From Membranipora membranacea (lineage: Eukaryota; Bryozoa; Gymnolaemata; Cheilostomatida; Membraniporidae), in NCBI GenBank assembly GCA_914767715.1, contig OU612066.1, positions 5,277,001 to 5,341,000 of the forward strand: DNA of 64,000 bases. Direction: 5' to 3'. The notes under the pieces are model-generated. The model worked only from the letters and a program-made list of their open reading frames with translations, was not told the DNA's origin and ran no database searches. How positions within the stretch are numbered: position 1 is the stretch's first letter; the number at the start of each line of letters is the position of its first letter. Made by a program: the position numbers and the translations under genes. Below, in pieces: positions 1 to 64,000 of the stretch.

Positions 1-180
1 ACCTATAGCTGATTCAATTATCCTAATTATATCTAAGACATTGGTGTTATCGTTTAAATTTAGTAATTCACAAACCAGCTTCTCATTTATGCTATGAACA
101 TAGTGTGAATCTTAGCTCGCATGTAGTCCTTTGCTCACAGTTTTTTTAAACTTCTGTCACATTATCACTGTATATTTCAG

Positions 181-3100
181 GCGTGTATACCGTGCCATGC
201 TGGAGCCATATGGTGTATGTCCATCAGTAGATGTAACACAATGATTGCTGTGAGTAGTTTTGTTTGGTTATTTATGCTGATAGTAATGATCTGTAAGGCC
301 TGTTAACTGGTATCAGGATAGCTGAATCAAAAACGTTTCAATATTTGTCACGTCCATTCACAAGAAAGAGAAGTGAGCGCGACTGAAAACATTACCTTTT
401 GATTTATTTGTACAAGAAATATAATCCATTTCTTGAGTTTGTTTAGTTGATTTAATTTCAACAAATTGGGGAGGATACACTGTATTTTTGTTTTTCTCAC
501 TTGTGATTACTGTGTAATTACAGGCAGGTACAGAAGAAGGTTGTGTAGTGATTTATGATTACACTGGAGAAGGCTTCAGGTATATGAAAAGTCTCCAAAA
601 ACAGGAGGGTAAGTCTATATAATGTCTTCATGTCACATTTAACAAGTAACCTGAACCTAGTCATGTACCCTTATATGCTGACGACCTCTTGACCCTCTCT
701 ACCAGTGACTGTTGTACGGGAGTGGCCAGTTGTCAAGTGACTCTGCTGACTCTGTTGAAGATTCGTAAATGTCTATTTTGATTTCCATTTTTCAATCTAA
801 AAGTTACAGCATTTTGTTTCATCTATAATATCTGTAAAAATTAATAATTGTCATTACCAGAGAGGATGTTGTCGATAAGTTGGCATGATTCGAGCAGTAC
901 TTTAGTAACAGGAGGAATAGATAATATCAGGCTCTGGTCTCTAGAGTCGGGTAATGCCTTACAAAGAATCACAATCGCTCGTCAGTCAGCTGATAAACCT
1001 ACCATTGTATGGGCTGTATCTATACTCAAGGTAATTATCGCTTATGTTATTTCTTTGATAGACTCTGGAGAGGTTGTTGTTGGTCAGTTTTGGAGTCGCA
1101 GCCTCACAGTGAAAGAGAAGACCCATAATGATTATATTATATAGGATACAAAAATTGTCTTGCTTTGTTGAAAGTGAAACACAATATTTTTAACCGGGAA
1201 CACAGAAGATTTCATAGCTCAGACAGATTTCATGACCTGCCTGATAACACAGGGTCTGGCGTCCACAGTGTAGTTGATCAATTGTACCCTATCACAAAAG
1301 TAATCATCAATGACAATGACTGTATCTCATCAGTTACTGGAGTAAAACCTCTAAGTATTTAATCAAATTTTTCATTTTTAGGACATGACGATAGTGAGTG
1401 GTGATTCAAGAGGTAAGGTTACATTCTGGAACGGAAGACAAGGCACTCAACTCAAGGTACGTTCAGATGTTTTATGTTATCTAACCGCATGGATATCTCT
1501 TGCTACTCATACCTTATGTGCAGTGTTTTATCACCGATAGCATGATAGTTGGCACTGCATTGAACAGGTTTTATTACTTAACTTTTGCTTACTCAAATCA
1601 AGGAGTTAGAGTACACTAATAACTCCTTGCACGAATTAAATGGATAAACAATTCAGCTCTCATCTCACCATCACTACCTGTTTCCTATGATAAAGTATCT
1701 GTTTAATCTACAGATGTTTGGATGTCACAGAGCAGACATACTAAGTCTGACAGTGAGCCCCGATGAGACCCAGGTGTTTGCTGCTGGTATTGATCCCACT
1801 CTGGTACAATTTGAGTTAGCTCCTGTAAGTGCAGGCTCTGATTGGCTGGTCTGGCAGAGGTCAGGGGTCAGAGCTCACCATACTCATGATGTCAGAGCTG
1901 TTGATATGATGAATGATTACGTTATTACTGGAGGTAAGTTCTGTTGTAATGTTCAATCAATCCAAGTATGATGACACCTTTGTTCTCTGAATGTGGAACA
2001 AAATCAGTAAAATCTGATGCGGAAAGGATTGGAGGTCAATGTGGTGGTTGGATCTAAGCCAAATTAAGGTAGAGATAGATATGCTCACACACTAATCATT
2101 AAAAAGTTTTGGTTGCCATGTTGGTTAATTCATTAGCCTTTTTATTATATTACAGGTGTTGACTGTTCCCTTGTTGCTGCAAATTTTGAGACTAAATCTA
2201 AATTCAAGACTATTCCCCTTCCACAGGTAAGAAACTCAGTATCATTTATCAATGATTGACAATGTAATACAAGTAGCTTTCTGTTAATTGAGTTCTTATA
2301 AAAATCATGTTCATTATTTTGGCTTTGTAATGCTTCAGCAATTAAACTAGTTCCGTACATACAGGCTTCAATATTAAGTACCCTGATTCCAGTTCCCGGA
2401 TAATCTGATTTTTCCTGGCAACTTCTCATTTTCCAATCCAGAATACTGTTAAAAGGAAGAAAAATTGTCTGCATGATTTACATTTATTTGGACAATCGCA
2501 CTATATGATAACTATGTCTCACTATTTTCTGTAGCACAAATTGATCCACGTAGCTAAACAAGCTAAGATGTTACTCCTACAATATACAGACCATATACAG
2601 CTGTGGACTCTTGGCACTACCAATACCGAACACAATAATAAAGGTATCTTACCTAGCCTGGGATTCAGGCCAACAATGGGGCCTGTTTGTATTATGGCAT
2701 GTGTTTGATATTGCTTTTGTGGTGTTATCTACTCATGTATCACTATTATTGTGCCTTTCTAAATGTACCCATGCGCTTTGGTTTTGTTTTGATTAGCTGA
2801 TAGGTTTCGGTTTGATGTTGTGTGAAGTCTTCTGCTCAAATTGTTGGACTGAATCCCATCTCTTTCACAATTAGGGCACTAGGTAAAGTGTATCTGTCGT
2901 GTAATGTGCTTGTTCTCTTATGTTGATCAGAGGAGGGAAGTGACATGCTACCACTGACCAGTAGCCCAGTGAATTTGTTAGAGTTACACACTCGTAATGA
3001 GGAGCATATAGTCTGCTCCGGTATATCTAGTGATGGACAGTGGATAGCTTACTGTGACAGGAATACTCTCAGGCTATTCAACCTCAATCTGGTATGTGTC

Positions 3101-5318
3101 CGATCACGGTTCATCTCATTAGATATCTCCACAGTGTGTCATTCCAAAATTTAAGATTAACAAAACTCTGGGATAATGAATTGAAAGAAAAGTTCATTGG
3201 TAGTTTGACATAGCTCCGCAATGAATGGCAGACAATATGTACTCAAATCTGATTTATCTGTACGAGTCCTTATGAGTCCAGTCTTTCAAGATGAAACATT
3301 GATGCGTATTTGTTCGGTGCTACTCAAGTAACATAATTAACTGCCAATTAAATCTGCATGTCTATTTTGGAATTAATCTTTTAATTTGCTTTTTTTCATT
3401 AGGGCTTAAGTGAGTTGCTAGCCCCAAAGATATCAGCAAGCAGACTGAAAGGACTACCCACCTCTATATCGCAGCTACCTATCAGATGTATAAAGTTTAC
3501 ATCAGACTCACGATTAGTCCTCGGTTATGTGAATGGAACGGTCAAAGTGCTGCAGCTAAAAGTCATCAACTCACTACCCATGATTCAGAATATCATGAGC
3601 TCATCTTCATCCAAAGGTTGGTATATTTCCCAGGCTTTATTGAGAACGTCAGTCAGCATCTTTTTTTTTCTTTTGTGAGGTTATGGAAAAAATCTGTCCA
3701 GGACGTTGTTGTCTGTTAAATGAAATAGTGTATATATATATATATATAAGATCTCACTACATTGCCATGCAGTTGAACCTTATAACTTAACACTAGAACA
3801 GCAAAGCCACATACCTAACCTCATCATACAGTGTCATACTTTTTGCTCAACAATGTGAACAATATGAGACCATCTTTTATATTGAGTATAACAATGGACA
3901 TAATATCACATCGTATTGTTACATGTTCAGCAGATTGTTCGACATGTATAACGGATTGTCGGACATAACGTTATGAGTATTAAATGATTGTTATAGATGT
4001 GGAGCTGGGAGTGATACATCAGTTAGAAGTATCTCCAGATGGATGTCGTATCGCCATATCAGATACTAAACACAATACTATAGTCTACTCACTCTACAAT
4101 GATGAGATCAAGGTATGCCTGCTATGATTGGACAGTTGCGATGTCTTACTAGCAGGTGCTAACTGAGTGACATGAAGCTGTAATGTGATAGTTGTACATA
4201 GATAGTAGCAGCCCATGTGATATCCGTTACAGTCTTCATTCTGGTTAAATCCATGACCATATTTATGCAGAATTTAAATTACCTCTGCAGGCTGCATTTG
4301 GGAACTATTGACTATTATATAGGTTAGAAGGTGGTTATAATGTTCACATGCCCATCTATTAATAACTTTTTGACATCACTTTAGAGTTATTCCCTCTTTG
4401 ATCACCAGGTGCTCTGCAGGTTACCCAGGAGTGACACACTGGTGACAGCTATGACATTCTCATCTGACAGTGACAGGCTGGCTCTGGCCTACAGCTACTC
4501 CGCAGATAAGGTGTGTTTTATCTATATCTCTTGAAGCATTGTCAGTTGTTTATATCTCTTACTGGCTTTACCCCAAAAAGTCTGTTTACCACATGAAGAG
4601 CCCTTAGATCTAGTTTGATCCAATTAGCGAGCATTTTGTGTTGGTCATCATTATTCTACAATTATGCCATTGTCAGATGGCTGGTGACTTGAGGCAATTC
4701 CAAATAGAAATAACATAAAACTTGATCTTATTATATCAATAATAATTTGAGGCTCCCTCAAATATAATCACACCATGTTATATTGTTTCTGATGCTAACT
4801 GACTTGTATTTCAGATTATGGAGTATAATCTGGTAAAGCGTCGGTACAGCGGCTCTGATAACACACCTCAAACAGAGGCCACATCATCTCGACAGTCAGT
4901 ACTAACTACTGTCGCTAAAACCCTCAATCTACAGTACGCCAGACACGACACCAGTCTAATACTTGTACATGATCCTCTGGGTGTGCAAGTGTATGATACT
5001 AAAACATCCACTCTCAGCAAGGATCGCAACATGTACAACAACAGGGTGAGTTTCTATGATTATACCATCTAGGAAGGACGCTTCTGTCGGATGCCACGAA
5101 TGGACTGATCCGATGGTTTACAAAACATGCATGGCTCATACTATAATAATAATTGTGTTTGCAATTTGATTTTTAAGACATGAATATATTATCTTTGACA
5201 GTATTTGATGCACTTTGAGGAGATGGACGCTGACTTTGCTCTTGTGGTGGAGAGAAGCCCATTATCACTGAATACAGCGCTGCCTCAAGCTCTCTCAAAG
5301 AAACAGTTCGGCACCTAA
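181..5318 (+). CDS. UTP4: UTP4/cirhin, small-subunit processome WD40 protein (5' end outside window)
   Basis: UTP4 is a nucleolar WD40 protein of the t-UTP/UTPA complex that acts in early 18S pre-rRNA transcription and processing. Thirteen exons with GT-AG borders are visible: 181-249, 524-608, 861-1030, 1382-1456, 1714-1933, 2156-2226, 2535-2643, 2931-3091, 3403-3616, 3997-4112, 4409-4510, 4815-5045 and 5202-5318. Phases agree at the junctions I checked. Joined, they read as beta-propeller blades with family landmarks: GAIWCMSIS, AGTEEG, RMLSISWH, GGIDNIRLWSLESG, IVSGDSRGKVTFW, LSLTVSPDETQVFAAG, WIAYCDRNTLRLFNLNL, and a C-terminus ending KKQFGT. The first blade exon or exons and the start codon lie left of the window. 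The identification rests on recalled family similarity along the whole chain. No frame breaks were seen, so this looks like a functional host gene. The next gene is convergent. Confidence 0.9.
3730..3748. repeat. (TA)n microsatellite in a UTP4 intron
   Basis: About nine TA repeats lie in the intron between the exons ending at 3616 and starting at 3997. Confidence 0.9.
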
Positions 5319-5559
5319 CTCCTAACCGAACTCCTACAGACTTATAAACTACCTACCTGTATGAACTGTATTTGTGGCGGATATACCTCACTGAGAACAG
5401 CTATTTACACATGGACAGAGAGTGGAAAGATGATGAAGTCATTTGTAGCAGAATAACAAAAACTGAACTTGCTTTACTTGTTTTTCTTTATAAGTAGAAT
5501 ATAATATGTAAATGATTTATTGAGCTCCGCTCACTACCAGTATAGAATGGTTATGGAAA

Positions 5560-5565
5560 AATAAA
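5560..5565 (+). terminator. Polyadenylation signal of UTP4
   Basis: AATAAA lies about 240 bases after the UTP4 stop codon, in AT-rich sequence and in the expected orientation. It is the first canonical hexamer noted after the stop. The cleavage site itself cannot be seen. Confidence 0.6.
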
Positions 5566-6426
5566 ATCTTTGGACATTTCTGGATTACAATACATAAAAC
5601 AAATATATCAGACTAGACCAAGCCATTTAATAGCAAGATTAAATTCCTCTTAATATACAAGTGTTACACACCTGCACAAGCCCTCTAAGACAAGAAGATG
5701 TGTGAACACAATATATATTATGAAAATATTCATAATTTTAGGGTGACCATAATTAAATAATAACTACACAGTTACTAACTATGATAATTTTGCTGATTTC
5801 TTATCCTTATGTTGGATTTAGTAGGAAAATGGTGTTCAGTAAAATACTGCATGCAACTTCACAGTGACAATATTCGCAGTGACAATATTCGCAGTCTATA
5901 CAGCTGAGCTGTATGATAAAGCTCTGCTAAGTCAATGTTGTATGACGGTGGTTTTTATTTTTTAGCTTTCTTCTCCTTTATCCTTTTGGTATCTACATAA
6001 GTCAAGATAATCAAGTTAATAACATGTCAGTATGCACCGTTGCTGTTTTGATCTGTATTGTGCAGGATGATTCTGGTTGGAAGGAAAACAACATTCAGAG
6101 TTGCCACATAGTAGTCAGTATTCAATGCATCGAGTAGGGTGAAATGAGCAGAAGCTGAATGAAATAGAGTATAAATAAATTACTTTGGCTGCGTAGCCTG
6201 ATATCTCGAGTCTGGTGGCATACAGGGATGGATGGAAGCTTCAACTCGTTCTCGTGGCATTTTGATACTGCAGCTGACTTAGCTTCTAGATACAAATAAG
6301 CAAAGAATACTGTCACGTACGTGTGTATTAACTAAGTAGTACTAGTATAAACTATGTAATAGAGTAAGCACCTGGAAGAATCTTGTATGAAAGAAAGATT
6401 TAACTCCTCCAAAAAACATGTAAGTT
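5566..6426. other. Intergenic / 3' UTR interval between convergent genes
   Basis: No conserved coding exon is evident. A 20-base direct repeat (containing GTGACAATATTCGCA) sits near 5862-5900. Minus-strand sequence at about 6296-6130 follows a plausible acceptor (TATCTAG) and could be an alternative last exon of the coiled-coil gene. Confidence 0.4.
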
Positions 6427-9400
6427 CTAGAGGCTGTGAAAGTCATCAAATATAGATTTCAACTTAAAGCTCAACCTATGACGCCTATGATAGGAAACCA
6501 TGATGGTGAATGAAGGGTGGATGAAAAGTCTAATAAAAAACTCACTGGCCAGAGCCTCTTCATATATCTTAGGTAGAGGCTGAGCGAAGGTCGGACTAGT
6601 AGCTTTCTGATGTGTGACTGTCAGCCACCAGGCGAGGTCTGTGTTAAGGTCATGAACATGTAGCTGAGAGAAAAGGTTCTTAGTAAAGCCTCGAGATTCA
6701 AGCTTACTCATCTCGATCATACTCTGCGTTCTGATGAGACGTTTCAATCTCTTACAAGGCTGTGTGAGTGAGGAGGGATGATAGATGATTAAAGGTAGTC
6801 AAGAGAGTAGAATAGAGAGCAGAGTGGTAGAAGAGCAAGTGAGCTACCGATGAATGCTTAAAAATGTGTGATGCAGATGAATGCTACGCATCAATCATTG
6901 CTCCGGAGTCATCCTACCAATATAAAGGAGAGGACAAATGCTCCGCTGCATCAGGTTTGCAGGAAATGTCAGTGCACTTTCTTTTTGTTTTAATTTGTTT
7001 CTATTTCGTTGAAAAAGGTAAGATGTAATGCATTGTCTATATTTAAATGCCTCATCCAAGCCAGTAGAATCTCAAATCTAATGCTACCACATTTCTGGGA
7101 GTCATAAATACATAATCTAGGAGGATGACATGATGAGTAAGTGGTGAGGGTAAGACAGATGCTCAGTTGTGGAGCATGATTGGACAGAATAGAGAGAAGT
7201 CTGATTCATCACTATTTTGAGGATTTTTTTAAGCAAACACACGCCTCCACTACGTGATTTGTTATAAAAACGGACCTTTGCACAGTTGCTTGCCTCCTCT
7301 TGTTTCTGGACTTCTATTTTAGCTGACAACTCAAACAACTCCTCACATTTCCTAAGGTACTGTAACCTATAATACAAACAGTACAATATAAAAAGTAATA
7401 AGGGAGTCTAGGAAATCATATAGATCAGCCACAGTACATCATAGGCTTCTTTAATACATCACATTAATTGTCTGCTCAAAGAAAAGTAATAGGTATGTCA
7501 TGTTGCAGACTCTGTCAGTAACAAAATTAGTGTTAAAGTTCAGAAAACCATGCCCCTTGCTACCAACACCTAAGTATATGATATGGATTAGATAAGCACA
7601 ATATGGATTACCTGAGATGGCTGTTTGCTTCCAGTAGATCATCGTTCTGATCTTTATACTTTGCTTCCATATCTTTTATTCTGTCTGCTATTTTAGATTC
7701 CTGATTTAACAGCAGCACTTTCTGTAAATCAAAAGGATATTCATGAGACCCCCTAGTTAAGTACGTAGCTGACTCTAACCAGTAGAGTTGAATTATACTA
7801 ACCACTATAAACTAAGTGTATAATCACTCTGTTCTAACCACTGACATAGATACTCTAGCTGGCTAGGTAGGAATCATGCTCGCTAGAATCTATAATCAAT
7901 CAATAGAAGTAAGAGTGATAGCATTGTTGGGCCTAACACCTTATATAATCTCTGTACTTACAGAATCACTATACTTGAGTTTAATATCGTTCAGATATTC
8001 CTCATATTCTGCTGTCTTGTGAGTCATTTCCTCCAGCTCTTTTGTGACACACTGTTCATATTCAAAATAAAGTCAGAAAAATTATTAGTAAAATTAAAGT
8101 GTGAAAATATTTGGTAGCTAACTACTTCGCTTCAAATGCCCATATAACCAACCCAAACGACAAGCAACACAATAAATCGCATCTTTAAAATTTAAATGTC
8201 TTTGGTGTTTTGGTCAGAATCATCGTTTATCTAAAGAACCCATTCCTCACATCTTTTATAAGTGCTCCAAGTCCCAGGGCCGATGTGATTCTCCATGACA
8301 GACAATGGCCTATACTTGCTACTATTTTAATTGTAATGAGATAAGTGCTATAAAGTATACACCGACCTCTAGTTTTTCTCTAGTAGCTTGCAGTTCCACC
8401 AGATCTCCTTCATGATTAGAGTAGCGCCATTTTAACATCTCCAGACTCTTACGCTGATCGTGTTTGAGTTCATTTGTCATCACACTGTGCCGATGTTCTA
8501 TTTTGTTCATCTCATCATTTAGCTCGTTGCGTAGTTTTATTTCTGTAAAACCATACCTCTTGTGGTCACAATATTCTCAAAAAATTGTAAAACATACGGT
8601 AATACTTTTTAAGCAGTAGTCGGCTAAGGTGGCATTATGCAATTACATTATAATATTATTCCTCCAAGTGTAAGCAATGCAGAGTTGTCAATACATCAAT
8701 CATGAGGAAACAACTCGATATATTGAGATGACACTAATGAATTAATCAAACTTAATGACTTGACAAAATACAAAATTTTTCTCATCTGTGAGAGTAAATA
8801 GGGGAACTTGATTGTTGCATGAACTAAAGAGGTCTTAACACAAAAATATGGTTCTGCTCACCAAAGGTGGCCAGTTCTCTCTCATGCTGATCTTGAAGTT
8901 GCTGTGACAGCTTAAGTTTCTCCTCCCTGAACTCTGCCCTATGACTCATCTCAGTCTCAGTTTTATACGTATGGAATGCTCCTTGTAGTAACTCCAAATC
9001 TGTCTTCAACTTGGCTGTAAGACGATGAACTGCATATTATTAAGCTATCGAAATGAGGAAACCATGGTAATCTTGTGCATGATTTGTAAGTTTGGAATGG
9101 TTCATGGCTTACGTCAGCCTTCCTGGCGGAGCAACAGAAAAGCACCCCGTTAAATGCGCTGAGGGCTACAGGTGAAAGAATGAGATGCTCATCAACACAC
9201 AGGGATGGGTTCGTGCTGCTGAGGCCTGCCATGAGGAGGTAGTACAAGTGAAGGCTTCGAAACAGCGCTGATTTATGGTTTCCAGGTGAAGACTTGTGTG
9301 TCGTGCAGTGGTAGTAAGTTGAATCAGTGTAATAACGCACCGCTTTACAATTAATCAAAACAGCGGAGTGCTGTAGCGTACAACCAACATGATCTTCACA

Positions 9401-11927
9401 CTAACTTGTTAGATAGTAACAAAATATTCTCTAGTTCAGTTGACTAACTTACCTATCTGTTTACCGAACTCCATGCGCTCAGACTCCAAGTTGTGCTGAC
9501 ACAGTTGTCTAATTTTCTGTTTCTCATCCTCATGATCTATATGTAGCCGTTTTAAGGCTGCTTTGTGGTCATCTCTTAATTCATGTACCTTATCCCCCAT
9601 CAACTCCTCAGCCTATGGTAAAATATTGCAAAGCATCTATAATGACCTTGAGTTCAGCAAGACAAGTACCCGGGGATTTGGTGAGTATTACCTCCGTTAG
9701 GAAAAAGATTTTCAGCATAATATGGATCTAGCAGAAATGAGAGAAGTTAAGATCTTAATGATGAGCTCTAGCCTATCTTGACCAGCTTTGTCGGATGGTG
9801 TCCCCTCCTCGACCACTATAGCTTGTCTTGACAGGCAAATCTCGCTCATACTTACCCTTCTCCTAGTCTCTCTATGATTGAGTCTCTCCTCCTCTAGAAA
9901 TAGACTGAGATCAGCTACCTGTGTCTTTAGTTTCTCTACCATCTCGCTGCTGTAATACACTTATTTTGTAAAGACCTCAAACTATCTTTTGGTTCTTGTT
10001 TTTAGAACTTTATGCATATCTGTCACATAATGGGAATCTTTGTTTGCAAACTTGTTTCATGCAAGGTAACTTAATAATTTGCATACACACCTCAGATCTT
10101 CAAAGTTTAAAGTGCCAGATAGATGCAGGTATAACCACCAGGTTATTTGGTAAACAAAATAAACAATGACTTACAACTCAGGAGGACAGTGACTCTGTGG
10201 TATGATCTCAGCAGCGACCATGTGACCTCCTCCTCCTCGAGGTATGACCACGTCTTCTCTGATTATCATCTGAAGTCTGGATTTACTTCTGGATAGAGAG
10301 GCATACTCTGAATCATACACCTCCTGCTGAGTGGAGGCTGGCTGTAACAGATAGCTGTGAAGATTATCATGCTGTCAGGGGCAGCAAATCATATAAAGTA
10401 TGCCTGCTTTATTTTATTGTGTGCAACATTCTGGCATGTTCATCTAATTAATTTTTGGTATCTTTTGTGTTCAGCATACAGTAATTAAAATACGATTCAG
10501 CACCAAGAGTATCTGTAATCGGAATGGGTTGATAGAATGCTTGAAGACGAAGACGCCCCTGAAACTATCCATGTGTATTTCAACTATAGTGATCCACGTA
10601 AGAGTTTTACATGTGGGAAATAATGAAGCCACTATTAAAAGTAATATGACAGTAGCTTCAATGTCAAATTACTGCAATAGGGGAGGGTTCTTTCTCAGAA
10701 GGGTATGTCTGACCGAGTTGTTCACATGGTTCAAATGTAAGTAGGCCAGGGTTGAAAATGAGGGAAACATGATTGCCAAGACTGTGTTGCGATGTGCATA
10801 TTTGAATCAAAGGCAGCGAAGACAAAGTCTATCATTTATTGTGAAATCAGGTGCAGTGAAGTAGATTATTAATATGAATCCCACTACATTTAAGATTCTC
10901 ATTTCTGTGAGGATATCTGTCTTGATATATGAATTAAAGTTTTCACTGACCGGAGGATGAGCTTGTTTAAGAGCACTAGGAGGTTTGGTATTTGGTCTTT
11001 TTGAATTAGGACTTGGTATAGAGTTTGGAGGTCTTGGGCTAGATCTGGGTGTACCCTGCAGAGATAAGAGCTGTTCCAATCTCTTACATCTGTAAATATG
11101 ATATAATATTGAATATTGTTAACTGTTCAGGTCTCAGACAGATATGTACTACTCTCAATCTTCAACCCACACAAAAATTATGTATTTTATGGGCATCATA
11201 CTTCATACTGCATGACGTTAGTTTGTCCTACAGCAAGATGTAAAATACCCTAGGTGATTTCACTATTGAATCGCCTTGTTAGAAGATGACTTCTTTCATC
11301 AAGTAGACATCAAATAACTTAACCCCAAGGCAAAGTTCGAAACTGTTCACTTTGTAGCTGTCAACACTATGCTTAGTAAAGTTATTTGAGTTCAACATTA
11401 AATTTTTAGATTGCATTGACTCAACTCTCTAAGGCCATAAAGAATTTATAAGTGTCAGTTTCATTGCACAGTAACCTGATCAGCTTTGTTTTGACAGGAC
11501 TGAGTAAGGTGTCAAATTTAACAGTTCTAGCTGTTAATCATATCGGTAATATCTATTGATTATTGATTAAACAAAAAGTCAAGTGGGTAATTTTTGGATA
11601 AAGTGAAATGGCCATAATTAGACAACATTAGGCCAGCTGGTTCACGGGTTCAAAATTTCAAGGTCCCAAATGGACCCGTTGACCAGTGAGGCGACATCAA
11701 AACTAAGTATTATAAAACTTAAATAATATAGTCATCAGTCTCATAAATAGCATGACTTAACACATCGACTGTTTGTTTGTTATTACTTACTCGAGCAGAG
11801 GAAGAATGATCTCTGTTTTGTTAGAGGCAGCAGAGCTTGCTGTCACAGTCCTCAGGCTAGCAGTGTTAGAAGCCTGTGTGCGAGCTGAGAGTGAGGGTGA
11901 GTGGCCAGGAGTCTTCATCACATCCAT
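6427..11927 (-). CDS. Multi-exon coiled-coil protein, family not identified
   Basis: About eleven minus-strand exons splice in frame: 11927-11791 (ATG at 11927, with an in-frame stop just upstream), 11089-10951, 10341-10175, 9949-9856, 9612-9453, 9014-8862, 8542-8367, 8051-7962, 7721-7612, 7366-about 7276 and 6759-6427. The N-terminus is Ser/Pro-rich (GTPRSSPRPPNSIPSPNSKR). The central exons are almost continuous charged heptad sequence, for example LKTQVADLSLFLEEERLN, KAALKRLHIDHEDEKQ and REEKLKLSQQLQDQHERELA, so a long rod is predicted. The last exon carries a non-coiled segment (HVHDLNTDLAWWLTVTHQKA). Its 3' border is uncertain: a GTGAGT at about 6556 could splice on to an exon near 6296, otherwise the frame stops at 6427. 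The architecture suggests a centrosomal, ciliary or cytoskeletal protein, but that is inference; I recognised no named family. Confidence 0.75.
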
Positions 11928-14900
11928 CTACCCAGTATCAGTGTCCTACAATACAGTATAATTATTAGTTCAAAACCTTTAACTTTGACTGTACCACATC
12001 TTATTCTCCATATTATTGAGCAAGTTTCAGCCTAAGAATTCTAATATTGGGGAGTTTATAGTCTCTCAAACTTTCAAGGTGATGGCATTGGCGTTGGGAA
12101 TAAGCGGGTATTACCCGTACTACGTCATATCTATAATGATAATGAATATGTTGAACCAATAATGTCGCAGATGAATTGATAATCAAAGTGTATAAGGCAG
12201 GACGTGGGTGTCAAACCAAGGTCTAATGAAACCAGCAGTCAAGGTTGCTACCACTGCACCACACGAGCTGATAATTAAGATTTTTTATACATGCTAAATA
12301 AAGCTATAGCTGTTTTATTTCAGGTCCCGATTATTTTATTGTACTACACCACCACCAGGTCAAACACCACCTACAATCACTAGACAACACAGTCACCACT
12401 TTCAACTGAACCCTCGGCCCAGTCTGTCATAAGAGAGCATCAGGAATAGTTGACTATAATGGCTATAGATAGCTACCTACCAGATTGAAGCTTCTTAGGG
12501 ATGGCTGCTGATTTCTTACACCTCTGTTGTGTTGTCCACAATGATTTGCTAGGTGACACGATCACAACAATCTATCAGCCGTCATGCAATTGAGGGCGAC
12601 TGAATGTGAAAACAAAAACTTACAGAGATAATTTGAATGTCATCGATTTCGGCATAACTATCATGCCACAAATAGGAATGAATTATTTGAAGCCTTTATT
12701 CTATTATATGTGATTTGGCTGGCCTTTTCTCAGTATAAATACTGAGATAATATAAAAAAATCAATTTTAAATTTCCATCTTCAGCGGAATAGCAAAGCAA
12801 TAGCAAAGCAATATTTCTAATTGACTCATTTTCATGCATGCAAAATTAGATATAGCCATCCTATATCTAGACAGATGTAGGCACAGTCTGAAGCTGACAA
12901 AACACATTGTGGTTTTTAGATACAACCTGAAACCAGACATACCTGATAACAGCGCGCATACTCTCACAGCTGACAGTGCTAGGGATATCCAAGACAAAGT
13001 CCTTCACTCAATAATTCCCAGTTGGATTGAACACAGATTTTTATAAAACGATCCAATACCATGAAAAGCTTATACACAATAACTGAAAAAAAATGTACTC
13101 GACGAGAATGAATGACATTGAAAGTGGTCAGAAATCATTATCATGAGTGCTTTCCAAATGTCACAATGAAAATTTCAAGGGGAATCAATTTACTTCAACA
13201 ATCTAAAATAAAATCATCTAGTATTGAATATTTGAAGCTCAAAGATATTAAACTCTGACCACTCCACTCGATTCAAAAAGCTATTACCATGAGTTGAGCC
13301 TTGAAGCAAAATAAGTTTGAGAGAGCAATTAAAAGTCAGAGGTGTCGCAATGTGTCTTACATCGATCAGCCTATCTATCACCAATCATACAAGGCACAAG
13401 GTAATACTGCAAAAGCCAACAGCCTTATTAAATGCAATATATAAAAAAAAAGATTCTTACCCAAGTTTGTAGAGCGAAGAATCAAAGTAACGCTAATAAG
13501 GAAAAGATTTAACTCCAAGGCAGCTCAACTGCAACTGATAGTACCAATCATGTTGACAGCTTAATTCCTAACCCTATAACTTGTCAATAGTTGCTATGTT
13601 GACAATGAAACAAAAAACTATATCAGCTAAAATCTAATGACTTGTGAAATGTATTCATATTTCTAACTACCAAAAATCAGCCCTCTATTACTGTGTTATA
13701 AAACATGTTGTACAAACAAATGTTAGACTTTGTCAAGAATAAATAATATCTTTCTTACACAGACTATCGATGTTGAGTAAAGTTTGCAGAGCAATTTTAT
13801 CACATAAGTCAATTAAAATTGTTATGTTGGTAAACACAACCAGTTCTATGTTATCACCTTTATCAATAGTTATATAATCTAACAAGCACCAGTATGAGTT
13901 ACATACACTGGATGAACCACCTTCTAATTTAACCTGAGCGTGAGATTTACAATCACCGCGGCACTTCAGGTCTGAGGTAAACCGACAAGTGAAATTAGCT
14001 GCATGCCATAATACATGTCGTAGTAAGTGGTACTAAGACCAATACCAGTGTATTTCAAAGTATCTTTCCTATCTGTGTCATACAGCTTTCGTTGCCAATG
14101 GCAAACACTGTCAATATTTCTTTGCATATTTAATAATATCCTCACTTGACGGAATCGTGTCATCTTGTGACGAGGATGAACAACTCTCATGTTAAAGGGG
14201 CAAAAAGAAAATTAATTGGTCTATCCATGCAGCAAGTACAAAATTGGTTTTTCTGAAAACAAACAAGTCGCCTAAGTGTTGTAGCAGCGTCACCCAAAAC
14301 TAAATGCCTCAGTACCTCAGTGCTAATGTCCAGTCTAGGTGTACAATTGTGTCTATGTTAAGACTGCCTGTGCAACTGGCTTAGCTGATTTAGTAGCAGA
14401 AGCTGAGATTGGAGAACATCCAGGAAAATATGAGTAGAACGAGGTGGTTGGTACTCCTAGTGTTAAGAGATAGAGATGACACAAATAGCTGGTACAGACT
14501 GACACAAAAAACCGAGACAAGAATTCTCTGGTTTAAACCATATTTTCTACTGCACATTTGAGGTCTTGGTAAATCATTTCTGGCTCTATGACATGTCTTC
14601 AAAATTTGAACAGACTTGCAATGATGATCATTTTTGTGCTGGAGTAATGCTAACCCAATAACACAACTCAGTACTATTCAATAAGCCTTACATCAGAATT
14701 GTATGCGGGTTATCAGGCCTTTTGACTGACAGACCTGATGTTTGTGCATTGTAGGTAATATGGGAGAGATGGAAGGTCTTTCTGCTGGAGCAATTCTCAT
14801 ACCGGAAACATAGTACTCATTTGTTGAAAGTAATTTTACAAAAATTGGAAAAAAATCCTAGGAAGTAGTACTCAATTTCATACAACCTCATATTTTTTGT

Positions 14901-14937
14901 ATAATTTTTCAGTCTTATATTCATCTGTGATATAAAC
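11928..14937. other. Intergenic DNA, no gene recognised
   Basis: Short open frames here show no family resemblance and no coherent splice structure. A 5' UTR exon of the coiled-coil gene probably starts close by: a TATTGTAG acceptor precedes the ATG by about 20 bases. The only structured element recognised is the tRNA-like promoter near 12.2 kb. Confidence 0.4.
12200..12270 (-). repeat. tRNA-derived SINE head or tRNA pseudogene
   Basis: Read on the minus strand, the sequence has an A-box-like TGGTGCAGTGGTAGC and a B-box-like GGTTTGACACC. The starts of the two boxes are 44 bases apart, which is the spacing in a genuine tRNA (positions 8 and 52). The acceptor stems do not pair convincingly, so a tRNA-derived SINE or a decayed tRNA is more likely than an active gene. 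Confidence 0.55.
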
Positions 14938-15983
14938 TCATGAGAGTAATAGATGACTACACTGCCATGAAGCTAGCACAGCTAAAATGTGCCAATGTCA
15001 TTGTCATCTCTATAAATATTATTATTTATTTATCTATTCTTGTTTTTATGGAGGAGGAATGGAGGATGAAACTGTCTTTCACTGTGTAAACAAGTGCCAA
15101 AACTACAGATGCCTGAGAGACAACATTCAACTATACCCAGTTGACCACATGTCCATTAATAAAGAAACAAAAAACAAAATTAATGAGAAGACGGCCTACC
15201 TAACTAATTGAGCAAGACCCCCCTCCATCCAAAATACAGTCACTGGTCAGATCACCCTTAGAGGTAGGGTAGGCCATACTGCTGGGTGAGGGAACGGGGA
15301 CCATGATGGTCCCATTCAGCATATACAGATACAGACTGATGATAAGCATAGACGCAAGCATAAGATATCAAAGCACGAACAATGAGGTTTTATAACTATA
15401 GTAAGGTGAAACAATCGGATTTCATGGGCAATTAATAGAGTTATCTCTGTTTTGGCCACCTATATAGTATCTACACATATAAACGCTGACAAATTTTGGT
15501 GTCTTCTGACCCTGAATACCTTTTTAACTGGCACACTGAGAAGTGCAGAAACCAGATATTTTAAATCATCATCAAATTTGGATCTAGAAAAATTTGATTC
15601 CATGTTGCCCCCCTTCCTTCAAAATGAGCAATGTTTTTTGGCGGCTTATATAGCTAGGTGTCTTCTGGATTAGATATAATATACAATTATTCCTTTGGGT
15701 AAGTTGTGTCACCCTGTGTCCTGCTAACAGGTTTAACACCGATATCCACATGTTGTCATTGTTATGAATTAATATTATTATTAGTTGTATCTAGAATACC
15801 TTCCCTCAAATATGCCTATCTGAGAAATCTATATTGTAGTTGTCAATCTTGACCCATGCAATCTACGAAGTTGAAGGCTGCTATGGCATAGTTTCCCCCC
15901 AAGTATGTGTCTTTGAATGTCAGATAGATTTCACACAAATATCATTTGAGCTAACATGTGATTGTCATAATGCTTTATTTCAG
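14938..15983 (+). repeat. Duplicated segment upstream of helicase copy A
   Basis: This segment recurs, nearly identical over long stretches, at 20149-21240. Both copies lie the same distance upstream of a helicase first exon, so the duplication includes the gene. The copies differ by small indels: the second has an extra stretch around 20700-20745 and a GGGT microsatellite. No intact coding frame is shared by the two, although short peptides such as TVTGQITLRG can be read in both. Confidence 0.75.
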
Positions 15984-18207
15984 AGCGATGACCAACAAAG
16001 TTGTGAAGCTTACAGCAGCGTCAGGTGTGGCAGCATGTAACGTTGGGGGAAAAACACGACACAGTTCTGCAGGAATCGCTGATGGCAGGATAGGCCTTGA
16101 CAGAACCGCTCTCAAGTCCATGTTAAGTGTTAACGTAAAAATAAACACAAGACATCATGTGAGTTCTACTATCTTTGTATTTTAATATTTTTTTAGGAAA
16201 CATATATAACAAATTATCACTATTCTATAAATGAGATAGAAAAAAGTTTCTCTCATGTGTATCACAATGACAGCTTTTTAGAGTTGTTCAGACTTCTATA
16301 TTATTAATTAAATCTTAATTTTGTCATTTCATATAGAAAAACAGATATATTATTGATTGATGAGATAAGTATGATCAGTAGAAGGCTGCTGGAGCAGATG
16401 GATCTTGTGTGTCAGATGGCGAAGGTAAGAAACCCTTCTACTAGATCCTGATAGTAATTCCATCCTGGAATTCTCATGAGAACAATAAGTCAATAATTGT
16501 TATCATGAGAATTTCAGGATGGCATGCAGTACGATGATGATTATTTTATTGGTTATGATTATTTGAGACACAACATACAATGGGGAGTGTATCACTTGAC
16601 AGCAGTCCAGTCAAGCTCAGTTATTAAGGATTTATCTAGCACACATCATCGGTATGTTGAGTCTGGTTGGTTTGTGTGCCTCTGTAACACATTCTGGGAG
16701 GCTTCTAACTCTTCATTGCTACTACAACAATTGCAGCATACTTTATCAATCATATCATCCCTCCCTGATATGATCTAGGCACCTATCAATTATGCAAACT
16801 CAATGCCCAACAGACCATACTACCAGACTACAAATATTTTAATTGTAAACATTAATATGTCTCAAATATTATTTTATCTGCTATAAAAAAATGCGATGTT
16901 TTTTAATGAACTCAAGACCTCCCGGGTCAATCCAGGTAGTTCTATGCAGAGACTTCTACCAGTTGCCTCCCGTGTGTGACGAAGAAATTGGAGACTCAGG
17001 AGACTTTGCGTTCAATTCGCCAGGTTGGAAGAAATTGAAGTTACATTTTATCAACTTAAAGAAAGTACATAGATTCTCCAATCTAGCTCTTTCTAGGTAA
17101 ATATTTCTGATTTTCCAGGTTAACTTTTTTAAATGCCAGTTAGAATCAGTCGCAAAAAACAGGACACAGTGAGGTTCCTGGATGGAGTTAATTGGGATAG
17201 AAATGTTCATAGTTTTACAGACATAGTAGCCCATGAATTTAAATTATGAGAGTAGAAGTCCTGTGTTTTCTGGACCAAATACTGTTGCCCTGTTTGACTC
17301 CGTGTTGGACGGTTTTCTCTGTCTTTTACAGTGATACAGTGATACAGCTATGTGATACAGCTATGTGATACAGCTATGTGATACAGCTATGTGATACAGC
17401 TATGTGATACAGCTATGTGATACAGCTATGTGATACAGCTATGTGATACAGCTATGTGATACAGCTATGTGATACATCTATGTGATACAGCTATGTGATA
17501 CAGCTATGTGATACAGCTATGTGATACAGCTATGTGATACAGCTATGTGATACAGCTATGTGATACAGCTATGTGATACAGCTATGTGATACAGCTATGT
17601 GATACAGCTATGTGATACAGCTATGTGATACAGCTATGTGATACAGCTATGTGATACAGCTATGTGATACAGCTATGTGATACAGCTATGTGATACAGTG
17701 ATACAGTGATACAGTGATACAGCTATGTGATACAGTGATACAGTGATACAGCTATGTGATAAAATGTCTAAAACCTTCATTATGAATACAGAGTTTGTGA
17801 CTACTTTGTGAATATTGGATTCAACCTGTAAGAAGAAAAAGATTCCGTCCTCAACACTGCACCTGCATGTCACATGCAGGTTCCTTCTAAACGTACAAAT
17901 TCTCTCAGATAATCATGATTTTAAGGCTGTGTTTTATTCTTGTGCACTGCCTTCATGCCGTGTCTTACTGATTAGATATCAAATATACTATTACACAAGT
18001 CTAAAAACAATTTACCATGATCAAACTGATCCATTTGCGGACTCAATTGACAAACCGAGAAATATGAGAGAAATTTACGAACTATCCAAGCAAAATTCTG
18101 TAGCTGATAAGATTTTGACGCTAGTAAATGAGAGAAAAGAGTCAGAAAGCGGCATAACGGAAATAACAGAGGATGAAATTTGGGCACAGAGAGTGGTTGG
18201 AGGCTAA
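15984..18207 (+). pseudogene. PIF1-type DNA helicase copy A (partial, decayed)
   Basis: PIF1 enzymes are ATP-dependent 5'-3' DNA helicases. Exon 15984-16158 holds motif Ia (LTAASGVAACNVGG). Exon 16337-16424 holds Walker B (LLIDEISMI). Exon about 16907-17096 holds motif III and the following HINLKKVHR-like stretch. A downstream block at about 17770-18207 is conserved among copies (it ends around QNSVADKILTLVNE) but is not part of the PIF1 core that I know. No Walker A (GxxGxGKS) exon was found upstream, and the C-terminal motifs IV-VI are absent. In motif III the Gly of GDFxQLPPV is Arg (LCRDFYQLPPV), and the expected TAGG acceptor before that exon is lost. Best read as a non-functional copy. 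Confidence 0.75.
17332..17756. repeat. 13-bp minisatellite (GTGATACAGCTAT)n
   Basis: About thirty head-to-tail copies of a 13-base unit, nearly perfect, with a few 8-base (GTGATACA) variants at both edges. It sits in the last intron of helicase copy A, exactly where copy C has a single ACAGTGATAC stretch. Confidence 0.95.
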
Positions 18208-18292
18208 GATTATCGGCAATGCGGACAATCCATGAAGTTTACGGTTGAGCCGGCCGAAGGCGGTGCATTGAGACGTAACTAGTTAGATCTTA

Positions 18293-19589
18293 AGCTGCGT
18301 TTACACTAGGCCGTCTTTTGGCCCAGTCTTGAGTCTGACCGACAAATTACTAAGACGGAGGCTGACACTGTGTAGTGTGAATAACAAAAACGGTTGACTG
18401 ACCTTGTCTGGCAATTCCAGCAGTGCTCGTTTTGCAGTCTCAAGACTGCCAGTCTTAACACAAATTCCTAATTTATAATCACGATACTGCCCTTTGTACT
18501 ATCACTCACATTTAATCAATCATTAATCATCATTTTAATCAATTTATCTAGGCAATTTATAAACTACTTAAGCTACTAAAGCAGCAGCAGCTAATATTAT
18601 AGGCTCTTCATCACTGTCACTGTCCATTTTTAGTGACAATATTTGATTTGATTTGATTTGTATTCATTCAATCATCATGACAGATGGTACAGAATGCGAG
18701 CGATGGTATGGCATAGTAAGAACAACACACTAAAAATTATTTATATACTAGACCGTTGTCATGATAGGTCATGAAAAAATTAAAAAAGCCTTTTCTCCGC
18801 CTTTCAGTCCTGCAGAGTTTTGGCCGAAAAATTTGTATAGCTCGAGAAGATGTTCTGGAATTCTTGTTGAAAAGTAGTTCACTAAAAAGAGGATGTGATT
18901 CATTATTCACTATACGCAGAAAATGTGAATAAGAGATATCAAAAAGAAAATCACAGAGTTTTGGGATGCCTAAGACTGATAATCTATGATCGTATTCTAA
19001 ATCTGGAAAAATTATCTTCAGAGCTGCTCTTTGTATTTTCTCAAGTCTGTCGCGGTTATGTTCGCCTAGCAAGGAATACCAGGCCGGAGCAGCATAGCTA
19101 AGCTTTGAGCGTATGTTGCTCAAATAAAAAGCTTTTAAGCCATCACTGTTTAGTCCAATTGTCTTTAGTTTCCTCATTAAAAATAATCTTGAGCTACAAG
19201 CTGATACTAAAGAGTCTACATGTTTGTTAAAAGACAACTTATTATCAATAAAAACCCCTAAAAATTTTGTAAATGAATTTGGAGAAAAAGATAAATCATC
19301 ATATATGCAGAATCAGATGGAGGGAGCTGAAATTATATTTTCTAGCAATTTTGGTTTTGTTGTCCTTGAACTTGCAGATCCGCAGTAAATTTATCAAGCC
19401 TTGCAGTAAATATCAGCGACCCCATTTGATATCTATCTCATTATTTACATAACTCTGAGACTGACATTGGCTAAGCCGGTGCTATGTAAACACATGCCAG
19501 TCTCAGACTCTGGCTCAGACTTGGGGTTAAGGTCTGCTCAGTCTTGAGTTGGTGGCCAGCTGACGGAGACGGCCTATGTAAACGCAGCT
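18293..19589. mobile_element. Terminal-inverted-repeat element with TTA target duplication
   Basis: Left end AGCTGCGTTTACACTAGGCC and right end GGCCTATGTAAACGCAGCT are inverted repeats, flanked by TTA at 18290-18292 and 19590-19592. A three-base TTA duplication and no transposase of its own fit a non-autonomous PIF/Harbinger-type MITE. The interior is largely occupied by a LINE fragment inserted later. Confidence 0.8.
18640..19318 (-). mobile_element. Non-LTR retrotransposon 3' end (reverse transcriptase C-terminus)
   Basis: Minus-strand reading starts around 19318 (FTKFLGVFIDNKLSFNKHVD) and runs to a stop at 18737. It shows the post-catalytic thumb/connection region typical of animal LINEs (LSYAAPAWYSLL, LEKIQRAALKIIFP). 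On the minus strand it ends in a short tandem tail, (CAAAT)n, near 18640-18665, as many CR1/L2/RTE-like LINEs do. The reverse-transcriptase catalytic core, endonuclease and ORF1 are missing, so this is a 5'-truncated insertion. Confidence 0.85.
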
Positions 19590-20148
19590 TTAGAGTAAAG
19601 AAGCCTGTAGTTGAGACTGAGACCAACTGGAAACGAACTCTAAGAATCAACAAAAGTAACTTATGTGGCAAAAAATTAGCTCTAGTGCAAAACCGGACAT
19701 GTCCCAAGTTAACCATCAATATACGGTCTGATCACCAGGCCTGGGCAAACATGTAGGTCAAGCAACAATGTAAGATAAAAAGACAAGATACGAAACTAGG
19801 CACAATTTTCAGAGCCATGATTGCTCCATCAGCCATCAGGGAGGCTGCTGTTGGATTGTTGCTTGCAAAAGCGCTCCCTCATAAAAAAGAGAAAGAGTGA
19901 CAGCCACTTCAAAAAAAATAACAGTTAACTTCTGAGAATTGAACCTATGGCTTGCTATCCACTATGCAGCTAAGGTGATTGTTAATATGATAATTACAGG
20001 TGTTTGATGTCTGTCATAGTAAAAAAAAAAGTTGTGGCGCCTTCAGACTATGACAACTGAAAAAATATTGACAGTCACTTTCCAAATAAAAAGTTCAGCA
20101 AACGTTCGAGAGTTGAACCTGTAGATTACAAAGGATATGTGATATTGA

Positions 20149-21240
20149 CTCATGAGAGTAATAGAAGACTACACGATCATGAAGCTAGCACAGCTTAGTT
20201 AGATGTTCCAATGTCATCGTCATCTCTATAAATATTATTATTTATTTATCTATTCTTGTTCTTATGGAGGAGGAATGGAGGATGAAACTGTCTTTCACTT
20301 TGTAAACAAGTGCCAAAACTACAGATGCCTGAGATCCAGATCCAGATCCAGCTGACCACATGTCTCTAATCTCCTAGATAGAACGAACAAAGTGGGAGAT
20401 TTTGTTAATAAAGAAACAAAAAACAAAATTAATGAGAAGACGACCTACCTAACTAATTGAGCAAGACCCCCCTCCATCCAGAATACAGTCACTGGTCAGA
20501 TCACCCTTAGAGGTAGGGTAGGCCATACTGCTGGGTGAGGGAACGGGGACCATGATGGTCCCATTCAGCATATACAGATACAGACTGATGATAAGCATAG
20601 ACGCAAGCATAAGATATCCAAGCACGAACAATGAGGTTTTATAACTATAGTAAGGTGAAACAATCAGATTTCATGGGCAATTAATTAAGTTATCTCCTCC
20701 ATTTTTGTTTAGGTTTGGAGGTGTAGAACTAAATCATACTGTTTTGGCCACCTATCTAGTATCTACACATATAAACGCTGACAAATTTTGGTGTCTTCTG
20801 GACTATGACCCTGAATACCTTTTTAACTGGCAGACTGAGAAGTGCAGAAACCAGATATTTTAAATCATCATCAAATTTGGATCTAGAAAAATTTGATTCC
20901 GTGTTGCCCCCCTTCCTTCAAAATGAGCAAATGTTTTTGACGGCTTATAGCTAGGTGTCTTCTGGACTAAATATAATATACAATTATTCCTTTGGGTGGG
21001 TGGGTGGGTGGGTGGGTGGGTGGGTGGGTGAGTAGGCCTATTTTTATAACAGCTACTGGATTTAATATGCCTATCTGAGAAATCTATATTGTAGTTGTCA
21101 ATCTTGACCCATGCAATCTAAGAAGTTGAAGGCTACTATGCATAGTTTCCCCCCCCCCCAAATATATTTGTCTTTGAATGTCAGATTTCACACAAATATC
21201 ATTTGAGCTAATATATGATTTTTACAATGCTTTATTTTAA
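20149..21240 (+). repeat. Duplicated segment upstream of helicase copy B
   Basis: Near-identical partner of 14938-15983, followed like it by a helicase first exon. It carries the GGGT microsatellite not present in the partner. Confidence 0.75.
20994..21030 (+). repeat. (GGGT)n microsatellite, G-quadruplex-prone
   Basis: About nine uninterrupted GGGT repeats inside the second copy of the duplicated segment. The other copy lacks the array, so it expanded after duplication or was lost there. Confidence 0.95.
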
Positions 21241-22930
21241 AGCGATGACCAACAAAGTTGTGAAGCTGACAGCAGCGTCAGGTGTGGCAGCATGTAACAT
21301 TGGGGGAAAAACACTACACAGTTCTGCGGGAATCGCTAATGGCAGGATCGGCCTGGACAGAACCGCTCTCAAGTCCATGTTAAGTGTTAACGTAAAAAAA
21401 ACACAAGACATCACGTGAGTTCCACCTTACTTTGTATTTTAATATTTTTAGGAAAAATATATAACACATGATTATTATTCTATAAATGAGATGTTCAGAC
21501 TTCTAAATTATTAATCAAATTTTAATTTTGTCATTCTATATAGAAAAATAGATACCTTATTGATTGATGAGATAAGTATGATCAGAGAAGGCTGGTAGAG
21601 AAGGTGAATCTTGTGTGCCTGATTGGGAAGGTGAGAAACCCATCCACCAGATCCTGATAGTAATGCCATCCTAAAATTCTCATGAGAACAATAACTGATA
21701 TCATGAGAATTCCAGGATGGCAGAATTCAAGGATGGCATGCATTATGTTGATGATTATTTCATTGGTATGATATTTGAGATACAAGATGAACAATGGGGA
21801 GTATATCACTTGACAGCAGCCCAGTCAAGCTCTGTTACTAGGATTTCTCTAGCACAGATCATCGGTATGTTGGATCTGGTTGATTTGTGTGTCGCTGTCA
21901 CATATTCTGGGAGGCTTCTAACTCTTTAATGCTACTGCAACAATGGCAGCATACTTTATCAATCATGTCGTCCCTGAAATGATCTAGGCACCCTTCCCTT
22001 ATCCTTACTCAAGGCCCCACAGACCATAGAGCAGACATGTTGACTATAAATATTTATTGTTAATATAAATATCTCTAAAATATTATTTCATCAAAAAATG
22101 CAAAGAAAATTCTGCCAACACATCATTGATATGTAATTTCCTCATCATTTGAGGGAGGGTTGAGGAAAGCTGGATTAATGGGTTTCGTTTTTTAATAATC
22201 ACATATATATACACATATTTGTAGGGAAACTTAAGACCTTCTGGGTCAATCAAGATAGTTCGAAGCGGAGACTTCTATCAGTTGACTCCCGTGCGACAAA
22301 GAAACTGGTGCCTCTGGATATTATCCATTGAAATCTCCAGTTTGGAAAGATATTAAAATTACATTACATTACATAAGATTATATCAAGTTACATTATATT
22401 TCATATATAGAAAGTACAGAGATGCTCAGATCTAGCTCTTTCGAGGTAAAAATCTCTGATTTTCCTGTATAATTGTTTTTAAATGCCAGCTAGAATTGGT
22501 GGCAAAAAAACAGGACACAGTGAGGTTTTTACCGTTTAGCGTTACCTGGGATAGAAATGCTCATAGTTTTACAGACATTGTAGCCCATGAATTTAAATTA
22601 TGAGAGAAGTATTCCAGTGTTTTTGCACCAAAACTGTTGCTCTACCGACTATTAACTCTTACTTTCTTGTTTATGACTGCTTTTTTTTACTATGTTTTGA
22701 AATGTTTTCTCTGTCTTTTGCAGTTATAATCTGGTTTTAAACCTTCATTATCAATACAGAGTTGATGACTACTTGAATGTGAATGTTGGATTCAATTCGT
22801 TTGAAAACAAAGACTGCGTTCTCAACACTGCATCTACATGTCACATGCTTGCTCCTTCTAACATACAAATTCTCTCAGATTTGCTGCTAGAACAAATTCT
22901 CTCAGATTTGCTGCTAGAATTCTCTCAGAC
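21241..22930 (+). pseudogene. PIF1-type DNA helicase copy B (heavily decayed)
   Basis: The motif Ia exon is at 21241-21414, but its acceptor is changed from CAG to TAA and a one-base deletion breaks the frame near 21395. The Walker B exon at about 21543-21630 still reads LLIDEISMI and then acquires a stop. The motif III exon near 22230-22330 is frameshifted. The tail block at 22770-22930 contains a 27-base unit (around CTCTCAGATTTGCTGCTAG) repeated three times. It is dead as a gene and useful mainly to date the duplication. Confidence 0.75.
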
Positions 22931-23213
22931 TTGCTGCTGTACCCCAGCAGCATTTGAGTTCATAAAATCCCAATTGGATAATTTTCTGTCGGACACATAT
23001 GCCATCAGCGACCTCAAAAGTAGAGACAGATGTGGTTTAGTAGTTTATGCTACCACAGCAGCTGCAAACCAAACCAACGGTGAGCCTCTTTATACTGTTA
23101 GCTATTACAACACCACAAGCAGAATACTTGTGAATAGAACAAAAACTGTTTCCACCGTCCTCTCACACTAACATTCAGTACTTGAACAGCTTGATAGTGA
23201 AACTGATTGAGAG

Positions 23214-23840
23214 ATGAATCGTGCAATCAGCCATGGCTGTGTGAAAGTACTACAGCAATATAATAAATCAGATGAGGGTGCGAACCTCAATCACGATTGT
23301 GTATTACTCAAAAAGTCGGTGGGTTCATGCCTCTCTGTTCCATCAAAAAATGATGTAGCCTTCGAAGATAGGAACCTCCATTCCATGGCTTCATCATCTG
23401 AGGGTACGAACCTCAACATTTCCCAAGCTGAACTTTTGTCTCAGCTGCAGTTGCGAATCGCTCGACTTGAGCAACAACACAAACACCCAGTCATTGGTTT
23501 AAAAACTCGGCTGAATGAAGCTGAATCACAAAATGATGAATTTAAAGATATATTCAAACACACAGAACAAGCTATTGATCGTCTCAATGTTGAAGTTAGC
23601 CAGCTTCAGCGTGATCTAGTTACCAAACCAACCAACCCAGACTCTCATCATCACACATCTTACGCAAGTTTTCTTCACAATCTATCTTCTTCACATACAA
23701 CTAATGTAACTTCACACAGAAATACCAATCCACAATCTAGCCAAAGACCTGATCCTCGAGGTGAGCAAAATACTTCCAATTTCAAACCAGATCTTTGTGC
23801 GGTCATATATGATATAGACCACAACAGCACCAGGTCTTAA
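23214..23840 (+). CDS. LINE ORF1-like coiled-coil protein (partial)
   Basis: Open frame of 208 codons; a likely real start is the ATG at 23385 (MASSSEGTNLN). It contains a heptad-rich stretch (ELLSQLQLRIARLEQQ, then TEQAIDRLNVEVSQLQRDL), followed by a Ser/His/Asn-rich linker. This matches the general layout of non-LTR ORF1 nucleic-acid chaperones. A LINE endonuclease domain follows about 500 bases downstream on the same strand. Beyond the stop at 23840 the reading seems to continue in another frame, so this copy is probably defective. Confidence 0.6.
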   Translation: MNRAISHGCVKVLQQYNKSDEGANLNHDCVLLKKSVGSCLSVPSKNDVAFEDRNLHSMASSSEGTNLNISQAELLSQLQLRIARLEQQHKHPVIGLKTRLNEAESQNDEFKDIFKHTEQAIDRLNVEVSQLQRDLVTKPTNPDSHHHTSYASFLHNLSSSHTTNVTSHRNTNPQSSQRPDPRGEQNTSNFKPDLCAVIYDIDHNSTRS

Positions 23841-24330
23841 CTATGAAATCATACGTAAAACCATTTGCAGCTCCTTTGGATCAATGATGCTGCCTCTCGT
23901 ACGCCGCCACACCTATAAGTAATCTCCAAAGTATATTGTGCAGTTCGGAGACAAACAACATTAGTGATACGGTTGTCGAGAACTCGTACAGTGACCTTTT
24001 TGGTAGCTCAAAAATCAGGAAAACGTACAAAAAACCTGTAAATTAAGTCTGCTCTTATCTGATGATGATATAAAGAAAGATTTAAATGCTGCATAAATGT
24101 ACTGATGCTGAAAGAATCTGCTCAAAGGATGGCAAGAGATTTCGGGCTGTTATAGTTTCTTTCATTGAGATTAAAACACTGAAAAATTTTTGTCAGAAGG
24201 TATCTTGTTGAGATCAATGGGAGACGTGATCCTCCAAGTTGAGCTTCCTCATAGAAAATCTCCCATAAATACATACATGAAATCGCCTACCAATGCGGTG
24301 TCACCAGCAGAACAACCTGACAGCTGACTA

Positions 24331-24571
24331 GGAACCAGCGTAAACAACAACAACTCTACACCAACAATACCAAATATCTACATACACAACATAAGATGCC
24401 TTGATCATCAAAAGTATGCTGAGCTTGAAGTTATTTCAGGGGACTATGACATAATTTTCCTCACAGAATCATGGCTAAATAAAAACAAGGAAAAGGTGTT
24501 TGGTATCAGAGGCTTTGACCTACATACAACTCATCAACAACAGCGTAGATGTGGTAGTGTCGCTGTGTATG
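24331..24571 (+). pseudogene. LINE endonuclease domain N-terminus, interrupted
   Basis: The + strand reads IYIHNIRCLDHQKYAELEV, YDIIFLTESWLNKNKEKV and GSVAVYVK. These are the hallmarks of the AP-endonuclease-like domain at the N-terminus of LINE ORF2. The frame is cut at VAVYVK by the Harbinger element starting at 24575, and no continuation was found. Confidence 0.8.
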
Positions 24572-24574
24572 TTA

Positions 24575-25626
24575 AGCTGAGGCCACACGATCGTGTAAAT
24601 TTCCACTAATTAGTGCAAATAAAATTTCGTACGAATTTAAGCCTGCCACACAGGATTGTCTCCTCTGAAGTTCGTACAGATGATTTATGGGTGTAATCCT
24701 CCTCAACCAATCAGAAGACAGGAGAGTGTTTAGTGAGCCCAGCTTTGTCATTATTGTCAGTTTCCTGTTTAAAATAGAGGAACAAAGGAGAAGACTGCTT
24801 GCTTTACTTCTCATGAAGAAAAAGGCTTTGTTGCTCAAGAAAAAACGGTTAAATAATGGTCATCTTCAGCAAACAGCAAGAAGACATTGGGTGCATCCGA
24901 TTAACCAACAAAGAGATCGTCTTGGAGTGTATTCCAATCTCATTCATGAGGGACAACAGACGACACATTAAGTATTTAAGAATCATTACAAAATAAAGTA
25001 CAGTTGTGAAATACCCTTTACCAGTGGTTCCTACATATCGTAGCAGCGGGTGGATTGTGTATACCCACAAATGAGTGTAGCAAAAGTAGAGAGCTGAGCC
25101 TAGCATACACGCGCCCCAGCATGCAATCACATGAATCCAACATGCATTCAGACAAGCACACTTTGCCTGCCATTGTACTCCTTTGTTCACCAAACAAAAG
25201 GCCTTTTGTTACACAACTCTCATAGGTGCATTGGGGCATGTCTCCCTGACATCGGCCCCCAGGGCCTATCCAACATACTACAGCATAGGTGTACTTTATT
25301 TTGTAATGATGTCACCAGAAAACTTTGACTATGTTTTGGGTTTGATAAGCCCCCATATCACAAAGAAGGATACTGTCATGAGGAAAGCTATCGAACCAGG
25401 CCTCAAATTTTCTCTGACTCTGCATCATTTGGCTGAGGGTTCAACACAAGCTGCTATAGCTTCCCACTACAAACTAGGAAGGTCAACAGTGTCGCAGATC
25501 ATCCAGGAAACATGCGTAGCCCTGTGGAATGTTCTTCAGCCAATCTACCTCAACCCCCCCTCAGGACCTGAAGAATGGAAACGGGTAGCTCTTGGGTGGG
25601 TATTTTGTTGCTCCATCTTTCACTAA
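24575..25626 (+). mobile_element. PIF/Harbinger transposon, 5' part with HARBI1-like transposase N-terminus
   Basis: The left end follows a TTA at 24572-24574 and begins CTGAGGCCACACGATCGTGT, an end with an internal palindrome. The transposase reads from about 24813: RRHWVHPINQQRDRLGVYSN, then MSPENFDYVLGLISPHITKK, and the helix-turn-helix ASHYKLGRSTVSQIIQETC, all typical of Harbinger transposases. A one-base frame shift lies near 24945, and a foreign inverted-repeat element splits the frame at 24982-25310. The DDE catalytic part (normally starting NCIGAIDGKH-like) was not found downstream, nor was a right-hand terminal repeat, so the element is truncated. Confidence 0.8.
24982..25310. mobile_element. 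Small inverted-repeat element (MITE) nested in the Harbinger transposase
   Basis: The ends carry CATTACAAAATAAAGTAC and its exact inverse GTACTTTATTTTGTAATG, about 330 bases apart. Removing the interval brings the transposase halves HIKYLR and MSPENF next to each other, which supports insertion rather than an intron. The exact target duplication is ambiguous because the arms run into the junction. Confidence 0.75.
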
Positions 25627-26261
25627 TTTACCAACCAGTCACCACTACCAAGTCTGCTGGGGATCTCATATTTCCAACAGGCATTCATCTTTGTATAGTG
25701 CCTGGAAGCCCAATTAGGTAGCTTAGGCAGTCGAATCAGAATCACAGCTAAGGACAATTTCCGAGAACAAACAGTTGCCATTAACCATGGATGTCATTTT
25801 TACCAGCTGTTCAAAATTCTGGCTGGGCAATCTGGCATCTGCGGTAACCAAAATTGGCAGTCTAGATTGTTCCTTTTTTCTGTACTGACACGAATATTGC
25901 CAAATACAACCATATGCTGGGGACAAACATTTTACTATAAACTGAAACTAAAGAGGCGCTACCCGTTGCGCATAAAGTGAGTGTTATATCTGTGTATGGT
26001 AGTTTGAGGTAAGTTGCTATTCACTCAAATGAGGCCTAAATGAGGTCTACTTAGAAAGATCACCATGCTGCATACAAAGCTAAACAATGATATATAAGAA
26101 GACCAATAAATTACCTGCTCACAATAAGTCCCAAACTACAAAATTGAGAGGATAACTCCTCAATAAAAGTTTGAATATAGCTAGTTTTAAGTATTTGCGG
26201 TTTCTGTCATCGCTAACCGCGAATTATTAAATCACTTGAAAACAAAAGGTCAGTAGGGTAT

Positions 26262-26506
26262 TTATCATGCACAAGCTGAAGAGGGTACAAAGCTTGTGCC
26301 TGAGAATAATCTCACCAAATACCGAACACTATAGTCAGAACACGCATCTGTGGCGTATACTACCCAGCAACAACATTTCCTGCCTCACATATGTAGCTAG
26401 TATAAAACAAAATCCACATCATGTTCTCTACCAATTAATACCACCAGCCACTAAAGACTCACATGGACAACTCCGTAATAATCATTCTTTTGTTGACATG
26501 GTCTGA
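26262..26506 (+). pseudogene. Non-LTR reverse transcriptase C-terminal fragment
   Basis: The reading HKLKRVQSLCLRIISPNTEH followed by a leucine-rich tail resembles the region after the LINE reverse-transcriptase thumb ('L..VQ...LRII'). It is short and isolated. It may be the 3' remnant of the LINE whose 5' part lies at 23.2-24.6 kb, but this cannot be shown. Confidence 0.5.
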
Positions 26507-26552
26507 TTTGTCTGATATGGACATAGATCGATCAAAAAAAGAAGAAAAAATG

Positions 26553-26990
26553 CAACAAAAAAAAGATTATTACGATTTTAAGGCCGTGTTTTATTCTTGT
26601 GCACTGCCTTCAAGTCGTGTCCTTCATCCGATCAGAAATCAAATTGCACTATTACACAGCTGCACACAGCAACGGTATTTGGAGGCATTACAAACCAGGA
26701 CAAATTAGGGGTGCGTCCAAAAACTATTTATCGCGATCAAACAGATACAATTGACAACCCGAGAAAATATGAGAGAAATTTACGACCTATCAATGGAAAA
26801 TCTTGTAGCTGACAAGATTATGACGTGAGAGTAAAAAGCCAGAAAGCGTCATAATGGAGTTACAGAAGCACCATCATATCATTGTTGGTTATGATGGCAA
26901 ATCAATGGCAGCTTGATATGCTGGAGCTGGCGATTGATAACATAGAGATTTTATGCATCGAGTTCACCACTGGAGAAACCAGCACTAGGA
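26553..26990 (+). pseudogene. Fragment of the helicase-copy 3' block (copy D)
   Basis: Similar to 17920-18200 and 29480-29900, with the same series of words (TVFGGITNQDK, PKTIYRDQTD, REIY). It carries no helicase exons and several indels. Confidence 0.7.
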
Positions 26991-27519
26991 AGAATTTGAT
27001 TGTCCTTTGTATCCTGTACATTTGTTGAATAAGTGATATATTGGAAGTAACCATATAGAGAAGTATCAGACCCCTTTATTGACCAGTTATAATTCATTAC
27101 TAATGTTGTAGTTAAATGCATCTGATAAATAGAGAGGTTTTGAACTATGAATTATAGATTATATTATATATTATATTATATTGTATTCCCGACCGCTGAA
27201 TCGGCGTTTTACAATTTTTGTGTTGAAATTTGAAGTAACTGTGCTTAAATTATTTGCTTTCAAAGTCAAAGCCAGAATCAGGAAATATTCCTTTCATAAT
27301 GGATGTAAGTTTAACAACGTTTGCTTCCAAATTAGTGGTACTTGTCACCTTCAGGTGGTCGAACCTGGAAAATAAATGCGGAAACAAGGTGGCTTACACA
27401 AATAATGTCTACTGAAGTTGCCTTACATGAATCTCAATCCAATCATACCCCACATTTCAACAAAGTTTGATATGAGAAAGATCACCACAAACTGCTGTCT
27501 GTTTTGGGTATGTGGTTAA

Positions 27520-29950
27520 AAGACTAAAATCCAGGGTTGTTTTTAACTCCGGGTATGTGTCATTGAATGTCAGATTTCACACAAATATTTATTGAGCCTG
27601 GTCATAATGCTTTGTACATAAGACATGAATCAACTTTGTGATAAATGTTTTTTTTCAGAGCGATGACCAACAAGGTTGTGAAGCTGACAGCAGCGTCAGG
27701 TGTAGCAGCGTGTAGCGTTGGGGGTCAGACAGTGCACAGTTTTGCAGGGATAGCTGATGGAAGGATAGGCCTGGAGAGCACTGCGCTCGAGGCAATGTTA
27801 AGTGCAAATGTGAAAAAAAACACAAGACATCATGTGAGTTCTACCAAACATTGTAGTCTAATACTTTTATGAGAAACTTACAACTGTTTCTGAAGATGTT
27901 ATTGTTAATGTTAGTATTTGTTACCACTTTGAGTATTATTTCATAATAATTCTGTTCATTTTGCAAATAATAATCCGCAATTCTATGAATGTCTTTTTAA
28001 ATATTACTCATGATTCTATGAATGAGATGGAACATTTTCTCTCATCATGTGTATCACAATGAGGTGATGTTGGATAGCCTCCTCTCGAGTGCTACATCTT
28101 ATTAGAGATATACAGACTTCTAAACTATCATTTTCACCAGAGATTTTAATCATTGTTGTTGTCTGATATAGAAAAAACAGATATCTCATTGTTTGATGAG
28201 ATAAGTATGATCAGTAGGAGGCTGCTGGAGCAGGTGGATATTGTGTGCCAGATGGCAAAGGTAAGAAACCAATCTACTAGATCCTGATAGTAATGCCATC
28301 CAATAATTGTTCTCATGAGATGATGTTGATGATTATTTTATTGGTTATGATATTCGAGATACAACATATGCAATGGGGAGTGTATCACCTGACTGCAGTC
28401 CAGTCAAGCTCAGTTACAAGGATTTCTCTAGCACACATCATCGGTAGGTTGGATTTGGTGGGTTTGTTTGTCGCTGAAGCATTTCTGGGAGGCTTCTCAC
28501 TCTTCATTGCTACTGCAACAATGGCATCATACTTTATCATTCATGTCATCCCTGAAATGGTCTAGGCACCCATCCCTTGTCCTAACTCGAAGGTCAAACA
28601 GACCAAAGAGCAGAACTATTGACTACAAATATTTTCATTGTGATTATTAAACTGTCTAAAATATTATTTATCTGCTACCAAAAAAAGCGAAGAAAATTCT
28701 GCGAGGACATTTTTTATAATATGTAATTTCCTCATCATTTGAGGGGTGGCTGATGGGAAGCTTAATTAACAGGTTTGTTTTTTGGATAATCACATATCTA
28801 ACAAAATGTTTATAGGGAAACTCACGACCTTCAGGGTCAATCCAGGTAGTTCTATGCGGAGACTTCTACCAGTTGCCTCCCGTGTGCGATGAAGAAACTG
28901 GTGACTCAGGAGATTATCCATTCAATTTCCCAGTTTGGACAAAATTAAAATAATACTAAATTACATTATATATAAATATAAAGTACAAAGATATCAAATT
29001 TAGCTCTTCGAAGTTAATATCTCTCCATTTTTCCGGTTAGAATTGGTAGCAAAATGCAGGACAGTGTGCGGTTTCCGGTTGCCGTTATTTTGGATAGAAA
29101 TGTTCATAGTTTTACAGACATTGTATAGAATAGCCCATGAATTTAAATTATGAGGGAAGTAGTCCCGTGTTTTTGTACCACAAACTGTTGCACTATCGAA
29201 TGTTTACTCTTCCTTTCTTGTTAGTTACTGCTTTGTTTGACTACGTATTGAACTGTTCGCACTGTCCTTTACAGCAGGGAGTTTGGTCCCAAACTCCCTG
29301 TTTACAGTGATACTTTGCAATAACATGTTTCAAACCGTCATTATCAATACAGAGTTTGTGACTACTTTGTGAGTGTTGGATTCAACCTGAATGAAGACGA
29401 AGACTCCATTCTCAACACTGCACCTGCATGTCACATGCTTACTACTTCTCAACGTACACACTCTCTAAGATTGTCATGATTTTATGTGTTTTATTCTTGT
29501 GCACTGCCTTCAAGTCGTGTCCTTCTGATCAGAAATCAAATTGCACTATTACACAGCTGCACACAGCAACTGTCTTTGGAGGTATTACAAACCAGGACAA
29601 ATATGGGGTGCCTCCAAAAACAATTTACCGCGATCAAACAGATACATTTGCGGACTCAATTGACAACCTAAGATATATGCGAGAAATTTACGACTTATCA
29701 AAGCAAAATCTTGTAGCTGACAATATGATGACGCTAGTAAATGAGAGTAAAAATCCAGAAAGCCGCGTAATGGAAATAACAGAAGCGCCAACATTATTTA
29801 TTATATGGCAAACCAATGGCAGCTTGATATGCTGGAGCTGGCGATTGATAACATAGAGATTTTATGCATCGAGTTCACCACTGGAGAAACAAGCACTGAG
29901 CAGAATTTGGTTGATTGTCCTTTGAATCCTGTACATTTGTTGAAAAAGTG
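27520..29950 (+). pseudogene. PIF1-type DNA helicase copy C (best preserved motifs, truncated)
   Basis: Exons: 27659-27833 with motif Ia (LTAASGVAACSVGG) and a normal TTTCAG acceptor; 28172-28260 with Walker B as LFDEISMI; 28816 to a stop at 28951-28953 with an intact motif III (VVLCGDFYQLPPVCDEETGD). The later conserved block at 29430-29860 is open for 142 codons. As in the other copies, no Walker A exon and no motifs IV-VI were found. The Ile-to-Phe change in Walker B and the in-frame stop after WTKLK argue against function. It is more diverged from A and B than they are from each other, so it is probably an older duplicate. Confidence 0.75.
29275..29300. repeat. Perfect 12-bp-arm hairpin in a helicase-copy intron
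   Basis: CAGGGAGTTTGG and CCAAACTCCCTG are exact inverses separated by two bases. The hairpin lies at the point where copy A carries its 13-bp minisatellite. Confidence 0.9.
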
Positions 29951-30397
29951 ATATATGGGTACTAACCATGTGATCCGATAAATAGAGAGGTATTAAACCT
30001 GGATGATGCATACAGATTCGCTACGTTTCTATGGATGGTGCTGCACCCAATCAAGCACTTTACTTGGAGATGTGCCCGTGTATTTGGGAAAGATTATACA
30101 CTGATGCAGCCCGAAAGGAAAGAGTGCCTGACATTTATAATGGATATAAAAGTTAGTTCTACAGCAAAACCTTTCTCACAAGGATTTCAAGAACTATACT
30201 GGATCATAATAATAATGATAATGATAAATTGGATGGCAACAGAAATTTTTAAACATAAACGAATACTTTACCGGCGGGTGATTTGGACAATATATGTAGG
30301 CCTACATATGCTTATGAGAAAACGAGAACAATGCTGCTGATAAGGGCACCAGATGATAAAAACAGTCATGTCATGATTCTGCAGCAATGGCAAATAA

Positions 30398-32664
30398 GTC
30401 TGTCAAATGCGATGTTGTAATAAAACAAATATGAATCTCAACTATGTTTTAGCACTGTTTAAAGAAGCAAAGAAACAGCTTGCTAAGAAGTGCTGTGCAA
30501 GTGCTGTGCAAAAGGAGGTGAAAAAGACATGTGTCAAAAAAAAAGGCAGGAAGAAAGTCTTTCATCGACTCAAAACAGCAGCGGATAAATTAACAAGTTG
30601 TGTATCAGCTATGTTTGGTGAACGCTTGTTTACCGAAGCATTCATCAAGCTGCCTCACAAACGTCGAAATCAGTGGATAGAGAACAAAGCAAAGAGGGTG
30701 GAAAGAGATTTTTGCGAACACTCTACAACGCTGCTGGATCTTCAGGGAGGGATGAATCCACAGCTGATAGCCATGCTCAGCTGATGGACGACCTACATAT
30801 TAGAACAAGACTCAGTACACGGCGGAAGGTGATCCAACTACTTACACTTCTTCCAAGTGAACAGGCAGTAGATAAAATTGTTACCAATTTCAGTGTGTCA
30901 CACCATCAAGTCAGTGAGGTGCAAGAATTGAAAGAAAAGGATATTTTGCCCTTAGGTTTCACTGGGTAACGCAGGTAACAAGCATTTAGGTGATGTCACC
31001 AATGCAGTTTTAGAATTTTTCCATGGACAGCGAGTTTGTCAGCCAGGAACTTAGATGCCAAATCACTTTTATCAGAGTATGTAACAAAAACAAAAGTAGC
31101 GAATGCTTGTTTCTGTGCAATTTTATATGGGCATTTCCGCTCAAGAGTCAAGCTTGCAATATTCTGTGCTCTACGCCCAAAATTACGTAGACTTGCTGGC
31201 TTTGGTGGCAGACACAATGTATGTTTCAGAACTTTAAATTTATGGTACAGAAAAACTTCTACCGATAGACCATTATTCAGAGGTTATTAATGTTGGTGTA
31301 TGACAAGTGGAATGCAGACTGCATGCTAGGGAGGCGCGAAGACTGTCCAAGTAAAGAGGGTCTCAGAGAAAAGCTATCAATAAAAACAAGACACTGCGAA
31401 ACAAATGAGGATGAAATTATTACCTACAATCAATGGGTTCAAACTGATAGATCTAACATACAGTGCATAAGTGCACTGTAGCTGATCTGATTGATACAAT
31501 CTGCAGCAAAGCTGCAGATCTTGCAGGACACCATTTCATCAAATAGGCTCCATCAAAATTCCTCGAATCTCTCGAAGAGACCCTACCTGCCGAAGAAGTT
31601 ATTGTACATGTGATGGACTTGGCAGTCAACTTCTCTTTCATGGCGCAAGATGCGGTCCACAGGTTCCACTGGAATAACAGCCAGGCAACAATTCATCCCA
31701 TTGTGATATATTTTCTCCCCTCTCAGCCAGGTGAAAGTGTAAAGTGTATATCTATGCGTATATTAGTGATGTACTTAACCATTAACATTTAACATTAACA
31801 TAACCAGATGGCAGTGTACACAATGGTCACTGATTTATTATCACAAATGAAGCTGATCCTGCCAAACCATTATGCAGTTAGTGTTAATTATAATTATTAA
31901 TTATTTTACTGAAGGTTGTGCTGGCCAATACAAATCCTTCAAAGGTTTTGCAAACTTAATGCGCCATAAACGACATTTTGGTGTCCAGCCCAAATACCAT
32001 TATTTTGCAACTTCACATTGTAAGTCGGCTTGTGATAGGATCGGTGGAGTGGTCAAGACGTATCAAGCACAGGCTCTAGAGAGTGAGCGATAATTTCATA
32101 ACTACTCCTCATGAGTTATTTGAGCTTGCCTAACAAAACCTGCACGCGATTGTGGTTCTGAGTTATGGTGAAGAAGACGTAGCGTGACACCGGGACAATC
32201 AGAATTGTTTTGAACGTTTAGGAGGAGCCATCACATTATTCAGCCTACTGTGGCATTAATAGATGATAGTATAAAAAACTTCACCAATATGTACCGGAGC
32301 CTGCTGAGTGCATTTCATTTGACACCAGCAGCTACAGTTACGAAACCAAAGTCCGCTCGATACATATTCACCAGCCAAGAGATGATCCTCTGTGACATAA
32401 GCAGAAAGACACTCATGGATATAGCATTACTCAATCCAGGATCGCACCTGGCATTACTAGCCGTTATGGACACAAACTGGGAAGAAAATGATGTGACGAT
32501 TAACTCAATGCATCCTGAAGGACCTGCACCGTCATTCGAATTTCCTCAGCATCCCAATGAGATTCGGGTACCACTGGCAACATACATTCAGACTATTGAT
32601 GCAATAACAGAGATCTATCGCCAAGACAGATTATCGAATGCCTCTCAGGAACAGGTATTGAACT
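30398..32664 (+). pseudogene. DDE-like transposase of the 'ATSH' family, decayed copy 1
   Basis: Pieces occur in family order on the + strand: a basic N-terminal stretch (30407-30782); a segment STRRKVIQLLTLLPSEQAVD in another frame (30785-30969); CALRPKLRRLAGFGGRHNVC (31160-31225); VMDLAVNFSFMAQDAVHRFH WNNSQATIHPIVIYF (about 31608-31715); CAGQYKSFKGFANLMRHKRH (31920-31980); YFATSHCKSACDRIGG (32002-32050); and a C-terminal MHPEGPAPSFEFPQ (32510-32550). The same order is seen in the better copy at 49.1-51.5 kb. The canonical 'SHGKG' is changed to SHCKS, and there are several frame changes. I recall this as a widespread animal protein family with a DDE-like fold, but I cannot put a superfamily name to it. 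Confidence 0.7.
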
Positions 32665-32666
32665 GA

Positions 32667-33390
32667 GGCAGATTTTCTGAGTCTGGGTTACTAAAATCAT
32701 GGTGATAGTCGCACAAATCGTCATTTGAGGATCGTGAAGTTGAGTGATTAAAATTAGTCATTTTGTCTAAAAAAATTTGAAACTTGAATAATGTAGCATT
32801 AGAGAGTCAGATATCCTTAATTTTTATAGCAGAAAATGGAATTTTTAGGTGGTAATTGTATACATTTCATTTATTGACTTGACTTCGCTCGCCATAGTGT
32901 TATATTATTTAAACCTGGCTCCACTACAATGCTCATCTCAAAATACCTTCAGTGCGAACAAGGAAAATGATAACTGTGCTATGTTGAGAAGCCAGACATT
33001 GAGGATGAACATCAGGTACGCACAAAGATTCATCTGCAGATAAAAGAATCAATCAGACAGCTTACGGGTTTTACATAATATGAAAACCAGTCAATTGAAT
33101 CAGCTAATGCTATGCTGTCTCAGCTAACACATATCAAAAATGGTTATCTTGCAGAAGCAAACACTGCATCAAAATTTATTCCCATAGTGTCTTTGAATAG
33201 TTTTTGATGCACTGTGGCACAGGCACTTTAATGTCCATGTTCTGTTTAGTTTAAACCTATGTTCTTAGTCTTCATATAAAATAGAGCTTAGCTGCAATCA
33301 CTAGCACTATCACTGCCTCAATGACATTAGCAAGGTATTTCCCCTAATATTATGGACAGTGGAAAATCTCTAACATCGTTGGGAGATTCC
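32667..33390. other. Non-coding interval left of the Kolobok element
   Basis: No recognised gene, repeat or RNA. The TTAA at 33391-33394 marks the transposon border. Confidence 0.4.
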
Positions 33391-33394
33391 TTAA

Positions 33395-33600
33395 AGATTA
33401 TCTAGCAGGATAATCTGGGGGGCTAACCAATAAAAACACCTTGTGCAGAAGAGTCTTTTACATACCCCTGTGGATTTTCATAGCTTTCAGTGCACTTGGG
33501 GGCCCATGGCATGTTCTCAAGCACAACCATGTCTAGCAGCACTCACAAAAACATTCACCAGCTGTGCATAGAAAGCTCTGACGTATGTTATTTCCTGTTT
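33395..33600 (+). repeat. Left terminal inverted repeat of the Kolobok element
   Basis: Aligns with the reverse complement of 44908-45108 over its whole length. The tip is itself a palindrome: AGATTATC, a six-base spacer, then GATAATCT. Confidence 0.92.
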
Positions 33601-35825
33601 ACATTCCAATATAAGGAATGTGATCACGTGATATAATGATTTACAATGTTTACAACGGCTGATTATTAACATGAATAACTGGTTAAATTCATGCTGTGGA
33701 ATGTGTTGGAGTGATGGGGGCTGTAGTTGAAGCCCATCTTTATAATCTTAGCTCAATAGATTAATCAATACAGGCTCAGTTTTCTCATACTGACTCTCGT
33801 GATCTGACTGGGCATGTAGATCACTGATAAACTAGGCTATCATTACCACAAAGTGGGTGTCGTAAGGCTAAGTATGCATCATGCGTGACTTGAATTTGCG
33901 CATGTGCAAGAACAATGAGTTTAGTTTGGGTTCTGATTGCAACTTTGGAAAGAGGGAATGGGATACCCCCTGCATAAAATGCTAATCAAAATTTAGCTAA
34001 TAATGACAATAGAAGATAACTCTTACTAACAAATCCGCACGCATATGGCAGTGTGCCACCAGAGCAGGTAGCCAATCAGATGGCTTCGGAGTTCCGAGGC
34101 TCAATTTTGCAGAGATCAGCTCATGCCCAGAGCTGAGCATGCGCAGAATGCAGTTTTCTCACATATCCTCTTCAAAATATTATACCTGCACTCTAAACTT
34201 TCGCGCCATATTGGGAATTCTGGTTATATAGGTCAACTCTTTGAAGTTTGAGGCACAATAATAGTAATCTTGACAAAAGAAAAATGCCTAACAAGAGGAA
34301 ATGTGTAGCTAATTTGTGTCACAGTGTACTGCACTTATATGCCCGGCCAGATGCCTCCAAATACCCTGCCCTGCATAGGAAGTGGTCCAACTGGGTGAAG
34401 GCAGATAGCAATGACTTTCATTACAGCAAAAACACAAGCTTTTTGTGCTGTAAACATTTCACTGATGAGGATTTTACCAACTCTTTCAGATATGCTTCAG
34501 GTGTTGATTCAAAGTAAGTACTAAAGACTTCTACATGCCAATGATTTCATTTTATTCTGACATGCCACTTCATAACCATAAAGAGTGTGAGTCACACAGG
34601 TTGGCCATAAAGGGTATAGGAGAGGCAGAATTCAGCAGGGTGAATTTTTCACTAAAAGTAGCACCTGTCCTTTGTATATAAATAGATGGAAATTGTTGGA
34701 TGGTACAACAGGTCTACTCCAAAACCCAGGGTATTTAGAGTAGACCTGTGGATGGTACAAATAAATAATAAAAGTGTAAAATAGATTGATAGGGACAAAA
34801 ACACAGTCTGATCCTGACAATTTGGCAGCTCAACTGACAGGTAACAGAAAGATAGCTAACCATGATAAATATGAAAGCGAATACAGCCCACATCTGAAGG
34901 AGGTTGTGGGAGATGATTCAATGTATAATATGTAGGCCATGTATATGTATTCAACTATCATCTTCTAGCCTATGAAATTTGAATTTAGTCTTGGCAATTA
35001 AGTCTTGCAAAAGAAATAGTTGTTGACTTTATTCTGTTGACTCATAATCATGGTTATTTCTTTTTTAGACTTAATATTGACAAAGAGAAGGCGGCCCCGT
35101 CAGTACGATTCATTACACAAGAAGACGCCGACAATTCCATGACGCCGAGAAAGGCAAAGGCCACTCCTACCTCCCTCAATCCCAGGATGAGGAGGCATCT
35201 TGTCAGGGATGCAATATCAGAAACAAATCCACAGTAAGTGAAATTGCAGTAAACAAATCTAACAACGGGAGACACTAAGTTCTCTTGATACGCCTCCGTC
35301 ATGGAGCTATACACTTATGACCTAGATGAAAAGCAATAATTTGACTTCATGAAATTGTGTTGACTGTAGGCCTGCATAAGATTTTTCGTGTACCTCAGTT
35401 ATCTACTTAATTTATCTGTGGCCATCTGTGTATTCTGTAATTAGTGTACCATATTTTTCTAGACATAAGCAGGTTGAGAAACTTATCCAGGAGCAGAGAG
35501 CGATAAGAATGCTCAATGCAAAACGATTCATCCCTAAAAACTCTCCACCACCTACGCTCAGGGAAAATCAACATAGTAAAAGTAAGAGGAGTTATTCGTC
35601 TGAAAAGTTGTTCTGAGCAGTTTGTTGTGAATTTTTTGTTGGTTGATAATTATTCTACTTTTCAATCTCGGAATGGTTAGAGTTGGTTATGTCTTTGGTG
35701 TTTGTTGGTAGTTATGATAACCACGTGTCTGCTGCATGGTGCGATTCTTCATCTGCACTGTGATAGAATTCGTTTTTCCCGTTCGTCCTAATTATTTGCT
35801 CAACAATGGTTAATATTTACAATTA

Positions 35826-36895
35826 TTGATATGACCAAAGCAATAATCACTCTAGTTTTCTATCCTGGGGTGATTTTGAATTGGTAATGTCTTTACTAGC
35901 ACTTTATTGCTTCAGTTGTTAAATTCCACTACCACTACCTTCAACTCTCCGCACAATCACATGTTCTCAATGGAGGTGTTGCCGTTGCAAATTCGATTAT
36001 GTTGCCTCTGAGTTAGTTGGATTTCATGGTCACAACATTTGTATATCAATTATTATTGTCGTCGTTATCTCAATCGACAGTTTGTTACACTTTGTCTGAA
36101 TTATTCAGCTCCGTTGCTGTTTTTATTGTCACACTGTTGAAATAGTGTTTGCGTAGTATACTCTCGTTTGTTATTCAATTGCATTCATTGATATGACCAA
36201 AGCAATAATCACTCTAGTTTTCTATCTTGGGGTGATTTTGTATTGGTAATGTCTTTATTAGCACTTAATTGATTCAGTTGTTAAATTCTACTACTACCTT
36301 CAACTCTCCGCACAATCACATGTTCTCAATGGAGGTGTTGCCGTTGCAAATTCAATTATGTTGCCTCTGAGTTTGTTGGATTTTATGGTCACAACATTTG
36401 TATCACAATTGTTATTGTTATCATGTTTCAATCGCCAGTTTGTTATATTATGTCGGAATTATTCAGCTCCGTTGCTGATTTTATTGTCACACTGTTGGAA
36501 TAGTGTCGGCGTAATATACTCACGTTTGTTATTCAATTGCATTCATTGATATGACCAAATCAATAATCACTCTAGTTCTCCATCTTGGGGTGATTTTGAA
36601 TTGGTAATGTCTTTACTAGCACTTTACTGCTTCAGTTGTTAAATTCCACTACTACCTTCAATTCTCCGCACAATCACATGTTCTCAATGGAGGTGCCGCC
36701 GTTGCAAATTTACTTATGTTGCCTCTGAGTCTGTTGGATTTCATGGTCACAACATTTGTATATCAATTATTATTGTCGTCGTCATCTCAATCGACAGTTT
36801 GTTACATTTTATCTGAATTATTCAGCCCTGTTGCTGTTTTTATTGTCACACTGTTGAAATTATGTTGACATAATATACTCACTTCTGTTATTATA
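35826..36895. repeat. Tandem array, three units of about 360 bp, inside the Kolobok element
   Basis: Units start at TTGATATGACC at 35826, 36188 and 36546, giving periods of 362 and 358 bases. They share landmarks such as TCTCCGCACAATCACATG and TTCTCAATGGAGGTG. A degenerate partial fourth unit start is at about 37058. No coding frame is shared by the units. Confidence 0.9.
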
Positions 36896-37476
36896 CAGCT
36901 AAATTTGTCTATGTTGCTTATTTATGTTTATTTAACTGAATCTATTGTGTTTTTTAAGATCTATCCGCTTCCTTACTTGTTTATATTGTCCCACAGTAAT
37001 AAAATTTGTTATGGTGCACTTTCATGTTATCATACAGATAAAAGTTACGTTCTTTGATATGACAAAGCTATAATCATTCTAGTTTTCCATCTTGATTGCT
37101 AATTTTTACCACTATAGTTTTGGTATATTGCCTGATCGGCAGCTTATTTACATGCTGACAGCTTCAAACATAGTGTTGTAAACTGAAATGTAGCAGATTT
37201 GACATAATAGGATAACTATGTTTTCTGTGATTCTGATGCAGTTTCCCCTCGTCTCATCCGTATGACATTATTGCTTTTATGTTTGGGACCTCTGTAGTCG
37301 GCAAATGGGCTGTATTTTGTATTTGGTTGTACATGATTTTGAATTTGGTAGGCACAGTTACTGAGAAGTATGTCTTTCGGCCTCATAGAAGAAGTAAAGC
37401 CTGCCAGGTTAAAATTGAAAGGTAAAGCATTCATTTCAGAATACAATGTATCCCAATTCCCAACCATGATGTACTG

Positions 37477-38030
37477 TAGGGGCTAACCAATAGCCGGGGC
37501 TCTCAACCACTCAGATTTAGCCCGAGTTACTCAGGTTTTTGGGTTCAACTCAGGGGATTATAGAATATAAGGTAAAAACTCAGATTTTGCCTCATATTGA
37601 TCAAAGTTGGGGAATTTCTCTCGGGGTGGCCTAGTTGTATGATTATACAGAAACAATTTTACGTTGTGATATATAAAATACATTAACCAAGATAAATTTT
37701 ACTGTGATTATATATCAATGATCCGCTAACAACTCTAATAAACCAGTATTGTTCCTATGTAGAGGCCTAAATTGCTCTCTAGGCTTTGTCGGCCAGACTC
37801 TTCGAGGAGGCTAACATAGCTATAAAACTGTAAGCTATTTGTGCACAGATCGTTTCACGCCTTTGAAATACCACCCGCAACACGGTATCGGCAAAACTCA
37901 GGTTTTATATCCTCCCAGGTTGAGAGCCCTGCCAATAGCACCATGTTGTGCAGAAGAGTCTTTTACATACAACTACCCAGTCTTATAACATTCTGTGCAC
38001 TTGGTGACCTCCTTGTCATCGCACCATGAT
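37477..38030 (+). repeat. Internal partial copy of the Kolobok end sequence
   Basis: With the inserted MITE removed, the sequence reads GGGGCTAACCAATAGCACC and then GTGCAGAAGAGTCTTTTACA, followed by GTGCACTTGG. This follows the left terminal repeat from about position 33417 to 33505 with substitutions. The outermost palindrome and TTAA are missing, so it is a subterminal relic and not a second complete end. Confidence 0.75.
37495..37931. mobile_element. hAT-type MITE, 437 bp, with perfect 8-bp target duplication
   Basis: The left end CGGGGCTCTCAACC and the right end GGTTGAGAGCCCTG are inverted repeats. CCAATAGC occurs immediately outside both ends, at 37487-37494 and 37932-37939. An 8-base duplication with short ends starting C(A/G)GGG is the hAT signature. 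No transposase is encoded, so it is non-autonomous. Precise removal restores the Kolobok end-like sequence. Confidence 0.92.
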
Positions 38031-41000
38031 TAACAGACACAAGAAAAAAAAGCTCTAATAAGTGCAAATTAGTTGCAATTTATTCTTATTTGAGATACCG
38101 ACGGTGCTTGCATGTGACATAGTTTTTTTCAACATATTTGTGATATTTTATCAACTCTATAGCACGGAAGAAGAGACAACAACAACCACCAACGACATTG
38201 CAGATGAGGAAGACCTCTCAGAGACCGTCAGCATTGAGTCATGTGATGAAGATCAGGTCAGTTTATCAACGCGTAATTCTAAAAATGATATGGATGAGGA
38301 TTACGCAGAAATGTATGCTGTCTCAATTTTTGTAGGGGAGCTTGTGTAGGATTTGCTGAGGAAACAGTATTTGAGTGTCCACAGCAAAGTTACAATGATG
38401 ACAATCATCACAAAATACCTATAGAAATGTTTAGAATGAACATGATACAAAGTTTATTCTTCAAGATTTCAAAAAATTGAATTGCCTGACGATAAAACTT
38501 TATATTAAATTTACCCAGCAGTATCATTTATTATCATTAATATTATGATGATGAAGTCGTGCTGTTGTGTGATAACCTTTTTTATGCATCTTGAAGATAT
38601 CTGATAGTGATCTAGAAAGTTCAGATCCAGAAGTTGACAGCGATGATTCAGACTATGTACCGGATGTAGAAGAAGAAGACTGGAGAGACTTCAGTCATTT
38701 TAACATCAGCAGTCAAGTGAAATATTTTATTCTGATTTGCTGTCCGTGGAATTTAAATTACATATATGAGATGAGTCAGACCCTGACACTAAATATTGTT
38801 GGCGCAGGGTTCACTGCACAGGTTGTTATTAGCGTACACTGCTGGTACCGAGTGTTGCTGATAGTATGATGGTCAGAACAGATAATCGGCATAAGTTTTA
38901 CAATTTTAAACTCTTGCTATAAATTTGGTGGAATAAATTTGAGGTATTTATAACCTGTACTCTGATAACTTATGTTTATTGTTAAGTCACACAGCTGCAG
39001 ATAACTTCTATTATCGTTACAACCAGTGCTTTTATATCCTATTGTGAAGTTTGGTTTGATGTGAACTGTAGACCTGGTTATCTCTATAAAGAAGAAAAGA
39101 TTATCGTATCAGTGAACTCCCTCAGAAGATTGATGGATGTATGCACAGAGTGTGCTCAGCCGTGTACGGTTAACCTTACAGAAAAACAGGGTGCATATGT
39201 CGAATTTGAAATCATATGCAATACGTAAGTTCTCTAGACAATATAATAGAATTACGAGCTGATCATTTTTCGTTCTGCCATAATATTTACAATTATATGA
39301 TAAAATGTATAGTGTAAGTTGACATCCCTTCTTAGTAGAACCTTGTGATAATCTTCAACCTAAAATACCTTACAATCATTGCGACAAATAGTTCAACAGC
39401 TGGACTGCATTACACTAGCATTTAATTACATTTTATCCCATCAAATCTTGATCCTGAAGTGAAAAAATATCCAAGCTCTCAGAAACTGTTGATGTTGATG
39501 ATCAGAATAACTTATTTTGGCAGCATCGTCAATGATTCAGACTACAAAACTTGAGATCCGCAGGGCTTATATTTCACAAGTTTCTGAACTTGTGTTATGG
39601 GTATTATGCTAAAAAGCAAAAACAATGTTTTCAGATGTGCTAGCATCAGGACATGGTGCAACGTTCCAAGACTGGGAAGAAGTTATCCCATCAACAATCT
39701 GATTGCTGGTGCCATCTTGTTCACCGGGGCATCTGTTGCCAAATCACTACGATTGTGCAGTGTACTAAATATAGCTCGGCGGTCAGAGAGCACTGTGAAC
39801 TATATACAGCGACACTACCTTCATGGAGTAAGTAATAATCTACTTGATGGAGATATTTCTCATAATAGTGATTCCCCGTATCGGAATTCAAACTCACTCC
39901 ATAAAATGTATAACATTTGGTTTTGCACTATTACCGAATTAAATTACAATTATACATAGTACCTCAATTTTTATAACAAATTAAGTCGCTTTCGCCTTAT
40001 GAGAAAGCCAACATATAGTGCTCTCAATTGATCAATAGATTGATTGTTGTACATGTTTAATAAATGTGAAGTGGAAAATTGATGGTATATTTTGTCAAAC
40101 GACAGGCCTATAACAAATTCAGGCAATATAATAGATATTATTCTCATTAAGTAAAAAATGTGTTATTATTTCCATATAATAGCTGCACTATATATTGCAT
40201 CTGTTTTTGGTTCTCACTCTGGTGAGCTCTGAATATTTTGGCTTTCCCCCTCTGTAGGTCGTCAATGAAGTATATACCTCAAAAAACGAGGCGATACTAG
40301 CTGCGGCAGGTATGGAGCCAATCAACATATCAGCAGATGGGCGATGCGATTCCCCAGGGCGATGCGATTCCCCAGGGCATTGCGCCCTGTATGGAATCAA
40401 TACTATGATGGACCATGAAACTAAATTGATTGTGACCTCACAGTTGATAAAGGTAACACTATCAGCGATTAGTTAATTGCACCCCTTTTTCAAAACTAAA
40501 GAAAATTGAAAACAATTTCTACTTATTTTTATAATTTACAATCATGTACCAGCGTCCTCCAGTGCACTGAAATCAATGAAAAGGGAATACACTGAGAATC
40601 CAATACAGCGAGGTCAATATGTTTTCAACTGTTGGCATTGTTTTATTCCAATAGTCCACAGAATGTACAAGCAGCAATGCCATGGAACTAGAAGGTTTTA
40701 AGAGAGCACATGCAGTGCTGAGTGATCACAGCGTCGCTGTGAAAAGTGTCACCACAGAGAGACACAGAGGTGTGGGGGTATACATGCGTGAAGAATGGAA
40801 GGACGCCAAACACTTTTATGATACATGGCATATTTCCAAAGGTAACACCAGATATTTACTTTGCAGCGATTCCAATTTCCCTTCACCAGGAATTATACAG
40901 TTAAATCCCTATAATGAACTGGATTCGAGTCACTGTCAAGAACAACATAATTTTCCAGTCATTATGTAGTACGCAATAGCTAGGATTGTTTGGAAACAAC

Positions 41001-42410
41001 AATATGCATAAGCAACAATATTTTATTCCAAGGTATTCACGTATCTTAGGATGACCTTGAAAAACATCCATTTTCAGATTTTTGTTCTGTACCATGCAGG
41101 TCTGAAGAAAAAACTCTCGAAAAAATCAAAAATGGAGCCTTACAAACTCCTCTCTCATGCCAGCAGCTCAGGAAATACCTGGATAAAATCGATAACCAAC
41201 CATCTTTATTGGGTGGTGTCCTCCACAGAAGATCCAGAACTCAGAGTTGCTAGGTGGAAGATCCTAATCGACCATATAAGAGACATACATACCCAGTGTG
41301 ATCATGGTCCTCTGACGAAAAAATGGGTGCCAAAAGGTAATTACACCATCAAGGTTTATTGATCACATCACCTAGTTGTTTGTCTAAGTTGACTTTTGGA
41401 GTGCTCTGCTCTTTTACCAGAGGATGACAACTCTAGTAGCTGTGAAGGTATCGCATACGCGATTTATCAATCACATTATGTATGGACTGTATCTCAAGTT
41501 ATTGACAATATTTACTGCAACCTGATTTATTACCAATTATGTTCTTCTCACCTATTGCAGGTGGAGCTCTGGATCTGTATTTACAGAAAGAACTCTTGGC
41601 GACCCGTCTTCTTAACGACATTCGAATGGCAGGTCAGGAAGGAACTAGTGAACTCTAAGCGTTCCATAAAACTCTGAACCATTTCGCACCCAAGCTAACA
41701 GGCTTTAGCTACAACGGGATGCGTTCAAGGTATGTCCAATGTTAGCCTATCCTGACGAGCTTTGTTTGGTGCAGCTAGTCTAGTTTATGCTTAGTACACT
41801 GTATGCATCTGTTCCATGCATGTTAGATATGTGGCAGGTATGACTACAACGCAAATAAATTTCCCAGCAGCAAAGATGATAACCACAAGTGGCATTTCGA
41901 TTTTCACCTTTTAGGTTGAGTGTGTGTATATTGTACCACAATGAGAATACAGAGAGAGGATACGTGAGGAACAAAGACAACAAATACCGGTATAAGATTG
42001 GGAGACATAAAGACACCAAACTGGTCCCGACAGCTAATCTGGTCAAAGTGGAACCAACATACGGTAAATTATAAAATTGTTGCATTTTAGCCAGATTCCG
42101 ATACCTTTTACAGACACTGTTTGTCATATTAATTGATTGATTCAAATGGAAGTAAACTCGATCATGTAGGAAGGTAACTTAAGTCCATGTCACAACAAAC
42201 ACATTGATTTTCCACATAATTGCAGGGTATGTAGCAGAGCTCATGGAGCTACTAGAAGACTATCTTGCTGGAAACAAGAAACCAATTTTCCAACCCAAGC
42301 AGCCGCCTACACTGTACAGCAAAGCCCCTCAAGAGGCTAGGGAAACGACAATCGCAAAATGCATGGAAAGCTCAAGAGGATTCAGTAGGAAAAGAAAATT
42401 AGACGGATAA

Positions 42411-43017
42411 TGTTTATTTTTTGAATATCTTTCAGTATATTGTATGTTTTGAAGATGGATTAATGGATTATCGAATTCCTTATCCTGTTATCCGAGTCGA
42501 TAAAAGTATAAAATATGTGACATTACAACAATACCATATCTGGATTGTCAAACATGATGATAATTGGCTAATGTTGTGTGTTACATAACAAAAGGTAACA
42601 TCCAAAGACGGTAGTTGGCAGTGAGTCTAAGAGAAAAATATAAATTCAATGAAAATAACCTGCCTGTAGGGATGGAATCTCCCTTAGGACATATTAAAAA
42701 CGTAAAAGACCAATGTGTGTGTTGCTAAGAAAATGATGCGCAGTTTAGGCTACATGGAGGAGGGCAGGTAGGTATTAGGTTTATTTTACATCCTCTATCA
42801 CAATTATGCGACAAAACTGAATGCTTTGAGAGCTGTTTGGCATTTAAAAATTATTGTAAATAGATGAAACTGTTGTTCCGAAACATCATAAAGTAATTGA
42901 TAAAAACTATGGCACCATCCGCAGATACAGAAGAGAGAGAGGAACATAATATTGCCTAACAACAGACTTACATGGAAGAAAGTTAACTTCTAGTGTACAT
43001 TATTAACTAGAAGAGTG
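42411..43017. other. Spacer between the two convergent Kolobok genes
   Basis: No coding exon recognised. It probably holds the two 3' UTRs. Confidence 0.4.
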
Positions 43018-44563
43018 TCATAAATTTCCGGCATCACCGTAACAAAAACCCTTGAACTGATAGTCCGCATATACTTCTTCATCCTCTGATGGTGGTATTT
43101 TATTGCGAATGTAATTCACAAGGCAGGATGGCAGCGGTTTCCTCTCTCCCTTCTGTATTGCTTGAAAAATCCAGAATGTCATATTTCTGTAAGCACATAA
43201 ACGTTTACGAGCATTCCCAGCCGGTTCCTCATCAGGAAATAGATTTTCTGAAATAAGAAGTATGAATACTCATAATACAATATCATTCTTAAAATTTTTT
43301 TAAAGATATGAACAACAGAGCCTTTTGACCTTTGAGCGTCGTGTCTGCAGTTTCTTATTTAACTCATAAACTACCATTATTGCTACTGTTTGTAGACCAA
43401 AGTTGAGATGTTCAGTAAACAAATGCATACATGGTAAATTTTTGTGAGTTGAAGACTACTTTTCTGCAGCCATGCGGGGATCATCGTATATAAATGACAT
43501 CAAACAAACAAGACAAAATGGCAAAAAATATACTGATTAAATCAGCTAGTAGAAATAAGAGCTGATTCGATAATTTGAACTTGTCGTATCATACTCATCA
43601 AGCAATAACAACATATGGCCACGCTCCCTGGGATACAGCCTAGTCCTAAATTAATACTCACCATGATAATGCTTGTAATTATTCCAAGCAAGTTCCAAGG
43701 GAGTATCTGCCAGTAGCTCGTCTACACCAGGGTGCTGGTGAATGCATTGCAGCTCCTGCCCTCTTTCTTGTAGCCTAAATTGGGCATCATGGTTATGGCA
43801 ACACACACATTGGTCTCGAAACTCCTCATTCTGGCAATACCCACAAGTACAAAACTCTTCTGTTGGAATACCAGCTGCTCGCATCTGTAATGAATGTAAT
43901 GGTGGAATTAATGTTGGCTAACTCTCAATCGCACGGAGTTTGTGCAAGGATGTGCAGGCTCATACCTTTACATAGCTTCCTGTAGACAACTGGACTAAAA
44001 ACAATAGTGTAAATTACAGAAATGATATTAATTGTTACTTTTTAGTGATCAAACTTAACTATATATATGCTGCAAGCTATGCAATGCATCATTACCAGTG
44101 TCTATCTAATACAATCAATGATTTAATAATATCCCAGTATCAAAAAGAAATTTACCATGTATGTATATATTTATATGGTATCCACAAATCAAATACTGCT
44201 TTTCTCAAATCTCAGAGTTTGGTTACTCAATCATTGAATCAATGGTAGCCTACCAACCTAGCTTTTGCAAGCAAACAATGAAATTTTCACTTCATACAGG
44301 GAGCAGATAGATAGGTATAAACCAAAAATATACCCAGGTAAATGTGTATAACCTAATAGAAGTAAAAATATAAACCAAACCACTGATGAACTGAAAAAAG
44401 ATAAGGTACTTACTTGCTCTGGTGGTTGGGGATTAAAAACATCATCAGCATTTTCATCATCATCTGATGGCTCAAACCTGAAAGGCCTGACAGCCTGTAG
44501 GTCATTAGGGATGCTGCAGCTGCTAACTGAACTTTGACTATCACTCTCACTTTCAGATGACAT
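43018..44563 (-). CDS. P2X7-tail ('ballast') domain protein carried by the Kolobok element
   Basis: Three exons with clean GT-AG borders and matching phases (44563-44414, 43884-43662, 43247-43018) give a predicted 200-residue protein with no break. The Ser/Asp/Glu-rich N-terminus (MSSESESDSQSSVSS) is followed by the short motif RPFRFEP. Next come a cysteine cluster (FCTCGYC, then CVCCH, then CIHQHPGVD), LELAWNNYKHYHG, and a second part RKRLCAYRNMTFWIF, PLPSCLVNYIRNKIPP and VYADYQFKGF. This order is that of the cytoplasmic ballast domain of vertebrate P2X7 receptors and of stand-alone invertebrate 'P2X7-like' proteins. In vertebrate P2X7 the domain binds zinc and guanine nucleotide. There is no transmembrane or channel part here. 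The gene starts about 350 bases inside the right terminal repeat and faces the transposase gene. Its role is unknown; by position it is an accessory protein of the transposon. Confidence 0.88.
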
Positions 44564-44605
44564 ATTTTTCACAGATAGCAGTGGAGTAGAGTAGGCAATG
44601 AATGA

Positions 44606-44663
44606 GAATTGAACAAGTAAATTGAACAAGTAAATTGAACAAGTTGAGTTGAACAAGTAAATT
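44606..44663. repeat. Short tandem repeat upstream of the P2X7-tail gene
   Basis: Four imperfect copies of TTGAACAAGTAAA, unit about 13-16 bases, in the probable promoter or 5' UTR of the minus-strand gene. Confidence 0.8.
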
Positions 44664-44907
44664 GAGGCAATGGACAGACAGACAGAGAATAGACAAAATC
44701 TACCAGCAATACCATGAAATTAACGACTGCTATCAGTATTACCCGATAATTATAGCCCTTGGGAGTGATGAATCATAGGCTAATCAAGTAGCAATCTGGG
44801 GAACTTGACCTATAAAAAAAAGGGTTTTTCCTGCAGAATAATATGGCCAATCAAATAACATCATAAGATGTAAACAAAAACGCACGTGTTGTAAGCAAGC
44901 TCATATA

Positions 44908-45108
44908 GGAAACAACACACGTCAGAGCTTTCTATGCACAGCTGGTGAATGTTTTTGTGAGTGCTGCTAGACATGGTTGTGCTTGAGAACATGCCATGGG
45001 CCCCCAAGTGCACTGAAAGCTATGAAAATCCACAGGGGTATGTAAAAGACTCTTCTGCACAAGGTGTTCCTATAAGTTAGCCCCCTAGATTATCCTGCTA
45101 GATGATCT
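44908..45108 (-). repeat. Right terminal inverted repeat of the Kolobok element
   Basis: Inverse of 33395-33600, with differences mostly in the outer 40 bases (CAATAAAA against TTATAGG). Its tip is AGATCATC, six bases, then GATAATCT, so the tip palindrome carries one mismatch here. Confidence 0.92.
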
Positions 45109-45112
45109 TTAA

Positions 45113-46689
45113 CCATAAATCAATCAAAGTGGATCTGTCTTAGACCAATCAAATCAAATGACCACCCTCCAACGACCTCCAACTTTGCGCTCCTCCTTAT
45201 ATTTTTCCTGTTAAATGTATGCAGCTATAAGCACAAAGCGTTCTAGAAAGACAATCAGAAAAGAGTACATGCCATGAGAGGCTACGAATTGTGAGGGTAA
45301 AGACCACCTCATACCTTTCCCTGAAAAGAACAAGAATAAGACTCTATTCTGAAGTTTAAACTTTTCAAACTTTTTAACTTTGTGTTCTTATATGCAAGTA
45401 TTACGCTTATAAACTTCTTACTGCTTGTAAGTCATAATGCTGCTTTGATATGGTTGGGTATCTGCATTATTATCAGCAGTAGAGTCAACCTTGCTTGCTA
45501 TATTAAAATAGAACATGGCATTGCAACCCATTACCAGGATGAGTGCTTTCTACTTTCCTTGAATATTGACTGATTGTTTGTCTTCTCTAACGGAAACAGT
45601 AAATCTTTGGTTAGTAGATGACAGGATAAAACCTAAAATTTCTCTCTCTTTTATCATTATATTTATTATTAGGTATAATTACAACATGTTACAGTAGTCC
45701 TCGCTCTCAGCTTAGTACTTAGTACTTAGTAGAGCGCGAGGTAAGATCTGATCAACAAGAGGATCCATCTCTCAGCGAGATCCTGTAAGTTCTAGAAGAA
45801 CAAAGAACGAAACATATCAACATGCTTCAGCAGCAGACGCTGGAGCAACAGCGACAGATGTTTCAACACAGTCATGACTACGGCGCTGACTTGGCTTGTG
45901 AGACATATGAGCCCAACTCAACAGACACCAAGCCAAAAACCGACCATACCTCACACCCCAAGACAGCAGCGGCCAATCTGAGGCCAACGCTACCTAGCTC
46001 CGCAACAGCTGGCTTTTGGGAATACAGGAATTCAAAATAATATGCATGAAATGCAAAACCAAGGAGACTATTTTTTCAACTCATTTAATCCAGTACCCCA
46101 ATCCCTTGCTCCGCATCCATCTCAGCCTCAGCTACCACCAGCTCAGTAACCTCGGCCAGTTTCATGCTGGCGTGGCATCTAGGTAACTGCTTTTACTACA
46201 TGTGAGCCCATGATGATGGTCATATTAAGTCAAATAGAACAAGGGAACAATAGCCTGACTGGCCAGCCTTCTCTTATGAAGGAGACCAGAAGTGCAACTA
46301 CTAGCTTCTGCTCTGCCGTCGATTATATTATATTTGCAGCTAATATAAGAAATACATCATACATATATCATCTTTGTCATGTCAGATTCAGAACAGACCC
46401 TAGAATCTTCTGCCATGATGTGGTAGGATTTTTCGATAGAATGTGTGCAGGGCAGGCCATGCCTCTATATAATACGCTATAAAATTTAGAGATACCAGTC
46501 ATGTTAATGCCAATACCTGGAAGAAGGTAGTGGAGGAGTTCATTGCTACTGGGTTCACCACCCTAAAGAACCAACCAACCAATATCTATACATTGAAAGG
46601 CTGCATTAGCAACATTATCAATTGATAAAATTATCTCTAAAGACAAAAAAACTGACTCAATTTAATTGGTTGGTGAATTTGAGACTAAG
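45113..46689. other. Interval with one weak open frame (45822-46040)
   Basis: Around 45790-46040 a Gln-rich frame (MLQQQTLEQQRQMFQH) runs into a low-complexity stretch, and Pro/Gln-rich sequence continues after it to about 46148. This resembles capsid-like or linker sequence of mobile elements but matches nothing I recognise. A doubled TTAGTACTTAGTAC-type direct repeat lies at about 45711-45730. Confidence 0.3.
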
Positions 46690-46691
46690 GC

Positions 46692-46996
46692 TGCGTTTAC
46701 ACGTCCGACAAATCGGCTAATAATAACAACTCCGACACAGATTATGAATCTGCTCTATAATCGTTGTCTGTCAACATGTCAATGATACGCTATTTACACA
46801 CTGTTCATGCCTAACCGATTTCAACACAAACTTCCAACCCAACTTGTCTCTGATTGGCTAGTGAGACAACTAGTTGGTTTATTCAGTATCACTGAATCAC
46901 TGCTGCGCTGTTATTGGCTGAACCATTCATAATCGTTAAGATTTTTCGTTCACTTGTGACATTGTCACAATTTTTCTTCCCCCAACACTGCTAATT
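46692..46996. mobile_element. Probable end of a second GCTGCGTTTACA-type inverted-repeat element
   Basis: GGCTGCGTTTACACGTCCGA follows a TAA and closely resembles the end of the element at 18293. A right-hand partner was not found, so the extent is unknown. Confidence 0.4.
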
Positions 46997-47946
46997 ATGG
47001 ACCGCGCTGCTTCTCACAAGGTTGAAGAAGTTCAAAAGCTAACTAATACTCACGCTGTACTTTTACCTGGAGGATGCACATCACTAGTTCAGCCCTTGAT
47101 GTGGCGCTGAATAAACCGTTCAAGGACAGAATGCGGGTTATGTGGAAGAGATGGTTGGATATCCCTGCTGCAGAGCAACAGCTCACCAAGAAAGGGAATC
47201 GCCAGCATGTGAGTATCTTATTATATTCCATCATAGTTCTCCATTACTAGAACAAGCACCTGCCTAATGAATGTTTTTATTTTTGTTTGGTTTGGAACAT
47301 CATCAAAATGTATATAACATTATGATATATCTTTTGATTTAAGTTGTTGAAAGTTAAAGGAGCTGTAAATGAAGTCATGATTGCATGTGGAAAATGTGTG
47401 TTAATCTACTATTAATGAATGGTTGTTCATACTTATAGGCATACTTGACTGTCAGTGAGTGAGTATCTGAGGCGTGGGAGCAGATGCCTGAAGCTATGAT
47501 ACGCAATTCCTTTACTGCTGCCGGATCATACCATGTACCAACTGGTCGGATCTGACACACAGCAGGCTGAAGGCTTTAGTAGACCCAGAGGCTCCATTAG
47601 TGATTGATGAGGAAGAGGAGGATGTGAACACACTCGAGGAAGCGCAAGGGTTTCTTACTGACCTGGAAACTGATAATGGTAAGTGTGATTGTGGCGAGTA
47701 CAGGGAAAGGGCAGAATACTGTCCAAAGAGAGATTATTTATTGTATAGCAAGTCCTATTCAAGCTTGTTGACCTCCATGCAATAACAGTTTTGTTGGTTA
47801 CCAAATTCATGTTAAAATGGAAAAAGGCAACTCCAAATATAACCTGTAAAAATAATAATAATAATCCTGTCAATTTGTAGAAAGTTTTGGTAGTTCAGAT
47901 GATGACGATGAAGGGGAATGGACACTGGGAAAGATACCAACCTGAA
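46997..47946 (+). pseudogene. pogo/Tigger-type transposase C-terminal part
   Basis: Exon about 46997-47208 reads VLLPGGCTSLVQPLDVALNK then DRMRVMWKRWLD, the words around the last acidic catalytic position of pogo-like DDE transposases. One base is missing between QP and LDVALNK. A second exon (about 47439-47681) has two in-frame stops before LVDPEAPLVIDEEEED. A third (47882-47946) reads SFGSSDDDDEGEW and ends at a natural stop. The acidic C-terminus is normal for this family. The helix-turn-helix half and the first two Asp residues are missing. Confidence 0.7.
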
Positions 47947-47959
47947 GTTTGTGCTCTCA

Positions 47960-49095
47960 AAGGCCAACCACTCTCAGAACTCCACTCAGACCAACTCAGC
48001 TCAGGCCGACCAATCTCAGGCAAACCAGTATCAGAACTCAACTCGGAACTCAGCTCAGGCCGACCAGTCTCAGGCAAACCAGTATCAGAACTCCGCTTGG
48101 AACTCAGCTCAGGCCGACCAGTCTCAGGCAAACCACTCTCAGGCAAACCAGTATCAGAACTCCACTCGGAACTCAGCTCAGACCATGCAGTCTCAGACCA
48201 ACAAGTATCAGAACTCCATACAGAACTCAGCTCAGGCCGACCAGTCTCAAGCAAACCAGTATCAGAACTTTACACAGAACTCAGCTCAGGCCATCTCAGC
48301 TCAGGCCGACCAGTCTCAAGCAAACCAGTATCAGAACTCTACACAGAACTCAGCTCAGACCATCCTGTCTCTCACTCAGAACTCGGCTCAGGCCGACCAG
48401 TCTCAAGCAAACCAGTCTCAAGCAAACCAGTCTCAAGCAAACCAGTATCAGAACTCTACACAGAACTCGGCTCAGACCAACCAGTCTCACACTCAGAACT
48501 CAGCTCAGGCCATCCAGTCTGAGGCCAACCAGTTTCTTCAGAACTTCACACAGAACTCAACACAGAACTCAGCTCAGGCCGACCAGTCTCAAGCAAACCA
48601 GTATCAGAACTCTACACAGAACTCAGCTCAGGCCAACTCAGCTCAGGCCGACCAGTCTCAAGCAAACCAGTATCAGAACTCTACACAGAACTCAGCTCAG
48701 ACCATCCAGTCTCACACTCAGAACTCGGCTCAGGCCGACCAGTCCCAGGCCAACCAGTTTCTTCAGAACTTCACACAGAACTCCACACAGACCTCAGCTC
48801 AGACCGACCAGTCTCAAGCAAACCAGTATCAGAACTCTACACAGAACTCAGCTCAGACCATCCAGTCTCACACTCAGAACTCGGCTCAGGCCGACCAGTC
48901 CCAGGCCAACCAGTTTCTTCAGAACTTCACACAGAGCTCCACACAGACCTCAGCTCAGACCGACTAGTCTCAAGCAAACCAGTATCAGAACTCTACACAG
49001 AACTCAGCTCAGACCAACCAGTCTCACACTCAGAACTCTGCTCAGACCATTCTCAGGCCAACCAGTTTCTTCAGAACTCCACACAGAACACAGCT
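47960..49095. repeat. Coding-like minisatellite, basic unit 54 bp
   Basis: About twenty variant units built from AACTCAGCTCAGGCCGACCA and TCTCAAGCAAACCAGTATCA. Units and deletions are mostly multiples of three, so all three + frames stay open for long stretches: one reads (NSAQADQSQANQYQ)n, one (RPTSLRQTSIRTP)n, one (SSGRPVSGKPVSEL)n. The array starts right after the pogo stop codon and runs, in the Arg-rich frame, into the transposase start at 49128. Confidence 0.93.
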
Positions 49096-49127
49096 CAGGT
49101 CGACCAGTTGTTATTGAGCCAAGCAGC

Positions 49128-51540
49128 ATGGCTAAGACTAATGCTCAGAAACAAAAAGAGTACAGGGATCGCAAAAGACTGCAGCTAGGCAAAGAAGAAT
49201 ATGATAAAAAAGAGGCAGAACGCAAGCGCGCACAATGGCATAAAGAGCTTGAGAAGTCAAGAACACAGCATCGGCAAAAGATGAAAAGACAACGTAGCAC
49301 CAAGCGTGACAAATCTCTTGCTGAAGATATAGCTGATGTTGAGAGAATTGATACCCCCCAGGCTACTCGATCACCTCACAGCTACACCTGGATATCCAGT
49401 CTCAGTCGAGCAATATCGAGAGTGAAAAACCGACTGCCAAAGTCTCCTCGCAAGAAGAAAGCTGTGATCAAAGCGCTGACCACCTCTTTTGCTGACACAC
49501 CACAACCTGCTCTAGCTGCAAGCCCAAGCACTCCCAGAGAAAGGGACCGACAGCCATCTCTAGAGAAGTTGAAGCCAGGGTGAGGGAGTTTTATTTACGC
49601 CAAGAAGTTTCATGGACATCGCCTGGCTTGAAAGATTTCAAGACGATGACGATCGACGGTGCTAAGGTAGGCAATAGTATTGATCCCTTATCATCGATAA
49701 ATGCGAAACAAACGCCATTATTTCGCATTTATGTTGCTTATTTATTTGGAGCATCAATTCACTATGGCCTTAAGGTGTTTGCGGGGGAAATTGATATTAT
49801 AATAGTAATATAAATTTCCAACTATATTTCAATTTAGGTGAGAAAACAAAAGCGATATCTGCTGCTGACTTTGAAAGAGCTGGTTCCAGGGTGTACCAAG
49901 AAGAATATCCTGATGATAAAGTGCAACTATCGAAGTTCGAGGAGTCATGACCACCACTTGTCTTGTTTACCAACAATTTTCCCCACAATGTCTTGTCTGT
50001 GAAATTCACACTTATTTCGAGAATGTTTTGTCTTCTGTTTCTAAGCTGAATGTTGATGAGTTTTGGCAGTAGCCTGCTGTATAATGGCTAGTGAAGCATG
50101 TATGCTTGATGCCTGCAATAAGTGTGTGTCTGATCTCATAAGTTATCTCGATAAACTGCAGCTCAAGGCAGAAGATGTGAACCGTGAAATCTGCTGGAAA
50201 CTGTTGGAGAAGACCACAACCCGCCCGGTACAGAAGGAGTACGAAGGCCCCATCAATGAAGCGGTGGAAAAGCTGGCCAGTCTGTTCCAGGAGGTTAAGA
50301 GGCACCACTTCATAGCAAAGAAACAAGCCAAGATATTTAACCAGATGAACTCAAGCCCTCTACCTGGTCAGATGGTTCTACAGATAGATTTTAGCGAGAA
50401 TGCCTCTTTGGTGCCACAAGATGTGATTCAGAGCTCCCACTGGAACCACAACCAGGTTACGGTCTTCATCCCTGTAGCATGGACCCAAGATCATACCTTC
50501 AGCAATGCTGTCATATCTGATATGAGAGATCATGATAAGGTTGCAACAGCAAAGTTCATCGACACCACCATCGACGATGTGAAATCGAAGTTACAGATAA
50601 ACGAGGTCCACATCTTTAGTGATGGGGCCACTCAGCATTTTAAGTCTAGGTTCATGATGGCCTATCTCTCGTCAATACCACATAGAAAGGATGCCAGCGC
50701 CACATGGCATTTCTTTGCCACATCCCATGGGAAGGGGGCAGTGGATGGAATTGGTGGTAATGTCAAGCGGAAGGTCAGGAAAGAGATTCTGAGCAGGCGT
50801 GTTATTGTCAATACAGCCGCTGAGTTTGCTGTGGTGGCAAGAAACACATCAAATCAGACCATCATCATATTCATCACGGAAGAAGATATAAGAAATCAGG
50901 AGCCCATGTATAAAGATCTATGGAAAGATCCCAAGTTGAAAGGAATAAGGGGAATGCACTACGTGAAAGCGAGGAGCTATGGTACAGTAGAGGTCGCTTT
51001 GTATAGCCAGCAACCCAACGCGCGTGAAGCATGTGATGTTTGAGCTCAGTGCAGAAGAGCAGGATGCCATCAACGTTCCAGAGAGACAAGATCAGATAGT
51101 GCTGCCGCATTATGTTGAACTGGCGATCAATGGGGAAGATGTGGATGCAGAGGATTCGACAACCGCCATTGAGCCCATGCACTTAACCGAGGCGGCAGCT
51201 CCTGTTGCCCATGATGATGTGAATGCAACTAATAGGCCTGCTCATACATCCTCACGTGACATCCAGAGAGGTGAGCTTGTGGCAGTAGCATATGAAGAGG
51301 ACTGGTTCATCAGCGAGGTGACAGATAGTGGATGAAAATAAGTTTGAAATCAGCTCGATGACTAAGACCGGAAAGTCCTTCAAGTGGCCTGCTAAGAAAC
51401 AAGTCGACATCACACACAGAAACTTCATCTTGAAGGTTGTCCCACGACTCACCCCATCATCCAACCTGAGATACTCAGAGGTTAACAATATTGATGATAT
51501 TGTTGCTGAGTACAGCAGATACTGCGACAAGTATTTTTAG
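49128..51540 (+). pseudogene. DDE-like transposase of the 'ATSH' family, copy 2 (nearly complete)
   Basis: The start ATG at 49128 opens a basic bZIP-like N-terminus (TNAQKQKEYRDRKR), then Lys/Arg-rich sequence. After a frame change near 49530-49580, RVREFYLRQEVSWTSPGLKD follows, then an intron (49672-49838) and RKQKRYLLLTLKELV. The main frame, 50084-51043, has a CNKC zinc-ligand pair, VLQIDFSEN, WNHNQVTVF, VHIFSDGATQHFKSRF and WHFFATSHGKGAVDGIGGNV KR. The acidic residues of IDFSEN and FSDGA are plausible catalytic positions. C-terminal parts are in two more frames (51045-51335 with AYEEDWFISEV; 51330-51540 with GKSFKWPAKK). Several frame breaks make this copy inactive, but the central 320-residue frame is intact. 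Confidence 0.78.
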
Positions 51541-51894
51541 ATGGCTGGTGAAATGGGTTGTGCCGTGGTACATGACAATCGAATGGAGAACAGTAACTTC
51601 ATGATATCCATGTAACTAGTGTTCAATGTTATATTATTTTGTATTTCCAAATACATGAATTAGTTTTATGCAAAAAACTACAATGAATATCCTTTCCCAT
51701 CAAAAATGATGACTTGAATACGCCCATAAGTGAGTGTGTCTGGGTTTGGGAGTTGTGCCCCTAAATCAACCAAGGAAGACCATTGAATAACCTGAAAACT
51801 ATCTGGAACACATGTGTCTTGGCAGATAATGAATAACCATTAAAAAAAGCAAGAAAAGTAAGCTAACTGCATCAAATAATAGCTTTGCACTTTT

Positions 51895-52288
51895 GTGCCT
51901 CCGTTACCATGTGCCTCCGTTACTATGACCTGTGAACCAAGACTGGGTGCTGATCGCAAACAATGCTCTGGATTGATTTGAGACTTCTTTTGTACTTTTT
52001 GGGAATGTTGATTTATGAAAAGGTTAGCAAAACTTTTCCATTGAAGGTTGAGCACAGGGGATTGCACGGCTATGTACCAAACATTAAAATAAAGGTGCTA
52101 ATTTTTTGTGCCTCCGTTACTTCCCACCTTACCTGGCGTGGCATCGTCAATTGTCAAGTGAGTTAAATATTTTTTGTCCTAATATGTTCTCTAGCACATT
52201 TGGGACTTTTGCAAAGCTAAACTATGGCTGTTTGAGTTTACTATTCCTGCACAGTGCAAGAGAAAGAGTGAGAACGTGCCTCCGTTAC
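51895..52288 (+). repeat. Four dispersed copies of GTGCCTCCGTTAC
   Basis: Exact 13-base copies at 51895-51907, 51911-51923, 52108-52120 and 52276-52288, all in the same orientation within 400 bases. Confidence 0.9.
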
Positions 52289-52570
52289 AGTACGGCCTTG
52301 CCCTTCTATATTTAAAAAATGTCTTATTTCATTGTTATCAATCGTATTTCAATAAACTAAAATAATACTTCAAATAAGCAAAAGGGACGTCTTCGTGCAT
52401 CGACTCTCTCATTGACTTACTCCTATTAAACCACTCTGGCGGTTTGCTTTTGGGAATTCCCAGTACTGTTTTGACTGCTTTTTGGCGGAATTATGATCAG
52501 CCACTTGATATGAGGAAAAATGCCCCTCAAGGCAAAGTATGGCCACAAACTCTGGCAGGCCAAGTCCAGT

Positions 52571-52589
52571 GGGGGGGGGGGGGGGGGGG
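52571..52589 (+). repeat. Poly-G run of 19
   Basis: Nineteen consecutive G. Its length is likely to vary and to be error-prone in assemblies. Confidence 0.95.
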
Positions 52590-54868
52590 AAACAAGTGCT
52601 AGTAAAAGGTAAGAGTTTTGGATTATAGAGTTTGCCTAGTTGGCTAATAAATACAGTATGAGTATTTCAATTTACCATTTTAGTTGCTTGTGTATAAAAA
52701 TGCAGGTAATCACCAAAGATTCAGAGTGCATTTTTGTAACAAAGCAAATATGTGTTTCTCACCAACCGCTTTATGAATGTTCCTTATAACATTAATTAAA
52801 TTGTGCCACTCAGGTTGAAGCGTCACTATGAGACCCAGGAGCCAGTACAACTCAAAACATGATGTTCTACTTAGAGCGTCTACGCTGACTTTAGCACTCT
52901 GTATAAGAATGGGCCAAATATATCTCCTAAAGCCTTTAATCAGGTTGTCCTGAAGGTGAGTCCCCAGAGTTAAGTTTATAAACTGTATAAAGTGTTCTTT
53001 TAAATGAATGTTTATGTGCCTTGCCTACCTAACCTACTAGTTACTGAGTTTTTCATTCTACTAGTCTGATACAGTTAGAGTGTTGGTTGCTGTTTTAAGA
53101 TGCACTGTCTTATGTGTCATAACTGATATGACTTGACCGGCTTAATAAAGTTAAATATATTATACTGAAATGCTGGTACAATTCTCAGCCAAAATATTGT
53201 GTCAAGCAACGTTATGAGCCTACTTGTCTCTAACCCGCCTTCTTAAAGGAAGGAAACACCAAAACATGCTATTCTCTGTAGGTATTTCCTGCAGTCATTC
53301 CAATGGAGGACGTATGTTGTGAAGGTGGGTACCCGGCAAGTCTTTGTGGGACTAATGAAAGTGGGAAGCAATCCGCAAACAACTATAGATCACACTTACA
53401 ACCAGAGCCAGACAGAAAGCAATTCCTCCTACCATGGATATGTTAAGGTAAAATTGTCAATCTAAGTGGGGGTGCAATGGTAGTATAAAGTGAAAAGCAA
53501 TTCCATCATAGAAGAAAACACACTGGACATGGGCAAATTATGCATGCTTGTAACTCCAGATGCCTATAGGTCAAAGCTTGAGTGTACCTTTTTTACATAG
53601 GCCACATATTCTTTGTATGAATTGCAGTTGTGAGTCAAATCTCTTATTTAGGGCCCTGTGCTTCCCTTCTGGGCCACATCATTAAAAACCATATATCAAT
53701 GCCTAAAATCGAAAAAATACCAAAAATGAGAAATCAAAAATTGAAATCGGGCCAAGGGGTCGGTTGAGATGAAAGGTGGAAGGTGGAAAATCGATGCCAA
53801 AATCAGAATTGGGGCAGCACTAGCCAAATAAAAAATCGTGACAGCACTAACTGAAACCGATCCCAGATGTGGGTGGAGGACATGCATTAACATAACTGAG
53901 CATAAAATAAAAATAATTCTTCAAAAGTTGTGCAAAAAAAAAAGTGGCCCTACCTGCCCCAACTGGTCAGCAGTAATTCAGTTTAACATGATCACGGAAA
54001 GCTGTCATTCTTAGACCCGCTAGAGCCCCGGTCAGGCTATAACTCGACTACACCTCCACCAGGGAGAGGCCGGCATCGTTGCTAATCTCAATCCAAAAAC
54101 AATATTGTATATAAAAATCGTTTATGATCCGACTCATGTATGCCAACCATATTCTGTACCAAGATATCACTGTAATATTTCATCCTGCCTGCAGATAGAG
54201 TCCTTTTTATATCATGTATCAATAAAAGAATTCATCATCATCATCTGTCCCACCTTCCCCTTCTCAAGGGATGCAATGACAAATCACTCTGACCGAAGGA
54301 CTCTAGGACAAAATTAGGATTTATATAATATAAATAATAGGCGACTTACTGAGCCCAAAAATAACATTTTTATAATTTGGAGTTGTGTTGTCAATGCCCA
54401 TGATAAAGGAACAGTTCACTATAGGAAGGATACTAAAATATTCCTATTTCTTTGATAACTCGGTAGCAGCATATTTTCTGGAAGTGGCATTCTCAGATCA
54501 GGTGCATAATCTACCAACAATCACATTGGGATGGAGAAAAAAATTCTAGTTCCTCAAACCTTCAAACCAGCGATGTAATTCTTGCAGTGTCATAACAAAC
54601 AAGGTTATTATTCTGGGATATGTGGTAACACCTTAGTAATAGTATAGAAATTATTGATATGATGAAAAATTAGAGCATGACATGATATAACAGTGGTCTG
54701 AATGGTGCACCGCAAGAAATATACTGCAAACGATTGGTCTAGCATATCTAACCTGGTATGTGCACCACAAAACACTGAAGCAAACATTATAAATACTGAA
54801 GTGTGAATGATTAAAACCAGTATGAATATCCATTTATATGGTCATCAGACTCCAAGTAACATCACAAT

Positions 54869-56563
54869 ATGGAAGATCTTGTAAGCAGCGATTTGATATG
54901 ATTGAATGAAGTCGAAACGTGGGACACAGAAGCAGTGAAAGATTACTGTAGGCGTAGTGGTTTTAAGCGCTCTGGAACAAGAAAGGAACTCTGTTCAAGA
55001 GCGTATACATTATACAATGCTGAAACCCCAGAATTGCCTTGCCTAAACGACCAGGAAATTTATAAAAAAAAAACAATATAACATTATTCAAGATTGGTGG
55101 GTCAGCTCCAGACCCTAATCGACTTAAATGTATGATATTGCATGACAAAAAGGCCACCCATCTCATACTTTGAGATACAAAAATTTATCTCCAAACTGGT
55201 ACATTGTCATTCTGACAGTGTCTTAACAAAAGAACAATCTTATAATGACAATGCTATCCCTGATTCCCCAGCTGTGGGTGCAGCGGTAAGACTGTTTCTG
55301 GGACAGCTGAGAGCAGAGTTGCAAAACGGCTGATTTTACTACCAGGCTGTTGATATCAAGTTGTGACAAATTTACATTTTCCGGTCATGATGTAACAAGG
55401 ATTTTCTTTGTCTGAAGAGGTGTGCGATTATTCTCATGAATGACCAGACAGATTCTCAAATTTTTCAGTTACATTGATTAATGGTTTATTACATAACAGA
55501 GCTGTAACATGCTGTAACAGTCATAAGGGACAACAGTAAATCGAAAAACAGTACCATAAAAATCCTAATAATTATTTGTAATCTTTGCCCTAAAAGACGA
55601 TTTACAATGTGGTTACTGTATCAGTATCATAGATCTAATTCATGCAGCTAAATTTTCAGACGAGCAATGCTGTCGCAATTACCTATTAGCAGTTTTTTAC
55701 CCATTAGAAATGTTGATGCTGACATTTTTTTGTAAACCACAGCCCTACATTTCACTACATGGAAATCTTGATTACTATTAACCGCACTCATTCTAAGTAT
55801 AGACTTGTTTGTCATCATTTTATGCACCACTTTCTTGTCAAGACTCGTACAGCCAACCAGCTAATCGACGAGCCTCCATTTTGTATCAACTTATATTTCT
55901 GTTTTACGCTGCGCTCCAATTTATCCTTACGATGTAGCCTGCAGCATTATTACAAACACAGTGTCATGGCACAAGTTGTAGAGATTATTATTACTTCCAT
56001 ACCAATTATCCTACCTAGGAAGAGTTAAGCAACATATGTAAGAGGGCGATAATTTTGGTACAACCAATAAAATGTTCGTTGCTGACCACCTCGATGTGTA
56101 TGCTATCTAGCCTGGCGTCTCTATACTAGTACAGTTACGGGTCAACTTCAGGACTGCAACCAAACTCCACAAAAACCTGATATCAAAATTAATGATCAGG
56201 AATCTACAGCTACAATCGCTGCTGCTCAAGAATTGGGCAAAATTAGGAAGAAAGTTGATGTTATGAAACACTATCAAGCAGCCAATCCATAGCACAACTC
56301 GTGCAGAATATGAACAGCCCCGCTCGAGAAATAAATTATGTTCAGTGTATCACCATGGACCAGTAAAAGGGCTTGATAGTTTCATTTCTTGGGATTGCTG
56401 CGAGGGTAGGCTACTGGAAATTATGTCACCCTCATCTGATACTCCCTTGTGCATCGATAAAAATAGGAAACTAAAAACAAAGCCTGTTTATTATGGCCAA
56501 ATCTCATGTCAGATGATGATCACTGGTATAACAAAGTATGTTTTTTTCTTTATTTTACAATAA
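54869..56563 (+). pseudogene. SAP-domain and YqaJ-like nuclease gene remnant
   Basis: From 54869 the reading MEDLVSSDL, a stop, then WDTEAVKDYCRRSGFKRSG and TRKELCSRAYTLY is a SAP DNA-binding helix pair. A second piece (55098-55333) reads LILFEIQKFISKLVHCHSDS. At about 56345-56560 the frame GRLLEIMSPSSD, then KTKPVYYGQISCQMMITGI, resembles the core of YqaJ-type exonucleases (acidic residue, E-x-K-like strand, Q-x-x-x-Q helix), with Met-Ser where the catalytic E-x-K would give Lys-Cys. SAP plus YqaJ genes are common as mobile-element-linked genes in invertebrates. Stops and frame changes show decay. The joining of the pieces into one gene is inferred from order and strand. Confidence 0.5.
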
Positions 56564-57184
56564 TTTATCGCAATCAAGATGGAAGTTTTAGATTATGATG
56601 AGCTTTTCAGCTCCGGAATGAAAACTAATCTCTGCTTGTTCTTGGAAATGGCACCAGAAATTATCTCTCATTTGAGTAAGTTAAGTTAAGTTTGCAGAAT
56701 GCTCAAAATATAATTTTGCCTGACCTGCTCATGAGTCAACCAGTATGGCATAGGTATGACTGAGTGTTTAAAAATCTGTCACATTTATATCGTTGAAACT
56801 TGTATCGGAGCTGACAATAGGACTTCAGAGGACTTACGGGTATATTTTTGTTACTGGCATCGCTCATAATTTACATCGCTGTCTGAATAATTTCATTGTA
56901 ATGGCCTCATCTCACATTCACTTAATCTGGTACAGGCACAGTGCCCTCACTTGTCAGGGCCTGGTAAGTCGCGTCCTTGCTTACTAGGAAGAAAGTAGGC
57001 AAAGGGGGCAAAAAGGGAGCATGGACTAACCTGCTCCATACTACAAAACCACATATCATCATAGCCACTGATACCTGTTAAACGACCGAGTCAACAACTC
57101 TTTATTACAAAGCATTAATTCCAACATCATTAAAAAGCAAATTTGTTTTTGTGTGTCATCCAGCATTGAATCAAGGAGTCAAGG

Positions 57185-57603
57185 GGTTGATTGAATATAG
57201 GAGAAGGCTTTAAGGACACTTGGATCCATCAAACTATCCTGCATGCTCCCAGGGAGGGGCACCTACTGGCCTATACAAGCCTGTGTCGTCCCTTACTGCA
57301 GTACGCTGACACGATCTGGGATCCCTCACTAAACAACATTGAGTCTTTTGAGATGATACAAAATCAGGCAATTAGGTTTATAAGCTGCCTCAAAGGCAGA
57401 GAGAGTGTCACTGAGACCGGCTCTGAACTTGGCCTCCAGTCTCTAAAAGTGAGGAGAAAAATTCACAGACCGACTATACTGATGAACATACGTCAGGATG
57501 AGGAGAGACATAACGCCCTGGCTCAGGCCTGTGACGAAATCTCGATGGACCGTGAAAACATGACCATGACACAACCAGGGCTGCTACCAGAGGTGAGCTG
57601 ACC
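57185..57603 (+). pseudogene. Non-LTR reverse transcriptase C-terminal fragment
   Basis: The reading LLAYTSLCRPLLQYADTIWD, NIESFEMIQNQAIRFISCLK, then ELGLQSLKVRRKIHRPTILM is the standard post-thumb region of animal LINE ORF2. It ends near a stop at 57601. Catalytic parts are missing. It differs from the fragment at 18.7 kb, so it is another LINE family. Confidence 0.8.
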
Positions 57604-58300
57604 TCAGTCTATATAGCATCTCAAGCTTTCCACTGTAGTTTTCTACCACAACGAACAATAAGGGATACCAGAGGAAGCAAGATGTAAAGCACAAAACCCA
57701 GTGCACAACTGGAAACAGAGGCTGGTAGTTCAACCCATCTTAGTGTCATCTATCTCAAATTTAGTCCAGTCAATATAACTATGATTATTAAAATACAAAG
57801 CCGTACAGTCACCAGTACCTAACAACTTGCTCATCACTACTCATCACTATCCAATCGACTCATCCCCCCCACCCCCCGTATTTTCGCGAAGACAGAAGAT
57901 AGGGGTTTCTTAAATGTGAAGACTGGAAGATGTGAAGATTTACCATGGGGAAGACTAAAGATAAATCATTATGTGGGAAGATGAAGAGGGAAGATTTCTC
58001 ACTTGTTCTGTTTTCACAGTGATTTCCAGTTGTTTACTTGTCTCTCAGTAATCAGTGTTTCCGGATAGAATGACCATGACCTAGGATGGTTATACTTAGA
58101 TAATTATTTGCAAACTCTATTCCAAGTAGAACATAGCCTGAGAAGGCCTTCTGAACTTGTGGACTCTTTGGACTACCCTCTATCCCCTGGAGGCCTATCC
58201 AGGAATCGTGACCTGATTGGCCAATTAAGGATTTAGACCTATATCATTGGCCAAAAACTGTTAGCCAGGTATTTACATGATTGACTACTTTGAGTAGAGA
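57604..58300. other. Non-coding interval with GAAGAT-rich stretch
   Basis: Purine-rich repeats of GGGAAGA/GTGAAGA type at 57885-58000, next to a C-rich run at 57868-57878. A similar purine-rich piece (GGGAAGAATGGGAAGA) occurs at 59380-59395, on the far side of the open frames at 58.3-59.2 kb. Confidence 0.4.
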
Positions 58301-58303
58301 TAC

Positions 58304-59233
58304 TTGTCATCCTCATGTCAAAATTATCATTTTGGAGGGAAAGCTTGCACAGCAGCAGCATTGGCCAACATTATCATGGATGTTCTATTAGTAGTTTTCT
58401 CTGCTGATAAAACCCAGATATTTAAATGTATGAGCCTGATTACTCCAATTGAAACAAATGAGGATGTGGACTCCTTTGTTGATCGACTCAAAACATTATT
58501 CATTAACAGTACAAGGAACTTAGATAAAGGGAAGGTGGAGTACAGGATGACAGTCAGATGTAAGGATACATCCATTCCTTATCTCATTGGCATTGATGAT
58601 TCAGGGGTCTTTGAGGCCATTAAGTCCAAGATCAGGGCTCATCCTGATCCTTCAAAAGGATTTGACATCAAATGTAAGTTTTTATTTCTTGATCTATGCT
58701 ATGGCCGTCTATCTTTTGCTTTCATTTGTTTACCAGCGAACTGGATTGAAGGCACTTTGATGACCACTCTAATACACTAGACACAGTACTGACTGACCTA
58801 AGTCTCAACCTGGCCACTAGTCTATTCTGTTAGTAATTGAGGCCCTGGCTGGGTTGATTCAACTATATATGAGTACATGTGGAAACCTGTTGAGAAGGCT
58901 GCATGTTATACGTTGGCATCGAGCTATGAAATGCTATTGAACTACTATTGAACTTAGCTTAGACTGAAGTCCAGATTTGAATTTTGATTTAATTTGATAT
59001 TTGTAGTCGAGGGAATCGAATTAGCTTATAAAGCGCCTTTGGGTGTCATTAAGCAGAGAAATAGAGGCCTGAGAGACGACTCTAAAGACGATTTACTCCT
59101 ATTATCTACTATAGATGCAGGAAAAACCACAAAACTCTTGTCGCTGAGAACCGAAAGACAAAAAGAATTGTATGACAGATTCGTAGAGGGTAAGCGATTG
59201 TACAAGCTCTGTGAGAGCGCAAATGTATCTTAA
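58304..59233 (+). CDS. Unrecognised gene, two exons visible
   Basis: The first exon ends at about 58674 (DPSKGFDIK) with donor TGTAAGT. The second runs from 59007 to a stop at 59231-59233, after acceptor TTTGTAG. The phases join to GFDIKFEGIELAYKAPLGV, which supports a real intron. The protein starts with a hydrophobic stretch (ALANIIMDVLLVVF), then charged sequence DVDSFVDRLKTLF and MTVRCKDTSIPYLIGIDDSG, and ends in a charged helix (LRTERQKELYDRFVEGKRLY). The ATG is unclear: the first ATG in frame is at about 58377. No family recognised. Purine-rich DNA on both sides suggests it might be part of a mobile element. Confidence 0.4.
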
Positions 59234-60024
59234 TTTAGACCCATTGGAAAACCCGAGGATAGCCTTCTAACCTTATATCCAGTTGCTTGATTGATAATAC
59301 ACAATACAATATTTGCGGCTGAGAGTAACCCCCTCTGCCTCCTTAACAGAGAAGAATTAGAAGATTGAAATTTTAAGTGGGAAGAATGGGAAGATCAGTT
59401 CTAGTGGGGGGAGCCCCACCATCATTAGTATATTTCAATATTAGGATAATAACATTATTCTTGGACAAAGTTACTTGTTTTAAAATGTAGCCAACGAACA
59501 AAAAATGCCAAAAATTTTATTTCGAGTATATACCACTTCCATGTTATATCGTTATTCATAATATGCCTGCAAACAGACCAACTAACTTGCATCAACTAAC
59601 TAACAGACTAACTAACTCCTTGCTCACATTCAACATTATCTCTGCAAATGGAGGCAATTTTAATTTTTCTTCGCTCAATCTCAAATAAATATTTAACTAA
59701 CTAAATAACTCAACCCGCCTGTGAAGGAGAACTAGATGGGCCCACGGACCCAGAAAAAAAAACCGTAAAACCTCTCCACACACTGTTGTTAGCCAAACTT
59801 TGAGCAAGGAGTAAGAGTCTAACTCCTTGCTTTAAGGCACTCCTTTTACCTTTATGTAAAGCTGCCAAGTGTTTCATGTCTTCTAAAGCATAGGCATCTG
59901 GAGTTACAAGCACGTATAATTTGGTTGATAATGGTCATTGGCAAACTATACAGGCTTGTAATTCCAGATGTCTATGTATGTTGTTGTTCTAAAGGTATTC
60001 ATTTATTCAAAGAAGAATAAATAA

Positions 60025-60291
60025 ACAATTTTTTCAACTATATTTATAAGCAAGTGATCATCAGATGCTCCAAATCCATGTTGGGTCAGCTCCAGACCCT
60101 AATTGACTTAAATGTATGATATTGCATGACAAAAAGGCCACCCATCTCATACTTTGAGATACATAAATTTATCTCCAAACTGGGACATTCTCATTCTGAC
60201 AGTGTCTTAACAAAAGAACAATCCTATAATGACAATTTTTTCAACTATATTTATTTATAAGCAAGTGATCAGATGCTCCAAATCCATGTTG
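60025..60291. repeat. 59-bp direct duplication flanking a fragment of the 55.1-kb element
   Basis: ACAATTTTTTCAACTATATT plus the following 40 bases occur at 60025-60083 and again at 60232-60291, with small indels. The 148 bases between them match 55098-55252 almost exactly. Confidence 0.85.
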
Positions 60292-61296
60292 AGAAGACTA
60301 TCATTCATCAACTACTCACTTTCTGCAACCAGTCAGCTATGTTGTTTCTCGGAGATGATCTGCATGATGCAGGCATTCTCCCTGATGCAGGCTGCTACAT
60401 AGATCTCATTCTTTAATTCTCAATACCTCACTCAGCTAGTAACATGAGAGCACTTTGCGCACGTGCACTCATTAAGCCCAGAAACAGTGCCAGAAACAGA
60501 GGAGGGTTTTGTTGACCAATGAAATAATGGCAATCTGAGCCTCCTGATTGGTCAATCGTGTGAACAGGAGTTATCTAACTCTTTGTCAGGATAGGATAAC
60601 TCAGACCTTCTCCTGCAAAATATTTACATGTTTTCACCAACTAGCTAGAAAACACGTCATAGCGTAACCAAAAAGGGTGTAACATAATAATCAGATGACC
60701 TCACCAAGGATACGACCAGTGGATGTTTGATAGGTAGATACAGTGATGCTCGAATAATACACAATTTAGTTTTCAAAAGTGGGCCTTATCTGGGCGTGGG
60801 AAAATGCTGATCCCACCTTGCCAGGTTTTGTAATCTAATTAATTTTAAAAGTTTATTATTGGAATTTTTATGAAAAATATAGTAGAATCATAATAACGGT
60901 GTGAGAAAAAACGAATGTGCAGCTGATGTGTTTTACTTTGACTGGCTAAAATAAAAGCACTTCAGTTGTGTTTTGGAATTTGGACTTAAAAGTCAACTTA
61001 CTGTATTGAGGAGCATCTTTATTTTTTGTAACATCCATATCGTCCGAGCACAAGATTGGATTACAATAACAATGGTAAATGAATAAACTCAACAAACTGT
61101 TCAAATTCTTCTCCCCTGACCTTGTTAATAGAACCTGCATGTTGTACTCATATCATACAACTTGACGGAAACCGAGACCTTCTGTTGAAAGGAAACTTTA
61201 TACTCTCTGAAAACTTGAAGAATATTCATTCTAACCTATCACAAGTGGCAAGATGGAAACTAAATCACTCGCTAAAAGTTTAACTTTGTACTCCCC

Positions 61297-61523
61297 CAGG
61301 GCAGTAGTTAAGGAAAAATGGTGGGGGAGGCAAAAGTTCAAAGCATCACCAGGAGGGGTGCTGTTAGTTCCTCCCTTAGCTATTTAAGGCATATAATCAG
61401 CAATTTGAAATCCCAGACGAGCTGAATCTGACATGGACTATTCATTTAGAGTGTTTTCAGTCCACTCTATTTAGCTTTCTAGGGGAGGCAGTGCCTCCCT
61501 GCCTCCCCAGAACTACGGGCCTG
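61297..61523. mobile_element. Possible short MITE with CAGGGC/CAGGCC ends
   Basis: The left end CAGGGCAGTAGTTAAGG and the inverse of the right end CAGGCCCGTAGTTCTGG agree at most positions, and both ends are followed by GGGGAGGC-type sequence. CTCCC lies outside both ends, but a full target duplication is not clear. Confidence 0.4.
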
Positions 61524-64000
61524 CTCCCAAATAGATATGCTAGATTTCGGTTTTATCAGATTTGCTAGTCATTGCAAGAAGATAGAAACAAAATTTCATG
61601 CTAAAAGGTTAATTTTAGACCATCTGTCAATGATGGGGAGGAGATTGATTCGAATTGATTTACAAGAGTAAATACAGCTGATTAATTTTTGATGATTTAA
61701 TGACTAATGATTTTTTCCACGCTTTGACCCGGAGCTCTCATTAAATTATTAGGTCATGATGTTTCATGTTTTTTATTCCCCATCTAATACTGCCAAAATG
61801 TCGATTATGTACATACATGTACATACTTTATTGTATTCTCACAATTTATTTAAATATTATAGCCAGCTCATTTTAATGTTCTACGGATCATGACTTCCAT
61901 GGCATCTAAATCAACTATCAAACTACACACACCATTGACTCGATCAGGTTTATTTTAAGATTACAGCTGGTGTCAACTTTAACTCTAATGATAATAATCT
62001 TAAGTGCCAGAATGCCAGCAGACAGGTTAAGAAAGGGGCGCCTAGCATTACCAGGGTTATTGCTATTCTATAAAAAAAATAATTGATGCCAACACTGAAT
62101 AAACTTTACAAAACCTTGAATCTCAAATCTTGATGATTGCTGAATGACAATGTGTCTAAAAAATGACAATTTGAGTAACTCTCATCTTTTATTTTATTAT
62201 TTGAAAAATGCAGCCAGCCTAATTGATTATTAAATGGACAGATGAGGCAATGATTCTTTGCTCAAAACAAGCAGAATAATCTAAAGCTACTCATTGTAAA
62301 AAATTCATAGCAGCTCATGATAGCTTTCCTATAAGCCAACAATGCATATATGTAGCTTCTATTGTTGAGGTAATCAGTTCTCAACGAAGCCGTTGGACGG
62401 ACAGTCAAATCGCCATTCTCTAAAGTTGAGCTCTACTTAGAAGATATATTTGATGCTACTCTGTTTGGATTATCGAGGACTGGGAAAATAGAGTTTGACC
62501 AACGGTTAATACGCTACACTGCTTAGGATTCTTTTGTGTATATCTCTATAAATAACTTTTGCACAAAATTTCAACAGCTTAGTGTATGCTGTATTTGTGA
62601 CCTTCTATGAGAGGTTTCAGATAACAGGTATTTACTTGGTTGACCAAACAGGCTGACTTGCAAGTCTATTGCTATGAAACAACATTTTTGGTGGAGTGAA
62701 CTTAACAAAATGTTTCAATCAAAGCTACACTTTATGCTCATTTACCCCTGCTTTTACCCCTTTTATTTTCAGACAGGTTCAATAATTGCCATTGAAACCA
62801 GTGAACATCTGTTATCCTGCACGAAGACTGCAACAGCGACAGGATAATATCGGTGACACTCGAAGAGCCAGAACACACCAAAGAAAAAGGGAGTGGGCAG
62901 CCTAAATATCGAGCTAATTGAGTCTCAAATACTACACCAACTATTATTTTTGGCGAGGGAACACAAATTCAGTGAGTTGATTGAGTCACCTTACAAAGCT
63001 CATAATGATTTGTGAAACAGAAAGTTCTGGTTAAAACTATCACACGCTGTCAGTTTTCTATTGAATACGAAAAATTACCGGAGAAAATTTGCAAAAAATG
63101 GTGGAGAGGGCGGTTGAAGTACACTGATATATTATGCTTGTCGATTTTTATCCGCCATTATGTTTTAGGTTGATCCAGTACATAACAATAACAACTGAGT
63201 TGTGATACGCTCTGTACTAACAAGTATCTCAAACCATCAAGCAGAAAACAGGGCAATAAAGCCTGAACAAACACTGCTCAGTCCTAACTAAGAGAACTGG
63301 TATGCACTAATACTGCCTCAAGAACCTGATACTAATATTGTTAACAAAAACACAGCTGCCAATATGACAAGGTGAGAGTTATGTTCTTCTCTTGATGACT
63401 TGGGAGCTGACACGTAAAAATATGTGTTATTGGGAAATTTTACTCCAGAAAAATGCGTTGGTTGCATACTTGTTTACAAAAACCAAGTTGTTTGGCATTC
63501 AAACTGACCACAATAACCACTTGTTATGAACAATTAATAGAAAAAGCTTGTTCTAAAATAAATTGCACTAAATTTTTGTTAGTGGGTGGCTGGAATGTAC
63601 AACCAGTCAACCACTTAATGTGGTAATTGTGGTAATCCCTAATTATAAGAAAAGAAAGTGTTGTTCGACTGACCTAATGGTTTATTCAAATTTCAGGAAA
63701 ATATGTACCATGTAGCTTATTTTCACAACAAGGCAACGACAACAATTTGAATTTTTGTATAGTTTTTTTAAGACTTTTTGAGACTCCAAATAACAGTTCA
63801 CCAGTGGTTGTAGCTTCAATTGTGATAGCTGTGCTATAACTAATTTTATAACTCATTTTGTAGATTATGGATACATTGTACTGCAGTTGACATCCCGATA
63901 GCTTTTACCTTTGGCTTTGCGTGGCTTGTATAGCCTGTCTACTGATATTATACACCATGAGCTCAACAAAGCAGAGTGGCTGGACTGTCAACTTGTATCC

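Follow-up and report, generated by a model that had tools for sequence, protein, structure and literature searches.

In 2022, Kojima & Bao named KolX, recognised it as the ballast of P2X7 and proposed that P2X7 arose when a P2X4-like gene fused with KolX; they aligned KolX to residues 476-595 of human P2X7 and saw in it the cytoplasmic ballast fold and its seven cysteines (PMC9587614). Rump et al. (2020, PMC7016195) reported one or few (<10) ballast genes per species and no large families, and the stem 'transpos' is absent from the text of their paper. GDP is bound by the P2X7 ballast, and they noted that two arginines in contact with it, R546 and R578, are conserved in invertebrates.

Here we describe a locus of the bryozoan Membranipora membranacea within a stretch of 64,000 nucleotides (the window). 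The region is almost certainly one copy of a two-gene, KolX-bearing Kolobok DNA transposon. What is new is the bryozoan host, a quantified pairing test, and a pair of trees, for KolX and for the transposase, that show the same main split. The origin of P2X7 by fusion, also suggested when this sequence was first annotated, is not a new idea, having been in print since 2022 (PMC9587614).

Boundaries and genes of the element

Positions 33395-45108 (AGAT...ATCT, as read in the window) are a Kolobok DNA transposon. The inverted arms, 33391-33596 and 44907-45112, measure 206 nt each and are 96% complementary, and the termini AG...CT have the 5'-RR / YY-3' form characteristic of the Kolobok superfamily. 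TTAA is also found at the shared edges of families K2, K3 and K4, the edge of K5 being ambiguous; K2 and K3 start with AG, and K4 with AC, which is not RR. Among viral contigs, no relative was found. The features are as follows.

33391..33394, no strand: TTAA target-site duplication, left (read from sequence)
33395..33596, + strand: left terminal inverted repeat, 202 bp (96% complementary to right end; more genome copies)
34284..34513, + strand: transposase exon 1, THAP-like zinc finger (Pfam THAP match; splice sites, phase)
35069..35233, + strand: transposase exon 2 (splice sites, phase)
35463..35575, + strand: probable transposase exon 3 (phase)
38163..38256, + strand: possible acidic linker exon, uncertain (phase of join unsettled)
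38597..38716, + strand: possible acidic linker exon, uncertain
39072..39224, + strand: transposase core exon
39635..39827, + strand: transposase core exon (alignment with homologues)
40258..40452, + strand: transposase core exon, presumed first catalytic D motif; 18-bp in-frame duplication at 40339
40655..40841, + strand: transposase core exon; E replaces presumed second catalytic D (40751-40765), then DxxH motif DTWH
41100..41336, + strand: transposase core exon, H/C zinc-finger region (alignment with homologues)
41561..41729, + strand: transposase core exon; in-frame TAA 41656-41658 at presumed last catalytic E
41915..42063, + strand: transposase core exon
42226..42410, + strand: last transposase exon, with stop codon
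42696..42767, + strand (opposite the KolX gene): degenerate extra piece of KolX exon 2 (tblastn)
43018..43247, - strand: KolX exon 3, ballast C-terminal part (Pfam match)
43662..43884, - strand: KolX exon 2, six of seven zinc cysteines (Pfam match, alignment)
44414..44563, - strand: KolX exon 1, acidic, serine-rich, RPFRFEP motif (sequence read)
44907..45108, - strand: right terminal inverted repeat (complementarity to left end)
45109..45112, no strand: TTAA target-site duplication, right (read from sequence)

Dating the insertion from the 4% difference between left and right ends was abandoned: 7/8 of the window's differences recur in another copy (copy B), so that they are old family features and give no date.

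The transposase core (39072-42410) comprises eight phase-consistent, AG/GT-bounded exons with a single internal stop, the TAA at 41656. Its assignment as a DDD/E transposase with a C/DxxH motif, the presumed catalytic residues being damaged here, is supported by 109 homologues at E <= 0.001 and by the motif DTWH; ranked by E-value, the first of these homologues is from Bugula (44% identity) and the third from Watersipora (48%), both bryozoans. The Pfam THAP match of exon 1 (E 1.1e-4, 23.3 bits) is just below the cut-off of 23.9, and PF05485 is present in several homologues; a PDB search with the window transposase gave nothing meaningful. The catalytic residues are those that we take as such from motif order. 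When the window is aligned with 12 homologues picked from the 109, the presumed second D is E in the window and D in 12/12, the presumed last E is a stop in the window and E in 12/12, and the first D motif carries a six-residue insertion. Across these 13 rows H277, H301 and H306 are invariant and C309 and H311 nearly so, and we read the five residues as a putative zinc finger between C/DxxH and the last E. Judged from its sequence, the window copy cannot make a working transposase.

On the opposite strand, predicted GT-AG introns read from the sequence leave a KolX frame of 603 nt, encoding 200 aa. Pfam P2RX7_C matches this protein with 35.8 bits (cut-off 23.5), and no other domain, the P2X channel domain included, was found at E <= 1. 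All seven cysteines pair with those of rat P2X7 (C477, C479, C482, C498, C499, C506, C572), and equivalents of P2X7 R546, A549, Y550, P570, R578 and P582 are present. Across 11 KolX chosen for alignment, none of these cysteines varies; some are missing in K3 (L040) and in L024, neither of which is among the 11. A profile built from 11 KolX proteins, P2X7 excluded, matched four distinct sequences in PDB at E <= 10, all of them P2X7 (best 2e-16). Searched as a single sequence against the protein collection, KolX gave 54 candidates, 0 at E <= 0.001, and an alignment query gave nine matches, all from environmental sources. The extra exon-2 piece (58% over 24 aa by tblastn, one stop) recurs in copies B and D.

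The first-pass annotation is thus borne out in its outline of the locus: an element delimited by TTAA duplications and inverted repeats of about 200 bp (TTAA on both sides, 202-bp ends, 96%), a broken transposase (stop, changed catalytic residue, in-frame duplication) and, opposite it, an intact three-exon gene for the P2X7 tail (200 aa, - strand, P2RX7_C E 9.8e-9, seven zinc cysteines).

Recurrence of KolX in the genome

Other copies were sought by their ends, and scoring of the best 40 of 57 candidates makes the counts lower bounds. Of the copies whose ends match those of the window's element by at least 94%, 4/4 that keep more than an end retain KolX sequence:

Window copy: KolX intact
C6 copy: KolX intact
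Copy B, C5:6.72 Mb: KolX frameshifted
C5:19.6 Mb copy: part of KolX exon 3 only

Since further copies exist, the observation is not a matter of chance. Copies of the window's element differ by about 1 to 2%, and the window KolX is probably still open owing to a recent insertion. On C1, a more distant relative (L014), whose end is 81% alike, gave no match to KolX in about 8 kb inward of that end.

The genome contains at least 81 ballast-domain matches. In the genome-wide search, where the best 93 of 246 candidates were scored and counts are again lower bounds, a hagfish Kolobok transposase matched 44 listed loci, of which 21 have a ballast match no more than 10 kb away and 23 have none within that distance. 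All 21 neighbours are arranged tail-to-tail, compared with a mean of 0.34 in a shifted control for which the extent of contig C9 was guessed; many of these loci represent copies of a single family, and the 21 pairings are therefore not independent events. Around the 20 best ballast loci (about 3.3 kb each), transposase sequence was found in 15, on the opposite strand in 15/15, and the corresponding control gave 0 transposase matches in 134,956 bases. Five lower-ranked ballast loci comprised two tail-to-tail pairs, one with a same-strand transposase piece and two without transposase. Furthermore, in six further families, represented by one element each, multi-exon transposase segments lie opposite KolX (6/6). 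The Pfam 'Mutator' family PF20700, which covers other Kolobok/Mutator-type transposases, was tried as a handle on KolX-linked transposases and failed, only 2/114 of its matches, counted by eye, being no more than 10 kb from a ballast match, each of them on the same strand as the ballast.

The KolX tree and the transposase tree, the latter approximate in that its rows were assembled from tblastn segments, both split K2/K3/K4 from K5/K6/K7, with support of only 88/97 for this split in KolX. Inside K5-K7 the trees conflict, K7 grouping with K5 in one and with K6 in the other. P2X7, present as two rows only, groups tentatively in the KolX tree with the window and the K5-K7 side (88/97), the window branch being very long and the root arbitrary. 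Between L022, L023 and L027 dN/dS is 0.18-0.25. Within families, pooled pN/pS ranges from 0.35 to 0.87 (K4: 8 nonsynonymous, 0 synonymous), and an open frame in one copy therefore says little about selection.

Repeated tail-to-tail pairing across families makes KolX a resident partner of the element and not a chance passenger, though many related transposases lack it. The first-pass annotation was right that the domain is transposon-encoded, since it is kept in copies, occurs in six further families and is tail-to-tail in 21/21 cases, and its proposed search of the ends found P2X7-tail sequence inside the same ends in 4/4 larger copies. It had named two patterns that would mark a passenger, copies without the gene or a gene mostly outside elements with conserved neighbours; with 21/44 transposase loci near ballast, 21/21 pairs tail-to-tail and six families, neither was found. 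Its term 'cargo' was ill chosen, since the gene recurs at the same place in several families.

Role of KolX and rival explanations

In the explanation that we favour, the DDE transposase would cut the element out and paste it into TTAA sites, and KolX, presumably a small zinc-binding ballast protein read toward the transposase from the opposite end, would be supplied along with it to assist transposition, an arrangement seen in other two-gene DNA transposons. KolX would stay because it improves the mobility of the element, and the same ballast domain would have become the vertebrate P2X7 tail, in line with the 2022 proposal. That KolX helps transposition is somewhat probable, an accessory factor being our best guess. 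A narrower role, in which KolX is the subunit of the Kolobok transposition complex that handles guanine nucleotides, is improbable. The P-element transposase, which has a THAP finger, depends on GTP, and the domain that binds it is an insertion within that transposase (PMC7776569). Catalytic cores of the C/DxxH class are common to P-element and Kolobok transposases (PMC9587614). The equivalents of R546 and R578 are invariant in 11 KolX and also in an eight-row alignment that includes the cysteine-poor K3. Were this role correct, the GDP site of vertebrate P2X7 would descend from that of a transposition cofactor. KolX might instead be an antagonist or regulator that, for example, limits transposition or shields the element from host silencing, a reading that departs from the favoured one in the role of KolX only. 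Pairing and between-family constraint fit it equally well; against it, many relatives lack KolX. We consider it rather unlikely.

Capture by chance of a host ballast gene by this one transposon might be suspected from the three exons of the window KolX, since K2 to K7 each have at least one copy with a single uninterrupted frame, from its mere 20-30% identity to K2-K7 KolX and from the distant relative on C1, where no KolX was found in about 8 kb inward of the end. However, KolX is present in other copies of the same element and, at the same place and in the same direction, in six other families; all 21 genome-wide neighbours are tail-to-tail, and the gene trees concur on the main split. This repeated association refutes chance capture as far as present data go, leaving it scarcely any probability. 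Domestication, by which the window KolX would now be a host gene and hence intact beside a dead transposase, has in its favour that all three presumed catalytic motifs are damaged while KolX is open, and that domesticated Kolobok transposases and nanor, a probable domesticated KolX, have been reported from vertebrates (PMC6004289, PMC9587614). Yet KolX is open in the C6 copy too and frameshifted in copy B, the window and C6 genes differ by 2 synonymous and 3 nonsynonymous changes with no sign of selection, and copies so similar have had little time to diverge. Domestication is accordingly very unlikely.

Comparison with known systems

Independently and quantitatively, these results confirm that the important inflammation receptor P2X7 has a transposon protein as its tail domain. 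Some KolX transposons of this lineage are young and numerous, so that an excision assay could test what KolX does, and hence what the P2X7 ballast originally did.

With the Kol0 lineage (PMC9587614) the element shares, judged by element features alone, the TTAA target, RR/YY ends and a DDE transposase with KolX; it differs in its length of 11.7 kb in the window copy, its 202-bp inverted ends, its many-exon transposase, its three-exon KolX and its bryozoan host. Xenopus Kolobok transposons likewise have a Kolobok transposase with DDE and H2CH motifs, and a THAP motif to which exon 1 of the window's element is a candidate match; neither KolX nor P2X7 occurs in the main text of that report (0 occurrences each; PMC6004289). 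The P2X7 ballast (P2RX7_C; PDB 6u9v, 9e3m) has the same seven zinc cysteines and the six further residues named above, whereas the window KolX is short and stands alone, has an acidic N-terminal region and showed no P2X channel part. The stand-alone ballast (ZCD) genes of Rump et al. (2020, PMC7016195), and nanor, are similar in encoding short proteins with the same terminal domain and no other. In contrast to those genes, there are at least 81 matches in one genome here, many adjoining a transposase, and ballast sequences can thus occupy dozens of genomic places, against the published impression of no large families.

Transposase and close copies of the window element

KolX, the minus-strand gene for the P2X7 ballast domain in the window's Kolobok transposon, faces a transposase composed of the following parts.

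34284-34513, plus strand: THAP-like transposase exon, followed by further exons and the eight-exon core
near 38.2 and 38.6 kb, plus strand: two acidic exons, uncertain
39072-42410, plus strand: transposase core in eight exons, splice sites and phase read from the sequence

Each of the seven introns that divide the core has GT-AG borders, and none disturbs the reading phase. A homologue search returned 109 transposase homologues at E <= 0.001, among which bryozoans rank first and third (Bugula neritina, 44%; Watersipora subatra, 48%), so the host is probably a bryozoan. The catalytic residues are presumed ones, assigned by motif order. The presumed second catalytic residue is D and the presumed last is E in all 12 aligned homologues (chosen from the 109), whereas the window has E and a stop, respectively. 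The first-pass annotation had called this transposase broken, and correctly so, because the core holds a single internal stop (TAA at 41656), the changed residue at the presumed second catalytic position and an in-frame duplication of 18 bases within the first catalytic motif.

A transposase intron also holds a 358-base unit in three tandem copies (35825-36892). A small insert at 37495-37931, presumably hAT-like, with inverted ends GGGCTCTCAACC and the 8-base duplication CCAATAGC, sits within a copy of the element's end sequence that lies internally, at about 37480-38010. Elsewhere in the window, a long CAGAACTCAGCTCAG-type repeat array (47881-49583) is open in all three forward frames. The open frame at 18737-19312 (minus strand), which we take to resemble the end of a reverse transcriptase, gave no Pfam match, and that at 25135-25626 (plus strand), presumably resembling the start of a Harbinger-type transposase, gave only weak helix-turn-helix matches in Pfam.

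The host genome (339 Mb in 18 contigs, the window being C2:5277001-5341000) was searched with the 202-bp inverted end of the element. At least eight matches of >=94% were found among the best 40 of 57 candidates, which were scored: the window pair, a pair at C5:6719365-6725090 and four singles (two on C5, one each on C4 and C6). Copies with such ends were read, together with a relative on C1. Copy B (C5:6.72 Mb) keeps both ends and has lost the middle of the transposase, and its KolX is retained, though exon 2 lacks 8 bases; copy C (C6) has one end and an open KolX; in copy D (C5:19.6 Mb), what remains is the left end together with the THAP exon and a portion of KolX exon 3. The copies on C4 and at C5:11.38 Mb consist of the end only (~210 bases each) and are therefore uninformative on KolX. 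The check proposed earlier, whether KolX lies inside the same ends elsewhere, thus came out in its favour, with KolX sequence in 4/4 informative close copies (ends >=94% alike, window included). The C1 relative (C1:14700333) is more distant, its end being 81% like that of the window (the right end aligns over 419 bases at 79%); no KolX match was found within roughly 8 kb inward of this end, and this relative may lack the gene or be truncated.

Divergence between the window and its copies is ~1 to 2% over long pieces. Seven of the eight differences between the left and right ends in the window recur in copy B and are thus family features. Between transposase and KolX, at 42696-42767 on the plus strand and thus opposite to the gene, lies a second, degenerate fragment of KolX exon 2; copies B and D have it too, and it is therefore an old part of the window family. 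Among the scored end matches, 28/40 cover the middle only, starting at base 35, 42, 45, 59 or 60 and ending at base 164, with 71-75% identity; these are perhaps a related small element family.

Ballast families and their pairing with transposases

The Pfam ballast model P2RX7_C gave at least 81 genome matches at E <= 1, 58 of them above the cut-off; the search was run by exon, and these counts are lower bounds. Around each of the best 20 matches a locus of 3.2 to 3.5 kb was read; most of these loci group into repeated families, with many pairs 94 to 99.9% identical. Three of the six other KolX-bearing families (K2, K3 and K4, of K2-K7) have a clear common edge at TTAA, beyond which the flanks are unrelated; the first bases after TTAA are AG in K2 and K3 and AC in K4, and the K5 edge is ambiguous. 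The second element end was seen for K2, giving both ends, and approximately for K3. Two KolX-bearing K3 elements on different contigs (L040 and L041), whose KolX is without the N-terminal cysteines, are 99.9% identical over 2.36 kb, which suggests very recent movement.

A transposase piece was found in 15 of these 20 loci, always on the strand opposite KolX (15/15), and none in 134,956 control bases. Longer stretches, one element each for K2 to K7, contained multi-exon Kolobok transposase segments facing KolX in 6/6, thereby adding L022 and L036, two of the five loci in which the shorter stretches had shown none. Five lower-ranked ballast matches comprised two tail-to-tail arrangements, one with a same-strand piece and two with none. 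The same-strand piece, at C10:855446-855865 (L052), is contrary to the other loci read.

In the reverse search, a hagfish Kolobok transposase (P0018) gave at least 52 matches at E <= 1e-4 in 44 loci (93 of 246 candidates scored). Among the matches scored, 21/44 loci lie within 10 kb of any of 80 ballast loci, whereas 1000 shifted-position trials averaged 0.34 and never exceeded 6; all 21 pairs are tail-to-tail, with none head-to-head or on the same strand. They do not represent 21 independent events, because several are copies of one family. No ballast match lay within 10 kb of the other 23/44 loci, and only 2/114 Pfam Mutator matches, both on the same strand, lay that close to ballast (counted by eye). 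Some Kolobok lineages, therefore, carry KolX and others do not.

Descent and selection

In the KolX tree, K2, K3, K4 and L024 (K8) stand apart from K5, K6 and K7 with support of 88/97, short of the level that the tool marks with a star. P2X7 and the window, the latter on a very long branch, fall on the K5/K6/K7 side. The transposase tree likewise separates K2, K3 and K4 from K5, K6 and K7; the window falls on the K5/K6/K7 side in the tree of the seven alone and groups with Bugula when references are added. The placement of K7 conflicts, being with K5 in the KolX tree (84/81) and with K6 in the transposase tree (98/93). The main split common to both trees suggests, short of proof, that KolX and transposase have long been inherited together.

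Between L022, L023 and L027, KolX dN/dS is 0.18 to 0.25, with dS saturated (1.9, 2.5) in both L027 pairs; the uncorrected pooled ratio is 0.44. Within families, pooled pN/pS is 0.35 to 0.87, nearer neutral than between families, and K4 has 8 nonsynonymous and no synonymous changes. The window and C6 KolX differ by 2 synonymous and 3 nonsynonymous changes, counts too small to judge the window family. As far as these substitutions can tell, the pattern is that expected if KolX were needed during element movement and neutral after landing.

Published KolX proteins and a putative role

The transposase would cut the element out and insert it at TTAA, and KolX, read from the opposite end, most likely helps it, a putative role. 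The first-pass proposal that a transposon-encoded ballast domain was captured at the origin of P2X7 agrees with published work and is not novel: the central idea is already in Kojima and Bao (2022; PMC9587614), who describe KolX of Kol0 Koloboks as a seven-cysteine protein that takes the ballast fold, and derive P2X7 from a P2X4-like gene fused to KolX. A literature search, with most subscription journals outside its coverage, returned that 2022 paper but no report of the window element or of a comparable ballast expansion. According to Rump et al. (2020; PMC7016195), ballast genes that stand alone occur across the animals, each species has one or a few (<10), and large families are absent; the stem 'transpos' is absent from the main text of that paper. 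The P-element transposase is described as requiring GTP (PMC7776569); on a bolder reading, by analogy, KolX might supply guanine nucleotide for transposition, which would account for the GDP site of P2X7.
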